Shown piece by piece: positions 1 through 64,000 of a DNA stretch of 64,000 bases. Position numbers and translations under genes: made by a program. Where the stretch lies: assembly GCF_000507185.2 (NCBI RefSeq), contig NZ_AYTM02000002.1, forward strand, positions 5,863,501 through 5,927,500, given 5' to 3'. How positions within the stretch are numbered: position 1 is the first letter of the stretch; every line of letters begins with the position of its first letter. This DNA comes from Pseudomonas syringae KCTC 12500 (GTDB lineage Bacteria; Pseudomonadota; Gammaproteobacteria; Pseudomonadales; Pseudomonadaceae). The notes under the pieces are model-generated. The model did no database searches and had not been told where the DNA came from. It saw only the letters and a list, made by a program, of their open reading frames with translations.

Positions 1-453
1 GTGTTGCTGTTGCTGGTCCTGCTCGGCGTGTTCAGTTATGTCACCACCCAGACGGTGTTCGGGCGCCGTATCTACGCCGTCGGCAGCAACATGGAAGCCA
101 CGCGCCTGTCCGGCATCAACGTACAGGCCGTGAAGCTGTGGATTTTCGGCATCATGGGCGTGATGTGTGCGTTCGCCGGGCTGGTCAACACCGCACGCCT
201 GGCCGCCGGCTCACCCTCGGCCGGCAACATGGGCGAACTCGACGCCATCGCCGCATGCTTCATCGGCGGTACGTCCATGCGTGGCGGTTCAGGCACTGTC
301 TACGGTGCCCTGCTCGGCGCACTGGTCATCACCAGTCTCGACAACGGCATGTCGATGCTCGATGTCGACAGTTACTGGCAGATGATCGTCAAGGGCGGCA
401 TTCTGGTGCTGGCAGTGTGGGTAGACGTGAGTACCCGCGCCGGGCGGCGCTGA
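1..453 (+). CDS. xylH: Xylose-type sugar ABC transporter permease, C-terminal part
   Basis: This is the last 150 residues of an inner-membrane permease of the ribose/xylose ABC importer class; the 5' part lies outside the window. The segment [14 protein letters not shown] and the later [20 protein letters not shown] and [11 protein letters not shown] match the conserved C-terminal half of XylH, with hydrophobic membrane segments between them. XylH pairs with the ATPase XylG and the binding protein XylF, which would be expected to the left. It converges on the RidA gene 33 bp downstream. The family call is strong; xylose as substrate is inferred from resemblance to XylH. Confidence 0.85.
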
Positions 454-486
454 TCGCTGCCCGACACGCAAGCTGACAGCGCGCGA

Positions 487-921
487 TCAAGCCGGTCTGG
501 CCGCTATCGCTTCGACCTCGATCAACGCGCCGGGCAATGGCAGCGCTACCACCTGCAACGCCGTGCGCGCGGGTTTGAGAGGTTGTTCCGGCGTGCCGAA
601 AAATTGCGTGTAACCAGCCTGCAACCCGGCAAAATCCAGCTTGCCGGCGGTTTCCTCGGCACCGACCAGAAATACCCGCAACTGTACGATATCGCCCAGA
701 TCGAGGTCCTGTTGCTGAAGGATTCTGCGCAGTTTGTTGAAGACCGAAACGGTCTGTACTTCGGTGTTGCCATAGGCTGCCGGCGTACCCGCCGGAGCAT
801 GCGGGTCGGCGAGGTCAGGCAAGGTGCCGCTGACGAATACCAGGCTGGTCGAGGCTGGCACTGTCACGGTTTGCGAGATCGGAAAATCGCCGACGCTGGT
901 GCGTTGAATGCTGTCGCTCAT
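487..921 (-). CDS. RidA-family enamine/imine deaminase
   Basis: A 144-residue protein of the Rid (YjgF/YER057c/UK114) family, close to the usual length. RidA proteins hydrolyse reactive enamine/imine intermediates to ketoacid and ammonia. The C-terminal block with RTALQVVALPLPGALIEVEA holds the conserved Arg and the LP...A.vEve signature. It is the last gene of a minus-strand operon, 69 bp downstream of a flavin amine oxidase that would generate imines, so a dedicated clean-up role is likely (inference). The ATG at 921 follows a purine-rich GGAGAGA. Confidence 0.88.
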   Translation of the reverse strand: MSDSIQRTSVGDFPISQTVTVPASTSLVFVSGTLPDLADPHAPAGTPAAYGNTEVQTVSVFNKLRRILQQQDLDLGDIVQLRVFLVGAEETAGKLDFAGLQAGYTQFFGTPEQPLKPARTALQVVALPLPGALIEVEAIAARPA

Positions 922-990
922 GGTGTCTCTCCTTCAATGGATATTCAGGAATAAGGGTTACGTAAAACGCGGGGCTCGTGCAGTTGCACG

Positions 991-2574
991 TCATGACGCG
1001 GCAAGGGTCGAAATCTGCCGCGCTTGCGTCACTCGCTCGGCCAGTTGCGCCACCACATGTCGCGCCGAGTTGGCCGCCGACTCCTGCCAGATGCCAACTC
1101 CGCTTTGCACCAGCCCGTCACCGGCGAAGTACACACGACCGTGGGGCTCGTCCAGCAACGCACTGGCAGCGGCAGGGAAATGTTCGCGTTGCAACCAAGG
1201 GCCTTCGCTGTAAGGGATCTGCTCCCAGGACACGGCCAGCGGGTTGCGCAGCTGCCGCGAATACCCCGGGTGCAGCAGCTCTACCGCTTCTCTGGAAGTG
1301 GCGTATTGTGTGTCGAAGGGTTTCGCACCGAACGCATCGGCCCCCTCCCCTGTGACATAACCCGCCACAAGCAGGCCTTGTCGGGTGTTCAAGTCGTTGC
1401 TGGGATACCACAACAGACGCGCCGGATGGTCGATCCAGGACAACCCGCCGTAGATGCGGTAGTCGGTTTCCCAAAAACGCGGAGATTGCCAGGCCACCTT
1501 GGTCGCCTGATCGTTGCGGGTGCTGAGCAAGGCCGCCTTGACCGGTTCACTGAAATCGGTGTCCAGTCTGACCAGCAAGGGCAGAGGCAGGGTTGACACC
1601 AGATAGTCGGCGCGCACCACATGCTCGCGACCGCTGTATTTGTCGTGATAGGTAACTGCCACGCCGTCTTCCAGTTGACGAATCTGCCGTACCTGCGCGC
1701 CCAGTTGCACCTGGTCGGTGAGGCGCTGGTAAAAGGCGTCGGTGATCCGGTCCATGCCACCGACCGGTTGAAACATGGTCGCGGAAAACTCGGGAAACTC
1801 GGTGTGCAGCAGCGCGCCCCATAATTCGGGGTGCAGCAAGCGATCCAGCGCCACCGGTTGCGCACTGCTCGGCAAGGCTCCCGGATGAGAAAGCGACGTT
1901 TGATGCCCGGAGCGCAGGCTGCCCTCGTAAGCCAGCTCCTGCGAAAGGTCGCCATATACCTGCAAGAACGCCAGCAGCCGCTGACGCTCTTCGCCGCTCA
2001 ACACATCGTCCAGCGCGTCGCGCTGCACCGCCTTGGCCAGCAAACCGGAAAGATGGCCGCGGGCGTCATTGATCGCCTGGCCGACAGTGAACGCGGGGCG
2101 TTGCAGGTCCGGGCGTACCTGTGCTCCATGGCTGCTGTTGACCAGTACTTCAAGCGGCACACCCAGTTCACTGCAGTAGTCGAGCAGCGTCCGATGCTGG
2201 CTGGGAATGCGCGCCGGACCGGCATTGAAATACACGCCTGAATCGAAGCTTGCGGTCTGTGAGCGGCCGTCTTTGTAATCCACCCGATCGCCGTTGCGCA
2301 GCGTCCAGTTACGGCCACCCACTCGATCACGGGCTTCCAGCACTTGCACGGCAAAACCTGCGCGCTTCAGCTCCAGTGCCGTGACCAGCCCGGCAATGCC
2401 TGCCCCCAGCACCAGCACGCGAGTGCCCTGCCCCAGACCGTCGCCGAGTTTCAGAGGCTGTGGCCGTCGATGCGATGAAGGCCCCAGCCCCAGTACCGCA
2501 AGCGCATCCTTGACGGCGGTCTCGCCGCCCACGGCAGCGATACTGGAAAGCGCTTCACGTCGTGTCAGTCCCAT
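991..2574 (-). CDS. Flavin monoamine oxidase / L-amino-acid oxidase-like, Tat-type N terminus
   Basis: A 527-residue FAD enzyme of the monoamine oxidase/L-amino-acid oxidase superfamily, which oxidises an amine or amino acid to the imine with O2. The dinucleotide-binding motif GAGIAGL lies near residues 57-63, followed by LEARDRVGGR, and the C-terminal FAD motif YFAGDG lies near residue 490. The N terminus MGLTRREAL resembles a twin-arginine leader but lacks a long hydrophobic core, so export is uncertain. I chose ATG 2574 because AAGGGAG sits 9 bases upstream; an in-frame TTG at 2592 is less likely. It lies 22 bp after the binding-protein gene and before ridA. Substrate is unknown; import by a polar amino-acid-type ABC system suggests an amino acid or amine. 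Confidence 0.85.
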   Translation of the reverse strand: MGLTRREALSSIAAVGGETAVKDALAVLGLGPSSHRRPQPLKLGDGLGQGTRVLVLGAGIAGLVTALELKRAGFAVQVLEARDRVGGRNWTLRNGDRVDYKDGRSQTASFDSGVYFNAGPARIPSQHRTLLDYCSELGVPLEVLVNSSHGAQVRPDLQRPAFTVGQAINDARGHLSGLLAKAVQRDALDDVLSGEERQRLLAFLQVYGDLSQELAYEGSLRSGHQTSLSHPGALPSSAQPVALDRLLHPELWGALLHTEFPEFSATMFQPVGGMDRITDAFYQRLTDQVQLGAQVRQIRQLEDGVAVTYHDKYSGREHVVRADYLVSTLPLPLLVRLDTDFSEPVKAALLSTRNDQATKVAWQSPRFWETDYRIYGGLSWIDHPARLLWYPSNDLNTRQGLLVAGYVTGEGADAFGAKPFDTQYATSREAVELLHPGYSRQLRNPLAVSWEQIPYSEGPWLQREHFPAAASALLDEPHGRVYFAGDGLVQSGVGIWQESAANSARHVVAQLAERVTQARQISTLAAS

Positions 2575-2596
2575 ATCGTTTGCTCCCTTCAACGCT

Positions 2597-3526
2597 TCAG
2601 TCCGGCAAGCCGGGCGGATTGATCAGCGACTTGTCGACGCGTTCCACGTCCAGCCCCCAACGTTTGAGTACCTGCTCGTACTGGCCGCCGGCAATCGCCC
2701 CTTCCAGGGCGGTGTGAATCGGCTTGACCAGGCCGTTGTCCTTGCGCGTGGTCACGGCGATATCCGCCTGCAGCGGCCAACCGCCGTTGACCGTGCCTAC
2801 CCGCTTGATGCCGCCAGTAATCGCGGCCGAATAGGCATATATCGAATTGGGCCCGAACAGCGCATCACTGCGACCCGACTGAATGGCAAGCTGTGCGGCC
2901 GCCTGATCATCGAAGTACTGCAACAGCGCAGGCTTGATACCGGCCTTTTCGTTTGCTTCGTTCCACGCCAGCAGAACCTTTTCCTGATTGGTGCCGGAGC
3001 CGACGATGATTTTCAACCCGGCAATGTCCGACGCCTGTTTTATCTCGCTGATTTTGCTGTTGGTTTTTACGTAGAAGCCCAGTACGTCCTGACGGTAAGT
3101 GGCGAAATCGAAGCGTTTCTTGCGTGCTTCCGTGACCGTGACATTGCTGATCACCGCGTCGTATTTCCCCGAACTGACGCCCAGTGGCCAGTCCTCCCAA
3201 CTGGTTTGAACCACGTTCAATTGCAGGCCCAGGCTGTCCGCTACCAGTTGCGCGGTATCGGCCTCGCTGCCAATAGTGGTCTTGTCATCATTGGCCAGCA
3301 GCGCCAACGGCGGCCCCGCAACACCGGAGACGGCCACAGTGAACTTGCCAGGCTGGGCGAACTTGAAGCCCGCCGGGATCTGTGCGATGGCCGCCTCGTT
3401 ACGCGGCACATGAATGCGTGGCCGGTCGGGACTCAGATCGACCGGTTGCGCGGTCGACGCCAACGTATTGTGGGCGACGCTGACGGCTAGCGTCAGCAAG
3501 GCCACACGGGCGCTATTGATGAACAT
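2597..3526 (-). CDS. Polar amino-acid-type ABC transporter substrate-binding protein
   Basis: A 309-residue periplasmic solute-binding protein of the family 3 (polar amino acid/opine) class. A signal peptide spans about residues 1-24. The mature part has typical lobe sequences, GKYDAVISNVTVTEARKK near residue 115 and AGLKIIVGSGTNQEKVL near 170. It is the receptor for the ATPase and permease just upstream in the same operon. The ligand cannot be read from sequence; the oxidase and RidA genes downstream suggest an amino acid, opine or amine (inference). Confidence 0.88.
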   Translation of the reverse strand: MFINSARVALLTLAVSVAHNTLASTAQPVDLSPDRPRIHVPRNEAAIAQIPAGFKFAQPGKFTVAVSGVAGPPLALLANDDKTTIGSEADTAQLVADSLGLQLNVVQTSWEDWPLGVSSGKYDAVISNVTVTEARKKRFDFATYRQDVLGFYVKTNSKISEIKQASDIAGLKIIVGSGTNQEKVLLAWNEANEKAGIKPALLQYFDDQAAAQLAIQSGRSDALFGPNSIYAYSAAITGGIKRVGTVNGGWPLQADIAVTTRKDNGLVKPIHTALEGAIAGGQYEQVLKRWGLDVERVDKSLINPPGLPD

Positions 3527-3554
3527 CAGTGGTCACTCCTTGATAGCGGGAAAG

Positions 3555-4340
3555 TCATAGCACCTTGCCGAGAAAGGCAGCCGTGCGAGGATGTCGAGGT
3601 TGGCGGAACACCTGCTCCGGCGGCCCTTGCTCGATCAATCGGCCCTCGCAGAGAAACACGACATGGTCTGCCACCTCACGGGCAAAGCCGATTTCATGAG
3701 TGACCACCACCAGCGTGACGCCCAGTTGCGTCAGGCCCTTGATGACGTCCAGCACCTCGCCGACCAGTTCAGGATCAAGGGCTGAGGTGGGCTCATCGAA
3801 CAGCAGGACCTTGGGGTCCAGCGCAAGCGCACGGGCGATGGCGACACGCTGTTGCTGACCACCGGAAAGCTGGCGCGGGTAGGCATCTGTCTTGTCTGCC
3901 AGACCTACCCTGGCCAGCAGTTCATTTGCCCTGACCCGGGCCTCGGACTTGCTCCAGCGTTTGTGGGCCAGAGGCGCTTCGGCGATGTTTTCCCAGGCAG
4001 TGAGGTGTGCGAACAGATTGAAGTTCTGGAACACGAAGCCGACGTCGATCCGCCGCTTGAGGATCTCGCGCTCCTTGAGTTCATAGAGCAGGTCGCCCTT
4101 GCGACGATAACCAACGTAATCACCGTCGATGGTGATGTACCCGCTGTCGATCTTTTCCAGGTGGTTGATGGTGCGCAGCAGCGTGGACTTGCCGGAACCG
4201 GAAGGACCGAGTATCACCGTGACCTTGCCCGGTTCGATGCTCAGGTCGATGTCCTTTAGCACCTGCTGGCTGCCAAAGCGCTTGCCCACGCCCTGGATCT
4301 GAATGCGTCCTGCGCGCACTGGCGTGGAGGCCTCACCCAT
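3555..4340 (-). CDS. Polar amino-acid-type ABC transporter ATP-binding protein
   Basis: A 261-residue ATPase of the HisP/GlnQ class that powers import across the inner membrane. Walker A GPSGSGKST is at residues 45-53, the signature LSGGQQQRVAIARAL is mid-protein, and Walker [13 protein letters not shown] follows. The ATG at 4340 overlaps the permease stop by 8 bp, which indicates translational coupling; an open frame extends upstream to 4457 but that extension lies inside the permease gene and does not look like ABC protein. Confidence 0.92.
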   Translation of the reverse strand: MGEASTPVRAGRIQIQGVGKRFGSQQVLKDIDLSIEPGKVTVILGPSGSGKSTLLRTINHLEKIDSGYITIDGDYVGYRRKGDLLYELKEREILKRRIDVGFVFQNFNLFAHLTAWENIAEAPLAHKRWSKSEARVRANELLARVGLADKTDAYPRQLSGGQQQRVAIARALALDPKVLLFDEPTSALDPELVGEVLDVIKGLTQLGVTLVVVTHEIGFAREVADHVVFLCEGRLIEQGPPEQVFRQPRHPRTAAFLGKVL

Positions 4341-5337
4341 GGTGCTTCTCCCCGGACACGCTGCCCTTGAGCCAACCGCGCAGGCGCTGCAAGGGTGTCG
4401 GCGGCAGTACACGTGCCGAGCCTCGGGCAAAATGGCGTTCGACGTAATACTGGGCACTGGTCAGCACCGTAGTGATAATCAGGTACCAGACGGTGGCCAC
4501 GATCAGCAGCGGAATCACTGCCTGGGTACGGTTGTAGATGACCTGCACGGTGTAGAACAGCTCTGGCAAGGCCAGCACGTAAACAATGGATGTTCCCTTG
4601 ACCAGTCCGATGATCTCGTTGAAGCCTGAAGGCAGAATCGAGCGCAACGCCTGGGGCAGAATGATCCGGAAAATCCGCCGCGACACAGGCAGGCCAAGTG
4701 CCGCAGCAGCTTCATGCTGACCGGCATCGACACCGATCAGCCCACCGCGAATGATTTCTGCGGTATAGGCCGACTGCATCAGGCTCAAGCCCAGTACCGC
4801 AACGGTAAACTGGCTGAGCACGTCCACCGTCGACCACTCGGCGAAGACCAGTTGGGTGAACGGCACCCCCAGCACAATGTGCTCGTAGAGGTAGGCGAAG
4901 TTGTAGAGGATGATCAACACCAGCAGCGCAGGCATCGAGCGGAAAAACCAGATGTAGCCCCAGGCCAGTGCCGCCAGCAGCGGCGAGCCCGACAGGCGCG
5001 CCAACGCCAGCGCCGTGCCGAGAATGATGCTGAACAGCGTGCTGAGCAACGTCAACAGAAGCGTCTGCGCAAGGCCGCGCAGCACCGATGGCGAGAAGAA
5101 CCACTGGCCGAAGACGCCCCACTCCCAACGCGGGTTGGTCGCCAGCGAGTGCACAATGGCCAGCAGCACCAGCGCTGCGAATATCGACCCGAACCAGCGA
5201 CCGGGATGCCGGGCGGGAACGACCTGCAACGCCTTTATCGGCGGGGGTGCTACGCGGCTCTGAGGAAGCGGATAATGACTGGGCTCATCAATGAAGTCAT
5301 AGGGTTTGGCGACAATGGGCATGGTGGTTCCTCGCAC
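4333..5337 (-). CDS. Polar amino-acid-type ABC transporter permease
   Basis: A 334-residue inner-membrane permease of the HisM/GlnP class. A long hydrophilic N-terminal extension of about 50 residues precedes the first membrane segment, then about five helices follow. The EAA loop reads EAAAALGLPVSRRIFRIILPQALR near residue 215. It is a single permease, so the complex is presumably a homodimer. It is the second gene of the operon, 27 bp after the TonB receptor, and its stop overlaps the ATPase start. Confidence 0.92.
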   Translation of the reverse strand: MRGTTMPIVAKPYDFIDEPSHYPLPQSRVAPPPIKALQVVPARHPGRWFGSIFAALVLLAIVHSLATNPRWEWGVFGQWFFSPSVLRGLAQTLLLTLLSTLFSIILGTALALARLSGSPLLAALAWGYIWFFRSMPALLVLIILYNFAYLYEHIVLGVPFTQLVFAEWSTVDVLSQFTVAVLGLSLMQSAYTAEIIRGGLIGVDAGQHEAAAALGLPVSRRIFRIILPQALRSILPSGFNEIIGLVKGTSIVYVLALPELFYTVQVIYNRTQAVIPLLIVATVWYLIITTVLTSAQYYVERHFARGSARVLPPTPLQRLRGWLKGSVSGEKHHG

Positions 5338-5364
5338 GCAATATTGAGTTGTCAGGTGCTGGCC

Positions 5365-7812
5365 TTAAAAGGCGTAAGTCAGCCGGGTGTAGTAGTAGCC
5401 GCCAGTAAAACCGTACGGCGAATAGGTGCCGTAGCTGCTGACCATGGTGCTGCTGGGAATCCCCTGCTTTTTGGGATAGACGTCGAACAGGTTCTTGGCT
5501 CCGATGGCGACATTGAGGTTTTTGCTGAGGTTGTAGCCAAGGTCCAGATCGGTGATCCATTTGGCGCCGTACACCCGGTCCAGATCACGATTGGCTGAGG
5601 AATTGACCTCCTTGTAAGCGCCGTAGCGGGTCAGCGCCAGATTCAGGTTGAAGCGCTCAATACTCCAGTCACCGCCCAGAATCAGCTTGGTGCGCGGCTG
5701 CACACCGGTGATCAGATTGCGCGCTTCGCGGTCCATCAGTTCATAGGACGTACCGAGAGTCGAGGTGGACTCCTTGTAGCCAAGGATCTTTGTCTGGTTC
5801 CAGTTGAACGCCGCCGTCCACTTCAGTGATCCGTACGGCCCCAGGTCCTGACTGTAATTGCTGACCAGGTCCAGCCCCTTGGTACGGGTGTCGGCACCGT
5901 TGATGAAGTACTGGCCACCCGACGTCGAGTCGATGCCATTGTTGAGCAGCACCTGCGTGACCTCATCGCCCAGCAAGGTGCCGGTCAGCGTGATGCGGTC
6001 ACGCAAATTGATCACGTAGGCGTCGGCGGTCAGCGTGAGGCGTTCGGTCGGTGTGAGCGTGAAACCGAGGCTGAAGTTGGTCGAGCGCTCCGGTTTAAGG
6101 TCCTCGGCACCCAGCGCTTTCGCAGCCCCGGACCCCGTTGGCAACACGCCGTAGTTGATGGACTGATAGACCCCGTCCACCACGCCATACGTGGTCGAGC
6201 GCGCACTGAACAGGCTGTTGGCCAGAGACGGCGCACGGAAACCATTGCTGACGGTGGCGCGTATAGCGAATTGGGGAGTGAAATCGTAACGCGTGGTCAG
6301 TTTGCCGCTGCGGGTCGCACCCACGCCCTGATTGTAATGCTCGTAGCGAAATGCGCTGCCAACGTACCAGTCCGGTACAGGGTTGAAGCCCACGTCGACA
6401 TAACTGGCGACACTGTTACGCGACGCGCTGCTTTCTTCGTCAGGGGAAATACCGTTGGTGACTTGCGCTCCGGAAGACGCGCAGTTGCCCGGCGTAATGC
6501 AGTAGCCGCCATTGGCATAGGATTCATAGTCACCGGCCTGCACCTCATACGTCTCACGTCGATGCTCGAGGCCATAGGACAAATCCAGGGGCTTTTGCAG
6601 GCCGATGTCGAAGCCGCGCTTGAAGTCCAGATTGGTGGTCAGTTCGGTGGAGATCCACGTACCGGAAGTAAAGCGATTGGGCGTGTCTTCACCCAGGGAC
6701 GGGTTCTGATTGTGCGTGGTGCCCTGCTCGGCTTCGTTGCGTCCGTAGGTGCTGGAAAGATCCCAATCCCATTCGCCGACGGTGCCTTTGCCGCCAAATG
6801 CGGCCTGGAAATCATCTTCATCGATGTACCAGGTCGGTGTGTATCCCGCCGGGTATCCGTTAGGCCCGGTGGTAATGGTATTGGTGATGGTCGGCAGACG
6901 AAAATTCTGCCCCTGCTCGGCTTTACGACGTGAATACGTGGTGAAGGAATACAGGCTCAGGCTGTCATTGATGGGCAGTTCGGCGTTGTAACCCAGAGTC
7001 AGCAGGTTGGTCTTTGGCGTGCCGTAGCCGCCATACGTGGACTTGCCCGCCAGGTCATAGGCCTGCTCGTAACTGTAACCATTGGCGCTGGCCTTGTTGT
7101 CATCATTCTGGCTGCGGGCGTCCAGTGCCAGTTGCACAATGCCCCCGTCGCCAATCTCGAAACCCTTGTTGAGGCTTTGCTGCACAGTCTGTTTCTTGCC
7201 GTCATAGCCGAGCCCGGCGTTGCTCACCGAGGTACCGCTGGTGTCAGCCTTGAGAATGACGTTAATGACCCCTGCAATCGCATCGGAACCGTATTGGGCC
7301 GCTGCGCCATCGCGCAGGACTTCAACATGGTCGATGGCGCTGATGGGGATCAGGTCCAGGTCCGCAGGGGCAGCCCCGGTGTTAATACCGTTAATGTTCA
7401 GGGTGGCGCTGGTGTGACGACGCTTGCCATTGACCAGCACCAGCACTTCGGCGGCGCTCAAGCCACGCAAGTTGGGCGCACGGGCAATGCCGCTGGCATC
7501 CCAGCCGGTTTTTTCCGGCAGGGTCAGCGATGGAATTACTGCACTCAGGGCTTCCATCAGTCCGGGTTTGCCGGTGCTCTGTAATTGTCTGGCGCTGACC
7601 ACATCGATCGGTACCGGGCTGCTGGTGACCGTGCGTTGCTCGGCACCGCGATTACCGGTGACCACCACAGTGGACAAGGTACGCGGGTCGTCGGTGTTGT
7701 TTTCCTGGGCTCTTATGGTCCCTGACAGCAACACGCCCCCTATCGCCAACGCCAATGGGCAGTAGCCCATTGCAGCAGTCGATACCCGGGCACGTTGTAA
7801 GGCTTGTTTCAT
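5365..7812 (-). CDS. TonB-dependent outer-membrane receptor
   Basis: An 815-residue outer-membrane receptor. A signal peptide covers roughly the first 35 residues and ends near TIRAQ. The plug domain follows, with LSTVVVTGNRG as the TonB-box/plug entry and VEVLRDGAAAQYGSDAIAGVINV. A long beta-barrel region ends in YTRLTYAF with a terminal Phe, as usual for barrel insertion. I chose ATG 7812 because GGAG lies about 8 bases upstream; the frame stays open to 7956. As first gene of the operon with an ABC importer, oxidase and RidA, it probably supplies the same substrate across the outer membrane. There is no siderophore-synthesis context, so an amino-acid conjugate, peptide or opine-like ligand is possible (inference). 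Confidence 0.9.
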   Translation of the reverse strand: MKQALQRARVSTAAMGYCPLALAIGGVLLSGTIRAQENNTDDPRTLSTVVVTGNRGAEQRTVTSSPVPIDVVSARQLQSTGKPGLMEALSAVIPSLTLPEKTGWDASGIARAPNLRGLSAAEVLVLVNGKRRHTSATLNINGINTGAAPADLDLIPISAIDHVEVLRDGAAAQYGSDAIAGVINVILKADTSGTSVSNAGLGYDGKKQTVQQSLNKGFEIGDGGIVQLALDARSQNDDNKASANGYSYEQAYDLAGKSTYGGYGTPKTNLLTLGYNAELPINDSLSLYSFTTYSRRKAEQGQNFRLPTITNTITTGPNGYPAGYTPTWYIDEDDFQAAFGGKGTVGEWDWDLSSTYGRNEAEQGTTHNQNPSLGEDTPNRFTSGTWISTELTTNLDFKRGFDIGLQKPLDLSYGLEHRRETYEVQAGDYESYANGGYCITPGNCASSGAQVTNGISPDEESSASRNSVASYVDVGFNPVPDWYVGSAFRYEHYNQGVGATRSGKLTTRYDFTPQFAIRATVSNGFRAPSLANSLFSARSTTYGVVDGVYQSINYGVLPTGSGAAKALGAEDLKPERSTNFSLGFTLTPTERLTLTADAYVINLRDRITLTGTLLGDEVTQVLLNNGIDSTSGGQYFINGADTRTKGLDLVSNYSQDLGPYGSLKWTAAFNWNQTKILGYKESTSTLGTSYELMDREARNLITGVQPRTKLILGGDWSIERFNLNLALTRYGAYKEVNSSANRDLDRVYGAKWITDLDLGYNLSKNLNVAIGAKNLFDVYPKKQGIPSSTMVSSYGTYSPYGFTGGYYYTRLTYAF

Positions 7813-8515
7813 ACCCACTCCAGACATGGCTGTCATAGCAGCCACACATCCAAATCGCGAAATCGGACATTCCCGCTGTCTAGAGGACGGCGCGGCATGC
7901 ACGGTTTTAAAAGTGATCAACGACCTACAGGAAAACCTGCGGGCCGGGTTTGGCACTTAGCGGTCTGAACGAACTAGCTGTGAGGCGAACAGTCGGTGCG
8001 CAGCAGTGGCAAGGCGACGCGCCTGTCAAAGACAGGGCGAGAGAAGTAAAGGCAATGGCAGGATTGAACAGGCAACATACGTTGAACTCCCTTCCAACGA
8101 TTCTGCACCGGGGTCAGCGTTGCAGCGCCCCTGTCACACCGTGCAGTCTGGCGGCATGACACACAGAATCTTAATTACGATTGGTACCATCCGAGGTAAG
8201 GGGTAGGCTGTTGAAACCAAACATAACGGAATCAATTTCGAAAATATAATTCTATTTGGTCATAAGCTAATATTATTATTTCTGATCTAGATTAAATTTA
8301 ATTATTCAAAAATAACATTTTCTGCACGCGCAATTCTCCAGCGTGATCAGGTCATGGAGGTTCAAACATCCGCCGTCTCTCTCCGAGCCTGATCAGCATC
8401 AGGCACGCCCTCACGGGCAATGCCCCTTGAAGGCACTGTGTGTACTTCTGGATTTAACCAGGGGCACTCTATTAACTGCAGATATCGACCGTGGAAATAC
8501 CCAGTTCTGATCGAA
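7813..8515. other. AT-rich intergenic/promoter region upstream of the TonB receptor operon
   Basis: This stretch lies between the 5' end of the receptor operon and the 3' end of the sigma-54 activator gene, both on the minus strand. Positions 8215-8330 are strongly AT-rich and include the palindrome ATTAAATTTAAT, as expected for a promoter/regulator-binding region serving the receptor operon. A perfect 7-bp stem, GCCTGAT/ATCAGGC at 8387-8404, lies downstream of the activator gene but has no T-run. I see no convincing gene; short frames here have no recognisable protein features. Confidence 0.5.
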
Positions 8516-10510
8516 TCATAAACGGCGGAAATCCTCGGCACGCAGTCCAAACCGACTCATTTTGTTGTACAAACCGCCCCTTGAAACGTTCAACTGTCGG
8601 GCAGCCAGACGGATGTTGCCTCGGGTGTTTTCGAGCGCAGCCACAATTGCGTGCATTTCATGGGTGCCAAGGTCTCTGGCCGTCATTGGCGCTGGCAAGT
8701 GCTCCGATACCGACTGGCTGGTGCGCTGCCTGATTTCAAGAGGCAAATCGCCAGCCTGGACTAACTCGCCCAAAGCCAGATTGGCTGCGCGCTCAATGGT
8801 ATTTTCAAGCTCCCGCACATTGCCCGGCCAGCTGTAAGCCGCCAGCAGCTCCAACGCTTGCGTCGAAAAGCCCTGCACCGACTTGCGCAGTGAATGGCCA
8901 CAACGAGCAAGAAAATGCCGAGCCAGAAGTACGATATCTTCCTGGCGCATACGCAGCGGCGGCACGGTCAGGTTCAGCACATTCAGCCGGTAATACAAGT
9001 CCTCGCGAAAGGCGCCTTCGGCCACCGCCTGCCCCAGGTTGCGGTGAGTGGCTGCGACGATGCGTACATCCACCTGGCGCGAGCTTTTCGCTCCGACCCG
9101 GGTCACTTCTCCCTCCTGTAAAACCCGCAACAGGCTGATCTGAGCATCGAAGGACATATCGCCGATCTCATCAAGGAATATAGTCCCGCCATCGGCCAGT
9201 TCGAACTTGCCCGCCGAACCACCTCGAGCCGCACCTGTAAATGCGCCCTCGACATGGCCGAACAACTCGCTTTGCACCAGATCCCGGGGAATGGCACCGC
9301 AATTGACGGCCACAAAAGGCCCACCACCGCGGTCACTGGCGTTGTGGATCGCCTGGGCGAACAACTCCTTGCCGGTTCCACTTTCGCCAAGAATCAACGT
9401 TGTGGAATCGCTTCGACTGGCAATCCGTGCCAGGTGCAACGCGTCCTCCATGGCCCGGGACCTGCCCTGAATTGTCTCGAACGTGTAGCGGGCCTGAGTG
9501 CCTACGATTCGCCGCGTGATCTCCCGGATACGACGGTTCTCCCGCAACGACACCACACGCCCGCCCTGCTCCAGCGGGCACACAGAAACCAGGCAGGACA
9601 GCTGGCTGAAATCATGCAGCTCGAAAATGCAATCCAGATCCCGCAGCCCTTCGCCGCCGTGCGTCAGAATCTGTTCGCTCAAGTCACTGCGACCCAGGCG
9701 CTGGAACGGGCTGCCCAGCGCATCCAGATCGACTCGAAAGAGCTGCCGGGCATAACGATTGAGTGCCTTGATACAGCCTCGCTCGTCCAGCACTACCAGG
9801 CCTTCATTGAGCACTTCGAGCACAGTCTTCTGTTGTTCCAGCAGCGCCTGTAGCACCATCTGCCGCGAAACGGCCTCCGCCGCGGCCTGGACGGTGCCCA
9901 GGGTATGAAAGTGGAACCAGCCCGGCTCGGCGGTCAGAGTCAGCAGCGCCAGCGTCTGTCCCTGCGCATTGCGGATAGGGGCCGCTGCACAATGCATTCG
10001 TCGCTGACGCAGACCTTTACCGAAGTTTTCTTCAGCCAATACATACACCAGAGCATCTTCAGCCAGCGCCAGCCCCGTGCAGTTAGTGCCCTGCACGGAC
10101 TCCAGCAAGCGCGTCCCTACCGGCGTAATGTCCAGGCCGCAAAAATACAGGGTGGTGCCTTCGACGTCAGTAAGGTTGATATGGCCCCGCGGGTTATAGG
10201 CGAGCAAGCCGTGCATTACCTGAGCAGCGGCCGCAATCAACCCTCGGTTGGCCGCCAGAGTGGCTGCCAGTGCCTGCGGGTCGATGAACCTGTAGTCGCC
10301 GTCCTCAGGGTCCACACCACCTGCAACGCTACGGCCCCAAGAGTCCCAGATCACCTTGCGAACCGATGACGGACGCTGGTCGAGGCCGTCCAGGCGCGCC
10401 TGCCAGGCTTGCTCCAGTTCAGGAATGGGCCCGGCATTGAGTGCAACGGTCCCCAATGATGTGAGGTAGTCGAGGTCTTCTGCGCTGAAGGTCATGGACT
10501 CTGGAGACAT
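8516..10510 (-). CDS. Sigma-54-dependent transcriptional activator (AcoR-like)
   Basis: About 664 residues: an N-terminal GAF-like sensory region, a PAS-like middle ([20 protein letters not shown]), an AAA+ sigma-54 contact domain and a C-terminal Fis-type helix-turn-helix. Walker A is GESGTGKE, the sigma-54 loop GAFTGA is intact near residue 420, and the DNA-binding segment is [20 protein letters not shown]. It should activate RNA polymerase-sigma-54 by ATP hydrolysis. It is divergent from the Gfo/Idh gene, with a 46-bp palindrome (10524-10569) only 13 bp upstream of its own start and a -24/-12 promoter for the divergent genes. ATG 10510 is preferred; GTG 10519 is possible. Its inducer is unknown, perhaps a cyclitol or sugar given the target genes. 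Confidence 0.9.
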
Positions 10511-10523
10511 TGACGGCACCCAT

Positions 10524-10569
10524 GTTCATATTTTCGACATGTCAGTATAGACATGTCGAAAATATGAAC
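10524..10569. promoter_or_regulatory. Perfect 46-bp inverted repeat, putative activator-binding site
   Basis: Arms GTTCATATTTTCGACATGTC (10524-10543) and its exact reverse complement (10550-10569) flank a 6-base spacer. Each arm contains GACATGTC, which is itself palindromic. It lies 53 bp upstream of the -24/-12 promoter and next to the start of the sigma-54 activator gene, so it is a good candidate upstream activating sequence that may also autoregulate the activator. Confidence 0.75.
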
Positions 10570-10621
10570 ACTTTTTTATGATTAATCGTAAAAAACCATT
10601 TAATATCAATTAGTTACGTAA

Positions 10622-10637
10622 TGGCACAACCCTTGCT
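10622..10637 (+). promoter_or_regulatory. Sigma-54 (-24/-12) promoter
   Basis: TGGCACAACCCTTGCT matches the sigma-54 consensus TGGCAC-N5-TTGCW exactly. It lies 68 bp upstream of the Gfo/Idh start codon and downstream of the 46-bp palindrome, on the strand that would drive the three-gene operon. Confidence 0.85.
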
Positions 10638-10704
10638 AATTCCGTTGTACCCGGTCTATTCACGGCCGGGAAATAATCGAAAAATAATGACAAGGGGTTA
10701 TTTC

Positions 10705-11727
10705 ATGAGCAAAAAAATCCTCCGCCTGGGGCTGATCGGGGCTGGTCGCATGGGCAGCTTTCACGGGCAGACTGCTGCCCATCACATCCCTGGTGCCTGC
10801 CTGGCAGCCATCGCAGACCCCACACTGGGACAGGCGTCGCGGCTTGCCGTGGAGTTGGGTGTGGACCGGGTCTACACCGACCCTCAGCAATTGCTGGACG
10901 ATCCCGAAATAGACGGCGTATTGATTGCCGCTCCTGCGCGCAGCCACGCGGAACTGGTCACGAGCGCGGCACGGGCTGGCAAGGGCGTCTTTTGCGAGAA
11001 GCCCATGGCAATCACTCTGGAGGAAGCCGATCGCGCGATCGCTGCAGCCGCCGAGGCAGGCGTCCCCTTGCAGGTTGGTTTCAACCGTCGCTTCGCCAGG
11101 AGCTTTCGCACAGCTCATCTGAACGTAGTCGAGGGACGCATAGGTACACCACAACTGTTGCGCTCGCTGACCCGCGACCCGGCGCTGAATAACCCGTCGG
11201 CCTCACCGCAATGGGTGGTTTTTCTGGAAACCCTGATTCACGATTTCGACACACTGCGTTACCTGAACCCTGGGGCGGAGGCAGTCAGCGTATTCGTCAT
11301 GGCTGATGCGCTGATTGCCCCGGATTACCGGAGCAATGGTTTTCTGGACACCGCCGTGGTGGTGATCCGTTTCGATAACGGCGCCATTGCTACAGCAGAA
11401 GCCAGCTTCCAGGCTGTCTACGGTTACGATGTCCGGGGAGAAGTGTTCGGCAGTGCTGGCATGCTGACCATGGGCAACGTCAATGACTCCGACCTGACCC
11501 GGTACCTGGCCAATGGCACACAGACAGACACCCGGCGACTGGACACCGACCTGCTGCGCGATGCGTATGTCGCTGAACTCAATCATTTTGTCGATTGCCT
11601 GCGCACCGGAGCCAAACCCATTGCCAGCGGCGAAGATGCCCGAGCAGCACTGGCCATTGCCCGCGCCTGCATCGAATCCTTCCAGCAAGGCCTGCCGGTA
11701 GAGGTATCACGGGGATTCGGCGCATGA
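10705..11727 (+). CDS. Gfo/Idh/MocA-family oxidoreductase (inositol 2-dehydrogenase-like)
   Basis: A 340-residue NAD(P)-dependent dehydrogenase. The N-terminal Rossmann motif LGLIGAGRMGSFHG is at residues 7-20, and the catalytic-domain signature EKPMAI follows near residue 100 (the Lys of EKP is characteristic of this family). Members oxidise myo-inositol and related polyols or sugars. I chose ATG 10705, preceded by AAGGGG about 7 bases upstream; the frame extends to 10621 but that segment contains the sigma-54 promoter. Its stop overlaps the next start (ATGA at 11724). Inositol or a rhizopine-like cyclitol is a reasonable guess for the substrate. Confidence 0.87.
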   Translation: MSKKILRLGLIGAGRMGSFHGQTAAHHIPGACLAAIADPTLGQASRLAVELGVDRVYTDPQQLLDDPEIDGVLIAAPARSHAELVTSAARAGKGVFCEKPMAITLEEADRAIAAAAEAGVPLQVGFNRRFARSFRTAHLNVVEGRIGTPQLLRSLTRDPALNNPSASPQWVVFLETLIHDFDTLRYLNPGAEAVSVFVMADALIAPDYRSNGFLDTAVVVIRFDNGAIATAEASFQAVYGYDVRGEVFGSAGMLTMGNVNDSDLTRYLANGTQTDTRRLDTDLLRDAYVAELNHFVDCLRTGAKPIASGEDARAALAIARACIESFQQGLPVEVSRGFGA

Positions 11728-12512
11728 GCTTCATACCATTCACATTAGCGGTCAGCGCCGAGATGGTCTTTCTGGAGTTGCCGTTCACCGATCGTGTCAG
11801 ACGTATCCACGAGTTGGGCTTCAGCGTCGAGATATGGAGCTGGGCCAATAAAGACATAGCAGCCCTGGTCGCGACCGGAGCGAATTTCACATCCATGACC
11901 GGCTACACGCGCGGCAATCTGACCGATCACGATGCAATCCAGCAACTGCTCCACAGCGCCCGCGAATCGCTGGAGGTTGCTGCGCAGCTCGATTGCCCGA
12001 GTCTGAACCTGCATGGCACCGGGCTGGACGACAAGGGCTTGCCGGTCAAGCCAGTCGCCCACCTCGATGGGCGCATGTGGTTGAGCGCTTGTAGAACGCT
12101 GGAAAAACTCGCTCGCCTCGGGGAAGACGCAGGCCGGGTCTTTCTGCTGGAGAACCTGAACACTGAAGTGGATCACCCCGGCACACCCTTCGCCCGCGCC
12201 CAGGACACATTGGCCTTGATAGAGGCTGTGGGCAGCCTGCATTTGAAGATGAACCTTGACCTTTACCACGCCCAGATTGGTGAAGGAAACCTGATCGAAC
12301 TTATCCAGCGCTCCGGAAACGCTATCGGAGAAATCCAGGTGGCCGATGTCCCCGGCCGCAAGGAGCCTGGTACAGGTGAGATTCATTATCCGGCCATTGC
12401 CAGAGCCCTGTTCGAGATGGGCTTCACCGGCGTGGTCGGGCTTGAGGGCTGGGCCAGCAGCAACAGTGAAACGGCACTTGAGCGCTTCAAGAAAGCCTTC
12501 ACGCTGGATTGA
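11724..12512 (+). CDS. Sugar isomerase-like TIM-barrel protein (hydroxypyruvate isomerase family)
   Basis: A 262-residue xylose-isomerase-like TIM barrel of the Hyi/IolH-type group. Metal-ligand candidates include Glu in FLLENLN (about residue 140), the stretch MNLDLYHAQIGEGN, and Glu in GLEGW near the C terminus. Family members isomerise or epimerise small sugars and ketoacids. Translation is coupled to the dehydrogenase by an ATGA overlap; the open frame further upstream overlaps that gene and is not protein-like. With the dehydrogenase it likely performs consecutive steps of one catabolic path. Confidence 0.82.
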   Translation: MSFIPFTLAVSAEMVFLELPFTDRVRRIHELGFSVEIWSWANKDIAALVATGANFTSMTGYTRGNLTDHDAIQQLLHSARESLEVAAQLDCPSLNLHGTGLDDKGLPVKPVAHLDGRMWLSACRTLEKLARLGEDAGRVFLLENLNTEVDHPGTPFARAQDTLALIEAVGSLHLKMNLDLYHAQIGEGNLIELIQRSGNAIGEIQVADVPGRKEPGTGEIHYPAIARALFEMGFTGVVGLEGWASSNSETALERFKKAFTLD

Positions 12513-12604
12513 AAATGCACCTGGAAACGTTCTGGAGATGCGCGCGAAATTTTTCGCGAAAGATCGCAATAGCGTCAATTTATAACAACAAAAGGAACTC
12601 TCTC

Positions 12605-13531
12605 ATGCCTCTCTGCAAACTGCTCATTGCTGCATTCCTGGTGGTGTCCAGCCAATGGGCTGCCGCCAGCTACCGCATCGGCGTCACGATCGCCCGGGTC
12701 GATGACAACTTCATGACCTATGTTCGCAGTGGCCTGGAGGAAGCCGCCAGGAAAGATGGCGTTCAGGTCCAGTTCGAAGATGCTCAAGGTGATGTGGTTC
12801 GCCAGATCAATCAAGTTCAGGGTTTTCTGAGTCAGAAAGTCGATGCCGTCATCGTCTTGCCCGTGGACACCGCTGCCACGGCCAACATGACGCGCGCTGC
12901 GGTCGAGGCAAAGGTACCGCTGGTCTACGTCAATCGCCATCCGGATGAGCGCGTCTTACCCAAGGGGGTGACGACGGTAGCGTCCAATGACATCGAGGCC
13001 GGACAACTGCAGATGCGCTACTTGGCAGACAGGATGGGAGGCAAGGGCACTATCGCCCTCATCATGGGCGACCTGGCGCAAAACTCGACACACGACCGTA
13101 GCGAAGGTGTCAAACAAGTGCTCAAGGAGTATCCCGGCATAACCATCGTCGAGCAGCAGTCAGCTGAATGGCAACGCAACAAAGGCATGGACCTGACCAG
13201 CAACTGGTTGCTGGCAGGCAGGTCCTTTGATGCAATCGTGGCCAATAACGACGAGATGGCCATAGGTGCCGCCATGGCGCTGCAGCAGGCGGGTAAAGCC
13301 AAGGGTGAAGTCGCCATCGTAGGCATAGACGGTTTGCCGGATGGCCTGGCGGCAATCAAGCGCGGAATACTCGCAGCTTCGGTATTCCAGGACCCGAAAG
13401 CTCAGGCGAGCATGGCGCTGCAGTCGGCCATCAAGATGATCAAAGGCGAGCCGGTCGATGCGGACATCTGGGTGCCCTTTCAACTGATCACGCCGGAACA
13501 GGTGACCGTGTTCGAGCAGCACTATAAATAG
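12605..13531 (+). CDS. Periplasmic sugar-binding protein (ribose/inositol/rhizopine type)
   Basis: A 308-residue type I periplasmic binding protein. The signal peptide MPLCKLLIAAFLVVSSQWAAA is cleaved near residue 20; the mature part begins YRIGVTIARVDDNFM. The hinge sequences IVANNDEMAIGAAMALQQAG and IVGIDGLPDGLAAI are typical of ribose, inositol and MocB-like rhizopine-binding proteins. ATG 12605 has AAAGGAA upstream. No ATPase or permease follows, so it must work with a transporter encoded elsewhere or serve as a sensor partner. It shares the sigma-54-controlled operon. Confidence 0.87.
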   Translation: MPLCKLLIAAFLVVSSQWAAASYRIGVTIARVDDNFMTYVRSGLEEAARKDGVQVQFEDAQGDVVRQINQVQGFLSQKVDAVIVLPVDTAATANMTRAAVEAKVPLVYVNRHPDERVLPKGVTTVASNDIEAGQLQMRYLADRMGGKGTIALIMGDLAQNSTHDRSEGVKQVLKEYPGITIVEQQSAEWQRNKGMDLTSNWLLAGRSFDAIVANNDEMAIGAAMALQQAGKAKGEVAIVGIDGLPDGLAAIKRGILAASVFQDPKAQASMALQSAIKMIKGEPVDADIWVPFQLITPEQVTVFEQHYK

Positions 13532-13920
13532 GATTCACTCCGTGCTGAAAGCAGTGTGCCGAGTTTCAGATCAGTCGTATCGACGGCGGACCGGCGAAAT
13601 CATGGTCGCTCACAAGAATCTTAAAGCTCCGTTCAGTAACGGGCGGAGCGACGTTCTGCAGCCCGCTGTTGAACAGCATCGAGAGTCAATCAGATGACCA
13701 CTGACCGTCCATGTTGAGGCGGGTCGTGCATTACTGAGCTGCGCTCAAGGATTCATTCTGAAAACTCGGGTTATCAGCCGGCCCCGTGTGTCATAGGCTC
13801 ACGCAATGAACTGTCCAGCCAAACGGCTTCCTCACCCAGTGCACTCGCGGTGAAAGATTTGCAACGCAAAGGAATCAGCAGCCCCGACTTCAGACCTGCA
13901 CACTGCGAATGGAGACCTTG
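13532..13920. other. Intergenic region between the binding-protein gene and paoA
   Basis: About 390 bases with no supported gene. It must contain the promoter of the aldehyde oxidoreductase operon; I could not identify a confident -35/-10 pair or a terminator for the preceding operon. Confidence 0.4.
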
Positions 13921-14589
13921 ATGCCCCCTAGAACCCCCGCTGCGCCAGACGCTGGAATAGCAATATCCCGACGACAAGTGCTGATCGGCACTGCAGGTAC
14001 TGCAGTTACAGCGGTATTGGCAAAAGGCGATGACACGCAAGCGGCTGCCAGGAAGCAGTCAGCACCGAAAAGTCCGCCTGGCAGTCATGTGACGTTCACA
14101 CTCAACGGTCGACGCGTTGCTCTGGATGTCGACAACCGCTCCACTCTTCTGGACATCCTTCGCGAAAGACTTCATTTGAATGGCACCAAAAAAGGCTGTG
14201 ATCACGGCCAGTGTGGTGCCTGTACGGTGATCGTGGAAGGCAGACGAATCAACTCATGCCTTACCCTTGCAGTCATGCACGAGGGCGACAGCATCACCAC
14301 CATCGAAGGGCTCGGCACGCCGGACAACCTGCACCCGATGCAATCGGCGTTTATCAAACATGATGGCTATCAATGCGGTTATTGCACGCCTGGCCAGATT
14401 TGCTCCGCAGTGGCGATGCTTGAAGAGATAAAAGCCGGCGTACCCAGCCACGCAAGCGGCGATTTGATCGACGGCAGCCGTGTTACCGCGGTTGAGATAC
14501 GGGAACGCATGAGTGGCAATATCTGCAGATGCGGCGCCTATTCCAACATCGTCGAAGCCATTCAAGAAGTAGCCGGAGTTGACGCATGA
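13921..14589 (+). CDS. paoA: Periplasmic aldehyde oxidoreductase, 2Fe-2S subunit
   Basis: A 222-residue small subunit of a molybdenum hydroxylase, carrying two [2Fe-2S] clusters. A Tat signal with [12 protein letters not shown] lies at residues 14-25, indicating export of the folded enzyme. The plant-ferredoxin cluster is [11 protein letters not shown] plus a downstream Cys in RINSCLTLA; the second cluster is [10 protein letters not shown] with CRCGAY near the C terminus. ATG 13921 has TGGAGA upstream; an in-frame ATG at 13909 is possible. It overlaps paoB by ATGA. PaoABC in E. coli oxidises aromatic aldehydes to acids. Confidence 0.9.
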
Positions 14590-15536
14590 GATCCTTCACC
14601 TACGAACGCGTGACCTCTCTACAACAGGCAGTCAACGCCGCCGCCGATAATCCGGGCGCCCGATTCATCGCCGGTGGTACCAATTTGCTCGATCTGATGA
14701 AACTGGAAATCGAGACCCCTCAGCATCTGATCGATGTAAACGGACTGGGACTCGACAAGATATCCGCCACCGAGGACGGAGGGATAAGGATAGGCGCAAT
14801 GGTACGTAACACCGACCTGGCAGCTGCGCCTGAGGTTCGTCGTGACTACGCAGTCCTTTCCAGAGCGCTGCTCGCGGGAGCGTCAGGGCAACTGCGCAAC
14901 AAAGCCACAACGGCAGGCAATCTGTTGCAACGCACCCGGTGTGCATATTTTTACGACACCCATCAGCCTTGCAACAAACGGCGTCCGGGTGCCGGTTGCC
15001 CCGCAATGGGGGGCGCCAGTCGGCAGCAAGCGATCATCGGCGTCAGCGATGCCTGCATTGCCAACCATCCCAGTGACATGGCCGTGGCAATGCGGGTATT
15101 GGGCGCGAAGGTCGAAACCCTTGCTCCAAACGGTCAGACCAGGACGATTGATCTGGCTGACCTTTACAGCGCTCCCGGGGACACTCCACATATCGAGAAC
15201 GTCCTGAGTGCCGCCGAGTTGATTACCGCCGTGACGTTGCCTGAGCCCGTGGGAGGCAAGCATATTTACTACAAGGTTCGCGACCGCGCCTCTTACGCGT
15301 TTGCGCTGGTGTCTGTTGCAGCGATCGTAATGCCGGACCGGACTGGCCAGCTTGCCCTGGGGGGCGTGGCCTATAAACCCTGGCGAAGTGAAGAGGCTGA
15401 AGCCTCTCTTCCTGAAGGGGCGAATGCAGTCGCAACGCGCTTGCTCGCCGGCGCCCATCCTACCGCGCAGAATGCCTTCAAAATCAAACTGGCGGAACGG
15501 ACTATCGGTCTTGCTCTTTCCAGCGCGTCTTCCTAA
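14586..15536 (+). CDS. paoB: Periplasmic aldehyde oxidoreductase, FAD subunit
   Basis: A 316-residue FAD-binding subunit. FAD contacts are [12 protein letters not shown] near residue 28 and the [13 protein letters not shown] region near 105. The Cys cluster in [24 protein letters not shown] matches the extra [4Fe-4S] site that is typical of the PaoB-type subunit. It is translationally coupled to the 2Fe-2S subunit and followed by the molybdopterin subunit after 50 bp. Confidence 0.9.
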
Positions 15537-15586
15537 GCAAATCAACGGCATTGTACGGCTGCGGTCGATGACAAGGATTAAGCCTC

Positions 15587-17797
15587 ATGAAGTTTGACAC
15601 GCCTGCGAGCACAAACCCCATCGATCAACTGAAAGTGATTGGTCAACCCAGAGTTCGCCTTGAAGGAAAACTGAAAACCACCGGCACGGCGACGTATGCT
15701 TACGAACAACAAGCGGCTGTCAGCCCTCCTGCCTACGGGTATGTCGTAGGCTCATCAATCGGCAAGGGGCGGATCTCTTCAATCGATTCGAGTGAAGCGC
15801 GCCAGGCCAGCGGCGTCATCGCAATCGTCACCCATGAGAATGCCGGTCACTTGGACAGGGGCGAATTCTACGTCGACCGTGCGCTTGCCGGCCCGAAGGT
15901 CGATCACTATCACCAGGCAGTGGCAATCGTCGTTGCACAGACGTTTGAACAAGCCAGGGCCGCATCGGCATTGCTCCGGATCTACTACGCAAGAGAGCCT
16001 GGCGCCTATAGCCTGGCCGCGCAGCGAGAGTCCGCCAAGACACCCGCGCCGGGTGCGTTCGGCCCTCCTCCGCATACCGCAATCGGGGATTTCGAAGGCG
16101 CGTTAAAGAGCGCTGCGTTCACACTCGAAGGCCATTACACCACCCCGGATCATGCCCACGCGATGATGGAACCTCATGCGACCATTGCTCAGTGGCAGGG
16201 AGACAAACTGACGCTGTGGACATCCATTCAGCAGATGAACTGGGGTGTCCGAGACCTGGCTAAGACCCTGGGTATATCCAGAGACAACATTCACCTGATA
16301 TCGCCCTATATCGGCGGCGGTTTCGGCGGTAAAGGTACCATCCTGTGCGACGCGGTCCTGGCCTCTCTGGCAGCCAGAGAAGCCGGGTGCCCGGTAAAAG
16401 TTGCACTCCCTCGCCCGCTGATGTTCAACAACCTCACCCACAGACCCGCGACGATTCAATGCATACGGCTCGGCGCCAATGCGGACGGCACGCTCACTGC
16501 AATCGGTCACGAGAGTTGGTCGGGCAACCTGCGTGGTGGTCGAACTGAAGCCGCTACTGCATCCACCCGCACGTTGTACGCCGGCGCAAACCGTATGACG
16601 CGCCTGTATCTGGCCGAACTTGATCTGGCTGAAGGCAGCGCCATGCGAGCGCCCGGCGAGGCGCCGGGCATGATGGCGCTGGAAATTGCCATGGACGAAA
16701 TGGCCGAGAAGCTGGGTATGGACCCTGTAAAGTTTCGCGTCATCAACGACACCCAGGTAGACCCTGAACAGCCGGACCGCCGTTTTTCTCAGCGTCAGTT
16801 GATTGAGTGCCTGAACACTGGAGCCGATCAATTTGGCTGGAACCAGCGTAATCCCGAACCCGGCAAGGAACTGCATGACGGCTGGTGGATCGGCGTAGGG
16901 ATGGCGTCCGCGATTCGAGGCGCCCCGACGACAAAGTCTGCCGCTCGCGTGCGACTTGATCGCAAAGGCATCATCACGGTCGAAACGGACATGACCGACA
17001 TTGGAACAGGCTCTTACACAATCATTGCCCAGACGGCTGCAGAAATGATGGGCGTCGACCTGGACAAGGTGAATGTCCACCTGGGAGATTCACGCTTCCC
17101 GGAGTCTTCCGGTTCAGGCGGACAATGGGGAGCGGCCTCATCCACGGCGGGCGTGTACGCGGCCTGCGTGAAACTCAGGGACGCCATTGCCACCAGGCTC
17201 GGGCTTGATCCGGCAAAAACCGAATTCGTCGATGGTCAGGTTCGCGAAGGATTAAAAAGCATGCTATTGGCACACGCGGCGATGGACCGCGACATAGTGG
17301 CGGAAGACGCCATGGAGTTCGGCGACCTGGCAAAAGAGTATGTCCAGCAGACCTTTGGCGCTCATTTCGTCGAGGTTGGGGTAAATGCCGCCACTGCGGA
17401 AATTCGCATTCGCCGCCAGCTTGCGGTGTGCGCAGCCGGCAGGATACTCAATCCCAAAACAGCGCGCAGCCAGATCATCGGAGGCATGACCATGGGCGCA
17501 GGTGCCGCGCTCATGGAAGAAATGATTGTGGACCATCGCCTGGGTTTTTTTGTGAATCACGATCTGGCTGGCTACGAAGTGCCGGTGCACGCCGACATTC
17601 CCCACCAGGAAGTCATCTTTCTGGATGAGGTAGACCCCTATGCCACGCCTCTCAAGGCTAAAGGTGTCGGCGAGCTCGGTATTTCCGGAGCGGCAGCGGC
17701 GATTGCTAACGCTGTTTATAACGCTACCGGCGTAAGGGTTCGCGATTACCCGATTACACTCGATAAGCTCATTGACCATTTGCCCACTCTGGGCTGA
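15587..17797 (+). CDS. paoC: Periplasmic aldehyde oxidoreductase, molybdopterin subunit
   Basis: A 736-residue catalytic subunit of the xanthine dehydrogenase/aldehyde oxidase family. Moco-binding stretches include IGGGFGGKG near residue 245 and MRAPGEAPGMMALE near 350; the catalytic Glu lies in KGVGELGISGAAAA close to the C terminus. Length fits PaoC (YagR). No XdhC/PaoD-type maturation factor, which inserts the sulfurated cofactor, is visible in the window, so it must be supplied elsewhere. Confidence 0.9.
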   Translation: MKFDTPASTNPIDQLKVIGQPRVRLEGKLKTTGTATYAYEQQAAVSPPAYGYVVGSSIGKGRISSIDSSEARQASGVIAIVTHENAGHLDRGEFYVDRALAGPKVDHYHQAVAIVVAQTFEQARAASALLRIYYAREPGAYSLAAQRESAKTPAPGAFGPPPHTAIGDFEGALKSAAFTLEGHYTTPDHAHAMMEPHATIAQWQGDKLTLWTSIQQMNWGVRDLAKTLGISRDNIHLISPYIGGGFGGKGTILCDAVLASLAAREAGCPVKVALPRPLMFNNLTHRPATIQCIRLGANADGTLTAIGHESWSGNLRGGRTEAATASTRTLYAGANRMTRLYLAELDLAEGSAMRAPGEAPGMMALEIAMDEMAEKLGMDPVKFRVINDTQVDPEQPDRRFSQRQLIECLNTGADQFGWNQRNPEPGKELHDGWWIGVGMASAIRGAPTTKSAARVRLDRKGIITVETDMTDIGTGSYTIIAQTAAEMMGVDLDKVNVHLGDSRFPESSGSGGQWGAASSTAGVYAACVKLRDAIATRLGLDPAKTEFVDGQVREGLKSMLLAHAAMDRDIVAEDAMEFGDLAKEYVQQTFGAHFVEVGVNAATAEIRIRRQLAVCAAGRILNPKTARSQIIGGMTMGAGAALMEEMIVDHRLGFFVNHDLAGYEVPVHADIPHQEVIFLDEVDPYATPLKAKGVGELGISGAAAAIANAVYNATGVRVRDYPITLDKLIDHLPTLG

Positions 17798-17831
17798 TCT
17801 TAATCTCTGCTAACTGGTCTGGGAGTCATCA

Positions 17832-18746
17832 ATGCAGCTAAGCCGCACGAACCTGGCAGATATTGTTTATTTCCTCGCCATCGCTCGGCATCAAAGCTTC
17901 AGAAAGGCTGGTCTTGAGGTCGGTATCAGTGCATCAGCGCTGAGCCATGCAATGAAAGGACTTGAAACCCGGCTTGGCATTCGGCTACTCAATCGCACCA
18001 CCCGAAGCGTCACGCTCACGGCGGCTGGCGAAGAGTTGCAGGGGCTGATCAGCTCTCCGGTCAATGACATCGGGCAAGCCTTGGAGACCCTCAATCGACT
18101 GCGCGACGAACCCGCCGGGCGTATCCGGCTGAACGTCTTGAGCGACGGTGCCAAACTGCTTCTGGGCCCCGTTCTACCGGTGTTTGTCGATCGCTATCCA
18201 GACATTGAGGTAGACCTCACCGTGACCAACCGAATGGTCGATATCATCGGCGACGGACACGATGCAGGAATCCGCTTCGGTGGCACGGTTCCCGCAGACA
18301 TGATCGCTCAACGACTGTCTCCCGATGTCGCCTGGGCCGTTGTCGGGGCACCTGATTACCTCAAGCGGTTCGGCATCCCGAAACACCCGTCCGATCTGTA
18401 CCAGCATCGTTGCCTGCGCATACGCCTGGGTAATGCACGTATTTATCACTGGCAATTTTCCAAAGAGGGCCAGCAGTTGGAGATTGACGCGCCCGGGGCC
18501 GTCACCATCGATGAAACGCGTGTCGGAGTAGCGATGGCGATGCGCGGCGTCGGCTTGATGTACGTTCCGGCATGGGTCGTCGAACGACAGATCGCGGAAG
18601 GCTCCCTGCACAGGGTTCTGGAAGACTGGACTCACCACGACCCGGGTTTCCACATATATTACTCAAGCTTCAGACAGCTTCCCGTAGGGCTTCGCCTGCT
18701 GATTGATCTGATCCGCGAACTTCAACCTATGGGGCCACTGCCTTAG
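17832..18746 (+). CDS. LysR-family transcriptional regulator
   Basis: A 304-residue regulator with an N-terminal winged helix (FLAIARHQSFRKAGLEVGISASALSHAMKGLE, residues about 12-43) followed by the LysR effector-binding domain. It lies 34 bp downstream of paoC on the same strand, so it could be cotranscribed; its stop overlaps the convergent CMD gene by 4 bp. Regulation of the aldehyde oxidase or the CMD gene is plausible but not shown. Confidence 0.88.
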   Translation: MQLSRTNLADIVYFLAIARHQSFRKAGLEVGISASALSHAMKGLETRLGIRLLNRTTRSVTLTAAGEELQGLISSPVNDIGQALETLNRLRDEPAGRIRLNVLSDGAKLLLGPVLPVFVDRYPDIEVDLTVTNRMVDIIGDGHDAGIRFGGTVPADMIAQRLSPDVAWAVVGAPDYLKRFGIPKHPSDLYQHRCLRIRLGNARIYHWQFSKEGQQLEIDAPGAVTIDETRVGVAMAMRGVGLMYVPAWVVERQIAEGSLHRVLEDWTHHDPGFHIYYSSFRQLPVGLRLLIDLIRELQPMGPLP

Positions 18747-19447
18747 CGACTCTGGCGCTCCTGCCGCTTGGCGAAAACATCTCCGAATACCGGCACCGCG
18801 GAAAATGCATTAGGCCAGCCAGCGTAGAAAGCGAGATGTGACAACAACTCGGAGGCCTCGGTGTTCGCCAGGCCATTGTCCATCGCACGATTGAGGTGGT
18901 AACCGATCTGAGCAACCTGACCATTTGCCACCAGCGTAGTGACAGTGATCAGACTACGGTCTCTGGGGGCAAGACCTGGGCGCAGCCATAGATCATTGAA
19001 TAACGCGCTGGTGGTGTATTGCACCAGCCCCGGCGAAACCGGACCGACGGATTGGTCGACACTCGCTACGCGTGCATCTTCTGCGACCTGATCAATAGGC
19101 AGCAGAACGGTAGACACCGGCGCCAGTCGCTTAGAGGTTACGCCGTTCCTGTCAAAGACTTCCCTGGCAATCGGCGCTGCTCCTGCGGCATTACCCCACC
19201 CTGAATAAAACGCAAGATGGTTGATTGTTTCGGACAACTCCAAAGGCGTCACTCCATTCTTCAGCGCCAGATCGAGATGGGCGGCAAGCTCCGCTGTCTG
19301 ACCTCGGGCGATCAGGACAGCTACAGTCGCCAGGCTACGGTCACGGGGCGATAACGCTGAACGCTTCCATACCTCCCCCATGAGCAAAGTGTCGGCGTTG
19401 TGCGCCATTACCGGTGAAACGGCGTGGATATCGACTGCAGTTGGCAC
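18743..19447 (-). CDS. Tandem carboxymuconolactone decarboxylase-family protein
   Basis: A 234-residue protein with two CMD repeats: the first about residues 20-105 (RDRSLATVAVLIARGQ and AHLDLALKNG, with LAFYSGWGNA) and the second about 140-225 (RDRSLITVTTLVANGQ and LAFYAGWPNA). No cysteine occurs, so it is not an AhpD-type peroxidase; a lactone decarboxylase-like or other hydrolytic/isomerase role is possible. The start is GTG 19447 with GGGAGA upstream. It is divergent from a quinone reductase-like gene, sharing a 388-bp region. Confidence 0.85.
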   Translation of the reverse strand: MPTAVDIHAVSPVMAHNADTLLMGEVWKRSALSPRDRSLATVAVLIARGQTAELAAHLDLALKNGVTPLELSETINHLAFYSGWGNAAGAAPIAREVFDRNGVTSKRLAPVSTVLLPIDQVAEDARVASVDQSVGPVSPGLVQYTTSALFNDLWLRPGLAPRDRSLITVTTLVANGQVAQIGYHLNRAMDNGLANTEASELLSHLAFYAGWPNAFSAVPVFGDVFAKRQERQSR

Positions 19448-19835
19448 GTGAGAAGTCTCCCTGATGATCGCATCCCTTCAGTTGGCGCATCTGTAGCCCC
19501 CTGCTGGGTGTGTTGAGTCGCAGCCAACCTAACGCAAGGCGTTGAACTCAACTACCGGTAGCTCGGTTCATGTACCGATGAGCAGTACTCAGCAATCAAC
19601 AATAAAGACACCCGCCGCGCGAGACTGCCGCATCAACCTGACACATCCCGCAATCTGTTATGGCGCATGCCCCCCTCAGCATTTCTTTTTCTACAGCCCC
19701 CCTACCATGGTGCCAGAAACTGTCCTCCCCCCTGCCTATCATGGGTCGGCAAGGTAAGCCCCAGGCTGCGGTTTTCAAACCACTGCATGGATATTCACGC
19801 GCCCGCCCATTCCAGACCGATCAAGAGGTATCAAT
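19448..19835. promoter_or_regulatory. Divergent promoter region, CMD gene and quinone reductase gene
   Basis: This 388-bp stretch has no supported gene. It must hold both divergent promoters and includes a 10-bp palindrome CTACCGGTAG at 19552-19561 that could be an operator. No further assignment is possible. Confidence 0.45.
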
Positions 19836-20741
19836 ATGAAAGCCGTTCAGTTCAACGAATATGGTGGCACCGACGTATTGAGAATCGTGGATACGGCGCC
19901 ACCGCACGCTGGCCCGGGACAAGTGCGTATTAAAGTGCAAGCTGTCGGCGTTAACCCCATCGATTGGAAGTTGCGTGCCGGGTATGTCCGCGACTTCATG
20001 CCCGTTACGTTTCCGGCCGGTGTTGGCTGTGAGGCTGCAGGCATCATTGATCAAATTGGTGATGGCGTTTCAGGCTGTGCGATCGGCGATAGCGTGTTTG
20101 GCTACGGACAAAATACTCTGGCAGAACAGGCGGTATTGAGGAGCTGGGCGCATGTACCGCACACCATGCCGATCGAGGTGGCAGGTGGTTTACCGGTCAT
20201 CATAGAAACCGCCACCCGTATTCTCGATCATGTCGATATCAAGGCCGGCGAGACGCTGCTGATAACCGGAGCGGCTGGTGGCGTCGGGTCCGCCGCAATC
20301 CAGCTGGCACGGCATCGCGGCGCAATTGTGATAGGTACAGCACGCGCCTCCAAACACGACTATATCCGCAGTTTGGGGGCCCTGCCGACCACCTACGAGC
20401 CTGGCCTGGCGGCAAGGTTGGATAAGTTGGCACCTGCAGGCGTAGCTGCAGCACTTGATCTTGCAGGGGCCGGCACGCTAGCTGAATTGGTTGCGATCGT
20501 CGGCGATGCCACCCGAGTTGTATCCATTTCTGATGTCACAGCCCATGAGCATGGTGTGGTCTTTTCCGCAAAATCGCTCGAACATCCCGAGAAGGCTTTC
20601 GCTGAGGCCGCACGCCTGTATGAAATGGGAGCGTTGCATTTGCATATTGAGCATGCCTTCCCGATTGACCAGATTGCCACAGCACAGGAAATCAGTGCCG
20701 CGGGCCGTGTCACCGGCAAGCTCATCGTCACGATTCCGTGA
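19836..20741 (+). CDS. NADP-dependent medium-chain reductase (quinone oxidoreductase-like)
   Basis: A 301-residue zinc-independent medium-chain dehydrogenase/reductase. The GroES-like N-terminal domain has VQAVGVNPIDWKLRAGY, and the nucleotide-binding domain carries LLITGAAGGVGSAAIQLA near residue 145. The structural zinc Cys cluster is absent, as in quinone reductases. It is followed 132 bp later by a WYL regulator on the same strand. Substrate is unknown; a reactive quinone or enone fits a detoxification role. Confidence 0.88.
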   Translation: MKAVQFNEYGGTDVLRIVDTAPPHAGPGQVRIKVQAVGVNPIDWKLRAGYVRDFMPVTFPAGVGCEAAGIIDQIGDGVSGCAIGDSVFGYGQNTLAEQAVLRSWAHVPHTMPIEVAGGLPVIIETATRILDHVDIKAGETLLITGAAGGVGSAAIQLARHRGAIVIGTARASKHDYIRSLGALPTTYEPGLAARLDKLAPAGVAAALDLAGAGTLAELVAIVGDATRVVSISDVTAHEHGVVFSAKSLEHPEKAFAEAARLYEMGALHLHIEHAFPIDQIATAQEISAAGRVTGKLIVTIP

Positions 20742-20873
20742 TCAGAACGACGGTCACGGGCTGTATCGATGGCTGCGACAGGTTTAGATTATCTGTTTCA
20801 GCAGCTGCAACAGGTCTGTCGCACGGTAAAGGGCGAAAACCTGGTGGCACGGTGGTCATCGAGAGGTGCGGAA

Positions 20874-21584
20874 ATGGCAAGAAGTGACCGTTTGTTTGAA
20901 CTGATGCAAGTCCTGCGTCGACATCGCAGAACCGTATCGGGGCGGACACTTGCGCAAGAGCTGGGGGTGTCACTTCGTACCATACGCCGGGACATAGCGA
21001 CTTTACAGGGCATGGGTGCCGATATTGAGGGTGAGCCTGGGCTGGGCTATGTGCTCAAGCCTGGGTTCCTTCTTCCCCCGCTCTCGTTTACAGAGGAAGA
21101 AATACAGGCGCTGGTCGTCGGCGCCTTATGGGTCGGTCGTCATACGGATGACAAGTTTGCCTTCGCTGTAAAAAACGCATTGGGCAAGATCAACGCTGTC
21201 TTGCCTCCGGGTATGCGCACGGCCTTCGACGATGAGACCTTTTACGTAAGCAGCCCGGTAACGGGCTCTACACCGATTGACCTGAGCGAGATTCGTCGTG
21301 CCCTGCGAGAACAGTGCAAGCTACGCATCACGTTATCAATGGATCATGTGCCTGTGGCCGAGCACATTATCTGGCCGATCATGTTGGGTTTTATTGAAAC
21401 CCACCGCTCTCTGGCAGCATGGTGCGAGGCGGACAGCCAGTTCCGGATGATAGACCTGAATAACGTATCGCATGTTGAGGTGCTTGCAGAGCGCTATTCC
21501 CGCAATCGCCGTCAGTTGATCAGGGAATGGCGCACGTTGAATATTCTGCCGTGTAACACCCGCGGCGAGACGTGCCCGTCATAA
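20874..21584 (+). CDS. YafY-type transcriptional regulator (HTH + WYL domain)
   Basis: A 236-residue regulator with an N-terminal DeoR-like winged helix (RRTVSGRTLAQELGVSLRTI, about residues 17-36) and a C-terminal WYL-type ligand domain (AHSLAAW-like segment THRSLAAWCEADSQFRMI). I chose ATG 20874, preceded by GAGAGG; the frame stays open from 20769, but that extension lacks homologous features. Likely regulates the upstream reductase, in line with many YafY proteins next to their target. Confidence 0.85.
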   Translation: MARSDRLFELMQVLRRHRRTVSGRTLAQELGVSLRTIRRDIATLQGMGADIEGEPGLGYVLKPGFLLPPLSFTEEEIQALVVGALWVGRHTDDKFAFAVKNALGKINAVLPPGMRTAFDDETFYVSSPVTGSTPIDLSEIRRALREQCKLRITLSMDHVPVAEHIIWPIMLGFIETHRSLAAWCEADSQFRMIDLNNVSHVEVLAERYSRNRRQLIREWRTLNILPCNTRGETCPS

Positions 21585-21716
21585 CCGTGAGGTTTGCCGG
21601 CACCGCTTAAAAATTGTCTGCCGCACCTTCAAATATGGCAGGAGCGACCGATATCAATATATTGCTATGTTTCCGCACCACTGACGTACCTCCACACATC
21701 TCATGAGGCGTATACC

Positions 21717-22202
21717 TTGAATATCTCTACACCGCTGTCAGGTTTTAGCGCCGCCCCTATAGCCGTCACCGGTCCTGATACAGCTAAAGTTGCAGATGAA
21801 TCGCTTGAGTCTTCTTCTCAACCGGTAGCTGTGGTGCCTGCTGAAGGGGTGAAAGTTTCATTGTCAGATGCGGGTATTCAGAAATCTGCCAACGAGAAAA
21901 AGCCCAAATCGAATGACGATATCGAATCAAGCGGTTTGCCTAACCAGACGCAGAAAACCCTCAAGATGATCCGCGAGCTGAAGCAAAAAATCGAAGAGAA
22001 GCAGCAGGAACTGCAAAAAGTTGCTGCTGATCAGAACATGGACCCCACGATCAAAAAAACCAGACTCGGCTCATTGCTGGCGGCGATCGCCACCCTGACG
22101 GCTGGCCTGGCGACAGCTAACAACGCCCTGACAAAACAGGCCAGAGAAGGCAAGCTGTCAGATGATCAGTTGCAGCAAGCCCAACAACTCGCGGCGAAGT
22201 GA
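21717..22202 (+). CDS. Hypothetical protein with C-terminal coiled coil
   Basis: A 161-residue protein of unknown function. Residues 1-80 are low-complexity and hydrophilic; about residues 85-115 (LKMIRELKQKIEEKQQELQKVA) form a strong heptad coiled coil, then an Ala/Leu-rich helix. The overall look resembles FlxA-like small proteins, but that is uncertain. I favour TTG 21717, with GAGG about 9 bases upstream and a typical LNISTPLSGF start; the ORF is open to 21594. It lacks a signal peptide or membrane segment. Confidence 0.6.
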   Translation: MNISTPLSGFSAAPIAVTGPDTAKVADESLESSSQPVAVVPAEGVKVSLSDAGIQKSANEKKPKSNDDIESSGLPNQTQKTLKMIRELKQKIEEKQQELQKVAADQNMDPTIKKTRLGSLLAAIATLTAGLATANNALTKQAREGKLSDDQLQQAQQLAAK

Positions 22203-22389
22203 CATCGCGAAATCGTCATGAGCGAGCGACATGACCGATTGATTTTCTGGAACAGCACGCTTTGCGGGCTTTTCCAGGGGGGGTGGAGATTCAACCTCTG
22301 CGCGCTGTGACAGGGCATTGAATCAGCAGGTCAACATCCTGGGCAGGACAGTTGAGACAGAACCAGTCCAGCGAATACCACCAGAACGA

Positions 22390-22416
22390 AAAAAAGGGCC
22401 TTTAAGGCCCTTTTTT
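22390..22416 (-). terminator. Bidirectional intrinsic terminator after tRNA-Gly
   Basis: A 13-bp perfect stem AAAAAAGGGCCTT / AAGGCCCTTTTTT around a single T (22403). The T-run on either strand fits termination of the minus-strand tRNA transcript, with possible use by the plus-strand gene too. Confidence 0.85.
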
Positions 22417-22458
22417 CGATCACTTACAGAATTCAATCGAACCCTGCAGCGTTATGTT

Positions 22459-22534
<76 letters not shown>

Positions 22535-22600
22535 ATTGTCTTGATGACGGGCGCTATTCTAGCGGTTCAGATAGCGGCGTCAAGCCTTTGATTCAAAAAC

Positions 22601-23161
22601 TTATTTTTTTTCTGCAGTCGTCCTGAGGTGCGGCCATGCGGCTCTCAGGTATTGCACCATGGACCAGAGTGTCAGCCCCGCAGCGATAAGCAGCAACGCA
22701 TAGCCAAGAATGACCCAAACGGTGATGGCCGGCGGGTTGCCGAGCAGAATGACCAGCGCGAGCATCTGCGCCGCTGTCTTCCACTTGCCCATGTTGGAAA
22801 CGGCAACCTGCGCACGCGCGCCGATTTCCGCCATCCATTCGCGGAGTGCAGAGATTACGATTTCACGGCCGATGATCACCGCTGCGGGCAGCGTCAGCCA
22901 TAGATTGGCATGCGCCTGAACCAGCAGCACCAATGCCACGGCCACCATCAGTTTGTCGGCTACCGGATCGAGAAAGGCGCCAAAGGGCGTGCTTTGTTCA
23001 AGACGGCGGGCCAGATACCCGTCGAGCCAGTCGGTCGCCGCAGCGAACGCAAAGACTGCACTGGCCGCCATGTAGCTCCAGTGATAAGGCATGTAGAACA
23101 ACAAAATGAAGATCGGAATCAGTAAAACGCGTAGTACGGTGATCAGATTAGGGATATTCAT
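22601..23161 (-). CDS. pgsA: CDP-diacylglycerol-glycerol-3-phosphate 3-phosphatidyltransferase
   Basis: A 186-residue inner-membrane enzyme that makes phosphatidylglycerophosphate, the committed step to phosphatidylglycerol. The CDP-alcohol phosphotransferase motif reads [29 protein letters not shown] (D-G-x2-A-R-x8-G-x3-D-x3-D), starting near residue 42. There are about five membrane segments. ATG 23161 gives the canonical [11 protein letters not shown] start. It follows uvrC by about 30 bp in the gacA-uvrC-pgsA cluster. Confidence 0.97.
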
Positions 23162-23193
23162 CGGCACAACTGGCTACGAGGTGAACGAGCATT

Positions 23194-25017
23194 CTACTCG
23201 CTGTGCAGGTTTGCATAAATCGACTCTGCCAGCTTTTTGCTGATTCCGGGTGCTTTTGCTATTTCATCGATGCTGGCACGGGACAATTCCTGCAATCCGC
23301 CGAAATGTTTGAGCAGGTCACGACGCCGGGTCGGCCCGACACCCGCCACGCCCTCGAGGGTCGATGTACGCCGGGTCTTGCCGCGGCGGGCACGGTGGCC
23401 GGTGATCGCGAAACGGTGTGCCTCGTCGCGAATCTGCTGAATAAGGTGCAGGGCCGGAGAGTCGCCGGGCAATGTGAATTCATGCGCCGAGTCGTTCAGA
23501 TACAAAGTCTCGAAACCTGCCTTGCGCGTGGTGCCCTTGGCCACACCGAGCAGGATGAGATCAGGAACCTGTAATTCATTGAGCACGTCGCGCGCCATGG
23601 ACATCTGCCCCTTGCCGCCGTCCACCAGCAGCACGTCAGGCAACTTGCCCTCCCCGGCCTTGATGCGGCTGTAACGCCGGGTCAACGCCTGGTGCATGGC
23701 GGCATAGTCGTCGCCTGCAGTTACGCCTTCGATATTGAAACGCCGGTAATCGGACTTGATCGGGCCTTCGGGGCCGAACACCACGCAGGACGCTACGGTC
23801 GCCTCACCGCTGGAGTGGCTGATGTCGTAGCATTCCAGGCGCATTGGCGGGTCTTCGAGACCCAGCACCTTGGCCAGCGCTTCGAACCGAGAAGCAACGT
23901 GCTGACGGTTGGCCAGCCGCGCGGTCAGTGCCTGCTCGGCATTGGTGACCGCCATTTGCTGCCAGCGCGCCCGGGTGCCGCGCACGCGATGACTGATGAC
24001 CATCTCGACGCCGCGCAGCTCTTCGACGGCGTCGACGAACGCGGGGAAATCGTCGTTGATGACATTGACGATAACTTCGCCGGGCAGCTCACGGTCGATG
24101 CCGCCGAGGAAATACTGAGCCAGGAATGCCGACATCACTTCGCCGACCTCCTCTTCTATGCCGACCTGCGGAAAGAAGTTCTTGCTGCCCAGCACCCGCC
24201 CGCCCCGCACGCTGATCAGGTGCACGCAGGCACCGCCAGGGTTGACGAATGCGGCGACCACGTCGACATCGCCGGTACCGCCGTCCATGCTTTGCTGATC
24301 CTGGACGCGGCGCAACAAGGCCACCTGATCGCGCAACTCGGCTGCACGTTCGAAATCGAGCGCCATCGCGGCTTTTTCCATGGAGGCGTTCAGCTCGTCG
24401 CTCAGGGCATTGCTACGCCCTTCGAGAAACATCACCGAGTGACGTACGTCCTCGGCATACACCTCAGGCTCGACCAGCCCGACACATGGCCCTTTGCAGC
24501 GCTTGATCTGATATTGCAGGCAAGGACGTGTGCGGTTCTTGAAGTAGCTGTCCTCGCACTGACGCACCTGGAAAGTCTTTTGCAGCAGACTGAGGCTCTC
24601 GCGAATCGCGCCTGCACTTGGGTAAGGCCCGAAATAACGACCCTTGGCCTTCTTGGTGCCACGATGAATGCTCAGCCGCGGAAAGGCGTTATCGGACAGA
24701 AACACATAGGGGTAAGACTTATCGTCACGCAAGAGAATGTTGTACGGGGGCCGCCACTCTTTGATGAGGGTCTGCTCCAGCAACAGCGCTTCGGTTTCGT
24801 TGCCCGTGATGGTGGTTTCGATCTGGGCGATACGCGACACCAGCGCCCCGGTCTTGGGCGCGTGTCCGGTCTTGCGGAAGTAGCTGGCAAGACGCTTCTT
24901 GAGGTTCTTGGCCTTGCCGACGTAAAGCAGTGTGGCTTCGGCGTCGAACATACGGTAGACGCCGGGGCGACCGCTACAGGTCGCGAGAAATGCACTTGGA
25001 TCAAATGTCTGGGTCAT
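23194..25017 (-). CDS. uvrC: Excinuclease ABC subunit C
   Basis: A 607-residue nucleotide-excision-repair endonuclease that incises both sides of a lesion with UvrB. The N-terminal GIY-YIG nuclease ([20 protein letters not shown], from residue 19) is followed by the UVR motif ([15 protein letters not shown]), the RNase H-like C-terminal nuclease (LLVDGGKGQ) and tandem helix-hairpin-helix motifs ([18 protein letters not shown]). Full length. It starts 2 bp after the gacA stop, suggesting coupled transcription. Confidence 0.98.
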
Positions 25018-25019
25018 GT

Positions 25020-25664
25020 TCAGGCGCTGGCATCAACCATGCCGTGACGTACAGCGAGCAAAGCCAGTTCAACATCACTGCTGATCGAGAGCTTTTCAAA
25101 GATACGGTATCGGTAGGTATTAACGGTTTTCGGTGAAAGGCACAGCTTGTCCGAGATGGTCTGGACTTTCTGGCAGCCGACGATCATCAGAGCAATCTGG
25201 ATCTCGCGCTCGGACAGCAGATCGAACGGCGAATTGTTGACTTGCGGCTGAAACGACTTCAATGCCAGTTGCTGGGCAATCTGCGGGCTGATGTAGCGCT
25301 GACCGGCAAACACCAGGCGAATGGCCTGGACCATTTCCGCAAGCCCGGCACCCTTGGTCATGTAACCGGCAGCGCCAGCCTGCAGCAAACGGGTCGGGAA
25401 AGGGTCTTCTTCACAGACGGTGACAGCGACGACCTTGATATCAGGGTGGCTGCGCAGCATCTTGCGCGTGGCTTCCAGCCCTCCGATACCCGGCATCTTG
25501 ACGTCCATCAATACGACGTCAGGCTTGAGCTCGCGCGCTTTCTTCAGGGATTCCTCACCGGAATCGGCCTGCCCGACAACCTGCAGACCATCAATGTCGG
25601 CCAGCATGCGTGTGATGCCTGTCCGGACAAGATCATGGTCATCGACAACTAGCACCTTAATCAA
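25020..25664 (-). CDS. gacA: Response regulator GacA
   Basis: A 214-residue NarL/FixJ response regulator, partner of the sensor GacS and activator of rsmX/Y/Z small RNAs controlling secondary metabolism and virulence. The receiver domain begins [15 protein letters not shown], with the phosphoacceptor Asp in [11 protein letters not shown] near residue 54; the LuxR-type HTH is [18 protein letters not shown] chose the TTG at 25664, 7 bases after GAGGTG, which gives the standard GacA start; the ORF is open to 25700. Confidence 0.96.
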
Positions 25665-25832
25665 GCAGACACCTCGCGCAACGGTCATAACGAATGCCAA
25701 TCACCATAACAAAAACAACGAGGCAGACCTAGCACTGCGAGCAACGTCTCACATCAATATGATGGCAGGCACATCAGGCAGGGCTGTAAAAACTCGATGT
25801 GCCGGCAGGGCTACGCCCGTTCCGGTCTTGTA

Positions 25833-26195
25833 TCACTTGGCCGACGGAAGTTTCGCAGCCCCCGATGATAGCCCCGAGAGCTCGGCAATAGTGGTTGTCA
25901 GGCGCCGGATAGCGTCCTGATCTTCCTTGCCCAGCACCCGGTAATTGCCGAGGATCTTTTCTTCGATGAGACTGAGGTTGTCGATCGGCACCGGCGTTCG
26001 CGTCCCCGTTAACACATAAAGTACGTCAACACCTTTGGCCGCAACCGCAGCCAGATAATCGGCCTTCGGCGCGCGATCACCATTTTCGTACTTCCCCTGG
26101 GCGTTGGCCTCGACCCCTCCTATCTCACCAAATGTACGCTGAGACATCCTCAGGCGCTCTCTTTCCTTTCTCAACCGGCAACCGATTCCACTCAT
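25833..26195 (-). CDS. XRE-family transcriptional regulator
   Basis: A 120-residue protein with a Cro/CI-type HTH at residues 8-60 (RLRKERERLRMSQRTFGEIG and YENGDRAPKADYLAAV). The C-terminal half is helical. It is divergent from a BcepMu gp16-like protein, across an 81-bp gap with an inverted repeat (26224-26237), which resembles a phage immunity pair. Its target is unknown. Confidence 0.85.
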   Translation of the reverse strand: MSGIGCRLRKERERLRMSQRTFGEIGGVEANAQGKYENGDRAPKADYLAAVAAKGVDVLYVLTGTRTPVPIDNLSLIEEKILGNYRVLGKEDQDAIRRLTTTIAELSGLSSGAAKLPSAK

Positions 26196-26223
26196 TTGAA
26201 CCTATGATCCTGTTGTAGCTATC

Positions 26224-26237
26224 CTAACGAATGTTAG
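26224..26237. promoter_or_regulatory. Inverted repeat, putative operator of the divergent regulator pair
   Basis: CTAAC-GAAT-GTTAG is a perfect 5-bp inverted repeat, extending to 7 bp with one mismatch. It sits midway between the two divergent starts, the usual place for a repressor site. Confidence 0.5.
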
Positions 26238-26276
26238 AATCCCGCGGAATTGAATAGATTTGAACGGTTTTGAACT

Positions 26277-26507
26277 ATGCCCGGAATACGCACCGCCGCA
26301 CAAGCCAAGGCCTGGCTGGATCAACAGGGCAAATCTGTTCAGGAGTTCGCTCGTGAAAACAGCATTGATCCAGCGACCACTTACCAGGTACTGGCAGGAC
26401 GCAAGAAAGGAAGGCGCGGTGAAGCGCATAAGGTAGCTGTACTGCTGGGCATGAAGATCGGGACGATCCCGAACACGGAAGCCCTGCATGAAGATGCACG
26501 TGAATAA
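26277..26507 (+). CDS. Phage-associated DNA-binding protein, BcepMu gp16-like
   Basis: A 76-residue protein resembling the BcepMu gp16 phage-associated family: a short helix-turn-helix-type protein with QGKSVQEFARENSIDPATTYQVLAG, then a basic KKGRRGEAHKVAVLLGM tail. Such proteins normally lie in Mu-like prophages beside a repressor, as here. No phage structural genes follow, so this is probably a small relic or domesticated pair. Confidence 0.75.
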   Translation: MPGIRTAAQAKAWLDQQGKSVQEFARENSIDPATTYQVLAGRKKGRRGEAHKVAVLLGMKIGTIPNTEALHEDARE

Positions 26508-26762
26508 TAGCCGTTGTTGGCTGGCGACAACGCATCCCGGACAAAACGCCAAAGCCGTTGCCTGCATTCAGGTATACAGCGTTGCAGGCAAAATAGCCCG
26601 CCCCGAATACTGCATGCCGTCGACCGTTGAGCGGTTCGCTGTCGCTAGCGAGATTCCATCTGCCTGCCTTCGCAGAAATCGATAATCCCGCTGATTGAAT
26701 TTTCCAATTGAAGGCGCCTCCTTTCCTGAAGTAAGCTTGCGCTCAATCTACGGAGACCCACC

Positions 26763-26903
26763 ATGCTGCAATCCACTTCACCGCTACTCGACGTTGCTAC
26801 CGGCATTGCTTGCCGTGCGCGCGCCGTGGCTGTGCAAGCGGCCTCGGTGAGCGCATCCGTTGATTCTTATTATGGGTATTGGTTTAGCCACTGGCGCGCC
26901 TGA
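26763..26903 (+). CDS. Aromatic leader peptide upstream of DAHP synthase
   Basis: A 46-residue ORF ending ...DSYYGYWFSHWRA, with three Tyr, two Trp and one Phe in the last eleven residues. GGAGA lies 8 bases before the ATG. A perfect 12-bp terminator hairpin follows (26953-26990) before the DAHP synthase gene, so the arrangement fits ribosome-mediated attenuation by aromatic aminoacyl-tRNA supply. It is too short to be listed by a size-limited search but the composition is distinctive. Confidence 0.8.
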   Translation: MLQSTSPLLDVATGIACRARAVAVQAASVSASVDSYYGYWFSHWRA

Positions 26904-26952
26904 TACCCATCCGGCGCCCACACTAAGGGGACGCCAACCAGAGAATTCTCTA

Positions 26953-26990
26953 ACCCCCGGTCGGCTTCCCGACCGGGGGTTTTGTTTTTT
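26953..26990 (+). terminator. Attenuator terminator of the aromatic leader
   Basis: Stem ACCCCCGGTCGG / CCGACCGGGGGT (12 bp, loop CTTC at 26965-26968) followed by a T-rich tail. It lies between the leader ORF and the second leader, within the transcript that leads to the DAHP synthase. A competing upstream pairing of GGCG/CGCC around 26916-26937 could act as pause or antiterminator stem. Confidence 0.8.
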
Positions 26991-27065
26991 CAGGACTACG
27001 TATTTCAACGGTCTGTTCAAGAACAGCCGTAAACAATCAACCTGCATCGCATCGAGGATCACGAC

Positions 27066-27218
27066 ATGAACTACGCCACTTATTACCGCAACGACATCGA
27101 TTTTGCCTGGCGATTTAGCCACCTCCGTTCGGGACAGCCTGCCGCCTCCGTTCGGTCTCTGCCAGGTGGCAAGCACATACCCCCGGTTCTAGAAGCCCTT
27201 TGTCGAACACCCCAGTAG
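27066..27218 (+). CDS. Possible second aromatic leader peptide / upstream ORF
   Basis: A 50-residue ORF starting MNYATYYRNDIDFAWRFSH, again rich in Tyr, Phe and Trp in its first 18 residues. GAGG lies 8 bases upstream. It shares the in-phase 9-mer TTTAGCCAC (Phe-Ser-His) with the first leader. There is no strong terminator after it, only stems GCCACCT/AGGTGGC and GCGGGA/TCCCGC (27225-27239). It may be a second regulatory uORF, or a chance frame. Confidence 0.5.
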   Translation: MNYATYYRNDIDFAWRFSHLRSGQPAASVRSLPGGKHIPPVLEALCRTPQ

Positions 27219-27258
27219 GTCTGCGCGGGAGCGTCCCGCCAGCCCAGGAAGCCAGAAC

Positions 27259-28341
27259 ATGAACTCGTCCGTTGCCGTAACCCCGTCCGACCTGTCCAGC
27301 CACGCCGTCAATCTGGCGGACAACAGCCCCGCCTCGAAACGCCTGCCAGGTACTCTGGAATTGAAGATGCGTCTGCCCCTCGGCGCAGCGCTCACCGAAC
27401 AGGTTGCCGCCCATCGCCGCGCCGTACGCGCCATCCTTGAAGGCCAAGACTCGCGACTGCTGGTCATCGTAGGCCCCTGCTCGATCCACGACCCTCGATC
27501 CGCCCTTGAATACGCTGAGCGACTGGCCGACCTTGCCGCGCAAGTCAGTGATCAGATGCTGCTGGTAATGCGCGCTTACGTCGAAAAACCGCGCACGACT
27601 GTGGGCTGGAAAGGCCTGGCTTACGATCCGCGCCTTGACGGCAGTGACGACATGGCCGAGGGCCTGACGCTGTCGCGGCAATTGATGCTGGAGATGCTGG
27701 GGCTGGGCCTGCCGATCGCCACCGAGATACTGCAACCCATGGCGGCGGGCTACTTCGACGATCTGCTCAGTTGGGTCGCGATTGGCGCTCGGACCACCGA
27801 ATCGCAGATCCATAGGGAAATGGCCAGCGGCCTGCCCATGGCTGTCGGGTTCAAGAACGGTACTGACGGCGGCGTGACGGTGGCCAGCGACGCGATGCGT
27901 TCGGCCGCGCATCCGCATCGCCACTTTGGTATGGACCGTCATGGCCACCCGGCGATTATCGAGACACAAGGCAATCCGGATACGCACATCGTGCTGCGCG
28001 GCGGTCACGGCGGCCCCAATTACGATCACCAAAGTGTGGCCAACGTGCAGGCGAGCCTGAGCAAGAATAATGTCGCGTCGCGAATCATGGTCGATTGCAG
28101 CCACGCCAACAGTGGCAAGGACCCGCTGCGTCAGCCTGGTGTGTTCGAGGACGTTCTGGAACAGCGCTTGTCAGGCAACACCTCGCTCATCGGCATGATG
28201 ATCGAAAGCCACCTGTTCGACGGCTGCCAGGCATTGGGCGGAACGCTGCAGTACGGCGTTTCGGTCACCGATGGCTGCCTTGGCTGGGAAGGTACCGAAC
28301 GCCTGCTGCGTCGTGCGGTTGACCGTCTGCGTTACAGATAA
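27259..28341 (+). CDS. 3-deoxy-7-phosphoheptulonate (DAHP) synthase
   Basis: A 360-residue class I DAHP synthase of the AroF/AroG/AroH type, condensing phosphoenolpyruvate and erythrose-4-phosphate at the entry to the shikimate pathway. Hallmarks are VGPCSIHDPRSALEYAERL near residue 72, KPRTTVGWKGLAYDP near 110 and GGHGGPNYD near 250. Cytoplasmic and usually feedback-inhibited by an aromatic amino acid. ATG 27259 has AGGAAG upstream. The upstream leader region suggests it is also attenuated. Which aromatic acid it responds to cannot be read from the sequence. Confidence 0.95.
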   Translation: MNSSVAVTPSDLSSHAVNLADNSPASKRLPGTLELKMRLPLGAALTEQVAAHRRAVRAILEGQDSRLLVIVGPCSIHDPRSALEYAERLADLAAQVSDQMLLVMRAYVEKPRTTVGWKGLAYDPRLDGSDDMAEGLTLSRQLMLEMLGLGLPIATEILQPMAAGYFDDLLSWVAIGARTTESQIHREMASGLPMAVGFKNGTDGGVTVASDAMRSAAHPHRHFGMDRHGHPAIIETQGNPDTHIVLRGGHGGPNYDHQSVANVQASLSKNNVASRIMVDCSHANSGKDPLRQPGVFEDVLEQRLSGNTSLIGMMIESHLFDGCQALGGTLQYGVSVTDGCLGWEGTERLLRRAVDRLRYR

Positions 28342-28422
28342 ACAGAGCGAAGGAACTTTGTCGGGAAATACCGCACTGAATCCGGTAGGCTGTTTCTTTT
28401 TTTTCACAGGAGATTATTCCCC

Positions 28423-28704
28423 ATGGCTAAAGCCACTGCCCGCCACATCCTTGTTTCGAGCGAAGAAAAATGCAACGAACTCAAGGCGCAGATCGAAGGC
28501 GGCGCTGATTTCGCTGAAATCGCCAAGGCCAATTCCAGCTGCCCGTCGAGCCGTCAAGGCGGTGACCTGGGTTCGTTCGGTCCAGGCCAGATGGTCAAGG
28601 AATTCGACACTGTCGTATTCAGTGCTCCGGTGAACACCGTTCAGGGTCCGGTAAAGACTCAGTTCGGCTATCACCTGCTGGAAGTGACCAGCCGTCAGGA
28701 CTGA
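28423..28704 (+). CDS. PpiC-type peptidyl-prolyl isomerase (parvulin)
   Basis: A 93-residue single-domain parvulin, cytoplasmic. Typical blocks are ARHILVSSEEKCNELKAQI, SSCPSSRQGGDLGSFGPGQMVKEF and FGYHLLEV. It catalyses cis-trans isomerisation of X-Pro bonds in protein folding. It is monocistronic, followed by a TTCG-loop terminator at 28726-28753. A paralogue lies at 35814. Confidence 0.94.
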   Translation: MAKATARHILVSSEEKCNELKAQIEGGADFAEIAKANSSCPSSRQGGDLGSFGPGQMVKEFDTVVFSAPVNTVQGPVKTQFGYHLLEVTSRQD

Positions 28705-28725
28705 TCCTGTCGCACCGGGTGCCAG

Positions 28726-28753
28726 ACGGCTCATCTTCGGATGGGCCGTTTTT
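28726..28753 (+). terminator. Intrinsic terminator after the parvulin gene
   Basis: Stem ACGGCTCATC / GATGGGCCGT with a TTCG tetraloop (28736-28739), one G-T pair, then a T-run. Confidence 0.8.
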
Positions 28754-28938
28754 GTATGTGGCCGTTTCAACGACACAGTGACCCGGCATGCGCGCAGTGG
28801 CTTGGCGAAGCGCCCATTTGTCTGTAGAAGATAGCGCGATGCAGAGGCATGAGCTCTGCCATGATTGTTGTCACCGCTGTACAGCCAGTCGCCTTTAACC
28901 CTGACATTCGCTTGCGAACGTCAGTCAGGATTCGAGTC

Positions 28939-30807
28939 ATGCGTTTTGTTTTTTCATCGTTGCTCGCCTTGACGCTGACCTTCGTTGGCGCTGCCCAATC
29001 GCTGTCCGCAGCCCCGCAACACGCTCTGACCGTTTACGGCGAAGCGCCACGCTATCCCGCCGACTTCAAGCACTTCGATTACGTGAACCCGGACGCCCCC
29101 AAAGGTGGCAGCATGCGGCGCTCGGCCATTGAAATCGGCCAGTTCGATCACCTGATGCCGTTCACCGACAAGGGCATGGGCGTTTCGCAGATCAATGGCA
29201 TGCTCTACTCCCCACTGGCCACGCGCTCGATGGATGAGCCCTACACCGTCTACGGGCTTGTCGCCGAGAAAATGGAGCGTGGCGTGGATGGCCTCTCCCT
29301 GCGCTTTTACCTGAACCCCAAGGCACGTTTCGCGGACGGCACGCCGATTACCACCAGTGATGTGAAGTACACCTACGAGCTGCTGATGACGCAGGGCAAC
29401 CTGCAATACCGCACCCAGTTTGAAGCGGTCAAGGGCGTGGAGGTCGAATCGCCTTCGCAAATCCGCTTCGACTTCAAGAACAGCGATAACCGCACCCTGC
29501 CCCTCGATCTGGCTTCGCTTCCGGTATTCCCCGAGCACTGGTGGAAAACCCGTGACTTCGCCAGCGGTGCCGGCTTTGAAATTCCGCCGGGCAGCGGGCC
29601 CTATAGGATCAGCCATGTGGACCCGGGCCGCACCGTCACCTTCGAGCGCGATCCGGACTGGTGGGGCAAGGACCTGCCGGTCAGCAAAGGCCTGTATAAC
29701 TTCGACAGGTTCAGCATCGAATACTTCGGCGACACCGATGTTGCACGTACGGTACTCAAAGGCGGCGCCTACGATTACAACCGCGAGTTTTCGGCCACCG
29801 GCTATTCAATTCGCTATGACGGCCCGGCGCTCAGCGACGGACGCCTGCAGAAAGCCCAGTTGGCCAGAGGCGCGGTGCAAAGCTCGCAGGGTTTCGTCTT
29901 CAACCTGAGCCGCCCCATGTTCCAGGACCGCCGCGTGCGCCAGGCGCTGTCGCTGCTCTGGGACTTCGAATGGACCAACCGGCAGATGATGCGCAACATG
30001 TACATCCGCCAGAACAGCTTCTTCTCCAACTCGGAGTTGGCCGCCAGCGAACTGCCCACGCCGGCTGAGCTTAAAATCCTCGAACCATTGCGCGGCAAAG
30101 TCCCCGATCAGGTGTTCGACAGCGTGTTCGAGACGCCCAAAACCGATGGCACAGGCTTTATTCGCGACAAGCAGCTGCAAGCGCTGGCCCTCATGAAGGA
30201 AGCAGGCTGGACGCCAAAGGGCGATGAGCTGGTGAATGCCCAGGGCGAACCCTTCAGCTTCACCTTTCTCAATGCACAGACAGGCTTCGAGCGAATGCTG
30301 CTGCCCTACAAACGCACCCTGGCGCAGATCGGTATCCACTTCGACATTCGCCGCATCGATGCCGCGCAATACCTTAACCGCGTCATGGCCCGCGATTACG
30401 ACATGATTGTCACCGGCTACCCGGTCTCGACATCGCCCGGTGCCGAGCTGTACAGCAGTTTCGGCTCCAAAGTGGCGATGGACCCTGGCTCGAGTAATTA
30501 CATGGTGCTGCAAGACCCCGCCGTCGATGCGCTGATTGCCGGCCTGCTCAAGGCCGACAGCAAGCAGACCATGACCGACTACGCCCATTGCCTGGACCGG
30601 GTACTGCAGTGGAACTACTACTGGATTCCCAACTATTATCCGCCAGGCTCTTCAACCGTCTGGTGGAACCGTTTCGGCATCCCGAAAATTCAGGCCAGCA
30701 ACAATGAGGCCATCGAAACATGGTGGGAAATCAGCCCTACACCGCTGACCAATGAGCAATTCGCTGAAAAACGCGGCGCATCAGCCACCGTTTCGGAGAT
30801 GCAGTGA
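28939..30807 (+). CDS. yejA: Peptide/microcin C ABC transporter substrate-binding protein
   Basis: A 622-residue oligopeptide-binding protein. A signal peptide MRFVFSSLLALTLTFVGAAQSLSA precedes HALTVYGEAPRYPADFKHFDYVNPDAPKGG, which is typical of YejA. YejABEF imports peptides and, in enterobacteria, the antibiotic microcin C. ATG 28939 has AGGA upstream; an in-frame start at 28849 would add an implausible extension. It is the first gene of yejABEF. Confidence 0.92.
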   Translation: MRFVFSSLLALTLTFVGAAQSLSAAPQHALTVYGEAPRYPADFKHFDYVNPDAPKGGSMRRSAIEIGQFDHLMPFTDKGMGVSQINGMLYSPLATRSMDEPYTVYGLVAEKMERGVDGLSLRFYLNPKARFADGTPITTSDVKYTYELLMTQGNLQYRTQFEAVKGVEVESPSQIRFDFKNSDNRTLPLDLASLPVFPEHWWKTRDFASGAGFEIPPGSGPYRISHVDPGRTVTFERDPDWWGKDLPVSKGLYNFDRFSIEYFGDTDVARTVLKGGAYDYNREFSATGYSIRYDGPALSDGRLQKAQLARGAVQSSQGFVFNLSRPMFQDRRVRQALSLLWDFEWTNRQMMRNMYIRQNSFFSNSELAASELPTPAELKILEPLRGKVPDQVFDSVFETPKTDGTGFIRDKQLQALALMKEAGWTPKGDELVNAQGEPFSFTFLNAQTGFERMLLPYKRTLAQIGIHFDIRRIDAAQYLNRVMARDYDMIVTGYPVSTSPGAELYSSFGSKVAMDPGSSNYMVLQDPAVDALIAGLLKADSKQTMTDYAHCLDRVLQWNYYWIPNYYPPGSSTVWWNRFGIPKIQASNNEAIETWWEISPTPLTNEQFAEKRGASATVSEMQ

Positions 30808-31869
30808 ATGCTGGGTTATATTCTGCGTCGCCTGCTGCTGATCATCCCTACCCTGCTATGCATTCTGCTGGTCAACTTTTTCATCGTGCAGGCCGCTCCG
30901 GGTGGGCCTGTGGAGCAGGCCATTGCTCGCCTGCAAGGGATCGGCGGTGCGACCGTGGGCGCCGGTGCCAGCGAGTCCGCAGGGGGCCACTCCAAGGCGT
31001 CGCGGGGGCTGGACCCGGCACTGATCAAGCAGATCGAACGCCAATACGGTTTCGACAAACCAATGCACGAACGTCTCTGGCTGATGCTGAAGAATTACGC
31101 ACGACTGGATTTCGGCAGCAGCTTCTTTCGCGGCGCAACGGTGACCGACCTCATTCTGCAGAAAATGCCGGTGTCGATATCGCTGGGGCTCTGGGCGACA
31201 TTGCTGACGTACCTGGTGTCGATCCCGCTGGGGATTCGCAAAGCGGTCAAACACGGCAGCCAGTTCGATATCTGGAGCAGCACCGCCATCATCATCGGTT
31301 ACGCTATGCCAGCCTTTCTGTTCGCCATGCTGCTGGTGGTGGTGTTCTGTGGCGGCACGTCGCTGAACTGGTTTCCGGTACGCGGACTGGTCTCGGACAA
31401 TTTCGAGCAACTGACCACGGTCGGCAAGATCGCTGACTATTTCTGGCACCTGGCGCTGCCGGTCTCGGCGCTGGTCATTGGCGGCTTTGCCACGCTGACC
31501 CTGCTGACCAAACATTCCTTTCTCAACGAAATCACCCGCCAATACGTGACCACGGCCCGCGCCAAGGGCATGAGCGAGCGACGGGTGCTGTATGGCCATG
31601 TGTTTCGCAACGCCATGTTGCTGGTGGTGTCAGGCATCCCGCAGGCCTTCATCAGCGTGTTCTTTGCCGGTTCGCTGCTGATCGAGGTGATCTTCTCGCT
31701 GGATGGCCTGGGCCGCATGAGCTATGAAGCAGCCGTGTCGCGAGACTATCCGGTGGTGTTCGGTTCGCTGTTCATCTTCACCGTGTTCGGCCTGCTGATA
31801 AAGCTGATCGGCGATATCTGCTACACGCTGGTCGACCCCAGAATCGACTTCAGCGCGAGGAATGCATGA
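30808..31869 (+). CDS. yejB: Microcin C/peptide ABC transporter permease
   Basis: A 353-residue permease of the DppB/OppB class. N-terminal [28 protein letters not shown], a periplasmic loop with [13 protein letters not shown], and the EAA motif around [24 protein letters not shown]. It starts directly after the yejA stop and overlaps yejE by 4 bp. Confidence 0.94.
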
Positions 31870-32891
31870 TGCGCAGCCTTTCGCCGCTGGCCCGCCGTCG
31901 CCTGGAGCGCTTTCGCAGCAATCGCCGCGGCTGGTGGTCGCTGTGGCTATTCTGCGGACTGTTTGCCCTGACCCTGGGTGGCGAACTGATCGCCAATGAC
32001 AAACCACTGTTGGTCAGCTATCAGCACTCACTCTATTTCCCGGTGTTCAAGCGTTACACCGAGCAGCAATTCGGCGGCGAGCTGCCCTTCCAGCCCGATT
32101 ACCGCAGCGACTACGTGCGCACGCTGATCAGCAAAGGGGACGGCTGGATGCTGTTCCCGCCCATCCCGTTCAGTGACGACACGCCCAACTATGATCTGAC
32201 CACCCCGGCCCCCAGCCCGCCCTCTGCAGAAAACTGGCTCGGCACCGACGACCAGGCGCGCGACGTCATGGCGCGGGTCATCTTCGGCGCCCGGGTGTCG
32301 ATCCTGTTTGCGCTGGCACTGACCTTTATCAGCGCGTTGATCGGCATCAGCGCCGGGGCGTTGCAGGGCTATTACGGCGGCTGGGTCGACCTGTTCGGCC
32401 AGCGTCTGCTGGAGGTCTGGTCGGGCCTGCCGGTGCTGTACCTGCTGATCATCCTGTCAGGCTTCGTCGAACCCGACTTCTGGTGGCTGCTGGGCATTAT
32501 GGCGCTGTTCTCCTGGCTGACCTTGGTCGATGTCGTACGCGCCGAGTTTCTGCGCGGCCGCAACCTTGAGTACGTCAAGGCCGCTCGCGCGCTCGGTCTG
32601 GGGGATCGAAAAGTGATCCTGCGCCACATCCTGCCCAACGCGATGAATGCGACGTTGAGCTATCTGCCGTTCATTCTTACCGGTGCCATCTCGACCCTCA
32701 CTGCACTGGATTTTCTGGGCTTCGGCATGCCTGCCGGCAGCGCGTCGCTGGGCGAACTGATCGCCCAGGGCAAGCAGAACCTGCAAGCGCCCTGGCTGGG
32801 GCTGACGGCGTTCTTTGCCCTCGCGTTGATCCTGACGCTACTGGTATTCATAGGCGAGGCGCTGCGTGATGCCTTCGACCCGAGGTCCTGA
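31866..32891 (+). CDS. yejE: Microcin C/peptide ABC transporter permease
   Basis: A 341-residue permease of the DppC class. A large N-terminal periplasmic region follows the first helix, then [21 protein letters not shown] and the EAA motif [25 protein letters not shown]. The start overlaps the yejB stop (ATGA), and yejF follows within a few bases. Confidence 0.94.
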
Positions 32892-32892
32892 C

Positions 32893-34470
32893 ATGTCGGA
32901 AAACCTGATCGAAATCCGCGACCTGAGTGTCGCCTTCAACGGGCAGAAAGTGGTCAGCAACCTGAGCCTGGACGTGCGCCGCGGCGAGTGTCTGGCACTG
33001 GTCGGCGAATCCGGTTCCGGCAAGTCCGTCACCGCCCATTCAATCCTGCAATTGCTGCCACGCAGCGGCACCCTGACCACAGGCAGCATCACCTACCGGG
33101 GTCAACAACTGGTGGGGGCCGACGACCGCACCCTTCGCGAGCTGCGTGGCAACCGGATTGCGATGATTTTCCAGGAGCCGATGACCTCGCTGAACCCGCT
33201 ACACAGCGTAGCCAGGCAAATCGGCGAGACATTGTTGCTGCATCGCGGCATCAGTGGTCGTGAAGCGCAAAAACGCATTGTCGAGCTGCTGGAGCTGGTA
33301 GGCATTCAACAGCCGGAAAAACGCCTGAAAGCCTATCCGCACGAGCTGTCCGGGGGCCAGCGCCAGAGGGTGATGATTGCCATGGCACTGGCCTGCGAGC
33401 CGGAGCTGCTGATTGCGGACGAGCCGACCACTGCGCTGGACGTCACGGTGCAACGCAAAATCCTCCTGCTGCTCAAGGAGCTGCAGCAGCGCCTGAACAT
33501 GTCGCTGCTGTTGATCAGCCATGACTTGAACCTGGTGCACAGCGTCGCTCAGCGCGTCTGCGTAATGCGCGCCGGCGAAATCGTCGAGCAGTCCGATTGC
33601 AAGTCGCTGTTCAAATCACCTCAGCATCCCTACAGCCGCCTGCTGCTGGACGCCGAACCTGCCGGCGAGCCGCTGCCACGCGACACCCGGGAAACGGTGC
33701 TGCAAGTCGACAACCTGAAGGTCTGGTTTTCCCTGACCGGCGGCATCCTGCGGCGGCACAAGGAATACCTCAAGGCGGTGGATGACATCAGCCTGAGCAT
33801 CGAGCGCGGCAAAACCCTCGGTATCGTTGGTGAGTCGGGTTCCGGCAAGTCGACACTGGGCCAGGCGATCCTGCGTCTGCTGGAGTCACGCGGCAGCATC
33901 CGCTTTCGCGGACAGGCGCTGGACGGCCTCAGTCAGAAACAGATGCGCCCGTGGCGTAAAGAGATGCAAGTGGTCTTTCAGGACCCTTACGGCAGCCTCA
34001 GCCCGCGCATGTCAGTGGCGCAGATCATCAGTGAAGGACTGGAGGTGCACAGCCAGTACAACCCGGCGAAATGCGATGCAGAGGTCATTCGGGCGCTGGA
34101 AGAAGTCGGCATCGACCCGCAGAGCCGGCACCGCTATCCCCATGAGTTTTCCGGTGGCCAGCGTCAGCGCATCGCCATTGCCCGGGCGCTGGTGCTGAAA
34201 CCCGCACTGATTCTGCTCGATGAGCCGACATCAGCGCTGGACCGCACCGTGCAGAAACAGGTTGTGGCGCTGTTGCGCGAACTTCAGGAAAAGCATGGCC
34301 TGACGTATCTGTTCATCAGCCATGACCTGGCAGTGGTCAAAGCCCTCGCCCACGACGTGATCGTGGTCAAGGACGGCAAAGTCGTCGAGCGTGGCGCCAG
34401 TCATGATGTCTTCGAGGCGCCGCAACATCCCTACACGCAGGAATTGCTGGCGGCCGCGCATCCTGAATGA
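32893..34470 (+). CDS. yejF: Microcin C/peptide ABC transporter, duplicated ATPase
   Basis: A 525-residue protein with two ABC ATPase domains. The first has Walker [10 protein letters not shown], signature LSGGQRQRV and Walker [13 protein letters not shown]; the second has [24 protein letters not shown] and [15 protein letters not shown] 32893 gives [11 protein letters not shown]. It is the last gene of the operon and converges on the PilT/PilU-type gene. Confidence 0.94.
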
Positions 34471-34520
34471 TCTGGCCCACAGCGAAGCTTCTGCCCGGAA
34501 GGCGTAGGAGCGTCTCCGAT

Positions 34521-35690
34521 TTACGCCTGCGGACCCGGCGCGTCATCATCGACCAGCCCCCACTCGGCGGTGCTTGCCGTACTGCTGCCGGTCGGGGCCG
34601 GCGGCGGTGTGGTCAGGGTCCCGGCGCCGCCTTCACTGTGCAGTTTGAGGCGCAGGCGCACGTTGTTTTGCGAGTCGGCGTTCTTGAGGGCTTCTTCTTC
34701 GCTGATTGCACCTTCAACGGCCAGATTGAATAGCGCCGTGTCGAACGTCTGCATACCGAGACTGCCGGACTTCTCCATGATGCCCTTGAGTTCGGTCAGT
34801 TCATTGCGCTGAATCAGGTCGCGAATGGTCGGCGTGCCCATCATCACTTCCACCGCCGCGCGGCGCTTGCCATCCGGGGTTCTGACCAGTCGCTGGGAGA
34901 CGAATGCCTTGAGGTTGTTGCCCAGGTCATGCAGCAACTGCGCGCGACGCTCTTCCGGGAAGAAATTGATGATCCGGTCCAGCGCCTGGTTGGCGTTGTT
35001 GGCGTGCAGTGTCGAGATCGCCAGGTGGCCGGTGTCGGCAAACGCCAGGGCATGCTCCATGGTCTCGCGATCACGAATCTCGCCGATCAGAATCACATCC
35101 GGCGCCTGGCGCAGGGTGTTCTTCAGTGCCGCATGGAAGCTGCGGGTATCGACCCCGACTTCGCGCTGGTTGACGATCGACTTCTTGTGGCGATGGATGA
35201 ACTCGACCGGGTCTTCAATGGTGATGATATGGCCACTGGCGTTGCGGTTACGGTAGTCGATCAGCGCCGCCAAAGAGGTCGACTTCCCGGAACCGGTGGC
35301 CCCGACAAACAACACCAGACCGCGCTTCTCCATGATCACGTCGAGCAGCACGGGCGGCAGGAACAGGTCTTCGAAACGCGGGATGTCCAGCTTGATATTC
35401 CGCGCGACGATGGACACCTCGTTGCGCTGCATGAAGATATTGATCCGGAACCGGCCGATACCCGCCATAGAAACGGCGAGGTTCATCTCCAGTTCGCGTT
35501 GAAACTCGAGCTTCTGCTCCTCGTCCATAAGCCCCTGGGCAATGACTGCGACCTCCCCCGGCTTGAAGGTTTCGCTGCCCAGTGGCTTGAGCACACCGTT
35601 GAACTTGGCGCACGGTGGTGCTCCGGTGGAGAGGTACAGGTCAGATCCGTCCTGACTGGCCAGAATCTTCAACAGCGCCGGGAAATCCAT
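34521..35690 (-). CDS. PilT/PilU-type type IV pilus retraction ATPase
   Basis: A 389-residue hexameric ATPase of the PilT/PilU group. Walker A is GATGSGKST (residues about 130), followed by the Asp box HIITIEDPVEFIHRHKKSIVNQREVG, Walker B PDVILIGEIRDRETMEHAL, and the His box AISTLHANNANQALDRIINFFP. The protein is closer to PilU than PilT in the N-terminal part. It stands alone with no pil genes around it. A Pro/Ser/Thr-rich tail closes the protein. ATG 35690 gives MDFPALLKIL. Confidence 0.9.
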   Translation of the reverse strand: MDFPALLKILASQDGSDLYLSTGAPPCAKFNGVLKPLGSETFKPGEVAVIAQGLMDEEQKLEFQRELEMNLAVSMAGIGRFRINIFMQRNEVSIVARNIKLDIPRFEDLFLPPVLLDVIMEKRGLVLFVGATGSGKSTSLAALIDYRNRNASGHIITIEDPVEFIHRHKKSIVNQREVGVDTRSFHAALKNTLRQAPDVILIGEIRDRETMEHALAFADTGHLAISTLHANNANQALDRIINFFPEERRAQLLHDLGNNLKAFVSQRLVRTPDGKRRAAVEVMMGTPTIRDLIQRNELTELKGIMEKSGSLGMQTFDTALFNLAVEGAISEEEALKNADSQNNVRLRLKLHSEGGAGTLTTPPPAPTGSSTASTAEWGLVDDDAPGPQA

Positions 35691-35813
35691 AATCAATACC
35701 GTACAAAATGAAGTAAAAAGACCACGGCCGTCAGGACGGCACGCGTGACGTGCGGGCGTCGCTCAGCAAGAGCAGGCATAATGGCAGCCTTTTGCAGCAG
35801 GTGATATTGCGCC

Positions 35814-36089
35814 ATGAAAGCCCAAGCCCGCCATATTCTGGTGAAGACCGCCGAAGAGGCCGAACAGCTTAAGCTGCGCATTGCCAAGGGTGAGGCATTT
35901 GACGTGCTGGCTAAAAAGCATTCTAGCTGCCCGTCCGGCAAACGTGGCGGCGATCTGGGCGAAGTCAGGCCTGGGCAAATGGTCGGTGCCATCGATCAGG
36001 TGATCTTCAAAAAGCCGTTGCGCGTCGTGCATGGGCCAATCAAAAGCAAATTCGGCTATCACTTGGTGCAGGTGTTCTATCGCGACTGA
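35814..36089 (+). CDS. PpiC-type peptidyl-prolyl isomerase (parvulin)
   Basis: A 91-residue parvulin, starting MKAQARHILVKTAEEAEQL, with SSCPSGKRGGDLGEVRPGQMV and FGYHLVQV. It resembles the 93-residue copy at 28423. Cytoplasmic folding helper; two such genes in 7.4 kb suggest distinct expression or an old duplication. A stem-loop (36108-36140) follows. Confidence 0.93.
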   Translation: MKAQARHILVKTAEEAEQLKLRIAKGEAFDVLAKKHSSCPSGKRGGDLGEVRPGQMVGAIDQVIFKKPLRVVHGPIKSKFGYHLVQVFYRD

Positions 36090-36107
36090 AGCACAGTTCA
36101 AAAGCTG

Positions 36108-36140
36108 AAAAACCCCGAACCGAAGCGGTTCGAGGTTTTT
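36108..36140. terminator. Terminator between the parvulin gene and pgm
   Basis: AAAAACC-C-CGAACCG, loop AAG, CGGTTCG-A-GGTTTTT: one mismatched pair interrupts the stem. It serves both convergent genes. Confidence 0.8.
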
Positions 36141-36162
36141 CGGGCATTGACCAGCGCGGTCA

Positions 36163-37809
36163 TCAGTTCGGCGAAATGGCGCCGTCTACCAGCACTTGAG
36201 CTTCTGCCACCAGACGCTTGAGGTGATCTTCGCTGACAAAGCTCTCGGCGTAGATCTTGTAGATGTCCTCGGTGCCTGAAGGGCGCGCCGCAAACCAGCC
36301 ATTTTCGGTCATGACCTTCACACCACCGAACGCCTGATCGTTGCCCGGCGCGTTGCTCAGCACCTGCTGAATAGGCTCACCCGCCAGCTCAGTGGAAGTC
36401 ACCTGCTCCGGCGACAGCTTGCTCAGCAGTGCCTTCTGTTGCGGGTTGGCCTTGGCATCGACGCGGGTCGAGAACGGCTCGCCCAGCTGTTCGGTCATGG
36501 TCTTGTAGATCTGGCTTGGATCGCGACCGGTACGTGCGGTCATTTCCGCAGCCAGCAAGGCCGGAATCAGACCGTCCTTGTCGGTGGTCCAGACCGTACC
36601 GTCGCGGCGCAGGAACGAGGCGCCAGCGCTTTCTTCACCGCCGAAACCCAGTGAACCCTCGAACAGGCCTTGCGCGAAATACTTGAAGCCGACCGGCACT
36701 TCATAAAGGCGGCGGCCCAGGCGCTTGGCCACACGATCAATCATGCCGCTGCTGACCACGGTCTTGCCGACCGCTGCATCGGCACGCCACTCAGGACGAT
36801 TCTGAAACAGATAGTCGATAGACACGGCGAGGTAGCTGTTGGGCGTCATCAGTCCGCCAGACGGGGTCACGATGCCATGACGGTCGTGATCCGGATCACA
36901 GGCAAATGCAACCTGATAGCGGTCCTTGAGGCCGATCAGGCTTTGCATGGCGTGGCTGGAGGACGGGTCCATGCGAATCTGGCCATCCCAGTCGACGGTC
37001 ATGAAGCGGAACGTAGGGTCGACAAATTTATTGACCACATCCAGATTCAGGCCGTAATGCTCGCCAATCGCCGACCAGTAATTCACTCCGGCGCCACCCA
37101 GCGGGTCTACACCAAGACGCAGGCCCGAGTTGCGAATGGCGTCCATGTCGATCACGTTTTTCAGGTCGGCCACGTAGGTGTTGATGTAATCATGGCGGTG
37201 CGTGGTATCGGCACGCAGCGCTTTTTCATGGCTGATGCGTGAAACGCCAGTGACTTTCTCGGCCAGCAGTTCGTTGGCCTTGTTCTCGATCCACTTGGTG
37301 ACATCACTGTCGGCCGGGCCGCCATTGGGCGGGTTGTACTTGAAGCCACCGCTTTGCGGCGGGTTGTGCGACGGCGTAATGACGATGCCGTCCGCCAGCC
37401 CTGAAGTACGGCCGCGGTTGTAGCAGATGATCGCGTGGGATACCGCAGGCGTCGGGGTGTATTCGTCACCTTGCGAAATCATCACCTGCACGCCATTGGC
37501 GGCCAGCACTTCAAGCGCGGTGGCTGCGGCCGGGGTGGACAGCGCGTGGGTATCGGCACCCAGAAACAAGGGACCGTCGATGCCGTTGGCCTTGCGGTAC
37601 AGACAGATCGCCTGACTGATAGCCAGCACATGCCATTCGTTGAAACCCAGGTCAAACGATGTGCCACGGTGCCCGGAAGTGCCGAACGCAACACGTTGAG
37701 TGGGCACCGATGCATCGGGCTGGCCGGTGTAGTAAGCCGTGACCAGTCTCGGAATATCAACCAGTAACTGCGCAGGTGCCAGCTTGCCGGCGAAAGGACT
37801 GAGACTCAT
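36163..37809 (-). CDS. pgm: Phosphoglucomutase (alpha-D-glucose phosphate-specific)
   Basis: A 548-residue phosphohexomutase that interconverts glucose 1- and 6-phosphate. The substrate-binding segment [14 protein letters not shown] is near residue 43, the phosphoserine loop [15 protein letters not shown] near 145, the metal loop DPDHDRHGI near 308, and the sugar-specificity/phosphate-binding segments follow to [14 protein letters not shown]. Full length, monocistronic. Confidence 0.97.
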
Positions 37810-37972
37810 ACAACCTCCACGAAGAAATGAAATACGGAGAAAAAATAAAGACTTGCTGCAGCTGCCAAGATGATCGATGCCGCAGTTTACTGGCAGTTCG
37901 ACAGCGCTGCTTGAGTATTGATCCCCGGCATCTGCCTCTGTTTCAGCTCAATCGCCAAAACGGCAACCGAGT

Positions 37973-40396
37973 TCAGGCCATTGACGTTTCGGGCCGCCAC
38001 CACGCTGGAAACAACTGCTTCACCTTGTGCTCGGCAAAACGGTCATCGATGAGCATCACCACCCCGCTGTCACTTTGGCTGCGAATAACCCGTCCGGCTG
38101 CCTGTATCACCTTCTGCACGCCAGGGTAAAGGTAGGTGTAGTCGTAACCGGCACCGAACAGCGCGGCCATGCGCTGCTTGAACTGTTCGTTGACCGGATT
38201 GAGCTGAGGCAGGCCCAGGGTGGCGATGAACGCGCCGATCAGGCGTGCGCCCGGCAAGTCGATGCCTTCACCGAACGCGCCGCCCAGCACGGCAAAACCG
38301 ATGCCCTGACTGCTCAGGGTGAACCTGTCGAGAAATGCGTGGCGCTCACTCTCGGCCATCCCCCGTGCCTGCTGCCAAAGGCTGATGTGCGGGTGAGTGC
38401 GCGCCATCAGCTCGGCGACCTGCTGCAGGTAATCGAAACTGCTGAAGAACGCCAGGTAATTGCCCGGCCGCGTGTCGAACTGCTCGGCCATCAGTTCGAC
38501 AATCGGCGCCAGCGAAGCCTGACGATGGGTAAAGCGCGTGGAAATACGACTGACGATACGCACGTCGAGCTGATCGTGATGAAACGGCGACTCCACGTCG
38601 ATCCATGCCGTGTTGACCGGCAACCCCAGCAGGTCCGCGTAATAGTGGCGTGGGTTGAGCGTTGCGGAAAACAGTACCGTGCTGCGCGCAGCGGTCAGGC
38701 GCGGGCGGATGAAACGCGCAGGAACGACGTTGCGCAGGCTGAGGCGCGACATAATGCGCTTGCCGCCCGCCTCGCGCCGAGTGATGTCGAAAATGAAATG
38801 CTCATCGAACAGCTCGGCAATGCGCGCAAAGCCGATGGCTTCCAGGTAGAACCCCTGTAACGTGCCATCCACGGCCTGCGGGTGCTCGTTGAAATGATCA
38901 CCGATGGTCGAGATGCACTGGTTGAGGCTGCCGATGAATTTTTCCGGTGCCGCCGAGTACGCCTGATAGGCGCCGGGCTGTACCTTGTGCAGCGCATTCC
39001 ATTGGCGATCCAGACGCTGCAAGGCTTTTTTCACAGGTTCGGGCGCTGTCTGAATCAAGGCTTTCAGCTGGCTCTGATCAAGGCTGGCGCTGTACATCTG
39101 GCGTGCCCGCTCGACCATGTTGTGGGCTTCATCGACCAGCACCGCAACGCGCCACTGATGGAGCTGACCGAGGCCGAACAGCAACGCGCTCAGGTCGAAG
39201 TAATAGTTGTAGTCTGCGATGACCACGTCAGCCCAACGCGCCAGTTCCTGGCTCAGATAATACGGGCAGACCTGATGCTGCAAGGCGACATCGCGTACGC
39301 CCGCCTGATTCAACCACGGCGAGGTCAGCGCCGCCGAGCGAGCGGCTGGCAGACGATCATAAAAGCCGCTGGCCAGCGGACAGGAATCACCGTTACAGGC
39401 TTTGTCCGGATACTCACAGGCCTTGTCGCGCGCCACCAGCTCAAGGACCCGCAGATTCAGCTCCGGCGCGCTGTGATTGATGACTTCCAGCGCATCCAGT
39501 GCCAGTCGACGCCCCGGCGTCTTGGCGGTGAGAAAGAAAATCTTGTCGAGCTTCTGGCCGGGCGCGGCCTTGAGCAAGGGAAACAGCGTGCCCACCGTCT
39601 TGCCGATACCGGTCGGCGCCTGAGCCATCAGGCAACAGCCGGTACTGACGGCCTTGTACACCGACTCGGCCAGCACCCGCTGCCCGGTACGGAAGGACGC
39701 GTGGGGGAATTTCAGGCAGCCAAGCGTCGCGTGCAGCGCCTGCGTATGCGCAAGTTCCTGCTGTGCCCAGCCGAGGAATATCGTGCACTGTCGTTCGAAG
39801 AACGCTTGCAGCGTGGCCGCACTGAACGGCTCGCGAATCAGGGTTTCCTGCTCGCTGACAATGTTGAAATACACCAGTGCCAGCGTCACGCTCTCAAGCT
39901 GCAGGCGCTGGCAAAGCAGCCAGCCGTAGACCTTCACCTGCGCCCAGTGCAACTGACGGTGGTTGGCCGGCATCGCGCCGAGTTCACCGCGATAGGTCTT
40001 CACCTCTTCCAGTTGATTGCGACTGGCGTCATAGCCGTCCGCCCTGCCCCTTACCGTCAGCTCGCGATAATCGCCACTCAACGACAGCTCGGCCTGGTAA
40101 TCGGCACCACGCCGCGTGGCGACCGTACGATGCCCGGCAATGCCTTCCTGAGCCGTGGGTGACGGCGTAAAGCGCAGGTCGAGGTCGCCGACCTTGGCAG
40201 TAAACTCACACAACGCGCGCACGGCCACGACATAACGCGCAGGCAGCTCGCTGGCGAGGACAGGCTCGGGATCAGGGTTTACTGGGGCGTTCGGGGTCAC
40301 TGCGCTGGGGAGCCGTTGGTTGTGAATACTGGACAGGCGTCCAGTTAACAACCTTGAACCACGTCTGGCAAACACAAATGGATCGACGGCCTGCAA
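37973..40396 (-). CDS. DinG/XPD-type ATP-dependent helicase with N-terminal nuclease domain
   Basis: An 807-codon frame. About residues 95-160 hold a PD-(D/E)xK-like nuclease core: GRADGY, LEEVKTY and HRQLHWAQVKVYGW. The helicase part has Walker A QAPTGIGKTVGT, DEAHN (motif II), Cys-rich iron-sulfur candidates CEYPDKAC, CNGDSCPLASG and CPYYLSQE, and a C-terminal helicase motif QAAGRVIRS. This is a 5'-3' XPD-like helicase. The first in-frame start is TTG 40396; the first ~25 residues overlap a strong inverted repeat (40328-40345) and are not conserved-looking, so the true start may be an internal GTG/TTG. Confidence 0.88.
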   Translation of the reverse strand: MQAVDPFVFARRGSRLLTGRLSSIHNQRLPSAVTPNAPVNPDPEPVLASELPARYVVAVRALCEFTAKVGDLDLRFTPSPTAQEGIAGHRTVATRRGADYQAELSLSGDYRELTVRGRADGYDASRNQLEEVKTYRGELGAMPANHRQLHWAQVKVYGWLLCQRLQLESVTLALVYFNIVSEQETLIREPFSAATLQAFFERQCTIFLGWAQQELAHTQALHATLGCLKFPHASFRTGQRVLAESVYKAVSTGCCLMAQAPTGIGKTVGTLFPLLKAAPGQKLDKIFFLTAKTPGRRLALDALEVINHSAPELNLRVLELVARDKACEYPDKACNGDSCPLASGFYDRLPAARSAALTSPWLNQAGVRDVALQHQVCPYYLSQELARWADVVIADYNYYFDLSALLFGLGQLHQWRVAVLVDEAHNMVERARQMYSASLDQSQLKALIQTAPEPVKKALQRLDRQWNALHKVQPGAYQAYSAAPEKFIGSLNQCISTIGDHFNEHPQAVDGTLQGFYLEAIGFARIAELFDEHFIFDITRREAGGKRIMSRLSLRNVVPARFIRPRLTAARSTVLFSATLNPRHYYADLLGLPVNTAWIDVESPFHHDQLDVRIVSRISTRFTHRQASLAPIVELMAEQFDTRPGNYLAFFSSFDYLQQVAELMARTHPHISLWQQARGMAESERHAFLDRFTLSSQGIGFAVLGGAFGEGIDLPGARLIGAFIATLGLPQLNPVNEQFKQRMAALFGAGYDYTYLYPGVQKVIQAAGRVIRSQSDSGVVMLIDDRFAEHKVKQLFPAWWRPETSMA
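40328..40345. promoter_or_regulatory. Perfect inverted repeat at the helicase 5' end
   Basis: ACTGGAC-AGGC-GTCCAGT, 7-bp arms with a 4-base spacer, 50-70 bp inside the annotated start of the helicase frame. It could be an operator or hairpin, which would place the true start downstream. Confidence 0.45.
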
Positions 40397-40405
40397 CGGC
40401 GACGT

Positions 40406-41812
40406 CTATGGCAGACGAGCCTGGCTCAATGCCTCTCCCAGCGCGCTCAGCAGCCTGGCAGGTTCACGGGTCCAGTCAGTGGCATAACTGACCCACAGAT
40501 GTTGCGAGTAGCGGTTCTGCACAGTGAACAGCTCACCGGGGCTGACGACAATCGACTGGGCCAGCAACGCAATGAAGACCTGGCGCATGTCCACCGGGTA
40601 TGCGCTCTCGGCCCACACGCCGCAGCCGCCCTCGGGCAACTGATAACGCAGCGTCCCGCCGGTGTGTTCATCCAGTTGCCGGGGCATCGATTGCATGCGC
40701 GTGCCCAGCGTCTCTCGCAACGCCAGCAGTTGCCTGTCCAGACGCCCGCTGCTGCATAACCTGGCGATGGCCCTTTGCCGAAGCGGCGGCAGTTCGAATG
40801 TTCGCAGGCAGAAATACTGCTGCCATCGCGTATCCAGGCTCTTGCACAGCAGGTAAGCATAGGGCGCTTCAGGCCCCATGCTCTTCTCGAATCCGCCGAT
40901 GATCACTAGCCGCTGCGGGTCGATCCAGTGGCGCAGCGGAACTTGCCCGCCAACAAACTGCAACCCGGCGTGACTGTCGTTTTCCAGCACCCAGACGTGA
41001 TGACGATTGAGCACTTCGGCGACAGCCTGGCTGTTGTTCTGCGGACGCACGCTGCCTCGCACCGGGTTCAGCAACGAGGGCAACACGACAAGCCCTATGT
41101 CATGGCCGCGCAGCAGGCCGTCGAGCCGGGCCGCATCAAGGCAGCCGGTCTCGTCCAGCGGCAGTTCGATAATCCGGATATCGAATGATTGCAGCAGGCG
41201 CAGCAACCCCCAGGCACAGGGCGATTCCACCAGTACCGTACCGCCGCGCAGGCCCAGTGTGCCGAGCACCGCCTTGAATGCGCCGTGAAAGTCAGCGGCG
41301 ACATAGACATTGTCAGCGTGCCAGCAATGCGCTGCGTCGCGGGTGTAACGGGCGGCAATTGCCGTGCGAAGTTCCGGCTCGCCGAATGGCTGAAAAACCG
41401 GGTCCCGCTGACGCGGGTAATGCCTGCCCAGCTCGCGTTCCATCGCCGGCAGCGGACTGTCCTGGGCGTGCAAAAGCGCCGGCTCATCGCAACCCAGCAA
41501 CGCCATGCCGGGACGCCTGGCGTTGTCGTACAGGGCCTGTAAAAGATCGCCGTCTGAGTCAGGCAATACGTGACCCTGCGCACTCAAGCTGCGCGCTACC
41601 GAGTAATAACCCGATTTTGGCAGCGAATAGACGCGCCCTTCCTTTTCCAGCAATGAATAGGCGCTTTGCACCGTCGATATCGATACGTTCAGTCGCTGGG
41701 CCAGCTGTCGCAATGACGGCATTTTCAGCGCCGGCTCGCCCTGCTGCTGGTCAACCAGACGCACCAGGTAGCGGTAGACCGCCTGATAGGCGAAATCCGT
41801 GTTGTTTTTCAT
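40406..41812 (-). CDS. MocR-type GntR regulator with aminotransferase-like domain
   Basis: A 468-residue fusion: an N-terminal GntR winged helix (MPSLRQLAQRLNVSISTVQSAYSLLEKEGRVYSLPKSGYY, residues 29-68) and a C-terminal PLP-dependent fold I domain. The PLP Lys lies in LVIIGGFEKSMGPEAPYA near residue 304. It regulates genes in response to PLP or an amino compound. It sits between the nuclease-helicase and the PP-loop gene, all on the minus strand. The 91-bp gap upstream may hold its promoter; its target is not clear. Confidence 0.88.
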   Translation of the reverse strand: MKNNTDFAYQAVYRYLVRLVDQQQGEPALKMPSLRQLAQRLNVSISTVQSAYSLLEKEGRVYSLPKSGYYSVARSLSAQGHVLPDSDGDLLQALYDNARRPGMALLGCDEPALLHAQDSPLPAMERELGRHYPRQRDPVFQPFGEPELRTAIAARYTRDAAHCWHADNVYVAADFHGAFKAVLGTLGLRGGTVLVESPCAWGLLRLLQSFDIRIIELPLDETGCLDAARLDGLLRGHDIGLVVLPSLLNPVRGSVRPQNNSQAVAEVLNRHHVWVLENDSHAGLQFVGGQVPLRHWIDPQRLVIIGGFEKSMGPEAPYAYLLCKSLDTRWQQYFCLRTFELPPLRQRAIARLCSSGRLDRQLLALRETLGTRMQSMPRQLDEHTGGTLRYQLPEGGCGVWAESAYPVDMRQVFIALLAQSIVVSPGELFTVQNRYSQHLWVSYATDWTREPARLLSALGEALSQARLP

Positions 41813-41903
41813 GCAGGTACCCGCCGCTCAACCAGAACAGGCTTCAGAACATTGCTGCATGACCGACGCCGTTTGCAGGCAGCAGCCATGCCTGGCAACC
41901 GGA

Positions 41904-43406
41904 TCAGCGTCCCGAGAGCATCTCGGCCACTGCCTGACCCGTCGCAGGGTCGACGGTCATGATCCGGCGCTTGTCGGGGTCGGCAGCGCGGATTCTGGCG
42001 ATGATTGACTGCGGGTCGTCGAAGTTCACCCGCTGCTTGCCGTAGAGGTTGTGCAATGACTTGAGGCTCAAACCGCTGATATCCACCAGCCACTGCATGA
42101 CCTGGTCCGGCGCCGTCGAACCCGACAGCGCCTTATGCAGATCCGGCAGCGCCACCAGCATCCCCGGGTGGCAACTGCGCAGAAACGACTCCAGACCATG
42201 GCCATGATCCACGAACGGCGAAAACAGCATGCACACCAGTTGAGTCTCGTTCAGGCCGAAGCCCTCCTGAGCGAAGCTCGATGCCAGCTCGCGGCGCGCC
42301 TCGATGCGCGCCCGACCGGCATAAGCGCTGAGCGTCTGGTCGATCAATCGCGGCGGCATTTGCTTTCTGCGCATCAGTGACGTCGCCAGTTCAAGGTATT
42401 CGGCGATCCCGTCGGCATAAGTACGCGCTTGCAGGTACTGCGCCGTCAGGCCGCGCATGTGAGCCATCAACAAAGGGTTGGCGCAATCCGATTCACTGAA
42501 GCTGAACGACAGATCATCGAAGCGGAAATCGAGGAATTCGGTCAGCAGGTTCCAGTGCTCGTCCGCCTTGCAACTGACCAGATCGGCAATAGTGATGAAC
42601 GCCGGCGTGCTGCTTTTTTCAGGCAGCACCATGGCTCGGCTTGCCGGGGGGCCGTCATCGTCCTCGCCGTACAGCTCGTGATAATAGGCCTGGCCAATCG
42701 TATCGATGACCTTGAGCACGCTGGCCAGCGTCTGCTTGCCCCAACTGCCCGAGTATTGCCCGGTACGCTGAGCCAGACGCATGATCCAGGTCGCGTACTG
42801 ACGCTGCTCTCTGCGCGAGTCGCCACTGACCACCGCATCGACACCGCTGCCCCAGCTCAGGGCGCGCCCCAGAAACTCCGCCAGCCCGAGGTAGCAGGTG
42901 TTGCAAAACGTGGTGCGGGCGTCGCCTGCGGACAGGTGGCCACCCAGCAGCATGTCCAGGCGATTCTGCTCACGCCCCGCGCTGGAAAAAGGCAGGTCCG
43001 GCTCGAAGGCCTGGGTGTACTGATTGTCGATCACCAGCATCTCGACACGCGGGTCGTCGTACAGAAACAACGCTGAATAGGTGCGGTTGATGTTATCCAT
43101 CACCGCAGGGGTCATGCCCACGTGACGCCGATTGGCAACCCGCAGGTTGAACGTACCGGGCGAGCGGCAGGCAATACTCAACTGGGCAGCGCGCAAAAAG
43201 GCAAGCGTGTAGGCACTGTCCTTGCCACCGCCGAAAGCCACCAGCACCTTGAAGCCGGCAATCCGCTCGATGCCGCCAGCCGCAACAATCAGACGCTGGA
43301 TCAACAACTGCAGCGCGGTGCGCTCTGCACGCGAGAAGTACCCCAACAAGCGTTGCAGCACTTGCTGGTAGACATAATTCATTGCCTGTTCGTGAATAGA
43401 ACTCAT
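41904..43406 (-). CDS. Uncharacterised PP-loop ATP pyrophosphatase-like protein
   Basis: A 500-residue protein of unknown function. The PP-loop motif is VAFGGGKDSAYTLAFL near residue 55, close to the canonical SGGxDS motif but with G for the first S. Later features are FCNTCYLGLAEFLG with CxxC near residue 170, VVSGDSRREQ near 193, and SESDCANPLLMAHMRGL near 305, suggesting an adenylating enzyme for thiolation, amidation or ligation. Length is greater than TtcA or QueC-type enzymes. It lies upstream of a MocR regulator on the same strand. No recognised partner gene is nearby, so the substrate is open. Confidence 0.75.
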   Translation of the reverse strand: MSSIHEQAMNYVYQQVLQRLLGYFSRAERTALQLLIQRLIVAAGGIERIAGFKVLVAFGGGKDSAYTLAFLRAAQLSIACRSPGTFNLRVANRRHVGMTPAVMDNINRTYSALFLYDDPRVEMLVIDNQYTQAFEPDLPFSSAGREQNRLDMLLGGHLSAGDARTTFCNTCYLGLAEFLGRALSWGSGVDAVVSGDSRREQRQYATWIMRLAQRTGQYSGSWGKQTLASVLKVIDTIGQAYYHELYGEDDDGPPASRAMVLPEKSSTPAFITIADLVSCKADEHWNLLTEFLDFRFDDLSFSFSESDCANPLLMAHMRGLTAQYLQARTYADGIAEYLELATSLMRRKQMPPRLIDQTLSAYAGRARIEARRELASSFAQEGFGLNETQLVCMLFSPFVDHGHGLESFLRSCHPGMLVALPDLHKALSGSTAPDQVMQWLVDISGLSLKSLHNLYGKQRVNFDDPQSIIARIRAADPDKRRIMTVDPATGQAVAEMLSGR

Positions 43407-43995
43407 TGTGTGCCACCTGCCTGTCGCTCAAGGCATGACACGGTGCAGACAGAACATTGAACATCAAGCTGACAACCAAACTTATAGTCGCGCATGACTC
43501 ATTCCCTGAGTGGTAATTACCGACGCATTATCAGCATCTTTGAAACAATTACAATAGACAGTTTGCTTTCAAAAACAGTGCAGCCAGCAGAGCACCTTCA
43601 ACAACTTAAACAAACCGTTTAATTGTGCTATCGAACTCATGAGACACGCGAAACTCTTGAAAGTCATAGCCTGCAAACCCTTCAGGCAGGCTGTTGAGGC
43701 TTTACCGATGCCCTTGGGGCATCGATCCAGTTACTGTTTCATTCTAGCCCGTGGGAAAGGACACTTATAAGTCGCCGTGACTGTCAGCGCCAATACACTT
43801 AAATAAACAGTCGAGACAGCCCTGCCGCTGCGATGCTCTTTTTAATATTCATTCACGGTTACCCCACTTCCAGAAAAACTGACAGGGGCATTATTCAGAA
43901 GTGTTTAATTCGTGGTGTTCTTTTTCAATGTGGAATGCAAAAAGCCTTCCGTTCGGAAGGCTTTTCAATAACGAGCGCTGACAGGAGGTGATGAA
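43407..43995. other. Structured AT-rich intergenic region upstream of the PP-loop gene
   Basis: About 590 bases without a supported gene. It includes a perfect CGATGCCC-TTG-GGGCATCG hairpin (43706-43724), a palindrome ACTTATAAGT near 43763, and a terminator stem at 43939-43965 (AAAAGCCTTCC/GGAAGGCTTTT) behind the quinone reductase gene. The region from 43500 to 43620 is notably AT-rich. It probably contains the PP-loop promoter; a small RNA is possible but unproved. Confidence 0.45.
43939..43965 (-). terminator. Intrinsic terminator after the quinone reductase gene
   Basis: Stem AAAAGCCTTCC / GGAAGGCTTTT with loop GTTC; on the minus strand it is followed by a short T-run. It lies about 30 bp after the stop of the 340-residue reductase. 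Confidence 0.75.
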
Positions 43996-45018
43996 TCAGA
44001 CCGCCTCGACTTCCAGCACCGCACGCCCGCCAATCGGGCAGACATCCATGTAACGGTGCGCCTGCACCACTTGCTCGAACGGAAAGCTGCGCGTCTGCAA
44101 CGGCGCCAGTACCTTGTCGCGAGTCATCTGATTGATGTCCTGCAAGGCACGCTGCAGCGCTTCTTGATCCTGGGTAATGCCCAGCTCGGGCTTGCCGGTG
44201 AAATTGCCCAGGCAATGCACGTAGAACTGGATGTTCTTCTGGAACGCGGCACAGGCCGGAAACGGCGTCTGATTACCACCTTGCAGGCCATACAGCACCA
44301 GACTGCCACGTGGCGCAAGCACATCGCCCATGATCGACATCTGCGGACCACCAAGGCCATCGAAGACGGCATCGACACCACGGTTGTCGGTGTGCTTGTT
44401 GATCGCCATCAACAAGTCCTGTTCTTCGGTGACGACCACCTTGTCGGCCCCCAGTGACAGCAGATACTCACGGGCGTCTTCGGTCTTGGTCGCGGCGATG
44501 ACCCGAGCACCCAGCGCCTTGCCCAACTGCACGAATGCAGGGCCGGAGCAGTGGCTGGCGTCGGTGACCAGTACGGTTTGACCGGACTTGATACGCGCCA
44601 GATCAACGTATGCAAAGTAAGCCACCAGATACGGCGTGTAATGCACGCTGGCCTGGACCGGCGTCAGTACATCCGGATAGCGGGTCAATGCACGGCGCGG
44701 CATGACGATGGATTCGCCGTAAACCGGGTGCTGATTGGCGTCGGCAGCAGGAAAACTGGCGACCTTGTCGCCCACTTGCAGATCATCAACACCGTCGCCC
44801 AGCGCGGTAACCACGCCAGCCATCTCATAACCCAGACCGGCAGGCAGCCGGGCTTGGGTAGACGCGAGATTTTGCCGCCAAAGAACGTCGTACCAGCTGA
44901 CACCGATGGCCTGAACACGCACCTGTACCTCGCCGGTGACAGGCGACGCGACAGGATGCTCTTCGACTTTGAGCACCTCGGCCGGGCCAAACTGGTGAAA
45001 ACGGATCGTGCGGGACAT
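43996..45018 (-). CDS. Zinc-independent NADPH:quinone reductase-like MDR enzyme
   Basis: A 340-residue medium-chain dehydrogenase/reductase. The N-terminal GroES-like domain has VQAIGVSWYDVLWRQN; the nucleotide-binding segment is TVLVTDASHCSGPAFVQLGKALGARVIA near residue 150. Cysteines of the structural zinc are absent. It is divergent from a LysR regulator (45329), a common arrangement where the regulator controls the reductase. Confidence 0.85.
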   Translation of the reverse strand: MSRTIRFHQFGPAEVLKVEEHPVASPVTGEVQVRVQAIGVSWYDVLWRQNLASTQARLPAGLGYEMAGVVTALGDGVDDLQVGDKVASFPAADANQHPVYGESIVMPRRALTRYPDVLTPVQASVHYTPYLVAYFAYVDLARIKSGQTVLVTDASHCSGPAFVQLGKALGARVIAATKTEDAREYLLSLGADKVVVTEEQDLLMAINKHTDNRGVDAVFDGLGGPQMSIMGDVLAPRGSLVLYGLQGGNQTPFPACAAFQKNIQFYVHCLGNFTGKPELGITQDQEALQRALQDINQMTRDKVLAPLQTRSFPFEQVVQAHRYMDVCPIGGRAVLEVEAV

Positions 45019-45328
45019 TTAGAACCTCGCCTGGTGAACCTTGATGCCACAAACTTTATCCGGGCATTGCCGGCAACACCATCGGTGGCTATTAATAGTC
45101 GACATGCCTGTCATCGATTGTGTCCTGTGCGCTGCACGGCGCAGCCAGACAGCGTCTGGGCGTCGATGCGCGTAATGGCCGCCATTGTTCGCATGTCGAC
45201 GAAACATTGCAAGCCGTGTGGACATTCAGTAACCCCCACAGTAATTTTCGCTGCCCCCGACCCGCATTTGCTCGTACTATCGCACCCTGCTCACGTCCTC
45301 AACCGACAAATGGCCCGAGATATTCCGC
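45019..45328. promoter_or_regulatory. Divergent promoter region of quinone reductase and LysR genes
   Basis: 310 bp between divergent genes with no supported ORF. It should hold the LysR-binding site; no clear T-N11-A repeat could be assigned by eye. Confidence 0.45.
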
Positions 45329-46243
45329 ATGAATCGCAACGACCTGCGTCGCGTCGACCTCAATTTGCTCATCGTTTTCGAGACCCTGATGCATGAGCGC
45401 AGCGTCACGCGTGCGGCGGAAAAGCTGTTTCTCGGTCAGCCGGCAATCAGCGCTGCGCTGTCACGGCTACGCGGCCTGTTCGATGATCCACTGTTCGTGC
45501 GCACCGGGCGCAGCATGGAGCCCACCGCCCGGGCGACGGAAATCTTCGCCCTGCTCTCCCCGGCACTCGACTCCATCTCGACAGCGGTCAGCCGCGCCTC
45601 GGAGTTCGACCCGGCGACCAGCACCTCGGTCTTCCGCATCGGCCTGTCCGATGACGTCGAGTTCGCACTGTTGCCCACCCTGCTCAAGCGTCTGCGCTCC
45701 GAAGCGCCGGGCATTGTGCTGGTAGTCAGGCGAGTCAATTACATCCTCATGCCGCCCCTGCTTGCCTCCGGGGAGATTTCCGTCGGCGTCAGCTACACCC
45801 AGGACCTGCCCGCCAACGCCAAGCGCAAAGTCTTGCGCAGGAGCAAGCCGCAACTGCTGCGCGCCGACTCGATACCCGGCCCGTTGAGCCTCGACGACTT
45901 CTGCGCCCGCCCCCATGCACTGGTCTCCTTCGCCGGCGACCTGAGCGGCTTCATCGACGAACACCTGGAAAAACTCGACCGCAAACGCCACGTCGTCCTC
46001 GCCGTGCCCCAGTTCAATGGACTGGCGACACTGCTGACCGGCACCGACATCATCGCCACCGTGCCTGATTATGCGGCGCAGGTCCTGACCGCCGCAGGAG
46101 GCGTTCGCTCCGAAGACCTGCCGATTGAAACCAGGACGTTCGAACTGCACATGGCCTGGCGCGGCGCGCAGGATAATGACCCCGGGGAGCGTTGGTTGAG
46201 GTCGCGGATTCAGATGTTTTTCGGGGATCCGGATAGTCTTTAG
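45329..46243 (+). CDS. LysR-family transcriptional regulator
   Basis: A 304-residue regulator. The HTH covers residues about 8-40 (LLIVFETLMHERSVTRAAEKLFLGQPAISAALSRLR), followed by the substrate-binding-like effector domain. It is divergently placed from the quinone reductase-like gene, which it likely controls. Confidence 0.88.
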   Translation: MNRNDLRRVDLNLLIVFETLMHERSVTRAAEKLFLGQPAISAALSRLRGLFDDPLFVRTGRSMEPTARATEIFALLSPALDSISTAVSRASEFDPATSTSVFRIGLSDDVEFALLPTLLKRLRSEAPGIVLVVRRVNYILMPPLLASGEISVGVSYTQDLPANAKRKVLRRSKPQLLRADSIPGPLSLDDFCARPHALVSFAGDLSGFIDEHLEKLDRKRHVVLAVPQFNGLATLLTGTDIIATVPDYAAQVLTAAGGVRSEDLPIETRTFELHMAWRGAQDNDPGERWLRSRIQMFFGDPDSL

Positions 46244-46299
46244 GGGGCGTTGGGGAGGCTGTAGTGATGGCGCCATTGCCTTGCACAATCCTTAGGGCA

Positions 46300-46541
46300 T
46301 TCCTCTGCTATCACTCGGCACGGGATCGTCTCGCTTGCTGGTAGCGGGCCTTCAACGCCAGGTAGCACAGGCAGCCTCCATAGCATTGGTAGATGAGGTG
46401 GAGCATGGCCTGGAACCTCATCGTTTGATTCGTTTCATGGACTCCTTGGGCACCAAGGACACACCGGAAACCCTCCAGGTTTTCCTGACCACCCACTCGC
46501 CTGTTGCCCTACGAGAACTGTCAGACGCCAACGGAAGGTGA
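46300..46541 (+). pseudogene. Remnant of an AAA/OLD-type ATPase
   Basis: The reading frame encodes GTGSSRLLVAGLQRQVAQAASIALVDEVEHGLEP and then FLTTHSPVALREL. This is the Walker B/D-loop region (ALVDEVEHGLEPHRL) and the H-loop (TTHSP) of an ATP-binding, RecF/OLD-like protein. The Walker A half is missing upstream, and only 68 codons follow the ATG at 46335. It is therefore a deletion remnant at the left edge of the Hcp island. Confidence 0.6.
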
Positions 46542-46629
46542 TTGCGCATTCTGCAATGGTACTAATTCTGCAGAAATACTAAAATGCGACTGATTTTTTC
46601 ATTTTTGTTTTTGAAGAACAGGGAGTTCT

Positions 46630-47124
46630 ATGTCTTTTGATGCGTTTATGAAGGTTGATGGTGTTGAGGGCGAGTCTCTTGACGATGGGCACAAAGGTTG
46701 GGTCGAGTTGCTTTCCTACCACTACAACGCCATGCAGTCCATCAGTCAGACAGCCAGCTCGAATGGGGGAGCTACTGCTGGAGGGGTTTCCCTTGGCGAT
46801 TTCCAGATCAGCAAATATGTGGATAGAGCCACCCCGAAGCTATTTGAGCTTTGCTGTAGGGGTTCGCATATCAAAAATGTGACCATTCGAATCCATCGTG
46901 CGGGAACTGAAAAGTTCAAGTATCTAGACATCGTACTTGAAGAAGTTCTGATCTCATTAGTAAGCGGTCAAGGTGCCGACCAGTCAGGTTTCCCCATAGA
47001 AGTAGTAAACCTGAATTACGGCCGCATTAAATTTGAATATTCACAACAACGTCGCGCCGATGGTGGTAGTGCCGGTATCGTTTCTGGTGGCTGGGACAGG
47101 ACTGCGAATAAGCCATTTGCGTAA
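46630..47124 (+). CDS. hcp: Type VI secretion tube protein Hcp
   Basis: A 164-residue Hcp protein, which stacks as hexameric rings in the T6SS tube and carries effectors. The typical start MSFDAFMKVDGVEGES and the beta-strand pattern (GWVELLSYHYNAMQ, CCRGSHIKNVTIRIHRAG, EVVNLNYGRIKFEY) match. No other structural T6SS gene is nearby, so this is an orphan Hcp that would be used by a machine encoded elsewhere. GGGAG precedes the ATG. The surrounding region is AT-rich, and two genes for a probable effector and immunity protein follow. Confidence 0.93.
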   Translation: MSFDAFMKVDGVEGESLDDGHKGWVELLSYHYNAMQSISQTASSNGGATAGGVSLGDFQISKYVDRATPKLFELCCRGSHIKNVTIRIHRAGTEKFKYLDIVLEEVLISLVSGQGADQSGFPIEVVNLNYGRIKFEYSQQRRADGGSAGIVSGGWDRTANKPFA

Positions 47125-47220
47125 GCGAATTGATTGAGTACCAACAAATAAAATTGAAAAAATAATCTTAAGGGTAGATGTATGACTAACCGCACATACA
47201 TCACCTGGCGGGAGTGAAGA

Positions 47221-47913
47221 ATGAAACCAACAGACGAAAACAGCACAAACTATTTGATGGTCAGTGCCGCCGCTAAAAAGCTAGGGGAGCAAGCCTGTAC
47301 ATTAGGCATTAAGCATATTAAAAACGGCACACTGCGCTTGCAGTTCAACCGTGAAGTCGCCTATTACGCTAAAAGTATTGTCAATGATGTCTCTGAAGGT
47401 AAAAAAAGTCCTGAGCAGGGCCTAAAAGAACTAAAAGATGAACAAAATAGCTTGTTTACTCAGTCATGGGAGGTTGCCAAAAAAGGCGTTGGCGCAGTCG
47501 CCGGAGCAATGCAATTTGTAGCGGGTGCGGGCATTTGCTATGGCTCTGTAGGTACGCTGTGCCTCGTTGCCGGTGTACCAATTATGGCTCATGGTGCAAA
47601 TAACGTTTATGAAAACGGGCGCAACCTTTGGGAGGGGCGCAGTGACACAGAAGGCCCAGTAAGAAAGGGGTACCAAGCAGCAGCGAAAGCAGTTGGTTAC
47701 GGAGCACAAGAAGGAAATATGGCCTACGGGTCAGCCGACCTTGCGATGTCTGTATATGGTGTCACTAAGCTGGTTCTAAAACCAGACTCTTGGCGCCTAT
47801 ATAGATACATTAGAACTGATTATGTTCGTGCATATAGAAACACCTCAATACCTGTATTGGTCATAGATAGGGCCGCCGACGCTATCACCGTAGACGGAAT
47901 GCAAAAACAGTGA
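47221..47913 (+). CDS. DUF4225 protein, candidate Hcp-delivered T6SS effector
   Basis: A 230-residue protein resembling the DUF4225 family. Its centre is hydrophobic (GVGAVAGAMQFVAGAGICYGSVGTLCLVAGVPIMAHG, residues about 84-120), suggesting one or two membrane insertions; the C-terminal half has GSADLAMSVYGVTKLVLKPDSWRLYRYIRTDYVRAY. DUF4225 genes are commonly found next to hcp or vgrG, where they are treated as toxin candidates. It lies 96 bp after hcp, and the next gene starts on its stop codon. A membrane-acting effector is the best guess (inference). Confidence 0.7.
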   Translation: MKPTDENSTNYLMVSAAAKKLGEQACTLGIKHIKNGTLRLQFNREVAYYAKSIVNDVSEGKKSPEQGLKELKDEQNSLFTQSWEVAKKGVGAVAGAMQFVAGAGICYGSVGTLCLVAGVPIMAHGANNVYENGRNLWEGRSDTEGPVRKGYQAAAKAVGYGAQEGNMAYGSADLAMSVYGVTKLVLKPDSWRLYRYIRTDYVRAYRNTSIPVLVIDRAADAITVDGMQKQ

Positions 47914-48125
47914 ACCGACAAAAAGCTGGACGATTTTTTTCAAACGCAAGAGTTTATTTATTTGCGATTGCGTGCGCGGCTTTTCATTCAGTATGGATAT
48001 TGCTTCTACTTAGTTACTTTTTTGATCTTAGCGTCTTTGCGGCTAGATTTGTAGCAACACTACTTTTTATTATAATTTCTTTTTTTTGCATTAAATTATT
48101 CCATGGAAAAATAAAGAGACTTTGA
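47910..48125 (+). CDS. Small membrane protein, candidate immunity partner
   Basis: A 71-residue protein starting at GTG 47910, which overlaps the DUF4225 stop (GTGA). Two hydrophobic helices (VYLFAIACAAFHSVWILLLLSYFF and FVATLLFIIISFFCIKLF) and a basic tail (HGKIKRL) are evident. Very AT-rich. Being small, membrane-bound and translationally coupled to a putative toxin, it fits an immunity protein. No homology-based evidence is claimed. Confidence 0.6.
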   Translation: MNRQKAGRFFSNARVYLFAIACAAFHSVWILLLLSYFFDLSVFAARFVATLLFIIISFFCIKLFHGKIKRL

Positions 48126-48230
48126 TTTATATAGTCTGCAATATACAGTTTTTCTTAATTAATCAGAGACTCAATAATGAGCCGATCAGTATACCGATTA
48201 CGTACGCCCGCCCACGTCCAATACTAAAGC

Positions 48231-49175
48231 TCAAACCCCCTCCCGCCGCCGATCCTCCCTCGGGCATTTCGTAAACCGTGCTCGATAGCTGCGAGTGAAA
48301 TACGACGGCGATTCGAACCCGCAGGCGATGCTTACTTCCAGCACACTCAGACCGCTTTGCCGCAGCAGTTGCCGGGCTTTCTCCAGGCGCAGGCCCAGAT
48401 AGAAGTTGCTCGGCGTGTCGTTCAGGTGCAGGCGAAACAAGCGTTCCAGCTGGCGCCGGGTGACGTTGATCGCTTCGGCAAGGGCCAGCGTACTGAGGGG
48501 GCGTTCGGTTTGCTGTTCCATCTCTCCGATCACGTGCACCAACTTCTTGTTGGCGATGCCATAGCGCGTAGCGATCTGCATGCGTTGGTGGTCCTTGCGC
48601 GTGCGGATGCGGCCCAGTACGAATTGTTCGGACACCTGAATCGCCAACTCGGGGCCGTGCGCCTGGGCGATCAGGTCGAGCATCAGGTCGATGGACGCTG
48701 TGCCCCCTGCGCATGTGATGCGGCGGCGGTCGATCTCGAACAGTTCCTGGGTCACGGTGAGCTGTGGATAGGACTCCTTGAACGCTTCGATGGCTTCCCA
48801 ATGCAGGGTCAGGCGATGGCCATCGAGCAAGCCGGTTTCAGCGAGCACGCAGGCGCCAGTGTCGATGGCGCCCAGGGTCACGCCTTCATGATCAAGGCGA
48901 CGCAGCCAGTGCTGCAGGGCCGGGGTGGCGAACTGCAGCGGCTCAAAGCCGGCCACCACCAGCAGGGTCGTGCCCTTTTTCAGCGGCTCCAGCGCCGAGT
49001 CGGCGTTGACCGACATCCCATTGCTTGCCTGTACCGCGCCGCCGTCGGCGCTCAGGACGTGCCAGCGGTATAGGTCGCCGCCAAAGCGATTGGCCACCCG
49101 CAAGGGCTCCAGCGCGGAGATAAATCCGATGGCCGAGAACCCCGGCATCAGCAAAAAATAGAAATCCTGGGCCAT
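48231..49175 (-). CDS. cdhR: Carnitine catabolism transcriptional regulator (AraC/GlxA type)
   Basis: A 314-residue regulator with an N-terminal DJ-1/GATase-like domain (LLMPGFSAIGFISALEPLRVANR) and a C-terminal AraC HTH (LALAEAINVTRRQLERLFRLHLNDTPSNFY). This is the GlxA architecture of CdhR in P. aeruginosa, which activates carnitine catabolism. It is divergent from caiX-cdhC-cdhA-cdhB. Direct repeats at 49246 and 49267 look like its operator. Confidence 0.9.
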   Translation of the reverse strand: MAQDFYFLLMPGFSAIGFISALEPLRVANRFGGDLYRWHVLSADGGAVQASNGMSVNADSALEPLKKGTTLLVVAGFEPLQFATPALQHWLRRLDHEGVTLGAIDTGACVLAETGLLDGHRLTLHWEAIEAFKESYPQLTVTQELFEIDRRRITCAGGTASIDLMLDLIAQAHGPELAIQVSEQFVLGRIRTRKDHQRMQIATRYGIANKKLVHVIGEMEQQTERPLSTLALAEAINVTRRQLERLFRLHLNDTPSNFYLGLRLEKARQLLRQSGLSVLEVSIACGFESPSYFTRSYRARFTKCPREDRRREGV

Positions 49176-49245
49176 GGTAACGCTCTCCTCGGACGCTGCA
49201 GCGTGGCACGTTGATACTCCCGTTCATGGGCGCATTCAAGGGGCA

Positions 49246-49280
49246 GGTCGCCGCAGTGCAAAAGCGGGTCGCTGCAGTGC
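49246..49280. promoter_or_regulatory. Direct repeats, putative CdhR operator
   Basis: GGTCGCCGCAGTGC (49246-49259) and GGTCGCTGCAGTGC (49267-49280) differ at one base and are 21 bp apart, two helical turns. They lie between cdhR and caiX, as expected for an AraC-family site. Confidence 0.65.
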
Positions 49281-49369
49281 GCTTGGCCGCCCTTCAGGCA
49301 GGGTAATTTGTTTCCACGGTGCACAAAGACGCCGACACCCCACAATAACGATCTGCCGAGGGCCCCACC

Positions 49370-50314
49370 ATGAACCGACTGATTAGTTGCAGCGTGCTTG
49401 CACTCAGCGCCAGCGCTCTCTTGAGCAGCAATGTAATGGCGGCTGATGCCGCTTCATGCCAGAACGTGCGCATGGGTGTGGTGAACTGGACCGACGTGAT
49501 CGCAACCAGCGCCATGACCCAAGTGTTGCTCGACGGCCTGGGTTACAAGACCAAACAGACCAGCGCTTCCCAGCAGATCATTTTCGCCGGCATCCGCGAC
49601 CAGCGCCTGGATCTCTTTCTGGGCTACTGGAACCCGCTGATGACCCAGACCATCACGCCGTTTGTCGAAGCCCGGAAGGTCAAAGTGCTCGACAAACCGA
49701 GCCTGGAAGACGCTCGCGCCACCCTCGCCGTGCCGACTTACCTGGCGGACAAGGGCCTGAAGTCCTTTGCCGATATCGCCAGGTTCGAGAAGGAACTGGG
49801 CGGCAAAATCTACGGCATTGAGCCTGGTTCAGGCGCCAATACCCAGATCAAGGCGATGATCGCCAAAAACCAGTTCGGCCTGGGCAAATTCCAGTTGGTG
49901 GAGTCCAGCGAAGCCGGCATGCTCGCCGCCGTGGACCGTGCCGTACGCCGCAAGGAAGCCGTGGTATTTTTCGGCTGGACGCCGCACCCGATGAACGTCA
50001 ACGTGGCGATGACTTACCTCAATGGCAGCGACGACGCCCTGGGCCCGAACGAGGGCATGGCTACGGTGTGGACGGTCACTTCGCCGACTTATGCCGAACA
50101 GTGCCCCAACGTGCATAGATTGCTGACTAACCTGACGTTCACCGCCGCCGACGAGAGCCGGATGATGCAGCCGCTACTGGATCACAAGGATGCTCTCGAG
50201 TCCGCTAGACAATGGCTCAAAGACCATCCTCAAGACCAGGCGCGCTGGCTTAAAGGCGTCACCACCTTCGACGGCAAACCGGCTGCGGCAAACCTTCAAT
50301 TGAGCAGCCAATAA
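49370..50314 (+). CDS. caiX: Carnitine-binding ABC transporter substrate-binding protein
   Basis: A 314-residue quaternary-amine-binding protein. A signal peptide [24 protein letters not shown] precedes [20 protein letters not shown], with [12 protein letters not shown] and [10 protein letters not shown] providing aromatic residues (Trp/Tyr) suited to bind a trimethylammonium group. Typical of CaiX, which feeds the CbcWV permease/ATPase encoded elsewhere. It is the first gene of the carnitine operon. Confidence 0.88.
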
Positions 50315-50387
50315 CCTGATTTTGAACGGCCGTTTCGCGATCCTCCAGGGTCGCGAACGGCGTCCTCACGCCTGTAAGGAGCCACCC

Positions 50388-51275
50388 ATGAACCACGACG
50401 TCATCATCACCTGCGCACTCACCGGTGCTGGCGACACGACCGCCCGAAGCCCTCACGTACCGGTCACGCCCAAGCAAATCGCGACCGCCGCGGTTGAGGC
50501 CGCCAAAGCCGGTGCCACCGTGGTGCACTGTCATGTGCGCGACCCACACACCGGTAAGTTCAGCCGCGACGTGGCGCTGTACCGCGAAGTGATGGAGCGC
50601 ATTCGGGAGGCCGACATCGACATCATCGTCAACCTCACTGCTGGCATGGGTGGCGATCTGGAGATTGGCGATGGTGAGCACCCGATGGAGTTTGGTGCCA
50701 ATACCGACCTGGTCGGCCCAATGACACGTCTGGCACATGTCGAGGAACTGCTGCCGGAAATCTGCACCCTCGACTGCGGCACCCTGAACTTTGGCGACGG
50801 CGACACTATTTATGTGTCCACCCCGTCGCAACTGCGCGCCGGCGCCAGACGTATCCAGGCGCTGGGCGTAAAGGCCGAACTGGAAATTTTCGACACCGGC
50901 CACCTGTGGTTCGCCAAACAGATGATCAAGGAAGGTCTGCTCGACAACCCGCTGTTCCAGCTGTGCCTGGGTATTCCATGGGGCGCACCCGCCGACACCA
51001 CCACCATGAAAGCCATGGTCGATAATCTGCCCGCCGATGCGGTGTGGGCGGGCTTTGGCATTGGCCGCATGCAGATGCCGATGGCTGCGCAAGCGGTGTT
51101 GCTGGGCGGCAACGTCCGGGTCGGTCTGGAGGACAACCTGTGGCTGGACAAGGGCGTGCTAGCCACCAACGGTCAATTGGTGGAACGCGCCAGTGAAATT
51201 CTCAGCCGCTTGGGCGCACGAGTCATGACCCCGGCAGAAGGCCGCATCAAGATGGGCCTTACCAAGCGTGGCTAA
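50388..51275 (+). CDS. cdhC: 3-dehydrocarnitine cleavage enzyme (BKACE family)
   Basis: A 295-residue beta-keto-acid cleavage enzyme. The zinc-binding motif VVHCHVRDP is near residue 45; a Glu/Asp-rich active-site segment follows around residues 80-110. It cleaves 3-dehydrocarnitine with acetyl-CoA to acetoacetate and betainyl-CoA. ATG 50388 follows GTAAGGA at 8 bases; the frame extends upstream to 50322 with no matching features. Confidence 0.9.
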
Positions 51276-51332
51276 AGCCTCCGAGACATAAAACCCCGTG
51301 ATTGAATCACCGCACTCTTCAGGAGCGTCGCC

Positions 51333-52298
51333 ATGAGCTTTATCACCGAAATCAAAACCTTCGCCGCTCTTGGCAGCGGCGTCATCGGCAGTGGCTGGGT
51401 ATCCCGCGCCCTCGCCCATGGCCTGGATGTGGTCGCCTGGGACCCCGCGCCCGGCGCCGAAGCAGCGTTGCGTAAACGTGTCGCCAATGCCTGGGGCGCC
51501 CTGGAGCAACAGGGCCTGGTACCCGGCGCATCCCAAACTCGCCTGCGCTTCGTGGCCACCATTGAGGAATGTGTCAGCGACGCCGACTTCATTCAGGAAA
51601 GCGCCCCGGAACGCCTGGAACTGAAACTGGATCTGCACAGCAGGATCAGCGCGGCGGCCAGGCCGAATGTGTTAATTGGCTCGAGTACGTCAGGCCTGTT
51701 GCCAAGTGACTTCTACGAAAGCTCCGCGCACCCCGAGCGCTGCGTGGTCGGTCACCCGTTCAATCCGGTGTACCTGCTGCCGTTGGTGGAAGTGGTGGGC
51801 GGCAAAAATACTGCTCCGGAGGCCATTCAGGCGGCGATCAAGGTCTATGAATCCCTCGGTATGCGCCCGCTGCATGTGCGCAAGGAAGTCCCCGGCTTTA
51901 TCGCTGACCGCTTGCTCGAAGCGCTATGGCGCGAGGCGCTGCACCTGGTCAATGACGGCGTGGCGACCACCGGCGAAATCGATGATGCGATCCGCTTCGG
52001 TGCCGGGTTGCGCTGGTCGTTCATGGGCACCTTTCTCACCTATACATTGGCGGGTGGCGATGCGGGCATGCGCCACTTCATGACTCAGTTCGGCCCGGCG
52101 TTGCAGTTGCCATGGACCTACCTGCCGGCACCGGAACTGACCGGCAAACTGATCGACGATGTGGTCGACGGCACCACTGATCAGCTGGGTAAACACAGTA
52201 TTTCGGCGTTGGAGCGCTACCGTGACGATTGCTTGCTCGCCGTGATGGAGGCGGTGAAGACTACCAAGGCCAGGCATGGCATGAGCTTTGCAGAATGA
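51333..52298 (+). CDS. cdhA: L-carnitine dehydrogenase
   Basis: A 321-residue NAD-dependent 3-hydroxyacyl-CoA dehydrogenase-like enzyme that oxidises L-carnitine to 3-dehydrocarnitine. The Rossmann motif [12 protein letters not shown] is near residue 12, and [20 protein letters not shown] near 138 matches the family. Second enzyme of the carnitine pathway operon, in the usual order. Confidence 0.93.
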
Positions 52299-52404
52299 CC
52301 CTCGGGAAACCGGCTTGCCTTTGCTGGGAGCTGTGAATCTTCCATCGCCCTGCAGAGCACGCCAGCTCCCTCATTTGATCAGTACTGACCCGGAATCCCC
52401 CGAC

Positions 52405-52881
52405 ATGCCTGCACTGACCACCTACACCACCCGAGTCCAACCCGACTGGGTCGACTACAACGGCCACCTTCGTGACGCGTTCTACCTGCTGATATTCAGC
52501 TATGCCACTGACGGGCTGATGGAAGCCCTGGGGCTGGATAGCGATAACCGCGAAGCCAGCGGCCACTCGCTGTTCACTCTGGAACTGCACCTCAATTACC
52601 TGCACGAAGTGAAACTCGGCGCCGAGGTTGAGGTGCATACCCAACTGATCGCCCACGACGCCAAGCGCCTACATCTCTATCACAGCTTGCATTTGGTAGG
52701 CGATGAGATGGAACTGGCTGGCAATGAGCAGATGCTGTTGCACGTAGACCTGGCAGGCCCGCATGCAACGATGTTCACCAAGGCAACGAAGGAAAGACTT
52801 GACGCTATGAGCGCTGGGCAGTCAGAGCTGCCGAGGCCCAAGCTCCTTGGCCGGGTGATTGGGTTGCACGCTGGAAAATAA
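52405..52881 (+). CDS. cdhB: Betainyl-CoA thioesterase
   Basis: A 158-residue hot-dog thioesterase. The active-site segment VDYNGHLRDAFYLLIFSYATDG is near residue 15. It releases glycine betaine from betainyl-CoA, completing the pathway. ATG 52405 gives MPALTTYTTRVQ; the frame extends to 52288 but the extra residues overlap the region after cdhA and lack conservation. Confidence 0.88.
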   Translation: MPALTTYTTRVQPDWVDYNGHLRDAFYLLIFSYATDGLMEALGLDSDNREASGHSLFTLELHLNYLHEVKLGAEVEVHTQLIAHDAKRLHLYHSLHLVGDEMELAGNEQMLLHVDLAGPHATMFTKATKERLDAMSAGQSELPRPKLLGRVIGLHAGK

Positions 52882-53078
52882 TCGAAAGAGCCCCTTACTG
52901 CCAATACCTTGATCCACATCGGACTGCCCAGGCTGACACTGAAGGGTGCGTGACAAACGGCTCTCTTCAAAAACCTGGCAGGCATGACCCGCAGGGTTAC
53001 TTGTCGAACTGCGCGCATCATTTGCGCAATCCATTAAACATTGGTGCGCTGCATCACAGTTTGCCATGTAAAAACAGC

Positions 53079-53108
53079 TTGCACTCCAACCCAACATGCA
53101 ACTATAAA
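53079..53108 (+). promoter_or_regulatory. Promoter of the GntR operon, near-leaderless
   Basis: TTGCAC (53079-53084), an 18-bp spacer, then TATAAA (53103-53108). The start would be around 53115, which coincides with an ATG, suggesting a leaderless or nearly leaderless mRNA. No Shine-Dalgarno sequence is visible. Confidence 0.6.
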
Positions 53109-53114
53109 ATGTAC

Positions 53115-53828
53115 ATGACTAGACAGGTTCGATTCGACAAGAAAACCCAGGTGATCAATGAGCTGATCCGCCGTATCGAAAGCGGCCAGATGAGCTCCGG
53201 TGCCCTGCTTCCCGGGGAAAATCTCCTGGCCCAGGAATTCAACGTCAGCCGCGGCACGCTGCGCGAAGCGTTGTCCGAGCTCAAGCGGCGTAACTTCATT
53301 GCCACCCAGACCGGTGTGGGTTCGATCGTCACCTACGACGGTTTCAGTCTGGACCAGCGTGCCGGCTGGGCCCAGGCCCTGGCCGACACGGGTGCTGGCG
53401 TGCGTACGGAAATCCTGCGTCTGGTAGCGGTGGAACGGCCCGACATGGAGGTGCGCCTCGGCACTTCCAGCCTGGTGGCGCTGGACCGCCGACGTATCGC
53501 CGCCGATGGCAGTATCGTTTCCCTCGAGCGCGCCTTGATCCCGGCGGTCGATGGCCTGGAAAACCTGCCGCAAAACGGCCTGCTGGAACAGTCACTGACG
53601 GTGACCATGGCCGCCCACGGTTTCATTGGCGACAAGGGCGACCAATGGATCGGCGCAGGGCCTCTGAACCGTGATGACGCCGTGCTGCTGGCACGCGAGC
53701 CCGGCACGGTGTTTCTCAAGGCCGTGCGCACCACATTTGACCGCCGTGAACGTTTTATGGAGCACGTGGAGAGCCTGTTGGACCCCGTGCATTTTCGCCT
53801 TCACCTCGCCTTCGGATCGTCCACATGA
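53115..53828 (+). CDS. GntR/UTRA-family transcriptional regulator
   Basis: A 237-residue regulator of the HutC/YegW type. The winged helix covers residues 8-62 (VINELIRRIESGQMSSGALLPGENLLAQEFNVSRGTLREALSELK), followed by a UTRA ligand domain. It is translationally coupled (ATGA) to the ADP-ribosylglycohydrolase. ATG 53109 or 53115 are both possible; both lack a Shine-Dalgarno sequence. Probably a ligand-relieved repressor of its own operon. Confidence 0.87.
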   Translation: MTRQVRFDKKTQVINELIRRIESGQMSSGALLPGENLLAQEFNVSRGTLREALSELKRRNFIATQTGVGSIVTYDGFSLDQRAGWAQALADTGAGVRTEILRLVAVERPDMEVRLGTSSLVALDRRRIAADGSIVSLERALIPAVDGLENLPQNGLLEQSLTVTMAAHGFIGDKGDQWIGAGPLNRDDAVLLAREPGTVFLKAVRTTFDRRERFMEHVESLLDPVHFRLHLAFGSST

Positions 53829-54838
53829 GCGCAACCTTTCTGCAAGACCGAGGCCTGGGGGCCTTTTATGGCCTGGCCTTGGGCGACGCCTTGGGCATGC
53901 CGACGCAGTCGCTGCCGCGCGCGTTGATCCTGCAACGCTATGGCCGTATCAGTACGCTGATCGGCGCCGATGCCGACCAGCCGATCGCACCCAACATGCC
54001 GGCCGGCGCTATCACCGATGACACCGAGCAGGCCATCCTGGTGGCACAGTTGCTGGTGGCCGGCGGCGGCAGCATCGACCCGACAGCCCTGGCCCACAGC
54101 CTGATCGAGTGGGAAGCCGCGATGAAAGCCAAGGGCTCCTACGACCTGCTGGGGCCATCGACCAAGCGCGCGATTGAAATGATCCTTGACGGCCATAGCC
54201 CTGAAGAGGCCGGCCGCTTCGGCACCACCAATGGCGCGGCAATGCGTATCACCCCGGTGGGCATCGCGGGCGACGTGAGCAACCGCGAGGCCTTCATGGC
54301 GCTGGTGGTGCAAGCCTGTCAGGTGACCCATAACACCACGCTGGGCATCTCCAGCGCGGCGGCGGTCGCGGCCGTGGTGTCCGCCGGGATCAATGGCGCG
54401 CCCTTGGCCGAAGCTCTGGAGACAGGCGCCGAGGTGGCCCTGACTGCCGAACGCCATGGCCATTGGGTTGCGGGTGGGCGTATCGCCGCGCGCATTCAAT
54501 GGGCCAAGGCACTGTGCGCCGACTGCACAGACGAACAGCTGGCCGACCGGGTGCACGATGTGATTGGCACCTCGGTCGCCTCACAGGAATCAGTGGTCGC
54601 TGCGTTCACCCTCGCCCACCGCGTGGCGAGCAGCCAGCTCAGTCCGTTCGATGCGGTGTGCATGGCGGCCAGCCTGGGCGGCGACACCGACACAATTGCC
54701 GCCATTCTCGGCGCCATGCTGGGCGCCTGCAACGGCATGCACGCCTGGCCGGCGGCGTTGATTGAGCAAATTGATGCGGTCAACACGCTCGATCTCGCGC
54801 CTTTGGTCGAACAGCTGCTGGCCCTGCGCACCGGTTGA
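53825..54838 (+). CDS. ADP-ribosylglycohydrolase-family protein
   Basis: A 337-residue ARH-family hydrolase. Two metal-binding segments are clear: ITDDTEQAILVAQLL near residue 62 and LGGDTDTIAAILGAMLGA near 280. Family members cleave ADP-ribose from proteins or hydrolyse related N-glycosides. Its stop lies 160 bp before the NCS1 permease gene. The substrate is unknown; the cassette suggests a nucleoside-like ligand. Confidence 0.88.
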   Translation: MSATFLQDRGLGAFYGLALGDALGMPTQSLPRALILQRYGRISTLIGADADQPIAPNMPAGAITDDTEQAILVAQLLVAGGGSIDPTALAHSLIEWEAAMKAKGSYDLLGPSTKRAIEMILDGHSPEEAGRFGTTNGAAMRITPVGIAGDVSNREAFMALVVQACQVTHNTTLGISSAAAVAAVVSAGINGAPLAEALETGAEVALTAERHGHWVAGGRIAARIQWAKALCADCTDEQLADRVHDVIGTSVASQESVVAAFTLAHRVASSQLSPFDAVCMAASLGGDTDTIAAILGAMLGACNGMHAWPAALIEQIDAVNTLDLAPLVEQLLALRTG

Positions 54839-54998
54839 TGGACCGGGCTGTGCTCGCCCACTGTGAACGAGATCACCCTCGCCCTCAGCCTTCCGAGCGG
54901 CGATAAGGCTGACCCGATTTCGGAAAAGCCAATTTGCACTGGATTGCACCTGCTGACGTACTGCCACAACCACAATAAAGGCAATAGGAGCAACGCAA

Positions 54999-56468
54999 AT
55001 GACTACATCGTCCCCCTCTCAAAGTGCGGGTCAGCTGGAAACCCGCGGCATCGAGCCGGTTCCTGAAAACGAGTGCAACGGCCACCCGCTGCAACTGTTC
55101 TGGGTCTGGTTCGCCGCGAATATCAGCATCCTGGGCTTGCCGCTTGGCGCCACCCTGGTAGCGTTCCAGGGGCTGGCCATCTGGCAGGCAATTATCGTCG
55201 CCATCCTCGGTGCCGCCGGCTCGTTCGCCGTGGTGGGCGTCATATCCATTGCCGGGCGCCGCGGGAGGGCACCGAGCCTGACGCTGTCCCGGGCCATCTT
55301 CGGGGTGCGAGGCAATATCGGGCCCACGCTGGTTTCGCTGATGTCGCGTCTGGGCTGGGAAACGGTCAACACCACCACCGCCGCGTTTGTCCTGCTGTCA
55401 CTGTTCGCGATCCTTTTCGGCACCCCCGTGGAAGCGAAAAACTCGCCTGGCCTGACCCTGGTGTTCATCGCCTTGTTCGTGCTGCTGACCCTGACCGTCT
55501 CGGGCCTGGGCCATGCCACCTTGCTGGTCATCCAGAAATGGGCGACTTACCTGTTTGGCGCTCTGAACCTGGTGGTCGGTGGCTTTCTACTCACCCACAT
55601 CGACTGGAGCCTGGTCTTCGACGCGCCGGCAGCGCCACTGAGTGCGATGATAATCGGCGTCGGCACCATGGCCGCAGGCACCGGTATCGGTTGGGCCAAC
55701 GCGGGCGCCGACATGTCGCGCTATCAGCACGCCAGCGTTAAGGCCACTCGACTGGTGGCCTCGGCAGCGTTTGGCGCGGGGATACCACTGGTCTTGCTGA
55801 TCACTCTCGGCGGCCTGTTGTCGGTGGGCAACGATCATCTGGCGTCAGCCACCGACCCGATCATCGCCATTCGCGAGATGTTGCCCACCTGGATGGCCGT
55901 GCCCTATCTGATCACTGCGTTCGGCGGCCTGCTGCTGTCCAACAACCTGTCGGTCTACTCGGCCGGCCTGACCACTTTGACCCTAGGGCTGAAGGTCAAG
56001 CGAGTACACGCAGTCATCGTCGATATCATCGCGATCTTTGCCGGTTCGATCTATTTCATGCTGATCGCCGACAGCTTCTACGGCCCCTTCATTACGTTCA
56101 TTTCGATGTTGGCGGTGCCCATTACCGCGTGGGTCGGCATCTTTGTCGTCGACCTGCTGCACCGCCACATCTACTCCCCAAAAGACCTGCTGGACCAGAC
56201 CCCAAACAGCGCCTACTGGTACCGCGGCGGCGTCGAATGGCGCGCGCTGGGCTCGTGGGCATTGGCAATCGTGCTTGGCTTCAGCTTCACCACCGTGGCC
56301 ACCACCCCGGAGCATGTGCTGTTCAAGGGCTTCCTTGCCGATTCCTGGCTGGGTCATAACGGCCTGGGCTGGATCGTGACCTTCATTGTCGCCGGTGGCC
56401 TGTATGCGCTGCTCGGCGGGGCACGTGATCGCCGTATCGCTCCCAAAGAGGCTGCCCATGCCCGCTAA
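54999..56468 (+). CDS. NCS1-family purine/cytosine permease
   Basis: A 489-residue, 12-helix transporter of the NCS1 (cytosine, purine, allantoin, nucleoside) family. Helix-1 signature NISILGLPLGATL and later SLTLSRAIFGVRGN and WANAGADMSRY are typical. TAGGAG precedes the ATG. Its last codons overlap the PfkB start. The likely substrate is a nucleobase or nucleoside. Confidence 0.88.
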   Translation: MTTSSPSQSAGQLETRGIEPVPENECNGHPLQLFWVWFAANISILGLPLGATLVAFQGLAIWQAIIVAILGAAGSFAVVGVISIAGRRGRAPSLTLSRAIFGVRGNIGPTLVSLMSRLGWETVNTTTAAFVLLSLFAILFGTPVEAKNSPGLTLVFIALFVLLTLTVSGLGHATLLVIQKWATYLFGALNLVVGGFLLTHIDWSLVFDAPAAPLSAMIIGVGTMAAGTGIGWANAGADMSRYQHASVKATRLVASAAFGAGIPLVLLITLGGLLSVGNDHLASATDPIIAIREMLPTWMAVPYLITAFGGLLLSNNLSVYSAGLTTLTLGLKVKRVHAVIVDIIAIFAGSIYFMLIADSFYGPFITFISMLAVPITAWVGIFVVDLLHRHIYSPKDLLDQTPNSAYWYRGGVEWRALGSWALAIVLGFSFTTVATTPEHVLFKGFLADSWLGHNGLGWIVTFIVAGGLYALLGGARDRRIAPKEAAHAR

Positions 56469-57384
56469 ATTGTTCTACACCGGCCAGGTCGTGGTTGACC
56501 TGGTCATGGCCATCGACAGCCTGCCGCCGTCGGGGGGAGACGTGTTGGCTACCAGCGCTACGTTCGAGGCCGGAGGCGGCTTCAATGTCATGGCCGCTGC
56601 GTGCCGCAATGGCTTGCGCACCGTTTATCTGGGTCGCCATGGCCAAGGCCGCTTCGGCGACATTGCTCGTCAGGCCATGCGCGACGAAGGTGTGGAGATT
56701 TCCACGATGCCCGTTCCCGGTGAGGACACCGGCCTGGCCGTTGCATTGGTGGAAGCCTCGGCCGAGCGCTCGTTCATCTCCTATGTGGGCGCTGAAGGTG
56801 GTTTGTCTGCCGATGACCTGCAGGGCGTGCAGGTCAGCGCCGAAGATTACGTATTTGTCAGCGGCTACAGCCTGGCACACAAAAACAAGGTCACGGCCCT
56901 GCTCGCCTGGCTGGGCGGATTACCCAGCGGCACTGCCGTGGTATTCGACCCGGGCCCATTGGTGGATGGGCTTCATGGCGTCGAGATGCGCGCCGTACTT
57001 CCGCTGATCAGCTTATGGTCCAGCAACTGCGAAGAAGCCCTGCGCTTCACGCAAACCCGGACGCCCGCCGACGCGCTCCACCGCCTGGCGTCCATTCTGC
57101 GCGAAGATGCGCTCATAGTGATTCGTGACGGCCCCGCAGGTTGCTGGCTCCACCATGCCGGACAGACGCGGCTCATACCCGGCTTTGCCGTCACGGCAAT
57201 CGACACCAATGGTGCCGGCGACGCCCATGCCGGTGTGCTGCTGGCCGAGTTGGCCAGGGGCAGCAATGTCGACCGGGCGGCGCTGCGCGCCAATGCGGCA
57301 GCAGCGATTGCGGTCACACGCCGGGGGCCGGCGACGGCGCCTGGCCGTGAGGAGGTAGATGCGCTGGTGGGGGCCGATTTTTAG
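56458..57384 (+). CDS. PfkB-family carbohydrate/nucleoside kinase
   Basis: A 308-residue ribokinase-type kinase. The N-terminal GG motif is GGGFNVMAAACRNG near residue 39; the catalytic segment TNGAGDAHAGVLLAELARG with the Asp base is near residue 255. It resembles YegV of E. coli. The start at 56458 overlaps the permease by 11 bp. Likely phosphorylates a sugar or nucleoside released by the hydrolase. Confidence 0.88.
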   Translation: MPAKLFYTGQVVVDLVMAIDSLPPSGGDVLATSATFEAGGGFNVMAAACRNGLRTVYLGRHGQGRFGDIARQAMRDEGVEISTMPVPGEDTGLAVALVEASAERSFISYVGAEGGLSADDLQGVQVSAEDYVFVSGYSLAHKNKVTALLAWLGGLPSGTAVVFDPGPLVDGLHGVEMRAVLPLISLWSSNCEEALRFTQTRTPADALHRLASILREDALIVIRDGPAGCWLHHAGQTRLIPGFAVTAIDTNGAGDAHAGVLLAELARGSNVDRAALRANAAAAIAVTRRGPATAPGREEVDALVGADF

Positions 57385-57482
57385 GCTGGCTTGAGCCGCG
57401 CTGCACCGTGATGGAGATAATGACAGGCAAGTTTGCGGATGCTCAAAGTCTTCCACACGGCCCTGAGCGCTGGCAGCGTCGT

Positions 57483-58778
57483 TTATGAGAATCGCCCGTG
57501 ACCGCCGTCGGCCTGACTGTGGTGTAACCGGGCTACGTTCTGATCAATGCGGCTCTGGATCATGCGCAGGGTGTCTCGAGTAATAACCTGTGGGCACAGG
57601 TTCTCGGCGATGGCTGTAAACCGGCTCGCGACGTCACACATGCCGTCAATCACTCCAGTTGCAGCGTCCGGGGACATCTCGGCTTCCTCGGCAAGCCGAA
57701 GCATTTGCGCGCGGGAAATCTCCAGCGCCTCTCCCATCACGTCCATCTGATGGTATCCGCCTGCCCCCTCGCAGAAGGTTACGTCGTAAGCCGGCGACAG
57801 TTTCCACTGACCGTCCTGCGACAGGATGTAGGCGAAGTTCTTGGGATGATCGTCTCGGTTGTTGAACGCAACGTTGAAAACGGCACGTTCGAACGCGCGT
57901 GCCATCTCTCGCACATCGTTGGTACACATCTGTGTTGCCCGCAAAAAGTTGACGTAGTCCAACACACCCGGAGACTGGTAATTTGCCCCCGTAAAGGCGG
58001 CCAGGCTTTGCATGGGTATACGTAAACCATCGCGACGGTCAAATCGCTTACTGGCAAACGCTGCCAGGCCATCAGGCAGATTGAAGTACCGGGTGTCAGG
58101 GGTCTCGATACCGCACATGCGCAGGCACTCGGCGTAGACCATTTCGATGGCGCACACTTCTGCGTGTTCTTCTTTGGCCGGAAACTTGATCAACCATGCT
58201 TCAAAGCCCGGCTTAGCCGCAGTGGTAAACCCGCCAGTTTCAGGATCGCGATAGACGAGAGCCTTGGGCCTTGCCCCTTGAGGCGAGCCACCCACCAGCA
58301 GTAATGCCTGCAGGAAATCGCCACCGTTTCCACGCAGTACTTGCTTCACATCGGCGGCGAGCTGTTCCAGCGGGATGTGGACGTCAGATTCCTGCCCTTC
58401 GGGCGCCACGGGCTCAAACGTCATGGCGCCCATTGCGCTGCTACCGATATAGGCCAGCCGTTCCAGAGGGCCGATGCGCGCGGTGGTGAGCCCGCGGCGC
58501 CTGAAAAGACGGTCCATCAACAACATGCCCCATCCATCCGGCAACGAGTCGTAAACAGGCCCTGGCAAGTACAGCTGATGGTCCGGGAAGTCTCGGCGCA
58601 ACCTGCCCCCATCCAGGGGCAGCGTATAGGAGGACAGTTCCAGGCCCCTTTGTCTGGCTTCATTGCTGTATTCGAACACGATCAGCGGGCGACCGGTCAA
58701 AGCGGTCGTCGAGACCAGCGTGCCCCACTGCCATCGCTCACCCCAGCCCTCGTAGAAGACGTTAACCTGCTCAAACAT
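57483..58778 (-). CDS. hipA: HipA-family serine/threonine kinase toxin-like protein
   Basis: A 431-residue HipA-like kinase. The N-terminal beta-rich subdomain, LPDGWGMLLMDRLFRRRG near residue 88 and GGSPQGARPKALV near 175 are followed by catalytic NRDDHPKNFA (HxDxxxxN-type loop) near 330 and YDVT. HipA proteins phosphorylate targets such as glutamyl-tRNA synthetase and are neutralised by HipB. ATG 58778 overlaps the hipB stop by 8 bp. The open frame extends to 58979, inside hipB, and is not likely coding. Confidence 0.88.
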   Translation of the reverse strand: MFEQVNVFYEGWGERWQWGTLVSTTALTGRPLIVFEYSNEARQRGLELSSYTLPLDGGRLRRDFPDHQLYLPGPVYDSLPDGWGMLLMDRLFRRRGLTTARIGPLERLAYIGSSAMGAMTFEPVAPEGQESDVHIPLEQLAADVKQVLRGNGGDFLQALLLVGGSPQGARPKALVYRDPETGGFTTAAKPGFEAWLIKFPAKEEHAEVCAIEMVYAECLRMCGIETPDTRYFNLPDGLAAFASKRFDRRDGLRIPMQSLAAFTGANYQSPGVLDYVNFLRATQMCTNDVREMARAFERAVFNVAFNNRDDHPKNFAYILSQDGQWKLSPAYDVTFCEGAGGYHQMDVMGEALEISRAQMLRLAEEAEMSPDAATGVIDGMCDVASRFTAIAENLCPQVITRDTLRMIQSRIDQNVARLHHSQADGGHGRFS

Positions 58779-59115
58779 CGCCGGACTTCCTCTTTGTACG
58801 GAGACGATTGGCGCTGTTTTCGTAGCGTCGAATGTCTTCGATGCTGTCCAGCTTTGGCAGAAACAGGCCTTCGAGTTCCTTGGTTCGGCCAAGAGCCATA
58901 GCCACCCGCACGACGTTCTCGAATCCGACATTGCGTCCGGCTTCGAGGTTGGAGACCGTATTTGTGCCGATGCCGGCACGCCCGGCGAGGTCGGCTTGTG
59001 TCATATTCAACGCAAGACGCTCTGTGCGCAGGCGGTCACAAAGGCGCTTAACGATCTCACCGGGCTTGCTGAAGCTTAAATCCAACATAATGTGTATAAA
59101 GCTCGATTTAGCCAT
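58771..59115 (-). CDS. hipB: HipB-like XRE antitoxin/regulator
   Basis: A 114-residue HTH protein preceding and overlapping hipA. The HTH is LNMTQADLAGRAGIGTNTVSNLEAGRNVG near residue 36. ATG 59088 (MLDLSFSKPG) is an alternative start; both lack a good RBS. The antitoxin normally represses the pair through an inverted repeat, a candidate for which lies at 59117-59139. Confidence 0.85.
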   Translation of the reverse strand: MAKSSFIHIMLDLSFSKPGEIVKRLCDRLRTERLALNMTQADLAGRAGIGTNTVSNLEAGRNVGFENVVRVAMALGRTKELEGLFLPKLDSIEDIRRYENSANRLRTKRKSGDV

Positions 59116-59116
59116 T

Positions 59117-59139
59117 TAATTCACAAAATTATAGAATTA
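59117..59139. promoter_or_regulatory. Inverted repeat upstream of hipB, putative operator
   Basis: TAATTC (59117-59122) and GAATTA (59134-59139), 11 bp apart, just upstream of the hipB start. AT-rich, as expected for a HipB-bound operator. Confidence 0.4.
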
Positions 59140-59191
59140 ACCCCCTGCATCAGCAAGCAGCTTGACGTCCATATTACGGGTCTTGATCAGA

Positions 59192-60397
59192 TCACCCAGC
59201 CAAAACATGTTCCCGGTCCAGCCGGCTACCCCGTGCAAACCCATGAGCACGTGCGCGCAGTGCGATCAACAGGCTCAGCAGCAAAAGCATCAACAAGACC
59301 CAAGGAAAGGAACCTGCTCCCCAGTGGCCAAGCAACACGCCACCCAGTAACCCTCCGCCTGCGATGGCGCTGTTCCAGACCACGACGTTCATGGAAAGCG
59401 CCACATCTGCACCCTCGCCTGCCGAATCGGCGAGCGCGGTTTGCAGCAGCGTGGCGGCACCGCCGAAGGTCAGGCCCCAGATAAAAGCGCCGATGTAAAT
59501 GGCCGTTGCAGAGCCGGAAAACACGCCGAAGAACACTGACACCGCTGCGAAGGTTGCCAGGCTGGCAAGCACTGTCTTGCGCAGATGGCGATCAACCAAC
59601 CGTCCCGTAACCCAGATGCCCGCCAGTGCGGCGACCCCGAATGCCAGCAATACCAGGTCCACATTATTCGCCAGCCCCGCCGCGGAAACGAATGGAGCGA
59701 CGTAGGTGTAAAGCAGGTTATGAGCCAGCATCCAGGTGAAAACCACGCCCAGCACCGAGCGTACGCCGGGCGTGAAAAAGACCTGACGTAACGCCATGCG
59801 CTGTGAGGAGGACTTGCCGGGATAGTCCGGCACTTTGACCAGCGCCCAGATGATCAACATCACGGTCATCCCGGACATCAGGCCAAACGCCATGCGCCAG
59901 CCCATGAAGCCGCCAAGCCAGGTTCCCAGAGGCACGCCCAGCGACAAGGCAACGGGCGTACCGACCATCGCCACGGCCAATGCGCGGCCTTGCAGTTGCG
60001 GGACCACCATGCGCCGTGCATAACCGGCGATGAGGCTCCACGCCAGACCCGCCGAGACGCCTGCGAAAAACCTTGCGATCAGGGTCAGTCCATAATTGGA
60101 CGACAATGCAGTGACGCTGTTGAACACCAGAAAGCCGATAATCGTCACCAGCAATACCGTTCTGCGCCGCCAGCTTTGCGTGGCGATCGTCAGCGGAATG
60201 GCGGCCAGCAATGAACCCAACGCATAAACAGTCACCATCTGCCCTGCAAACGATGCGGACACCTCCAACCCGTCGGCGATCTGCGGCAACAAACCTGCCG
60301 GCAAGGTCTCGGTGACGATGCAGATGAACCCCGTCATTGCCAGCGCCAGTAACGCCCCCAGCGGGAGTGTTTCGCCCTGTTTCTCATCCGTAGTCAC
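59192..60397 (-). CDS. MFS drug/sugar exporter (DHA1 type)
   Basis: A 401-residue, 12-helix MFS transporter of the AraJ/Bcr-like group. The motif-A-like loop YALGSLLAAIPLTIATQSWRRRTVLL is near residue 57, and VSAGLAWSLIAGYARRM near 115. The start is GTG 60397. It diverges from a TetR regulator across a 110-bp gap with near-palindromic repeats, the usual repressor-exporter layout. Confidence 0.88.
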   Translation of the reverse strand: MTTDEKQGETLPLGALLALAMTGFICIVTETLPAGLLPQIADGLEVSASFAGQMVTVYALGSLLAAIPLTIATQSWRRRTVLLVTIIGFLVFNSVTALSSNYGLTLIARFFAGVSAGLAWSLIAGYARRMVVPQLQGRALAVAMVGTPVALSLGVPLGTWLGGFMGWRMAFGLMSGMTVMLIIWALVKVPDYPGKSSSQRMALRQVFFTPGVRSVLGVVFTWMLAHNLLYTYVAPFVSAAGLANNVDLVLLAFGVAALAGIWVTGRLVDRHLRKTVLASLATFAAVSVFFGVFSGSATAIYIGAFIWGLTFGGAATLLQTALADSAGEGADVALSMNVVVWNSAIAGGGLLGGVLLGHWGAGSFPWVLLMLLLLSLLIALRARAHGFARGSRLDREHVLAG

Positions 60398-60417
60398 TGA
60401 AATACCCTCACTAATAT

Positions 60418-60479
60418 ACTGATCGGTACAAATATAAGCAGGTGGAGTCAGGTGGTCAACGACTTATGTATCGATTAGT
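60418..60479. promoter_or_regulatory. Inverted repeats between MFS and tetR genes, putative TetR operator
   Basis: ACTGATCGGTACA (60418-60430) and TGTATCGATTAGT (60467-60479) are imperfect inverted copies (3 mismatches) of one another. The first contains the near-palindrome TACTGATCGGTA. Confidence 0.5.
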
Positions 60480-60507
60480 ATTTAATTAATTCCGAAGGAG
60501 ACTCGAT

Positions 60508-61134
60508 ATGGCACAGCTGGGGCGTCCGCGTACATTTGACCGTGATGTAGCGATCACTCAGGCGCTGCATCTGTTTTGGGAGCACGGCTACGACGCAACC
60601 TCCCTCAGCCAGCTCAAGGCAACCATCGGTGGCGGCATCACGGCACCGAGCTTCTACGCAGCGTTTGGCTCTAAACAGGCCCTGTTCAATGAAGTGATGG
60701 AGCGTTACCTCGACACCTACGGCCGGGTCACCGACAGCCTGTTCGATACGACCCTGCCGCCCAGAGACGCGATTGAACTCACCCTTCGCCGCTCCGCGAA
60801 AATGCAGTGCGAGCCAGGGCATCCCACGGGGTGCCTGGTGGCGTTAGGGCTGATGAGCGCCTGCTCGGACGAGAGCAAAGCCATTTCCGAACCTCTTGCG
60901 CGCGCCAGGGATCTGAACCGCACAGGTATCGTGGCCTGTATCCAGCGCGCCGTAGCGGCAGGCGAGTTGCCTGCAACAGTAATACCGGAAACCCTCGCGG
61001 CCGTGTTTGACAGTTTTCTTCTGGGTTTGTCTACACTGGCGCGCGACGGTGTCCCACATGACACACTGGACGCCGCAGTGACCCAGGTGATGAGACTGTG
61101 GGACAGCCTGGGCAATGGCGCCGACAAACATTGA
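60508..61134 (+). CDS. TetR-family transcriptional regulator
   Basis: A 208-residue TetR repressor. The N-terminal HTH (ALHLFWEHGYDATSLSQLKATIG, with ITAPSFYAAFGSKQALFNEVM) is canonical; the C-terminal domain would bind ligand. GAAGGAG precedes the ATG. It is divergent from the MFS exporter that it probably represses. Confidence 0.9.
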   Translation: MAQLGRPRTFDRDVAITQALHLFWEHGYDATSLSQLKATIGGGITAPSFYAAFGSKQALFNEVMERYLDTYGRVTDSLFDTTLPPRDAIELTLRRSAKMQCEPGHPTGCLVALGLMSACSDESKAISEPLARARDLNRTGIVACIQRAVAAGELPATVIPETLAAVFDSFLLGLSTLARDGVPHDTLDAAVTQVMRLWDSLGNGADKH

Positions 61135-61213
61135 CCCTGAAGCTCAATCTGGAAGAGGTTCGGGAGGCGTCGAGGACGCCAGACTCTTTGCACTGATTTT
61201 TTTGGAGAACACC

Positions 61214-63067
61214 ATGCTTCGCGCGTTTGAAAAATGGCTTGACCCCTTCCCGCCTGACGAAGTGCCGCCGCCACCTGACGGCCTGGCACGGTTTCTCTGG
61301 GCCTGTACGCGAGGGGCACGCGGTTACATTCTTGCGTTTGCTCTGCTGTGTGCCGGTGTGTCGATTTACGAAGCCTGGCTGTTTTCCTTCCTCGGGCAGG
61401 TCGTGGATCTGCTGTCCACCTGGAAGGCTGGCGGCGATACGGCCGCGCAGGAAAGTAGCGTGCTGTGGGGCATCGGCCTGGTATTGCTGAGCAGCATCGT
61501 GCTGGTGGCATTGCGCACGATGGTGCAGCACCAGGTATTGGCGATCAACCTGCCCCTGCGGCTGCGTTGGGACTTCCATCGATTGATGTTGCGGCAAAGC
61601 CTGTCTTTTTTCTCCGATGAGTTCTCCGGCCGCGTCACCACCAAGGTGATGCAGACAGCGCTGTCAGTGCGCGAGGTGCTGTTCACCATCGTCGAAATCG
61701 TCCTCGGTATCGGCGTCTACTTCATCGCGATCATCGCCCTGGCCGGCGGCTTCGACCTGAAACTGATGCTGCCATTCCTTGGCTGGCTGATGCTGTTCGG
61801 TCTGGCCATGCTGTACTTCGTGCCACGCTTGGGCAAGGTCGGCCAGGAGCAGGCCAACGCACGCTCATCGATGACCGGACGTGTCTCGGACGCGTACACC
61901 AACATCACCACGGTAAAGCTGTTCTCGCACTCCAAGCGTGAAGCGCATTTCGCGCGGGCCGCGATGGAGGACTTCAAGCTCACCGGCCTGGCTCAGATGC
62001 GTCTGGTCAGCCAGTTCGAGATCGTCAATCAGGCACTGGTGGTCGCACTGATCATGGGCGCTGGCGGTTACGCCCTGTGGCTGTGGCACCAGGGCCAGGT
62101 CGGCACCGGTGCGGTCGCGGCGATCACCGCTATGGCGTTGCGCATCAACGGTATGTCGCACTGGATCATGTGGCAGATGACCTCGTTATTCGAGAACATC
62201 GGCACCGTTCAGGACGGCATGGAAACCTTGACCCGCGGTCCCAAGGTCGAGGATGCACCAGACGCGAAGGCTCTGGTCACCCGCGGCGGCGCGGTCACCT
62301 TCGATAACGTAAGCTTCAATTACAACGGCGAACGCCAGGTGCTCGATGCCCTGAGCCTGAGCATTCGTCCAGGTGAAAAAATCGGCCTGGTGGGTCGCTC
62401 CGGCGCCGGCAAATCCACGCTCATCAACCTGCTGCTGCGCTTCTATGACGTGGACAAGGGGTCGATCAGCATTGATGGGCAAGACATTGCGCACGTCACT
62501 CAGGACAGCTTGCGCAGTGCCATCGGCATGGTCACGCAGGACACCTCGCTGCTGCACCGCTCCATTCGCGACAACATCGCCTACGGACGCCCCGACGCGA
62601 CTGATGAGCAAATCCGCAGCGCTGCGGCGAGTGCGCAAGCCGACGGGTTCATCAGCCAACTGAGCGACAAACAAGGCCACAGTGGCTACGACACGCTGGT
62701 GGGTGAGCGCGGTATCAAGCTGTCGGGCGGCCAGCGTCAACGCGTCGCCATCGCCCGGGTGATGCTCAAGAACGCCCCGATCCTGCTGCTCGACGAAGCC
62801 ACCAGTGCGCTGGACTCGGAAGTCGAAGTGGCGATTCAGGAGAGCCTCGATGAAATGATGCAAGGCAAGACGGTGATTGCCATCGCCCACCGCCTGTCCA
62901 CGATTGCCGCCATGGACCGGCTGATTGTCATGGACGACGGCCGCATCATCGAACAAGGCACCCACGCCGAACTGCTGGGCAAAAACGGAACCTATGCGCG
63001 GCTATGGCAGCACCAGAGCGGCGGGTTTCTCGGTGAGGATCAGGGTGTGGCCGAGGACATGGGATAG
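61214..63067 (+). CDS. ABC exporter, fused permease and ATPase
   Basis: A 617-residue half-transporter with about six N-terminal helices (residues 30-320) and a C-terminal ATPase: Walker A GRSGAGKST, signature [14 protein letters not shown], Walker B PILLLDEATSALDSEVEV. It works as a homodimer, like MsbA-class exporters. GGAG precedes ATG 61214. It lies 79 bp after tetR and may be cotranscribed. Substrate unknown; the MFS neighbour suggests drug efflux. Confidence 0.9.
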   Translation: MLRAFEKWLDPFPPDEVPPPPDGLARFLWACTRGARGYILAFALLCAGVSIYEAWLFSFLGQVVDLLSTWKAGGDTAAQESSVLWGIGLVLLSSIVLVALRTMVQHQVLAINLPLRLRWDFHRLMLRQSLSFFSDEFSGRVTTKVMQTALSVREVLFTIVEIVLGIGVYFIAIIALAGGFDLKLMLPFLGWLMLFGLAMLYFVPRLGKVGQEQANARSSMTGRVSDAYTNITTVKLFSHSKREAHFARAAMEDFKLTGLAQMRLVSQFEIVNQALVVALIMGAGGYALWLWHQGQVGTGAVAAITAMALRINGMSHWIMWQMTSLFENIGTVQDGMETLTRGPKVEDAPDAKALVTRGGAVTFDNVSFNYNGERQVLDALSLSIRPGEKIGLVGRSGAGKSTLINLLLRFYDVDKGSISIDGQDIAHVTQDSLRSAIGMVTQDTSLLHRSIRDNIAYGRPDATDEQIRSAAASAQADGFISQLSDKQGHSGYDTLVGERGIKLSGGQRQRVAIARVMLKNAPILLLDEATSALDSEVEVAIQESLDEMMQGKTVIAIAHRLSTIAAMDRLIVMDDGRIIEQGTHAELLGKNGTYARLWQHQSGGFLGEDQGVAEDMG

Positions 63068-63125
63068 GCATCAACAACAAAATAAACAAATGTGCTTTCA
63101 GTAAAAATACAATTATTCTTTGCCC

Positions 63126-63998
63126 ATGATCAAAGAACTGAAAACATTTATCGCCGTGGCAAGAGAAGGCACTTTCGCTGCGGCGGGCAGCAAGATCGGG
63201 CTGACCCAGGCCGCTGTCAGTGCGCAGATGCAGCGCCTTGAAGCTGAACTGGGCGTCGAATTGTTCGACCGAAAAGGACGTTCAGCCCAGCTCAACCGCA
63301 TGGGGCAGCAAGTGTTGCTACAAGGTCAGGATCTGGTGCGCCAGTTCAGCAGCCTGGGCACTACTACGGTCGGGTTGCCCGCCAGCGTGCTGGTGACCAT
63401 CGGCGCAATAGCCTCTGTGCAACGCTCCTTTCTGCCGGAAGCGCTCGCTCGGTTTCATCAGCAATTCCCCGCGTGCAGGACGCGTGTCATCCCCGGCCTG
63501 TCCATGGACCTGGTCAATCAGGTGGACGCTGGCGAAATTGACATGGCAGCGATCATCCGCCCGCCCTTCTCACTGCAAAGCGACCTGCGCTGGACGACAC
63601 TGGTCCGTGAGCCCTATCGCCTTATCGTGCCTGCCGACATGCCAGGGGATGACTGGGCCGAGCTGGTTTCGGCTCATCCATTCATTCGTTACGATCGATC
63701 GTCGTTTGGTGGCCGTCAGGTCGACCGGTTCCTGCGCCAGACCCATGTCTCGCTGCGCGAAGTCTGCGAGCTCGATGAACTGGATGCGATCATCAAACTG
63801 GTCGCCAACGGCGTCGGCGTAGCCTTGGTTCCGGAAACGGCAACCCTGCAGACATGGCACGCCGGTGTGCGCTCTATCGACTTGAAAGCGCATACGTTCC
63901 ATCGCGATATCGGCCTGGTACATCGTGCTCGCCGCAGCCTGACCGAACCGGTGAGCACGCTGGTGCAACTGATTAATGACCATGTGCTGACTGGTTAG
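63126..63998 (+). CDS. LysR-family transcriptional regulator
   Basis: A 290-residue regulator with an HTH at residues 3-35 (KELKTFIAVAREGTFAAAGSKIGLTQAAVSAQMQRLE) and the LysR effector domain. ATG 63126 is preferred over the in-frame TTG 63120. Its targets are probably in the next window; it ends two bases before the window edge. Confidence 0.88.
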   Translation: MIKELKTFIAVAREGTFAAAGSKIGLTQAAVSAQMQRLEAELGVELFDRKGRSAQLNRMGQQVLLQGQDLVRQFSSLGTTTVGLPASVLVTIGAIASVQRSFLPEALARFHQQFPACRTRVIPGLSMDLVNQVDAGEIDMAAIIRPPFSLQSDLRWTTLVREPYRLIVPADMPGDDWAELVSAHPFIRYDRSSFGGRQVDRFLRQTHVSLREVCELDELDAIIKLVANGVGVALVPETATLQTWHAGVRSIDLKAHTFHRDIGLVHRARRSLTEPVSTLVQLINDHVLTG

Positions 63999-64000
63999 CG

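Follow-up and report, generated by a model that had tools for sequence, protein, structure and literature searches.

Ribosome-dependent attenuators that respond to amino acids are represented by those of the trp, his, phe and leu type, in which a Shine–Dalgarno (SD) sequence, sensor codons, alternative stems and a terminator are combined ahead of a biosynthetic gene. In the leader of rtpA, a gene for a regulator in Gram-positive bacteria, the layer that acts on translation is a Trp leader peptide. This layer is described as standing in tandem with one that acts on transcription, both sensing uncharged tRNA (work cited in PMC11255114). Tandem attenuators are also described for the mgtCBR leader of Salmonella, namely mgtM and mgtP (PMC3641672), and two leader peptides each are reported for the resistance genes ermB (ermBL and ermBL2) and msrD (mefAL and msrDL) (PMC8274638, PMC10314930). 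For aroF, a Shewanella study lists a Tyr-tRNA-sensing attenuator, citing work in E. coli (PMC2659441). A literature search that covered few subscription papers returned no leader of a Pseudomonas DAHP synthase gene, no P15 attenuator and no tandem leaders of an aromatic gene. A sequence-only reading of the locus treated below had held its arrangement to be undescribed; stacked leaders as such have precedents in mgtCBR, ermBL/ermBL2 and rtpA, and what stands of that claim is the lack of tandem aromatic-gene leaders in the literature found.

The locus lies in a window of 64,000 nucleotides from Pseudomonas syringae KCTC 12500, the whole stretch of DNA that was analyzed (coordinates are window positions on the + strand unless stated otherwise). 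As the sequence-only reading had proposed, two short ORFs with aromatic codons, leader peptide 1 of 46 aa (26763..26903) and leader peptide 2 of 50 aa (27066..27218), precede in tandem a DAHP synthase gene, which encodes an aroF-type enzyme of 360 aa (27259..28341; TIGR00034 aroFGH, 441.7 bits against a cut-off of 173.2). The gene 3′ of aroF is PpiC-like, its best NCBIfam match being PpiC at 100 bits, below the cut-off of 127. Leader 1 has all the components of the trp/his/phe/leu type listed above. The locus resembles mgtCBR in that a single leader mRNA contains two short ORFs, and one of the mgtCBR ORFs senses charged tRNA through Pro codons; however, both mgtCBR ORFs act on transcription, their signals are ATP and proline, and the gene controlled is not biosynthetic, whereas leader 2 of aroF is not followed by a terminator and both aroF leaders carry aromatic codons. 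In rtpA, as in the control proposed here, one gene answers to two sensors responding to a signal of one kind, the earlier acting on transcription and the later, a leader peptide, on translation; but the transcriptional layer of rtpA is a T-box rather than a leader peptide, and neither the regulator gene nor the Gram-positive host has its like here. The ermB and msrD genes likewise have two leader peptides for one gene, which, unlike those of aroF, sense macrolides and not tRNA charging. What is new against the systems found in the literature is that the entry enzyme of a pathway has a pair of leader peptides whose codons specify the same amino acids, one acting at transcription and the other probably at translation.

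Leader 1 is preceded by an SD sequence, GGAG (26752..26755), and ends, as had been read from the sequence, in YYGYWFSHWRA. The ORF is present in 79/79 named loci having upstream sequence; 80 were fetched, one of which (L079) lacks it. The sensor codons GGG TAT TGG TTT AGC occupy 26874..26888, and the Tyr-Trp-Phe run (YWF) is kept in 79/80 sequences, window included, the exception being L077, with the longer GYWFS in 66/80. Given that leader 1 alone has codons for Tyr, Trp and Phe, the earlier suggestion that two leaders serve the sensing of more than one aromatic acid is not needed. The 9-mer TTTAGCCAC that had been noted in both leaders is indeed in phase in both ORFs, at 26883 and 27114; these are its two + strand copies in the window, a third copy lies on the − strand (51268), and of the 9-mer itself only the core TTTA is conserved. 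TGG-TTTA is common to the two leaders. The GGGTAT of leader 1 is able to pair with ATACCC just 3′ of the leader 1 codons, and the two are paired in the consensus structure of the Rfam family P15. Leader 1 is followed by an intrinsic terminator (26952..26981) with 10 GC pairs, a 4-nt loop and a T tract at 26982..26990 (ΔG −27.4 kcal/mol); its stem is perfect, as had been stated, and measures 13 bp instead of the 12 bp given. The terminator scores below −15 kcal/mol in 78/78 scored loci, L077 and L081 having been left out because they did not fit the script pattern, although the hairpin is visible in both. A search for sigma-70 promoters between 26000 and 28600 found none.

Three segments between the sensor codons and the terminator, together with the terminator 5′ arm, provide alternative stems. 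Segment 1 is the end of leader 1 (26892..26903) and pairs with segment 2 (ATCCGGCGCCCA, 26908..26920), and the duplex coevolves, with a native energy of −19.47 against −17.54 for swapped partners and 0/5000 permutations as low; 60 distinct pairs from the 80 loci entered this comparison, the rest being duplicates or outside the script's patterns. The pairing is kept by changes that alter the leader 1 peptide (WRA, GLA, GVP), and therefore it is the RNA, not the peptide, that is conserved at the end of leader 1. Segment 3 (GCCAACC, 26933..26939) is a candidate antiterminator arm whose partner in the window is GGTCGGC in the terminator 5′ arm; in folding with the 1:2 stem formed and the terminator 3′ arm not yet made, its GCC-ACC can form pairs with the GGT-GGC in that 5′ arm. 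This 3:4 pairing coevolves weakly (native −9.21 versus −8.95 swapped; 123/5000). In equilibrium folding of the full leader, the terminator has an average probability of about 0.95 at any ribosome position, and antitermination must therefore be kinetic. Of the alternative stems, for which the sequence-only reading had proposed RNA folding as a check, 1:2 is thus borne out by coevolution, whereas 3:4 is weak and the terminator is favored at equilibrium.

With an SD sequence and a short ORF, codons for the end products, a terminator and mutually exclusive stems (of which 3:4 is weak), the features read from the sequence strongly support leader 1 as a ribosome-dependent transcription attenuator. 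When aromatic tRNAs are charged, the ribosome would reach the stop of leader 1 and the terminator would form. When the ribosome stalls at Gly-Tyr-Trp-Phe, the end of leader 1 would pair with the sequence 3′ of its stop, and the segment freed by 1:2 pairing could pair with the terminator 5′ arm.

The end of leader 1 and its terminator are already catalogued, as P15 in Rfam (RF00627). The covariance model matches 26861..26979, which is the attenuator itself, at 137.5 bits against a gathering cut-off of 70, and the P15 consensus structure includes the terminator in its formed state. Although the RNA is the same, RF00627 is filed as an sRNA gene, and its description has no leader ORF, no aromatic codons and no attenuation. 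P15 appears in PMC2375449 as one of the sRNAs that Livny et al. detected; its synteny with a TPP riboswitch has been noted and a riboswitch suggested (PMC2527527), and it was raised in an hfq mutant of P. fluorescens in a study of 2017 that called its function unknown (PMC5627042). On the attenuator reading, P15 would be the short terminated transcript that arises from attenuation at leader 1. A second match, below threshold, lies on the − strand (26954–27073, 29.6 bits) and rests mostly on the palindromic terminator. Among 119 sampled Pseudomonas genomes, 109, the window's own included, have P15 above the cut-off, and in 109/109 the adjacent DNA encodes aroF. The ten genomes without P15 (G014, G027, G041, G042, G060, G069, G082, G093, G108 and G117) are also without the window-type aroF, their sole match at 1e-60 being a paralogue 53–55% identical.

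Leader 2 (27066..27218) begins MNYATYYRNDIDFAWRFSH and has its own SD, GAGGA (27054..27058), with an SD motif in 76/76 sequences that have leader 2. It stands before aroF in 75/79 named loci with upstream sequence and in 109/109 sampled Pseudomonas genomes having P15 and window-type aroF, all with an SD (103/103 by script where leader 1 was recognized, and the other six read by eye). At least one in-frame ATG with an SD motif precedes the Trp-Arg-Phe block of leader 2 in 76/76 sequences, window included, whereas by chance such a motif accompanies 140 of the window's 1980 ATG triplets (7%). From the ATG to the TGG of the block, the mean number of aromatic codons is 4.22, compared with 0.86 after shuffling of the bases, and the count exceeds the shuffled mean in 103/103 loci; the Tyr codons before Trp number 2–5 in the genus set and from 1 (L078) to 5 in the named set. 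Across 63 distinct ungapped sequences, the share of synonymous changes among single-base codon differences is 0.49 in frame versus 0.30 and 0.34 off frame for codons 2–14, and 0.40 versus 0.22 and 0.33 for codons 19–50. The sequence-only reading would have been undone by a leader 2 that is not conserved; instead, both ORFs are conserved (79/79 and 75/79), and leader 2 shows the synonymous bias in frame that had been proposed as a check. These statistics strongly support leader 2 as an ORF that is translated.

Within leader 2, the block TGGCGATTTAGC (Trp-Arg-Phe-Ser, 27108..27119) is a candidate anti-RBS. Its first ten bases, TGGCGATTTA (27108–27117, Trp-Arg-Phe), are identical in 75/76 named sequences, L067 having TGGCGCTTTA, and they recur in all 103 genus loci, as found by a pattern permitting other bases at two places. 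In 34 ORFs of the window, 8% of Arg codons are CGA and 32% of Phe codons are TTT; because TGGCGATTTA is kept despite the rare CGA and the less used TTT, the constraint falls on nucleotides and not on amino acids alone. Pairing with the aroF start accounts for this invariance in some groups only, and in most clades it does not. Beyond the Tyr-rich start and WRF, the leader 2 peptide is not conserved and its C-terminal end differs between clades, which argues against a function of the peptide itself. In L174, the C-terminal half of leader 2 is in another frame and runs to 83 aa, with the Tyr-rich start and WRF intact.

Two further pairs of arms lie 3′ of the block. The S1 arms (27126–27132 and 27148–27154) can form 5/7 pairs in the window, and the S2 arms, GCCGCC (27141–27146) and GGTGGC (27165–27170), are interleaved with S1 and have a pair probability of 0.70; the spacing of the two pairs is constant across the groups from fluorescens to Halomonas-type, and a pseudoknot inside leader 2 is possible. 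By pattern, the arms are absent from 15/15 aeruginosa/stutzeri sequences. They are mostly invariant, so that covariation cannot decide: it did not exceed controls except for double-sided changes (2 versus 1.0 expected, 13/500 shuffles). The idea that the block and the interleaved S1/S2 serve frameshifting or recoding was dropped, since the leader 2 stop is not at a constant distance from the aroF start, so that the frame differs from locus to locus, and since S1/S2 covariation was above controls in that one measure only.

The junction between leader 2 and aroF differs from what follows leader 1. The stretch between leader 2 and aroF is free of intrinsic terminators in the window and in all 71 loci scanned; the scan gave four hits, each of them the terminator of leader 1, included because the script had started from an in-frame ATG farther upstream. 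The second ORF thus lacks the terminator that would mark tandem transcription attenuators of the mgtCBR type. The earlier proposal of tandem control holds in that two leader ORFs are conserved, but leader 2 does not repeat the device of leader 1. An aroF start was assigned for 71/76 sequences (all but L042, L054, L062, L063 and L069), and in all 71 loci the untranslated gap is at most 50 nt. In the window, the space between the stop of leader 2 and the aroF SD, AGGAAG (27246..27251), is occupied by a bridge hairpin, H (27219..27245), with pair probabilities of 0.98–1.0, except 0.75 for the innermost A-U. Among 55 distinct spacers of at least 20 nt, mostly from Pseudomonadaceae, 54 form a single hairpin with at most 3 free nt on each side, toward the stop and toward the SD, where 15.1 would be expected from shuffles (the exception is L078). 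The energy of H has a mean z of −3.05, and its arms coevolve (native −19.49 versus −15.96 arm-swapped; 0/5000). Of the 11 Halomonas-type loci with an assigned start, 8 have the stop of leader 2 at −4 to +7 nt relative to the start of aroF, the other distances being +28 (L072), +39 (L060) and +44 (L078). The placing of the leader 2 stop against the aroF start, whether via H or by abutment, speaks for control of translation. Sequestration of the SD by local hairpins was rejected, given that the mean SD opening barely shifts, from 0.46 free to 0.34 with a ribosome at the stop.

The block could act on translation by pairing with the aroF start. In the window, a helix CUGGC:GCCAG is predicted between 27107–27111 and 27251–27255 with a probability of about 0.62. 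When the block was paired with the aroF RBS and with shuffled RBSs in 71 sequences, z ranged from −1.8 to −4.9 in 14/14 aeruginosa/stutzeri sequences and from −2.4 to −4.1 in 3/8 of the putida type, the other 5/8 lying between +0.65 and −1.0; z was −0.33 in the window and −0.21 in L003 of the same clade, and the means by pattern group were −1.67 (n = 27) and −0.67 (n = 44). In a swap test on 65 distinct block/RBS pairs, in which each native pair was compared with its own block and the RBSs of other clades, native pairing was the stronger in aeruginosa/stutzeri (−18.36 versus −10.41), putida (−15.74 versus −11.59), L071 (−15.10 versus −12.27) and, by little, the Halopseudomonas type (−12.56 versus −11.95). 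It was no better than swaps in the fluorescens (−10.85 versus −11.75), Halomonas-type (−11.38 versus −12.84) and Denitrificimonas-type (−5.10 versus −12.46) groups, in the window with L003 (−11.35 versus −11.83) and in L078 (−4.50 versus −14.80). The permutation value across all sequences was 0.0017, and the clade-balanced native advantage was −0.56 with an sd of 0.68.

A control in which the block was set against 58 RBSs belonging to the other genes of these loci (small numbers) was overall small and mixed: 1/9 genes reached the native mean or lower in aeruginosa/stutzeri, 1/3 in putida and 52% of 23 in fluorescens. A ribosome placed over the block was predicted to raise the opening of the RBS from 0.44 to 0.58 in aeruginosa/stutzeri and from 0.49 to 0.64 in putida, and the predicted change was slight for the window clade (0.57 to 0.63), the fluorescens group (0.56 to 0.58), the Halopseudomonas type (0.55 to 0.56) and the Halomonas type (0.49 to 0.52). 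Pairing of the block with the RBS as a general rule was therefore rejected, as shuffles and swaps hold in one group and part of another. On these models, anti-RBS masking by the leader 2 block appears to be supported in aeruginosa/stutzeri and part of the putida type, possible in the window and unsupported in the remaining clades.

Outside Pseudomonas, the two leaders are distributed unequally. The four named loci without leader 2 (L059, L064, L065 and L070) are those of Salinicola, where it was found in 0/4. In family f36, most likely the Halomonadaceae judging from the named loci, a search around G247 matched 47 genomes, of which the loci of 32 were examined, and leader 1 was present in 32/32 and leader 2 in 25/32, 24 of these 25 with an SD by script. 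In family f43, 30/31 were examined; the script recognized leader 1 in 30 (doubtful in L279) and leader 2 in six, of which the calls in L267 and L269 are spurious (no block, no SD), so that 4/30 remain. Leader 1 occurs in more loci than leader 2 and is therefore the more widespread element. We infer that leader 2 was either gained early and then lost, or gained more than once. On the full two-layer reading set out below, both layers would be common to Pseudomonadaceae and Halomonas-type bacteria, and hence probably as old as their split. Four loci (L125, L126, L127 and L129) have a single, different candidate leader with FFWWFGYGFYFSQ before a DAHP synthase gene (WWFGYGFYFSQ in L129), a candidate for an independent or diverged aromatic leader. 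No leader was seen before the window genome's own paralogue (L113).

Our main reading, to which we give a probability of about 0.57, is that control of aroF has two layers, leader 1 attenuating transcription and leader 2 governing aroF translation. On transcripts that extend past the terminator, the translation of aroF would be governed by leader 2, which carries the Tyr codons and the Trp-Arg-Phe block, and hairpin H, or direct abutment in most Halomonas-type loci, would keep the leader 2 stop near the aroF start or SD. The likeliest mechanism would have the block RNA pair with the region of the aroF start as long as the block is free of ribosomes, and a ribosome stalled on the Tyr, Trp or Phe codons of leader 2 would cover the block and leave the aroF start open. 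Leader 2 would then be a translation-level sensor, whose action we infer and whose switching step is predicted. The full form of this reading, in which aroF is guarded twice by ribosomes on aromatic codons, the Trp-Arg-Phe block being both sensor and antisense to the aroF start and H holding the stop there, is tentative and falls somewhat short of an even chance. The main rival to masking is coupling through hairpin H, which could equally lower aroF translation on stalling. Leader 2 would in that case be a translational coupler, with H hampering direct initiation at aroF and the ribosomes that finish leader 2 translating it; aroF translation would need enough charged aromatic tRNA, with a sign opposite to that of leader 1. 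The close fit of H to stop and SD in 54/55 spacers, the closeness of the leader 2 stop to the aroF ATG (−4 to +7 nt) in 8/11 Halomonas-type loci and block-RBS pairing not above controls in several clades are all consistent with a coupler, but its regulatory sign would be odd for a biosynthetic gene and the pairing in aeruginosa/stutzeri points to masking, and we regard it as unlikely, though with a real chance of being right.

It is less probable that leader 2 acts on transcription, through Rho-dependent termination or pausing in the leader 2–aroF region. The tandem attenuators of mgtCBR are both described as transcriptional (PMC3641672), and the stretch 3′ of the block in the window (27120–27218) has 38% C and 24% G; yet no intrinsic terminator follows leader 2 in the window and 71/71 loci, where the untranslated gap is also short (at most 50 nt). 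P15 might instead be a trans-acting small RNA, as its entry in Rfam as an sRNA gene, its place among the sRNAs of Livny et al. (PMC2375449) and its rise in the hfq mutant (PMC5627042) would fit, or the leader 2 peptide might work by itself. We consider both very improbable, given that P15 lies beside aroF in 109 genomes, the 10 genomes without P15 have only the 53–55% paralogue and the coevolving helix is the attenuator's helix, while peptide 2 is unconserved beyond its Tyr-rich start and WRF and ends in another frame in L174. A decaying, functionless duplicate of leader 1 is suggested by TGG..TTTA in both leaders and by the likeness of their Halomonas-type forms (YWF and YWRF), but the SD and start of leader 2 are kept in 109/109 Pseudomonas loci and most loci of the second family, and its coding signal and the coevolving hairpin H leave this explanation almost no likelihood.

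The attenuator reading of leader 1 gives P15 a candidate function and explains its co-occurrence with the window-type aroF in the sampled Pseudomonas genomes. If the second layer of the two-layer reading is true, the locus would match the rtpA arrangement with leader peptides in both layers, and would be well suited to asking why a cell senses one shortage twice. The findings point to control at the entry of the shikimate pathway in Pseudomonas, a group that is engineered for aromatic products, and free expression of aroF in engineered strains might require the removal of both leaders.
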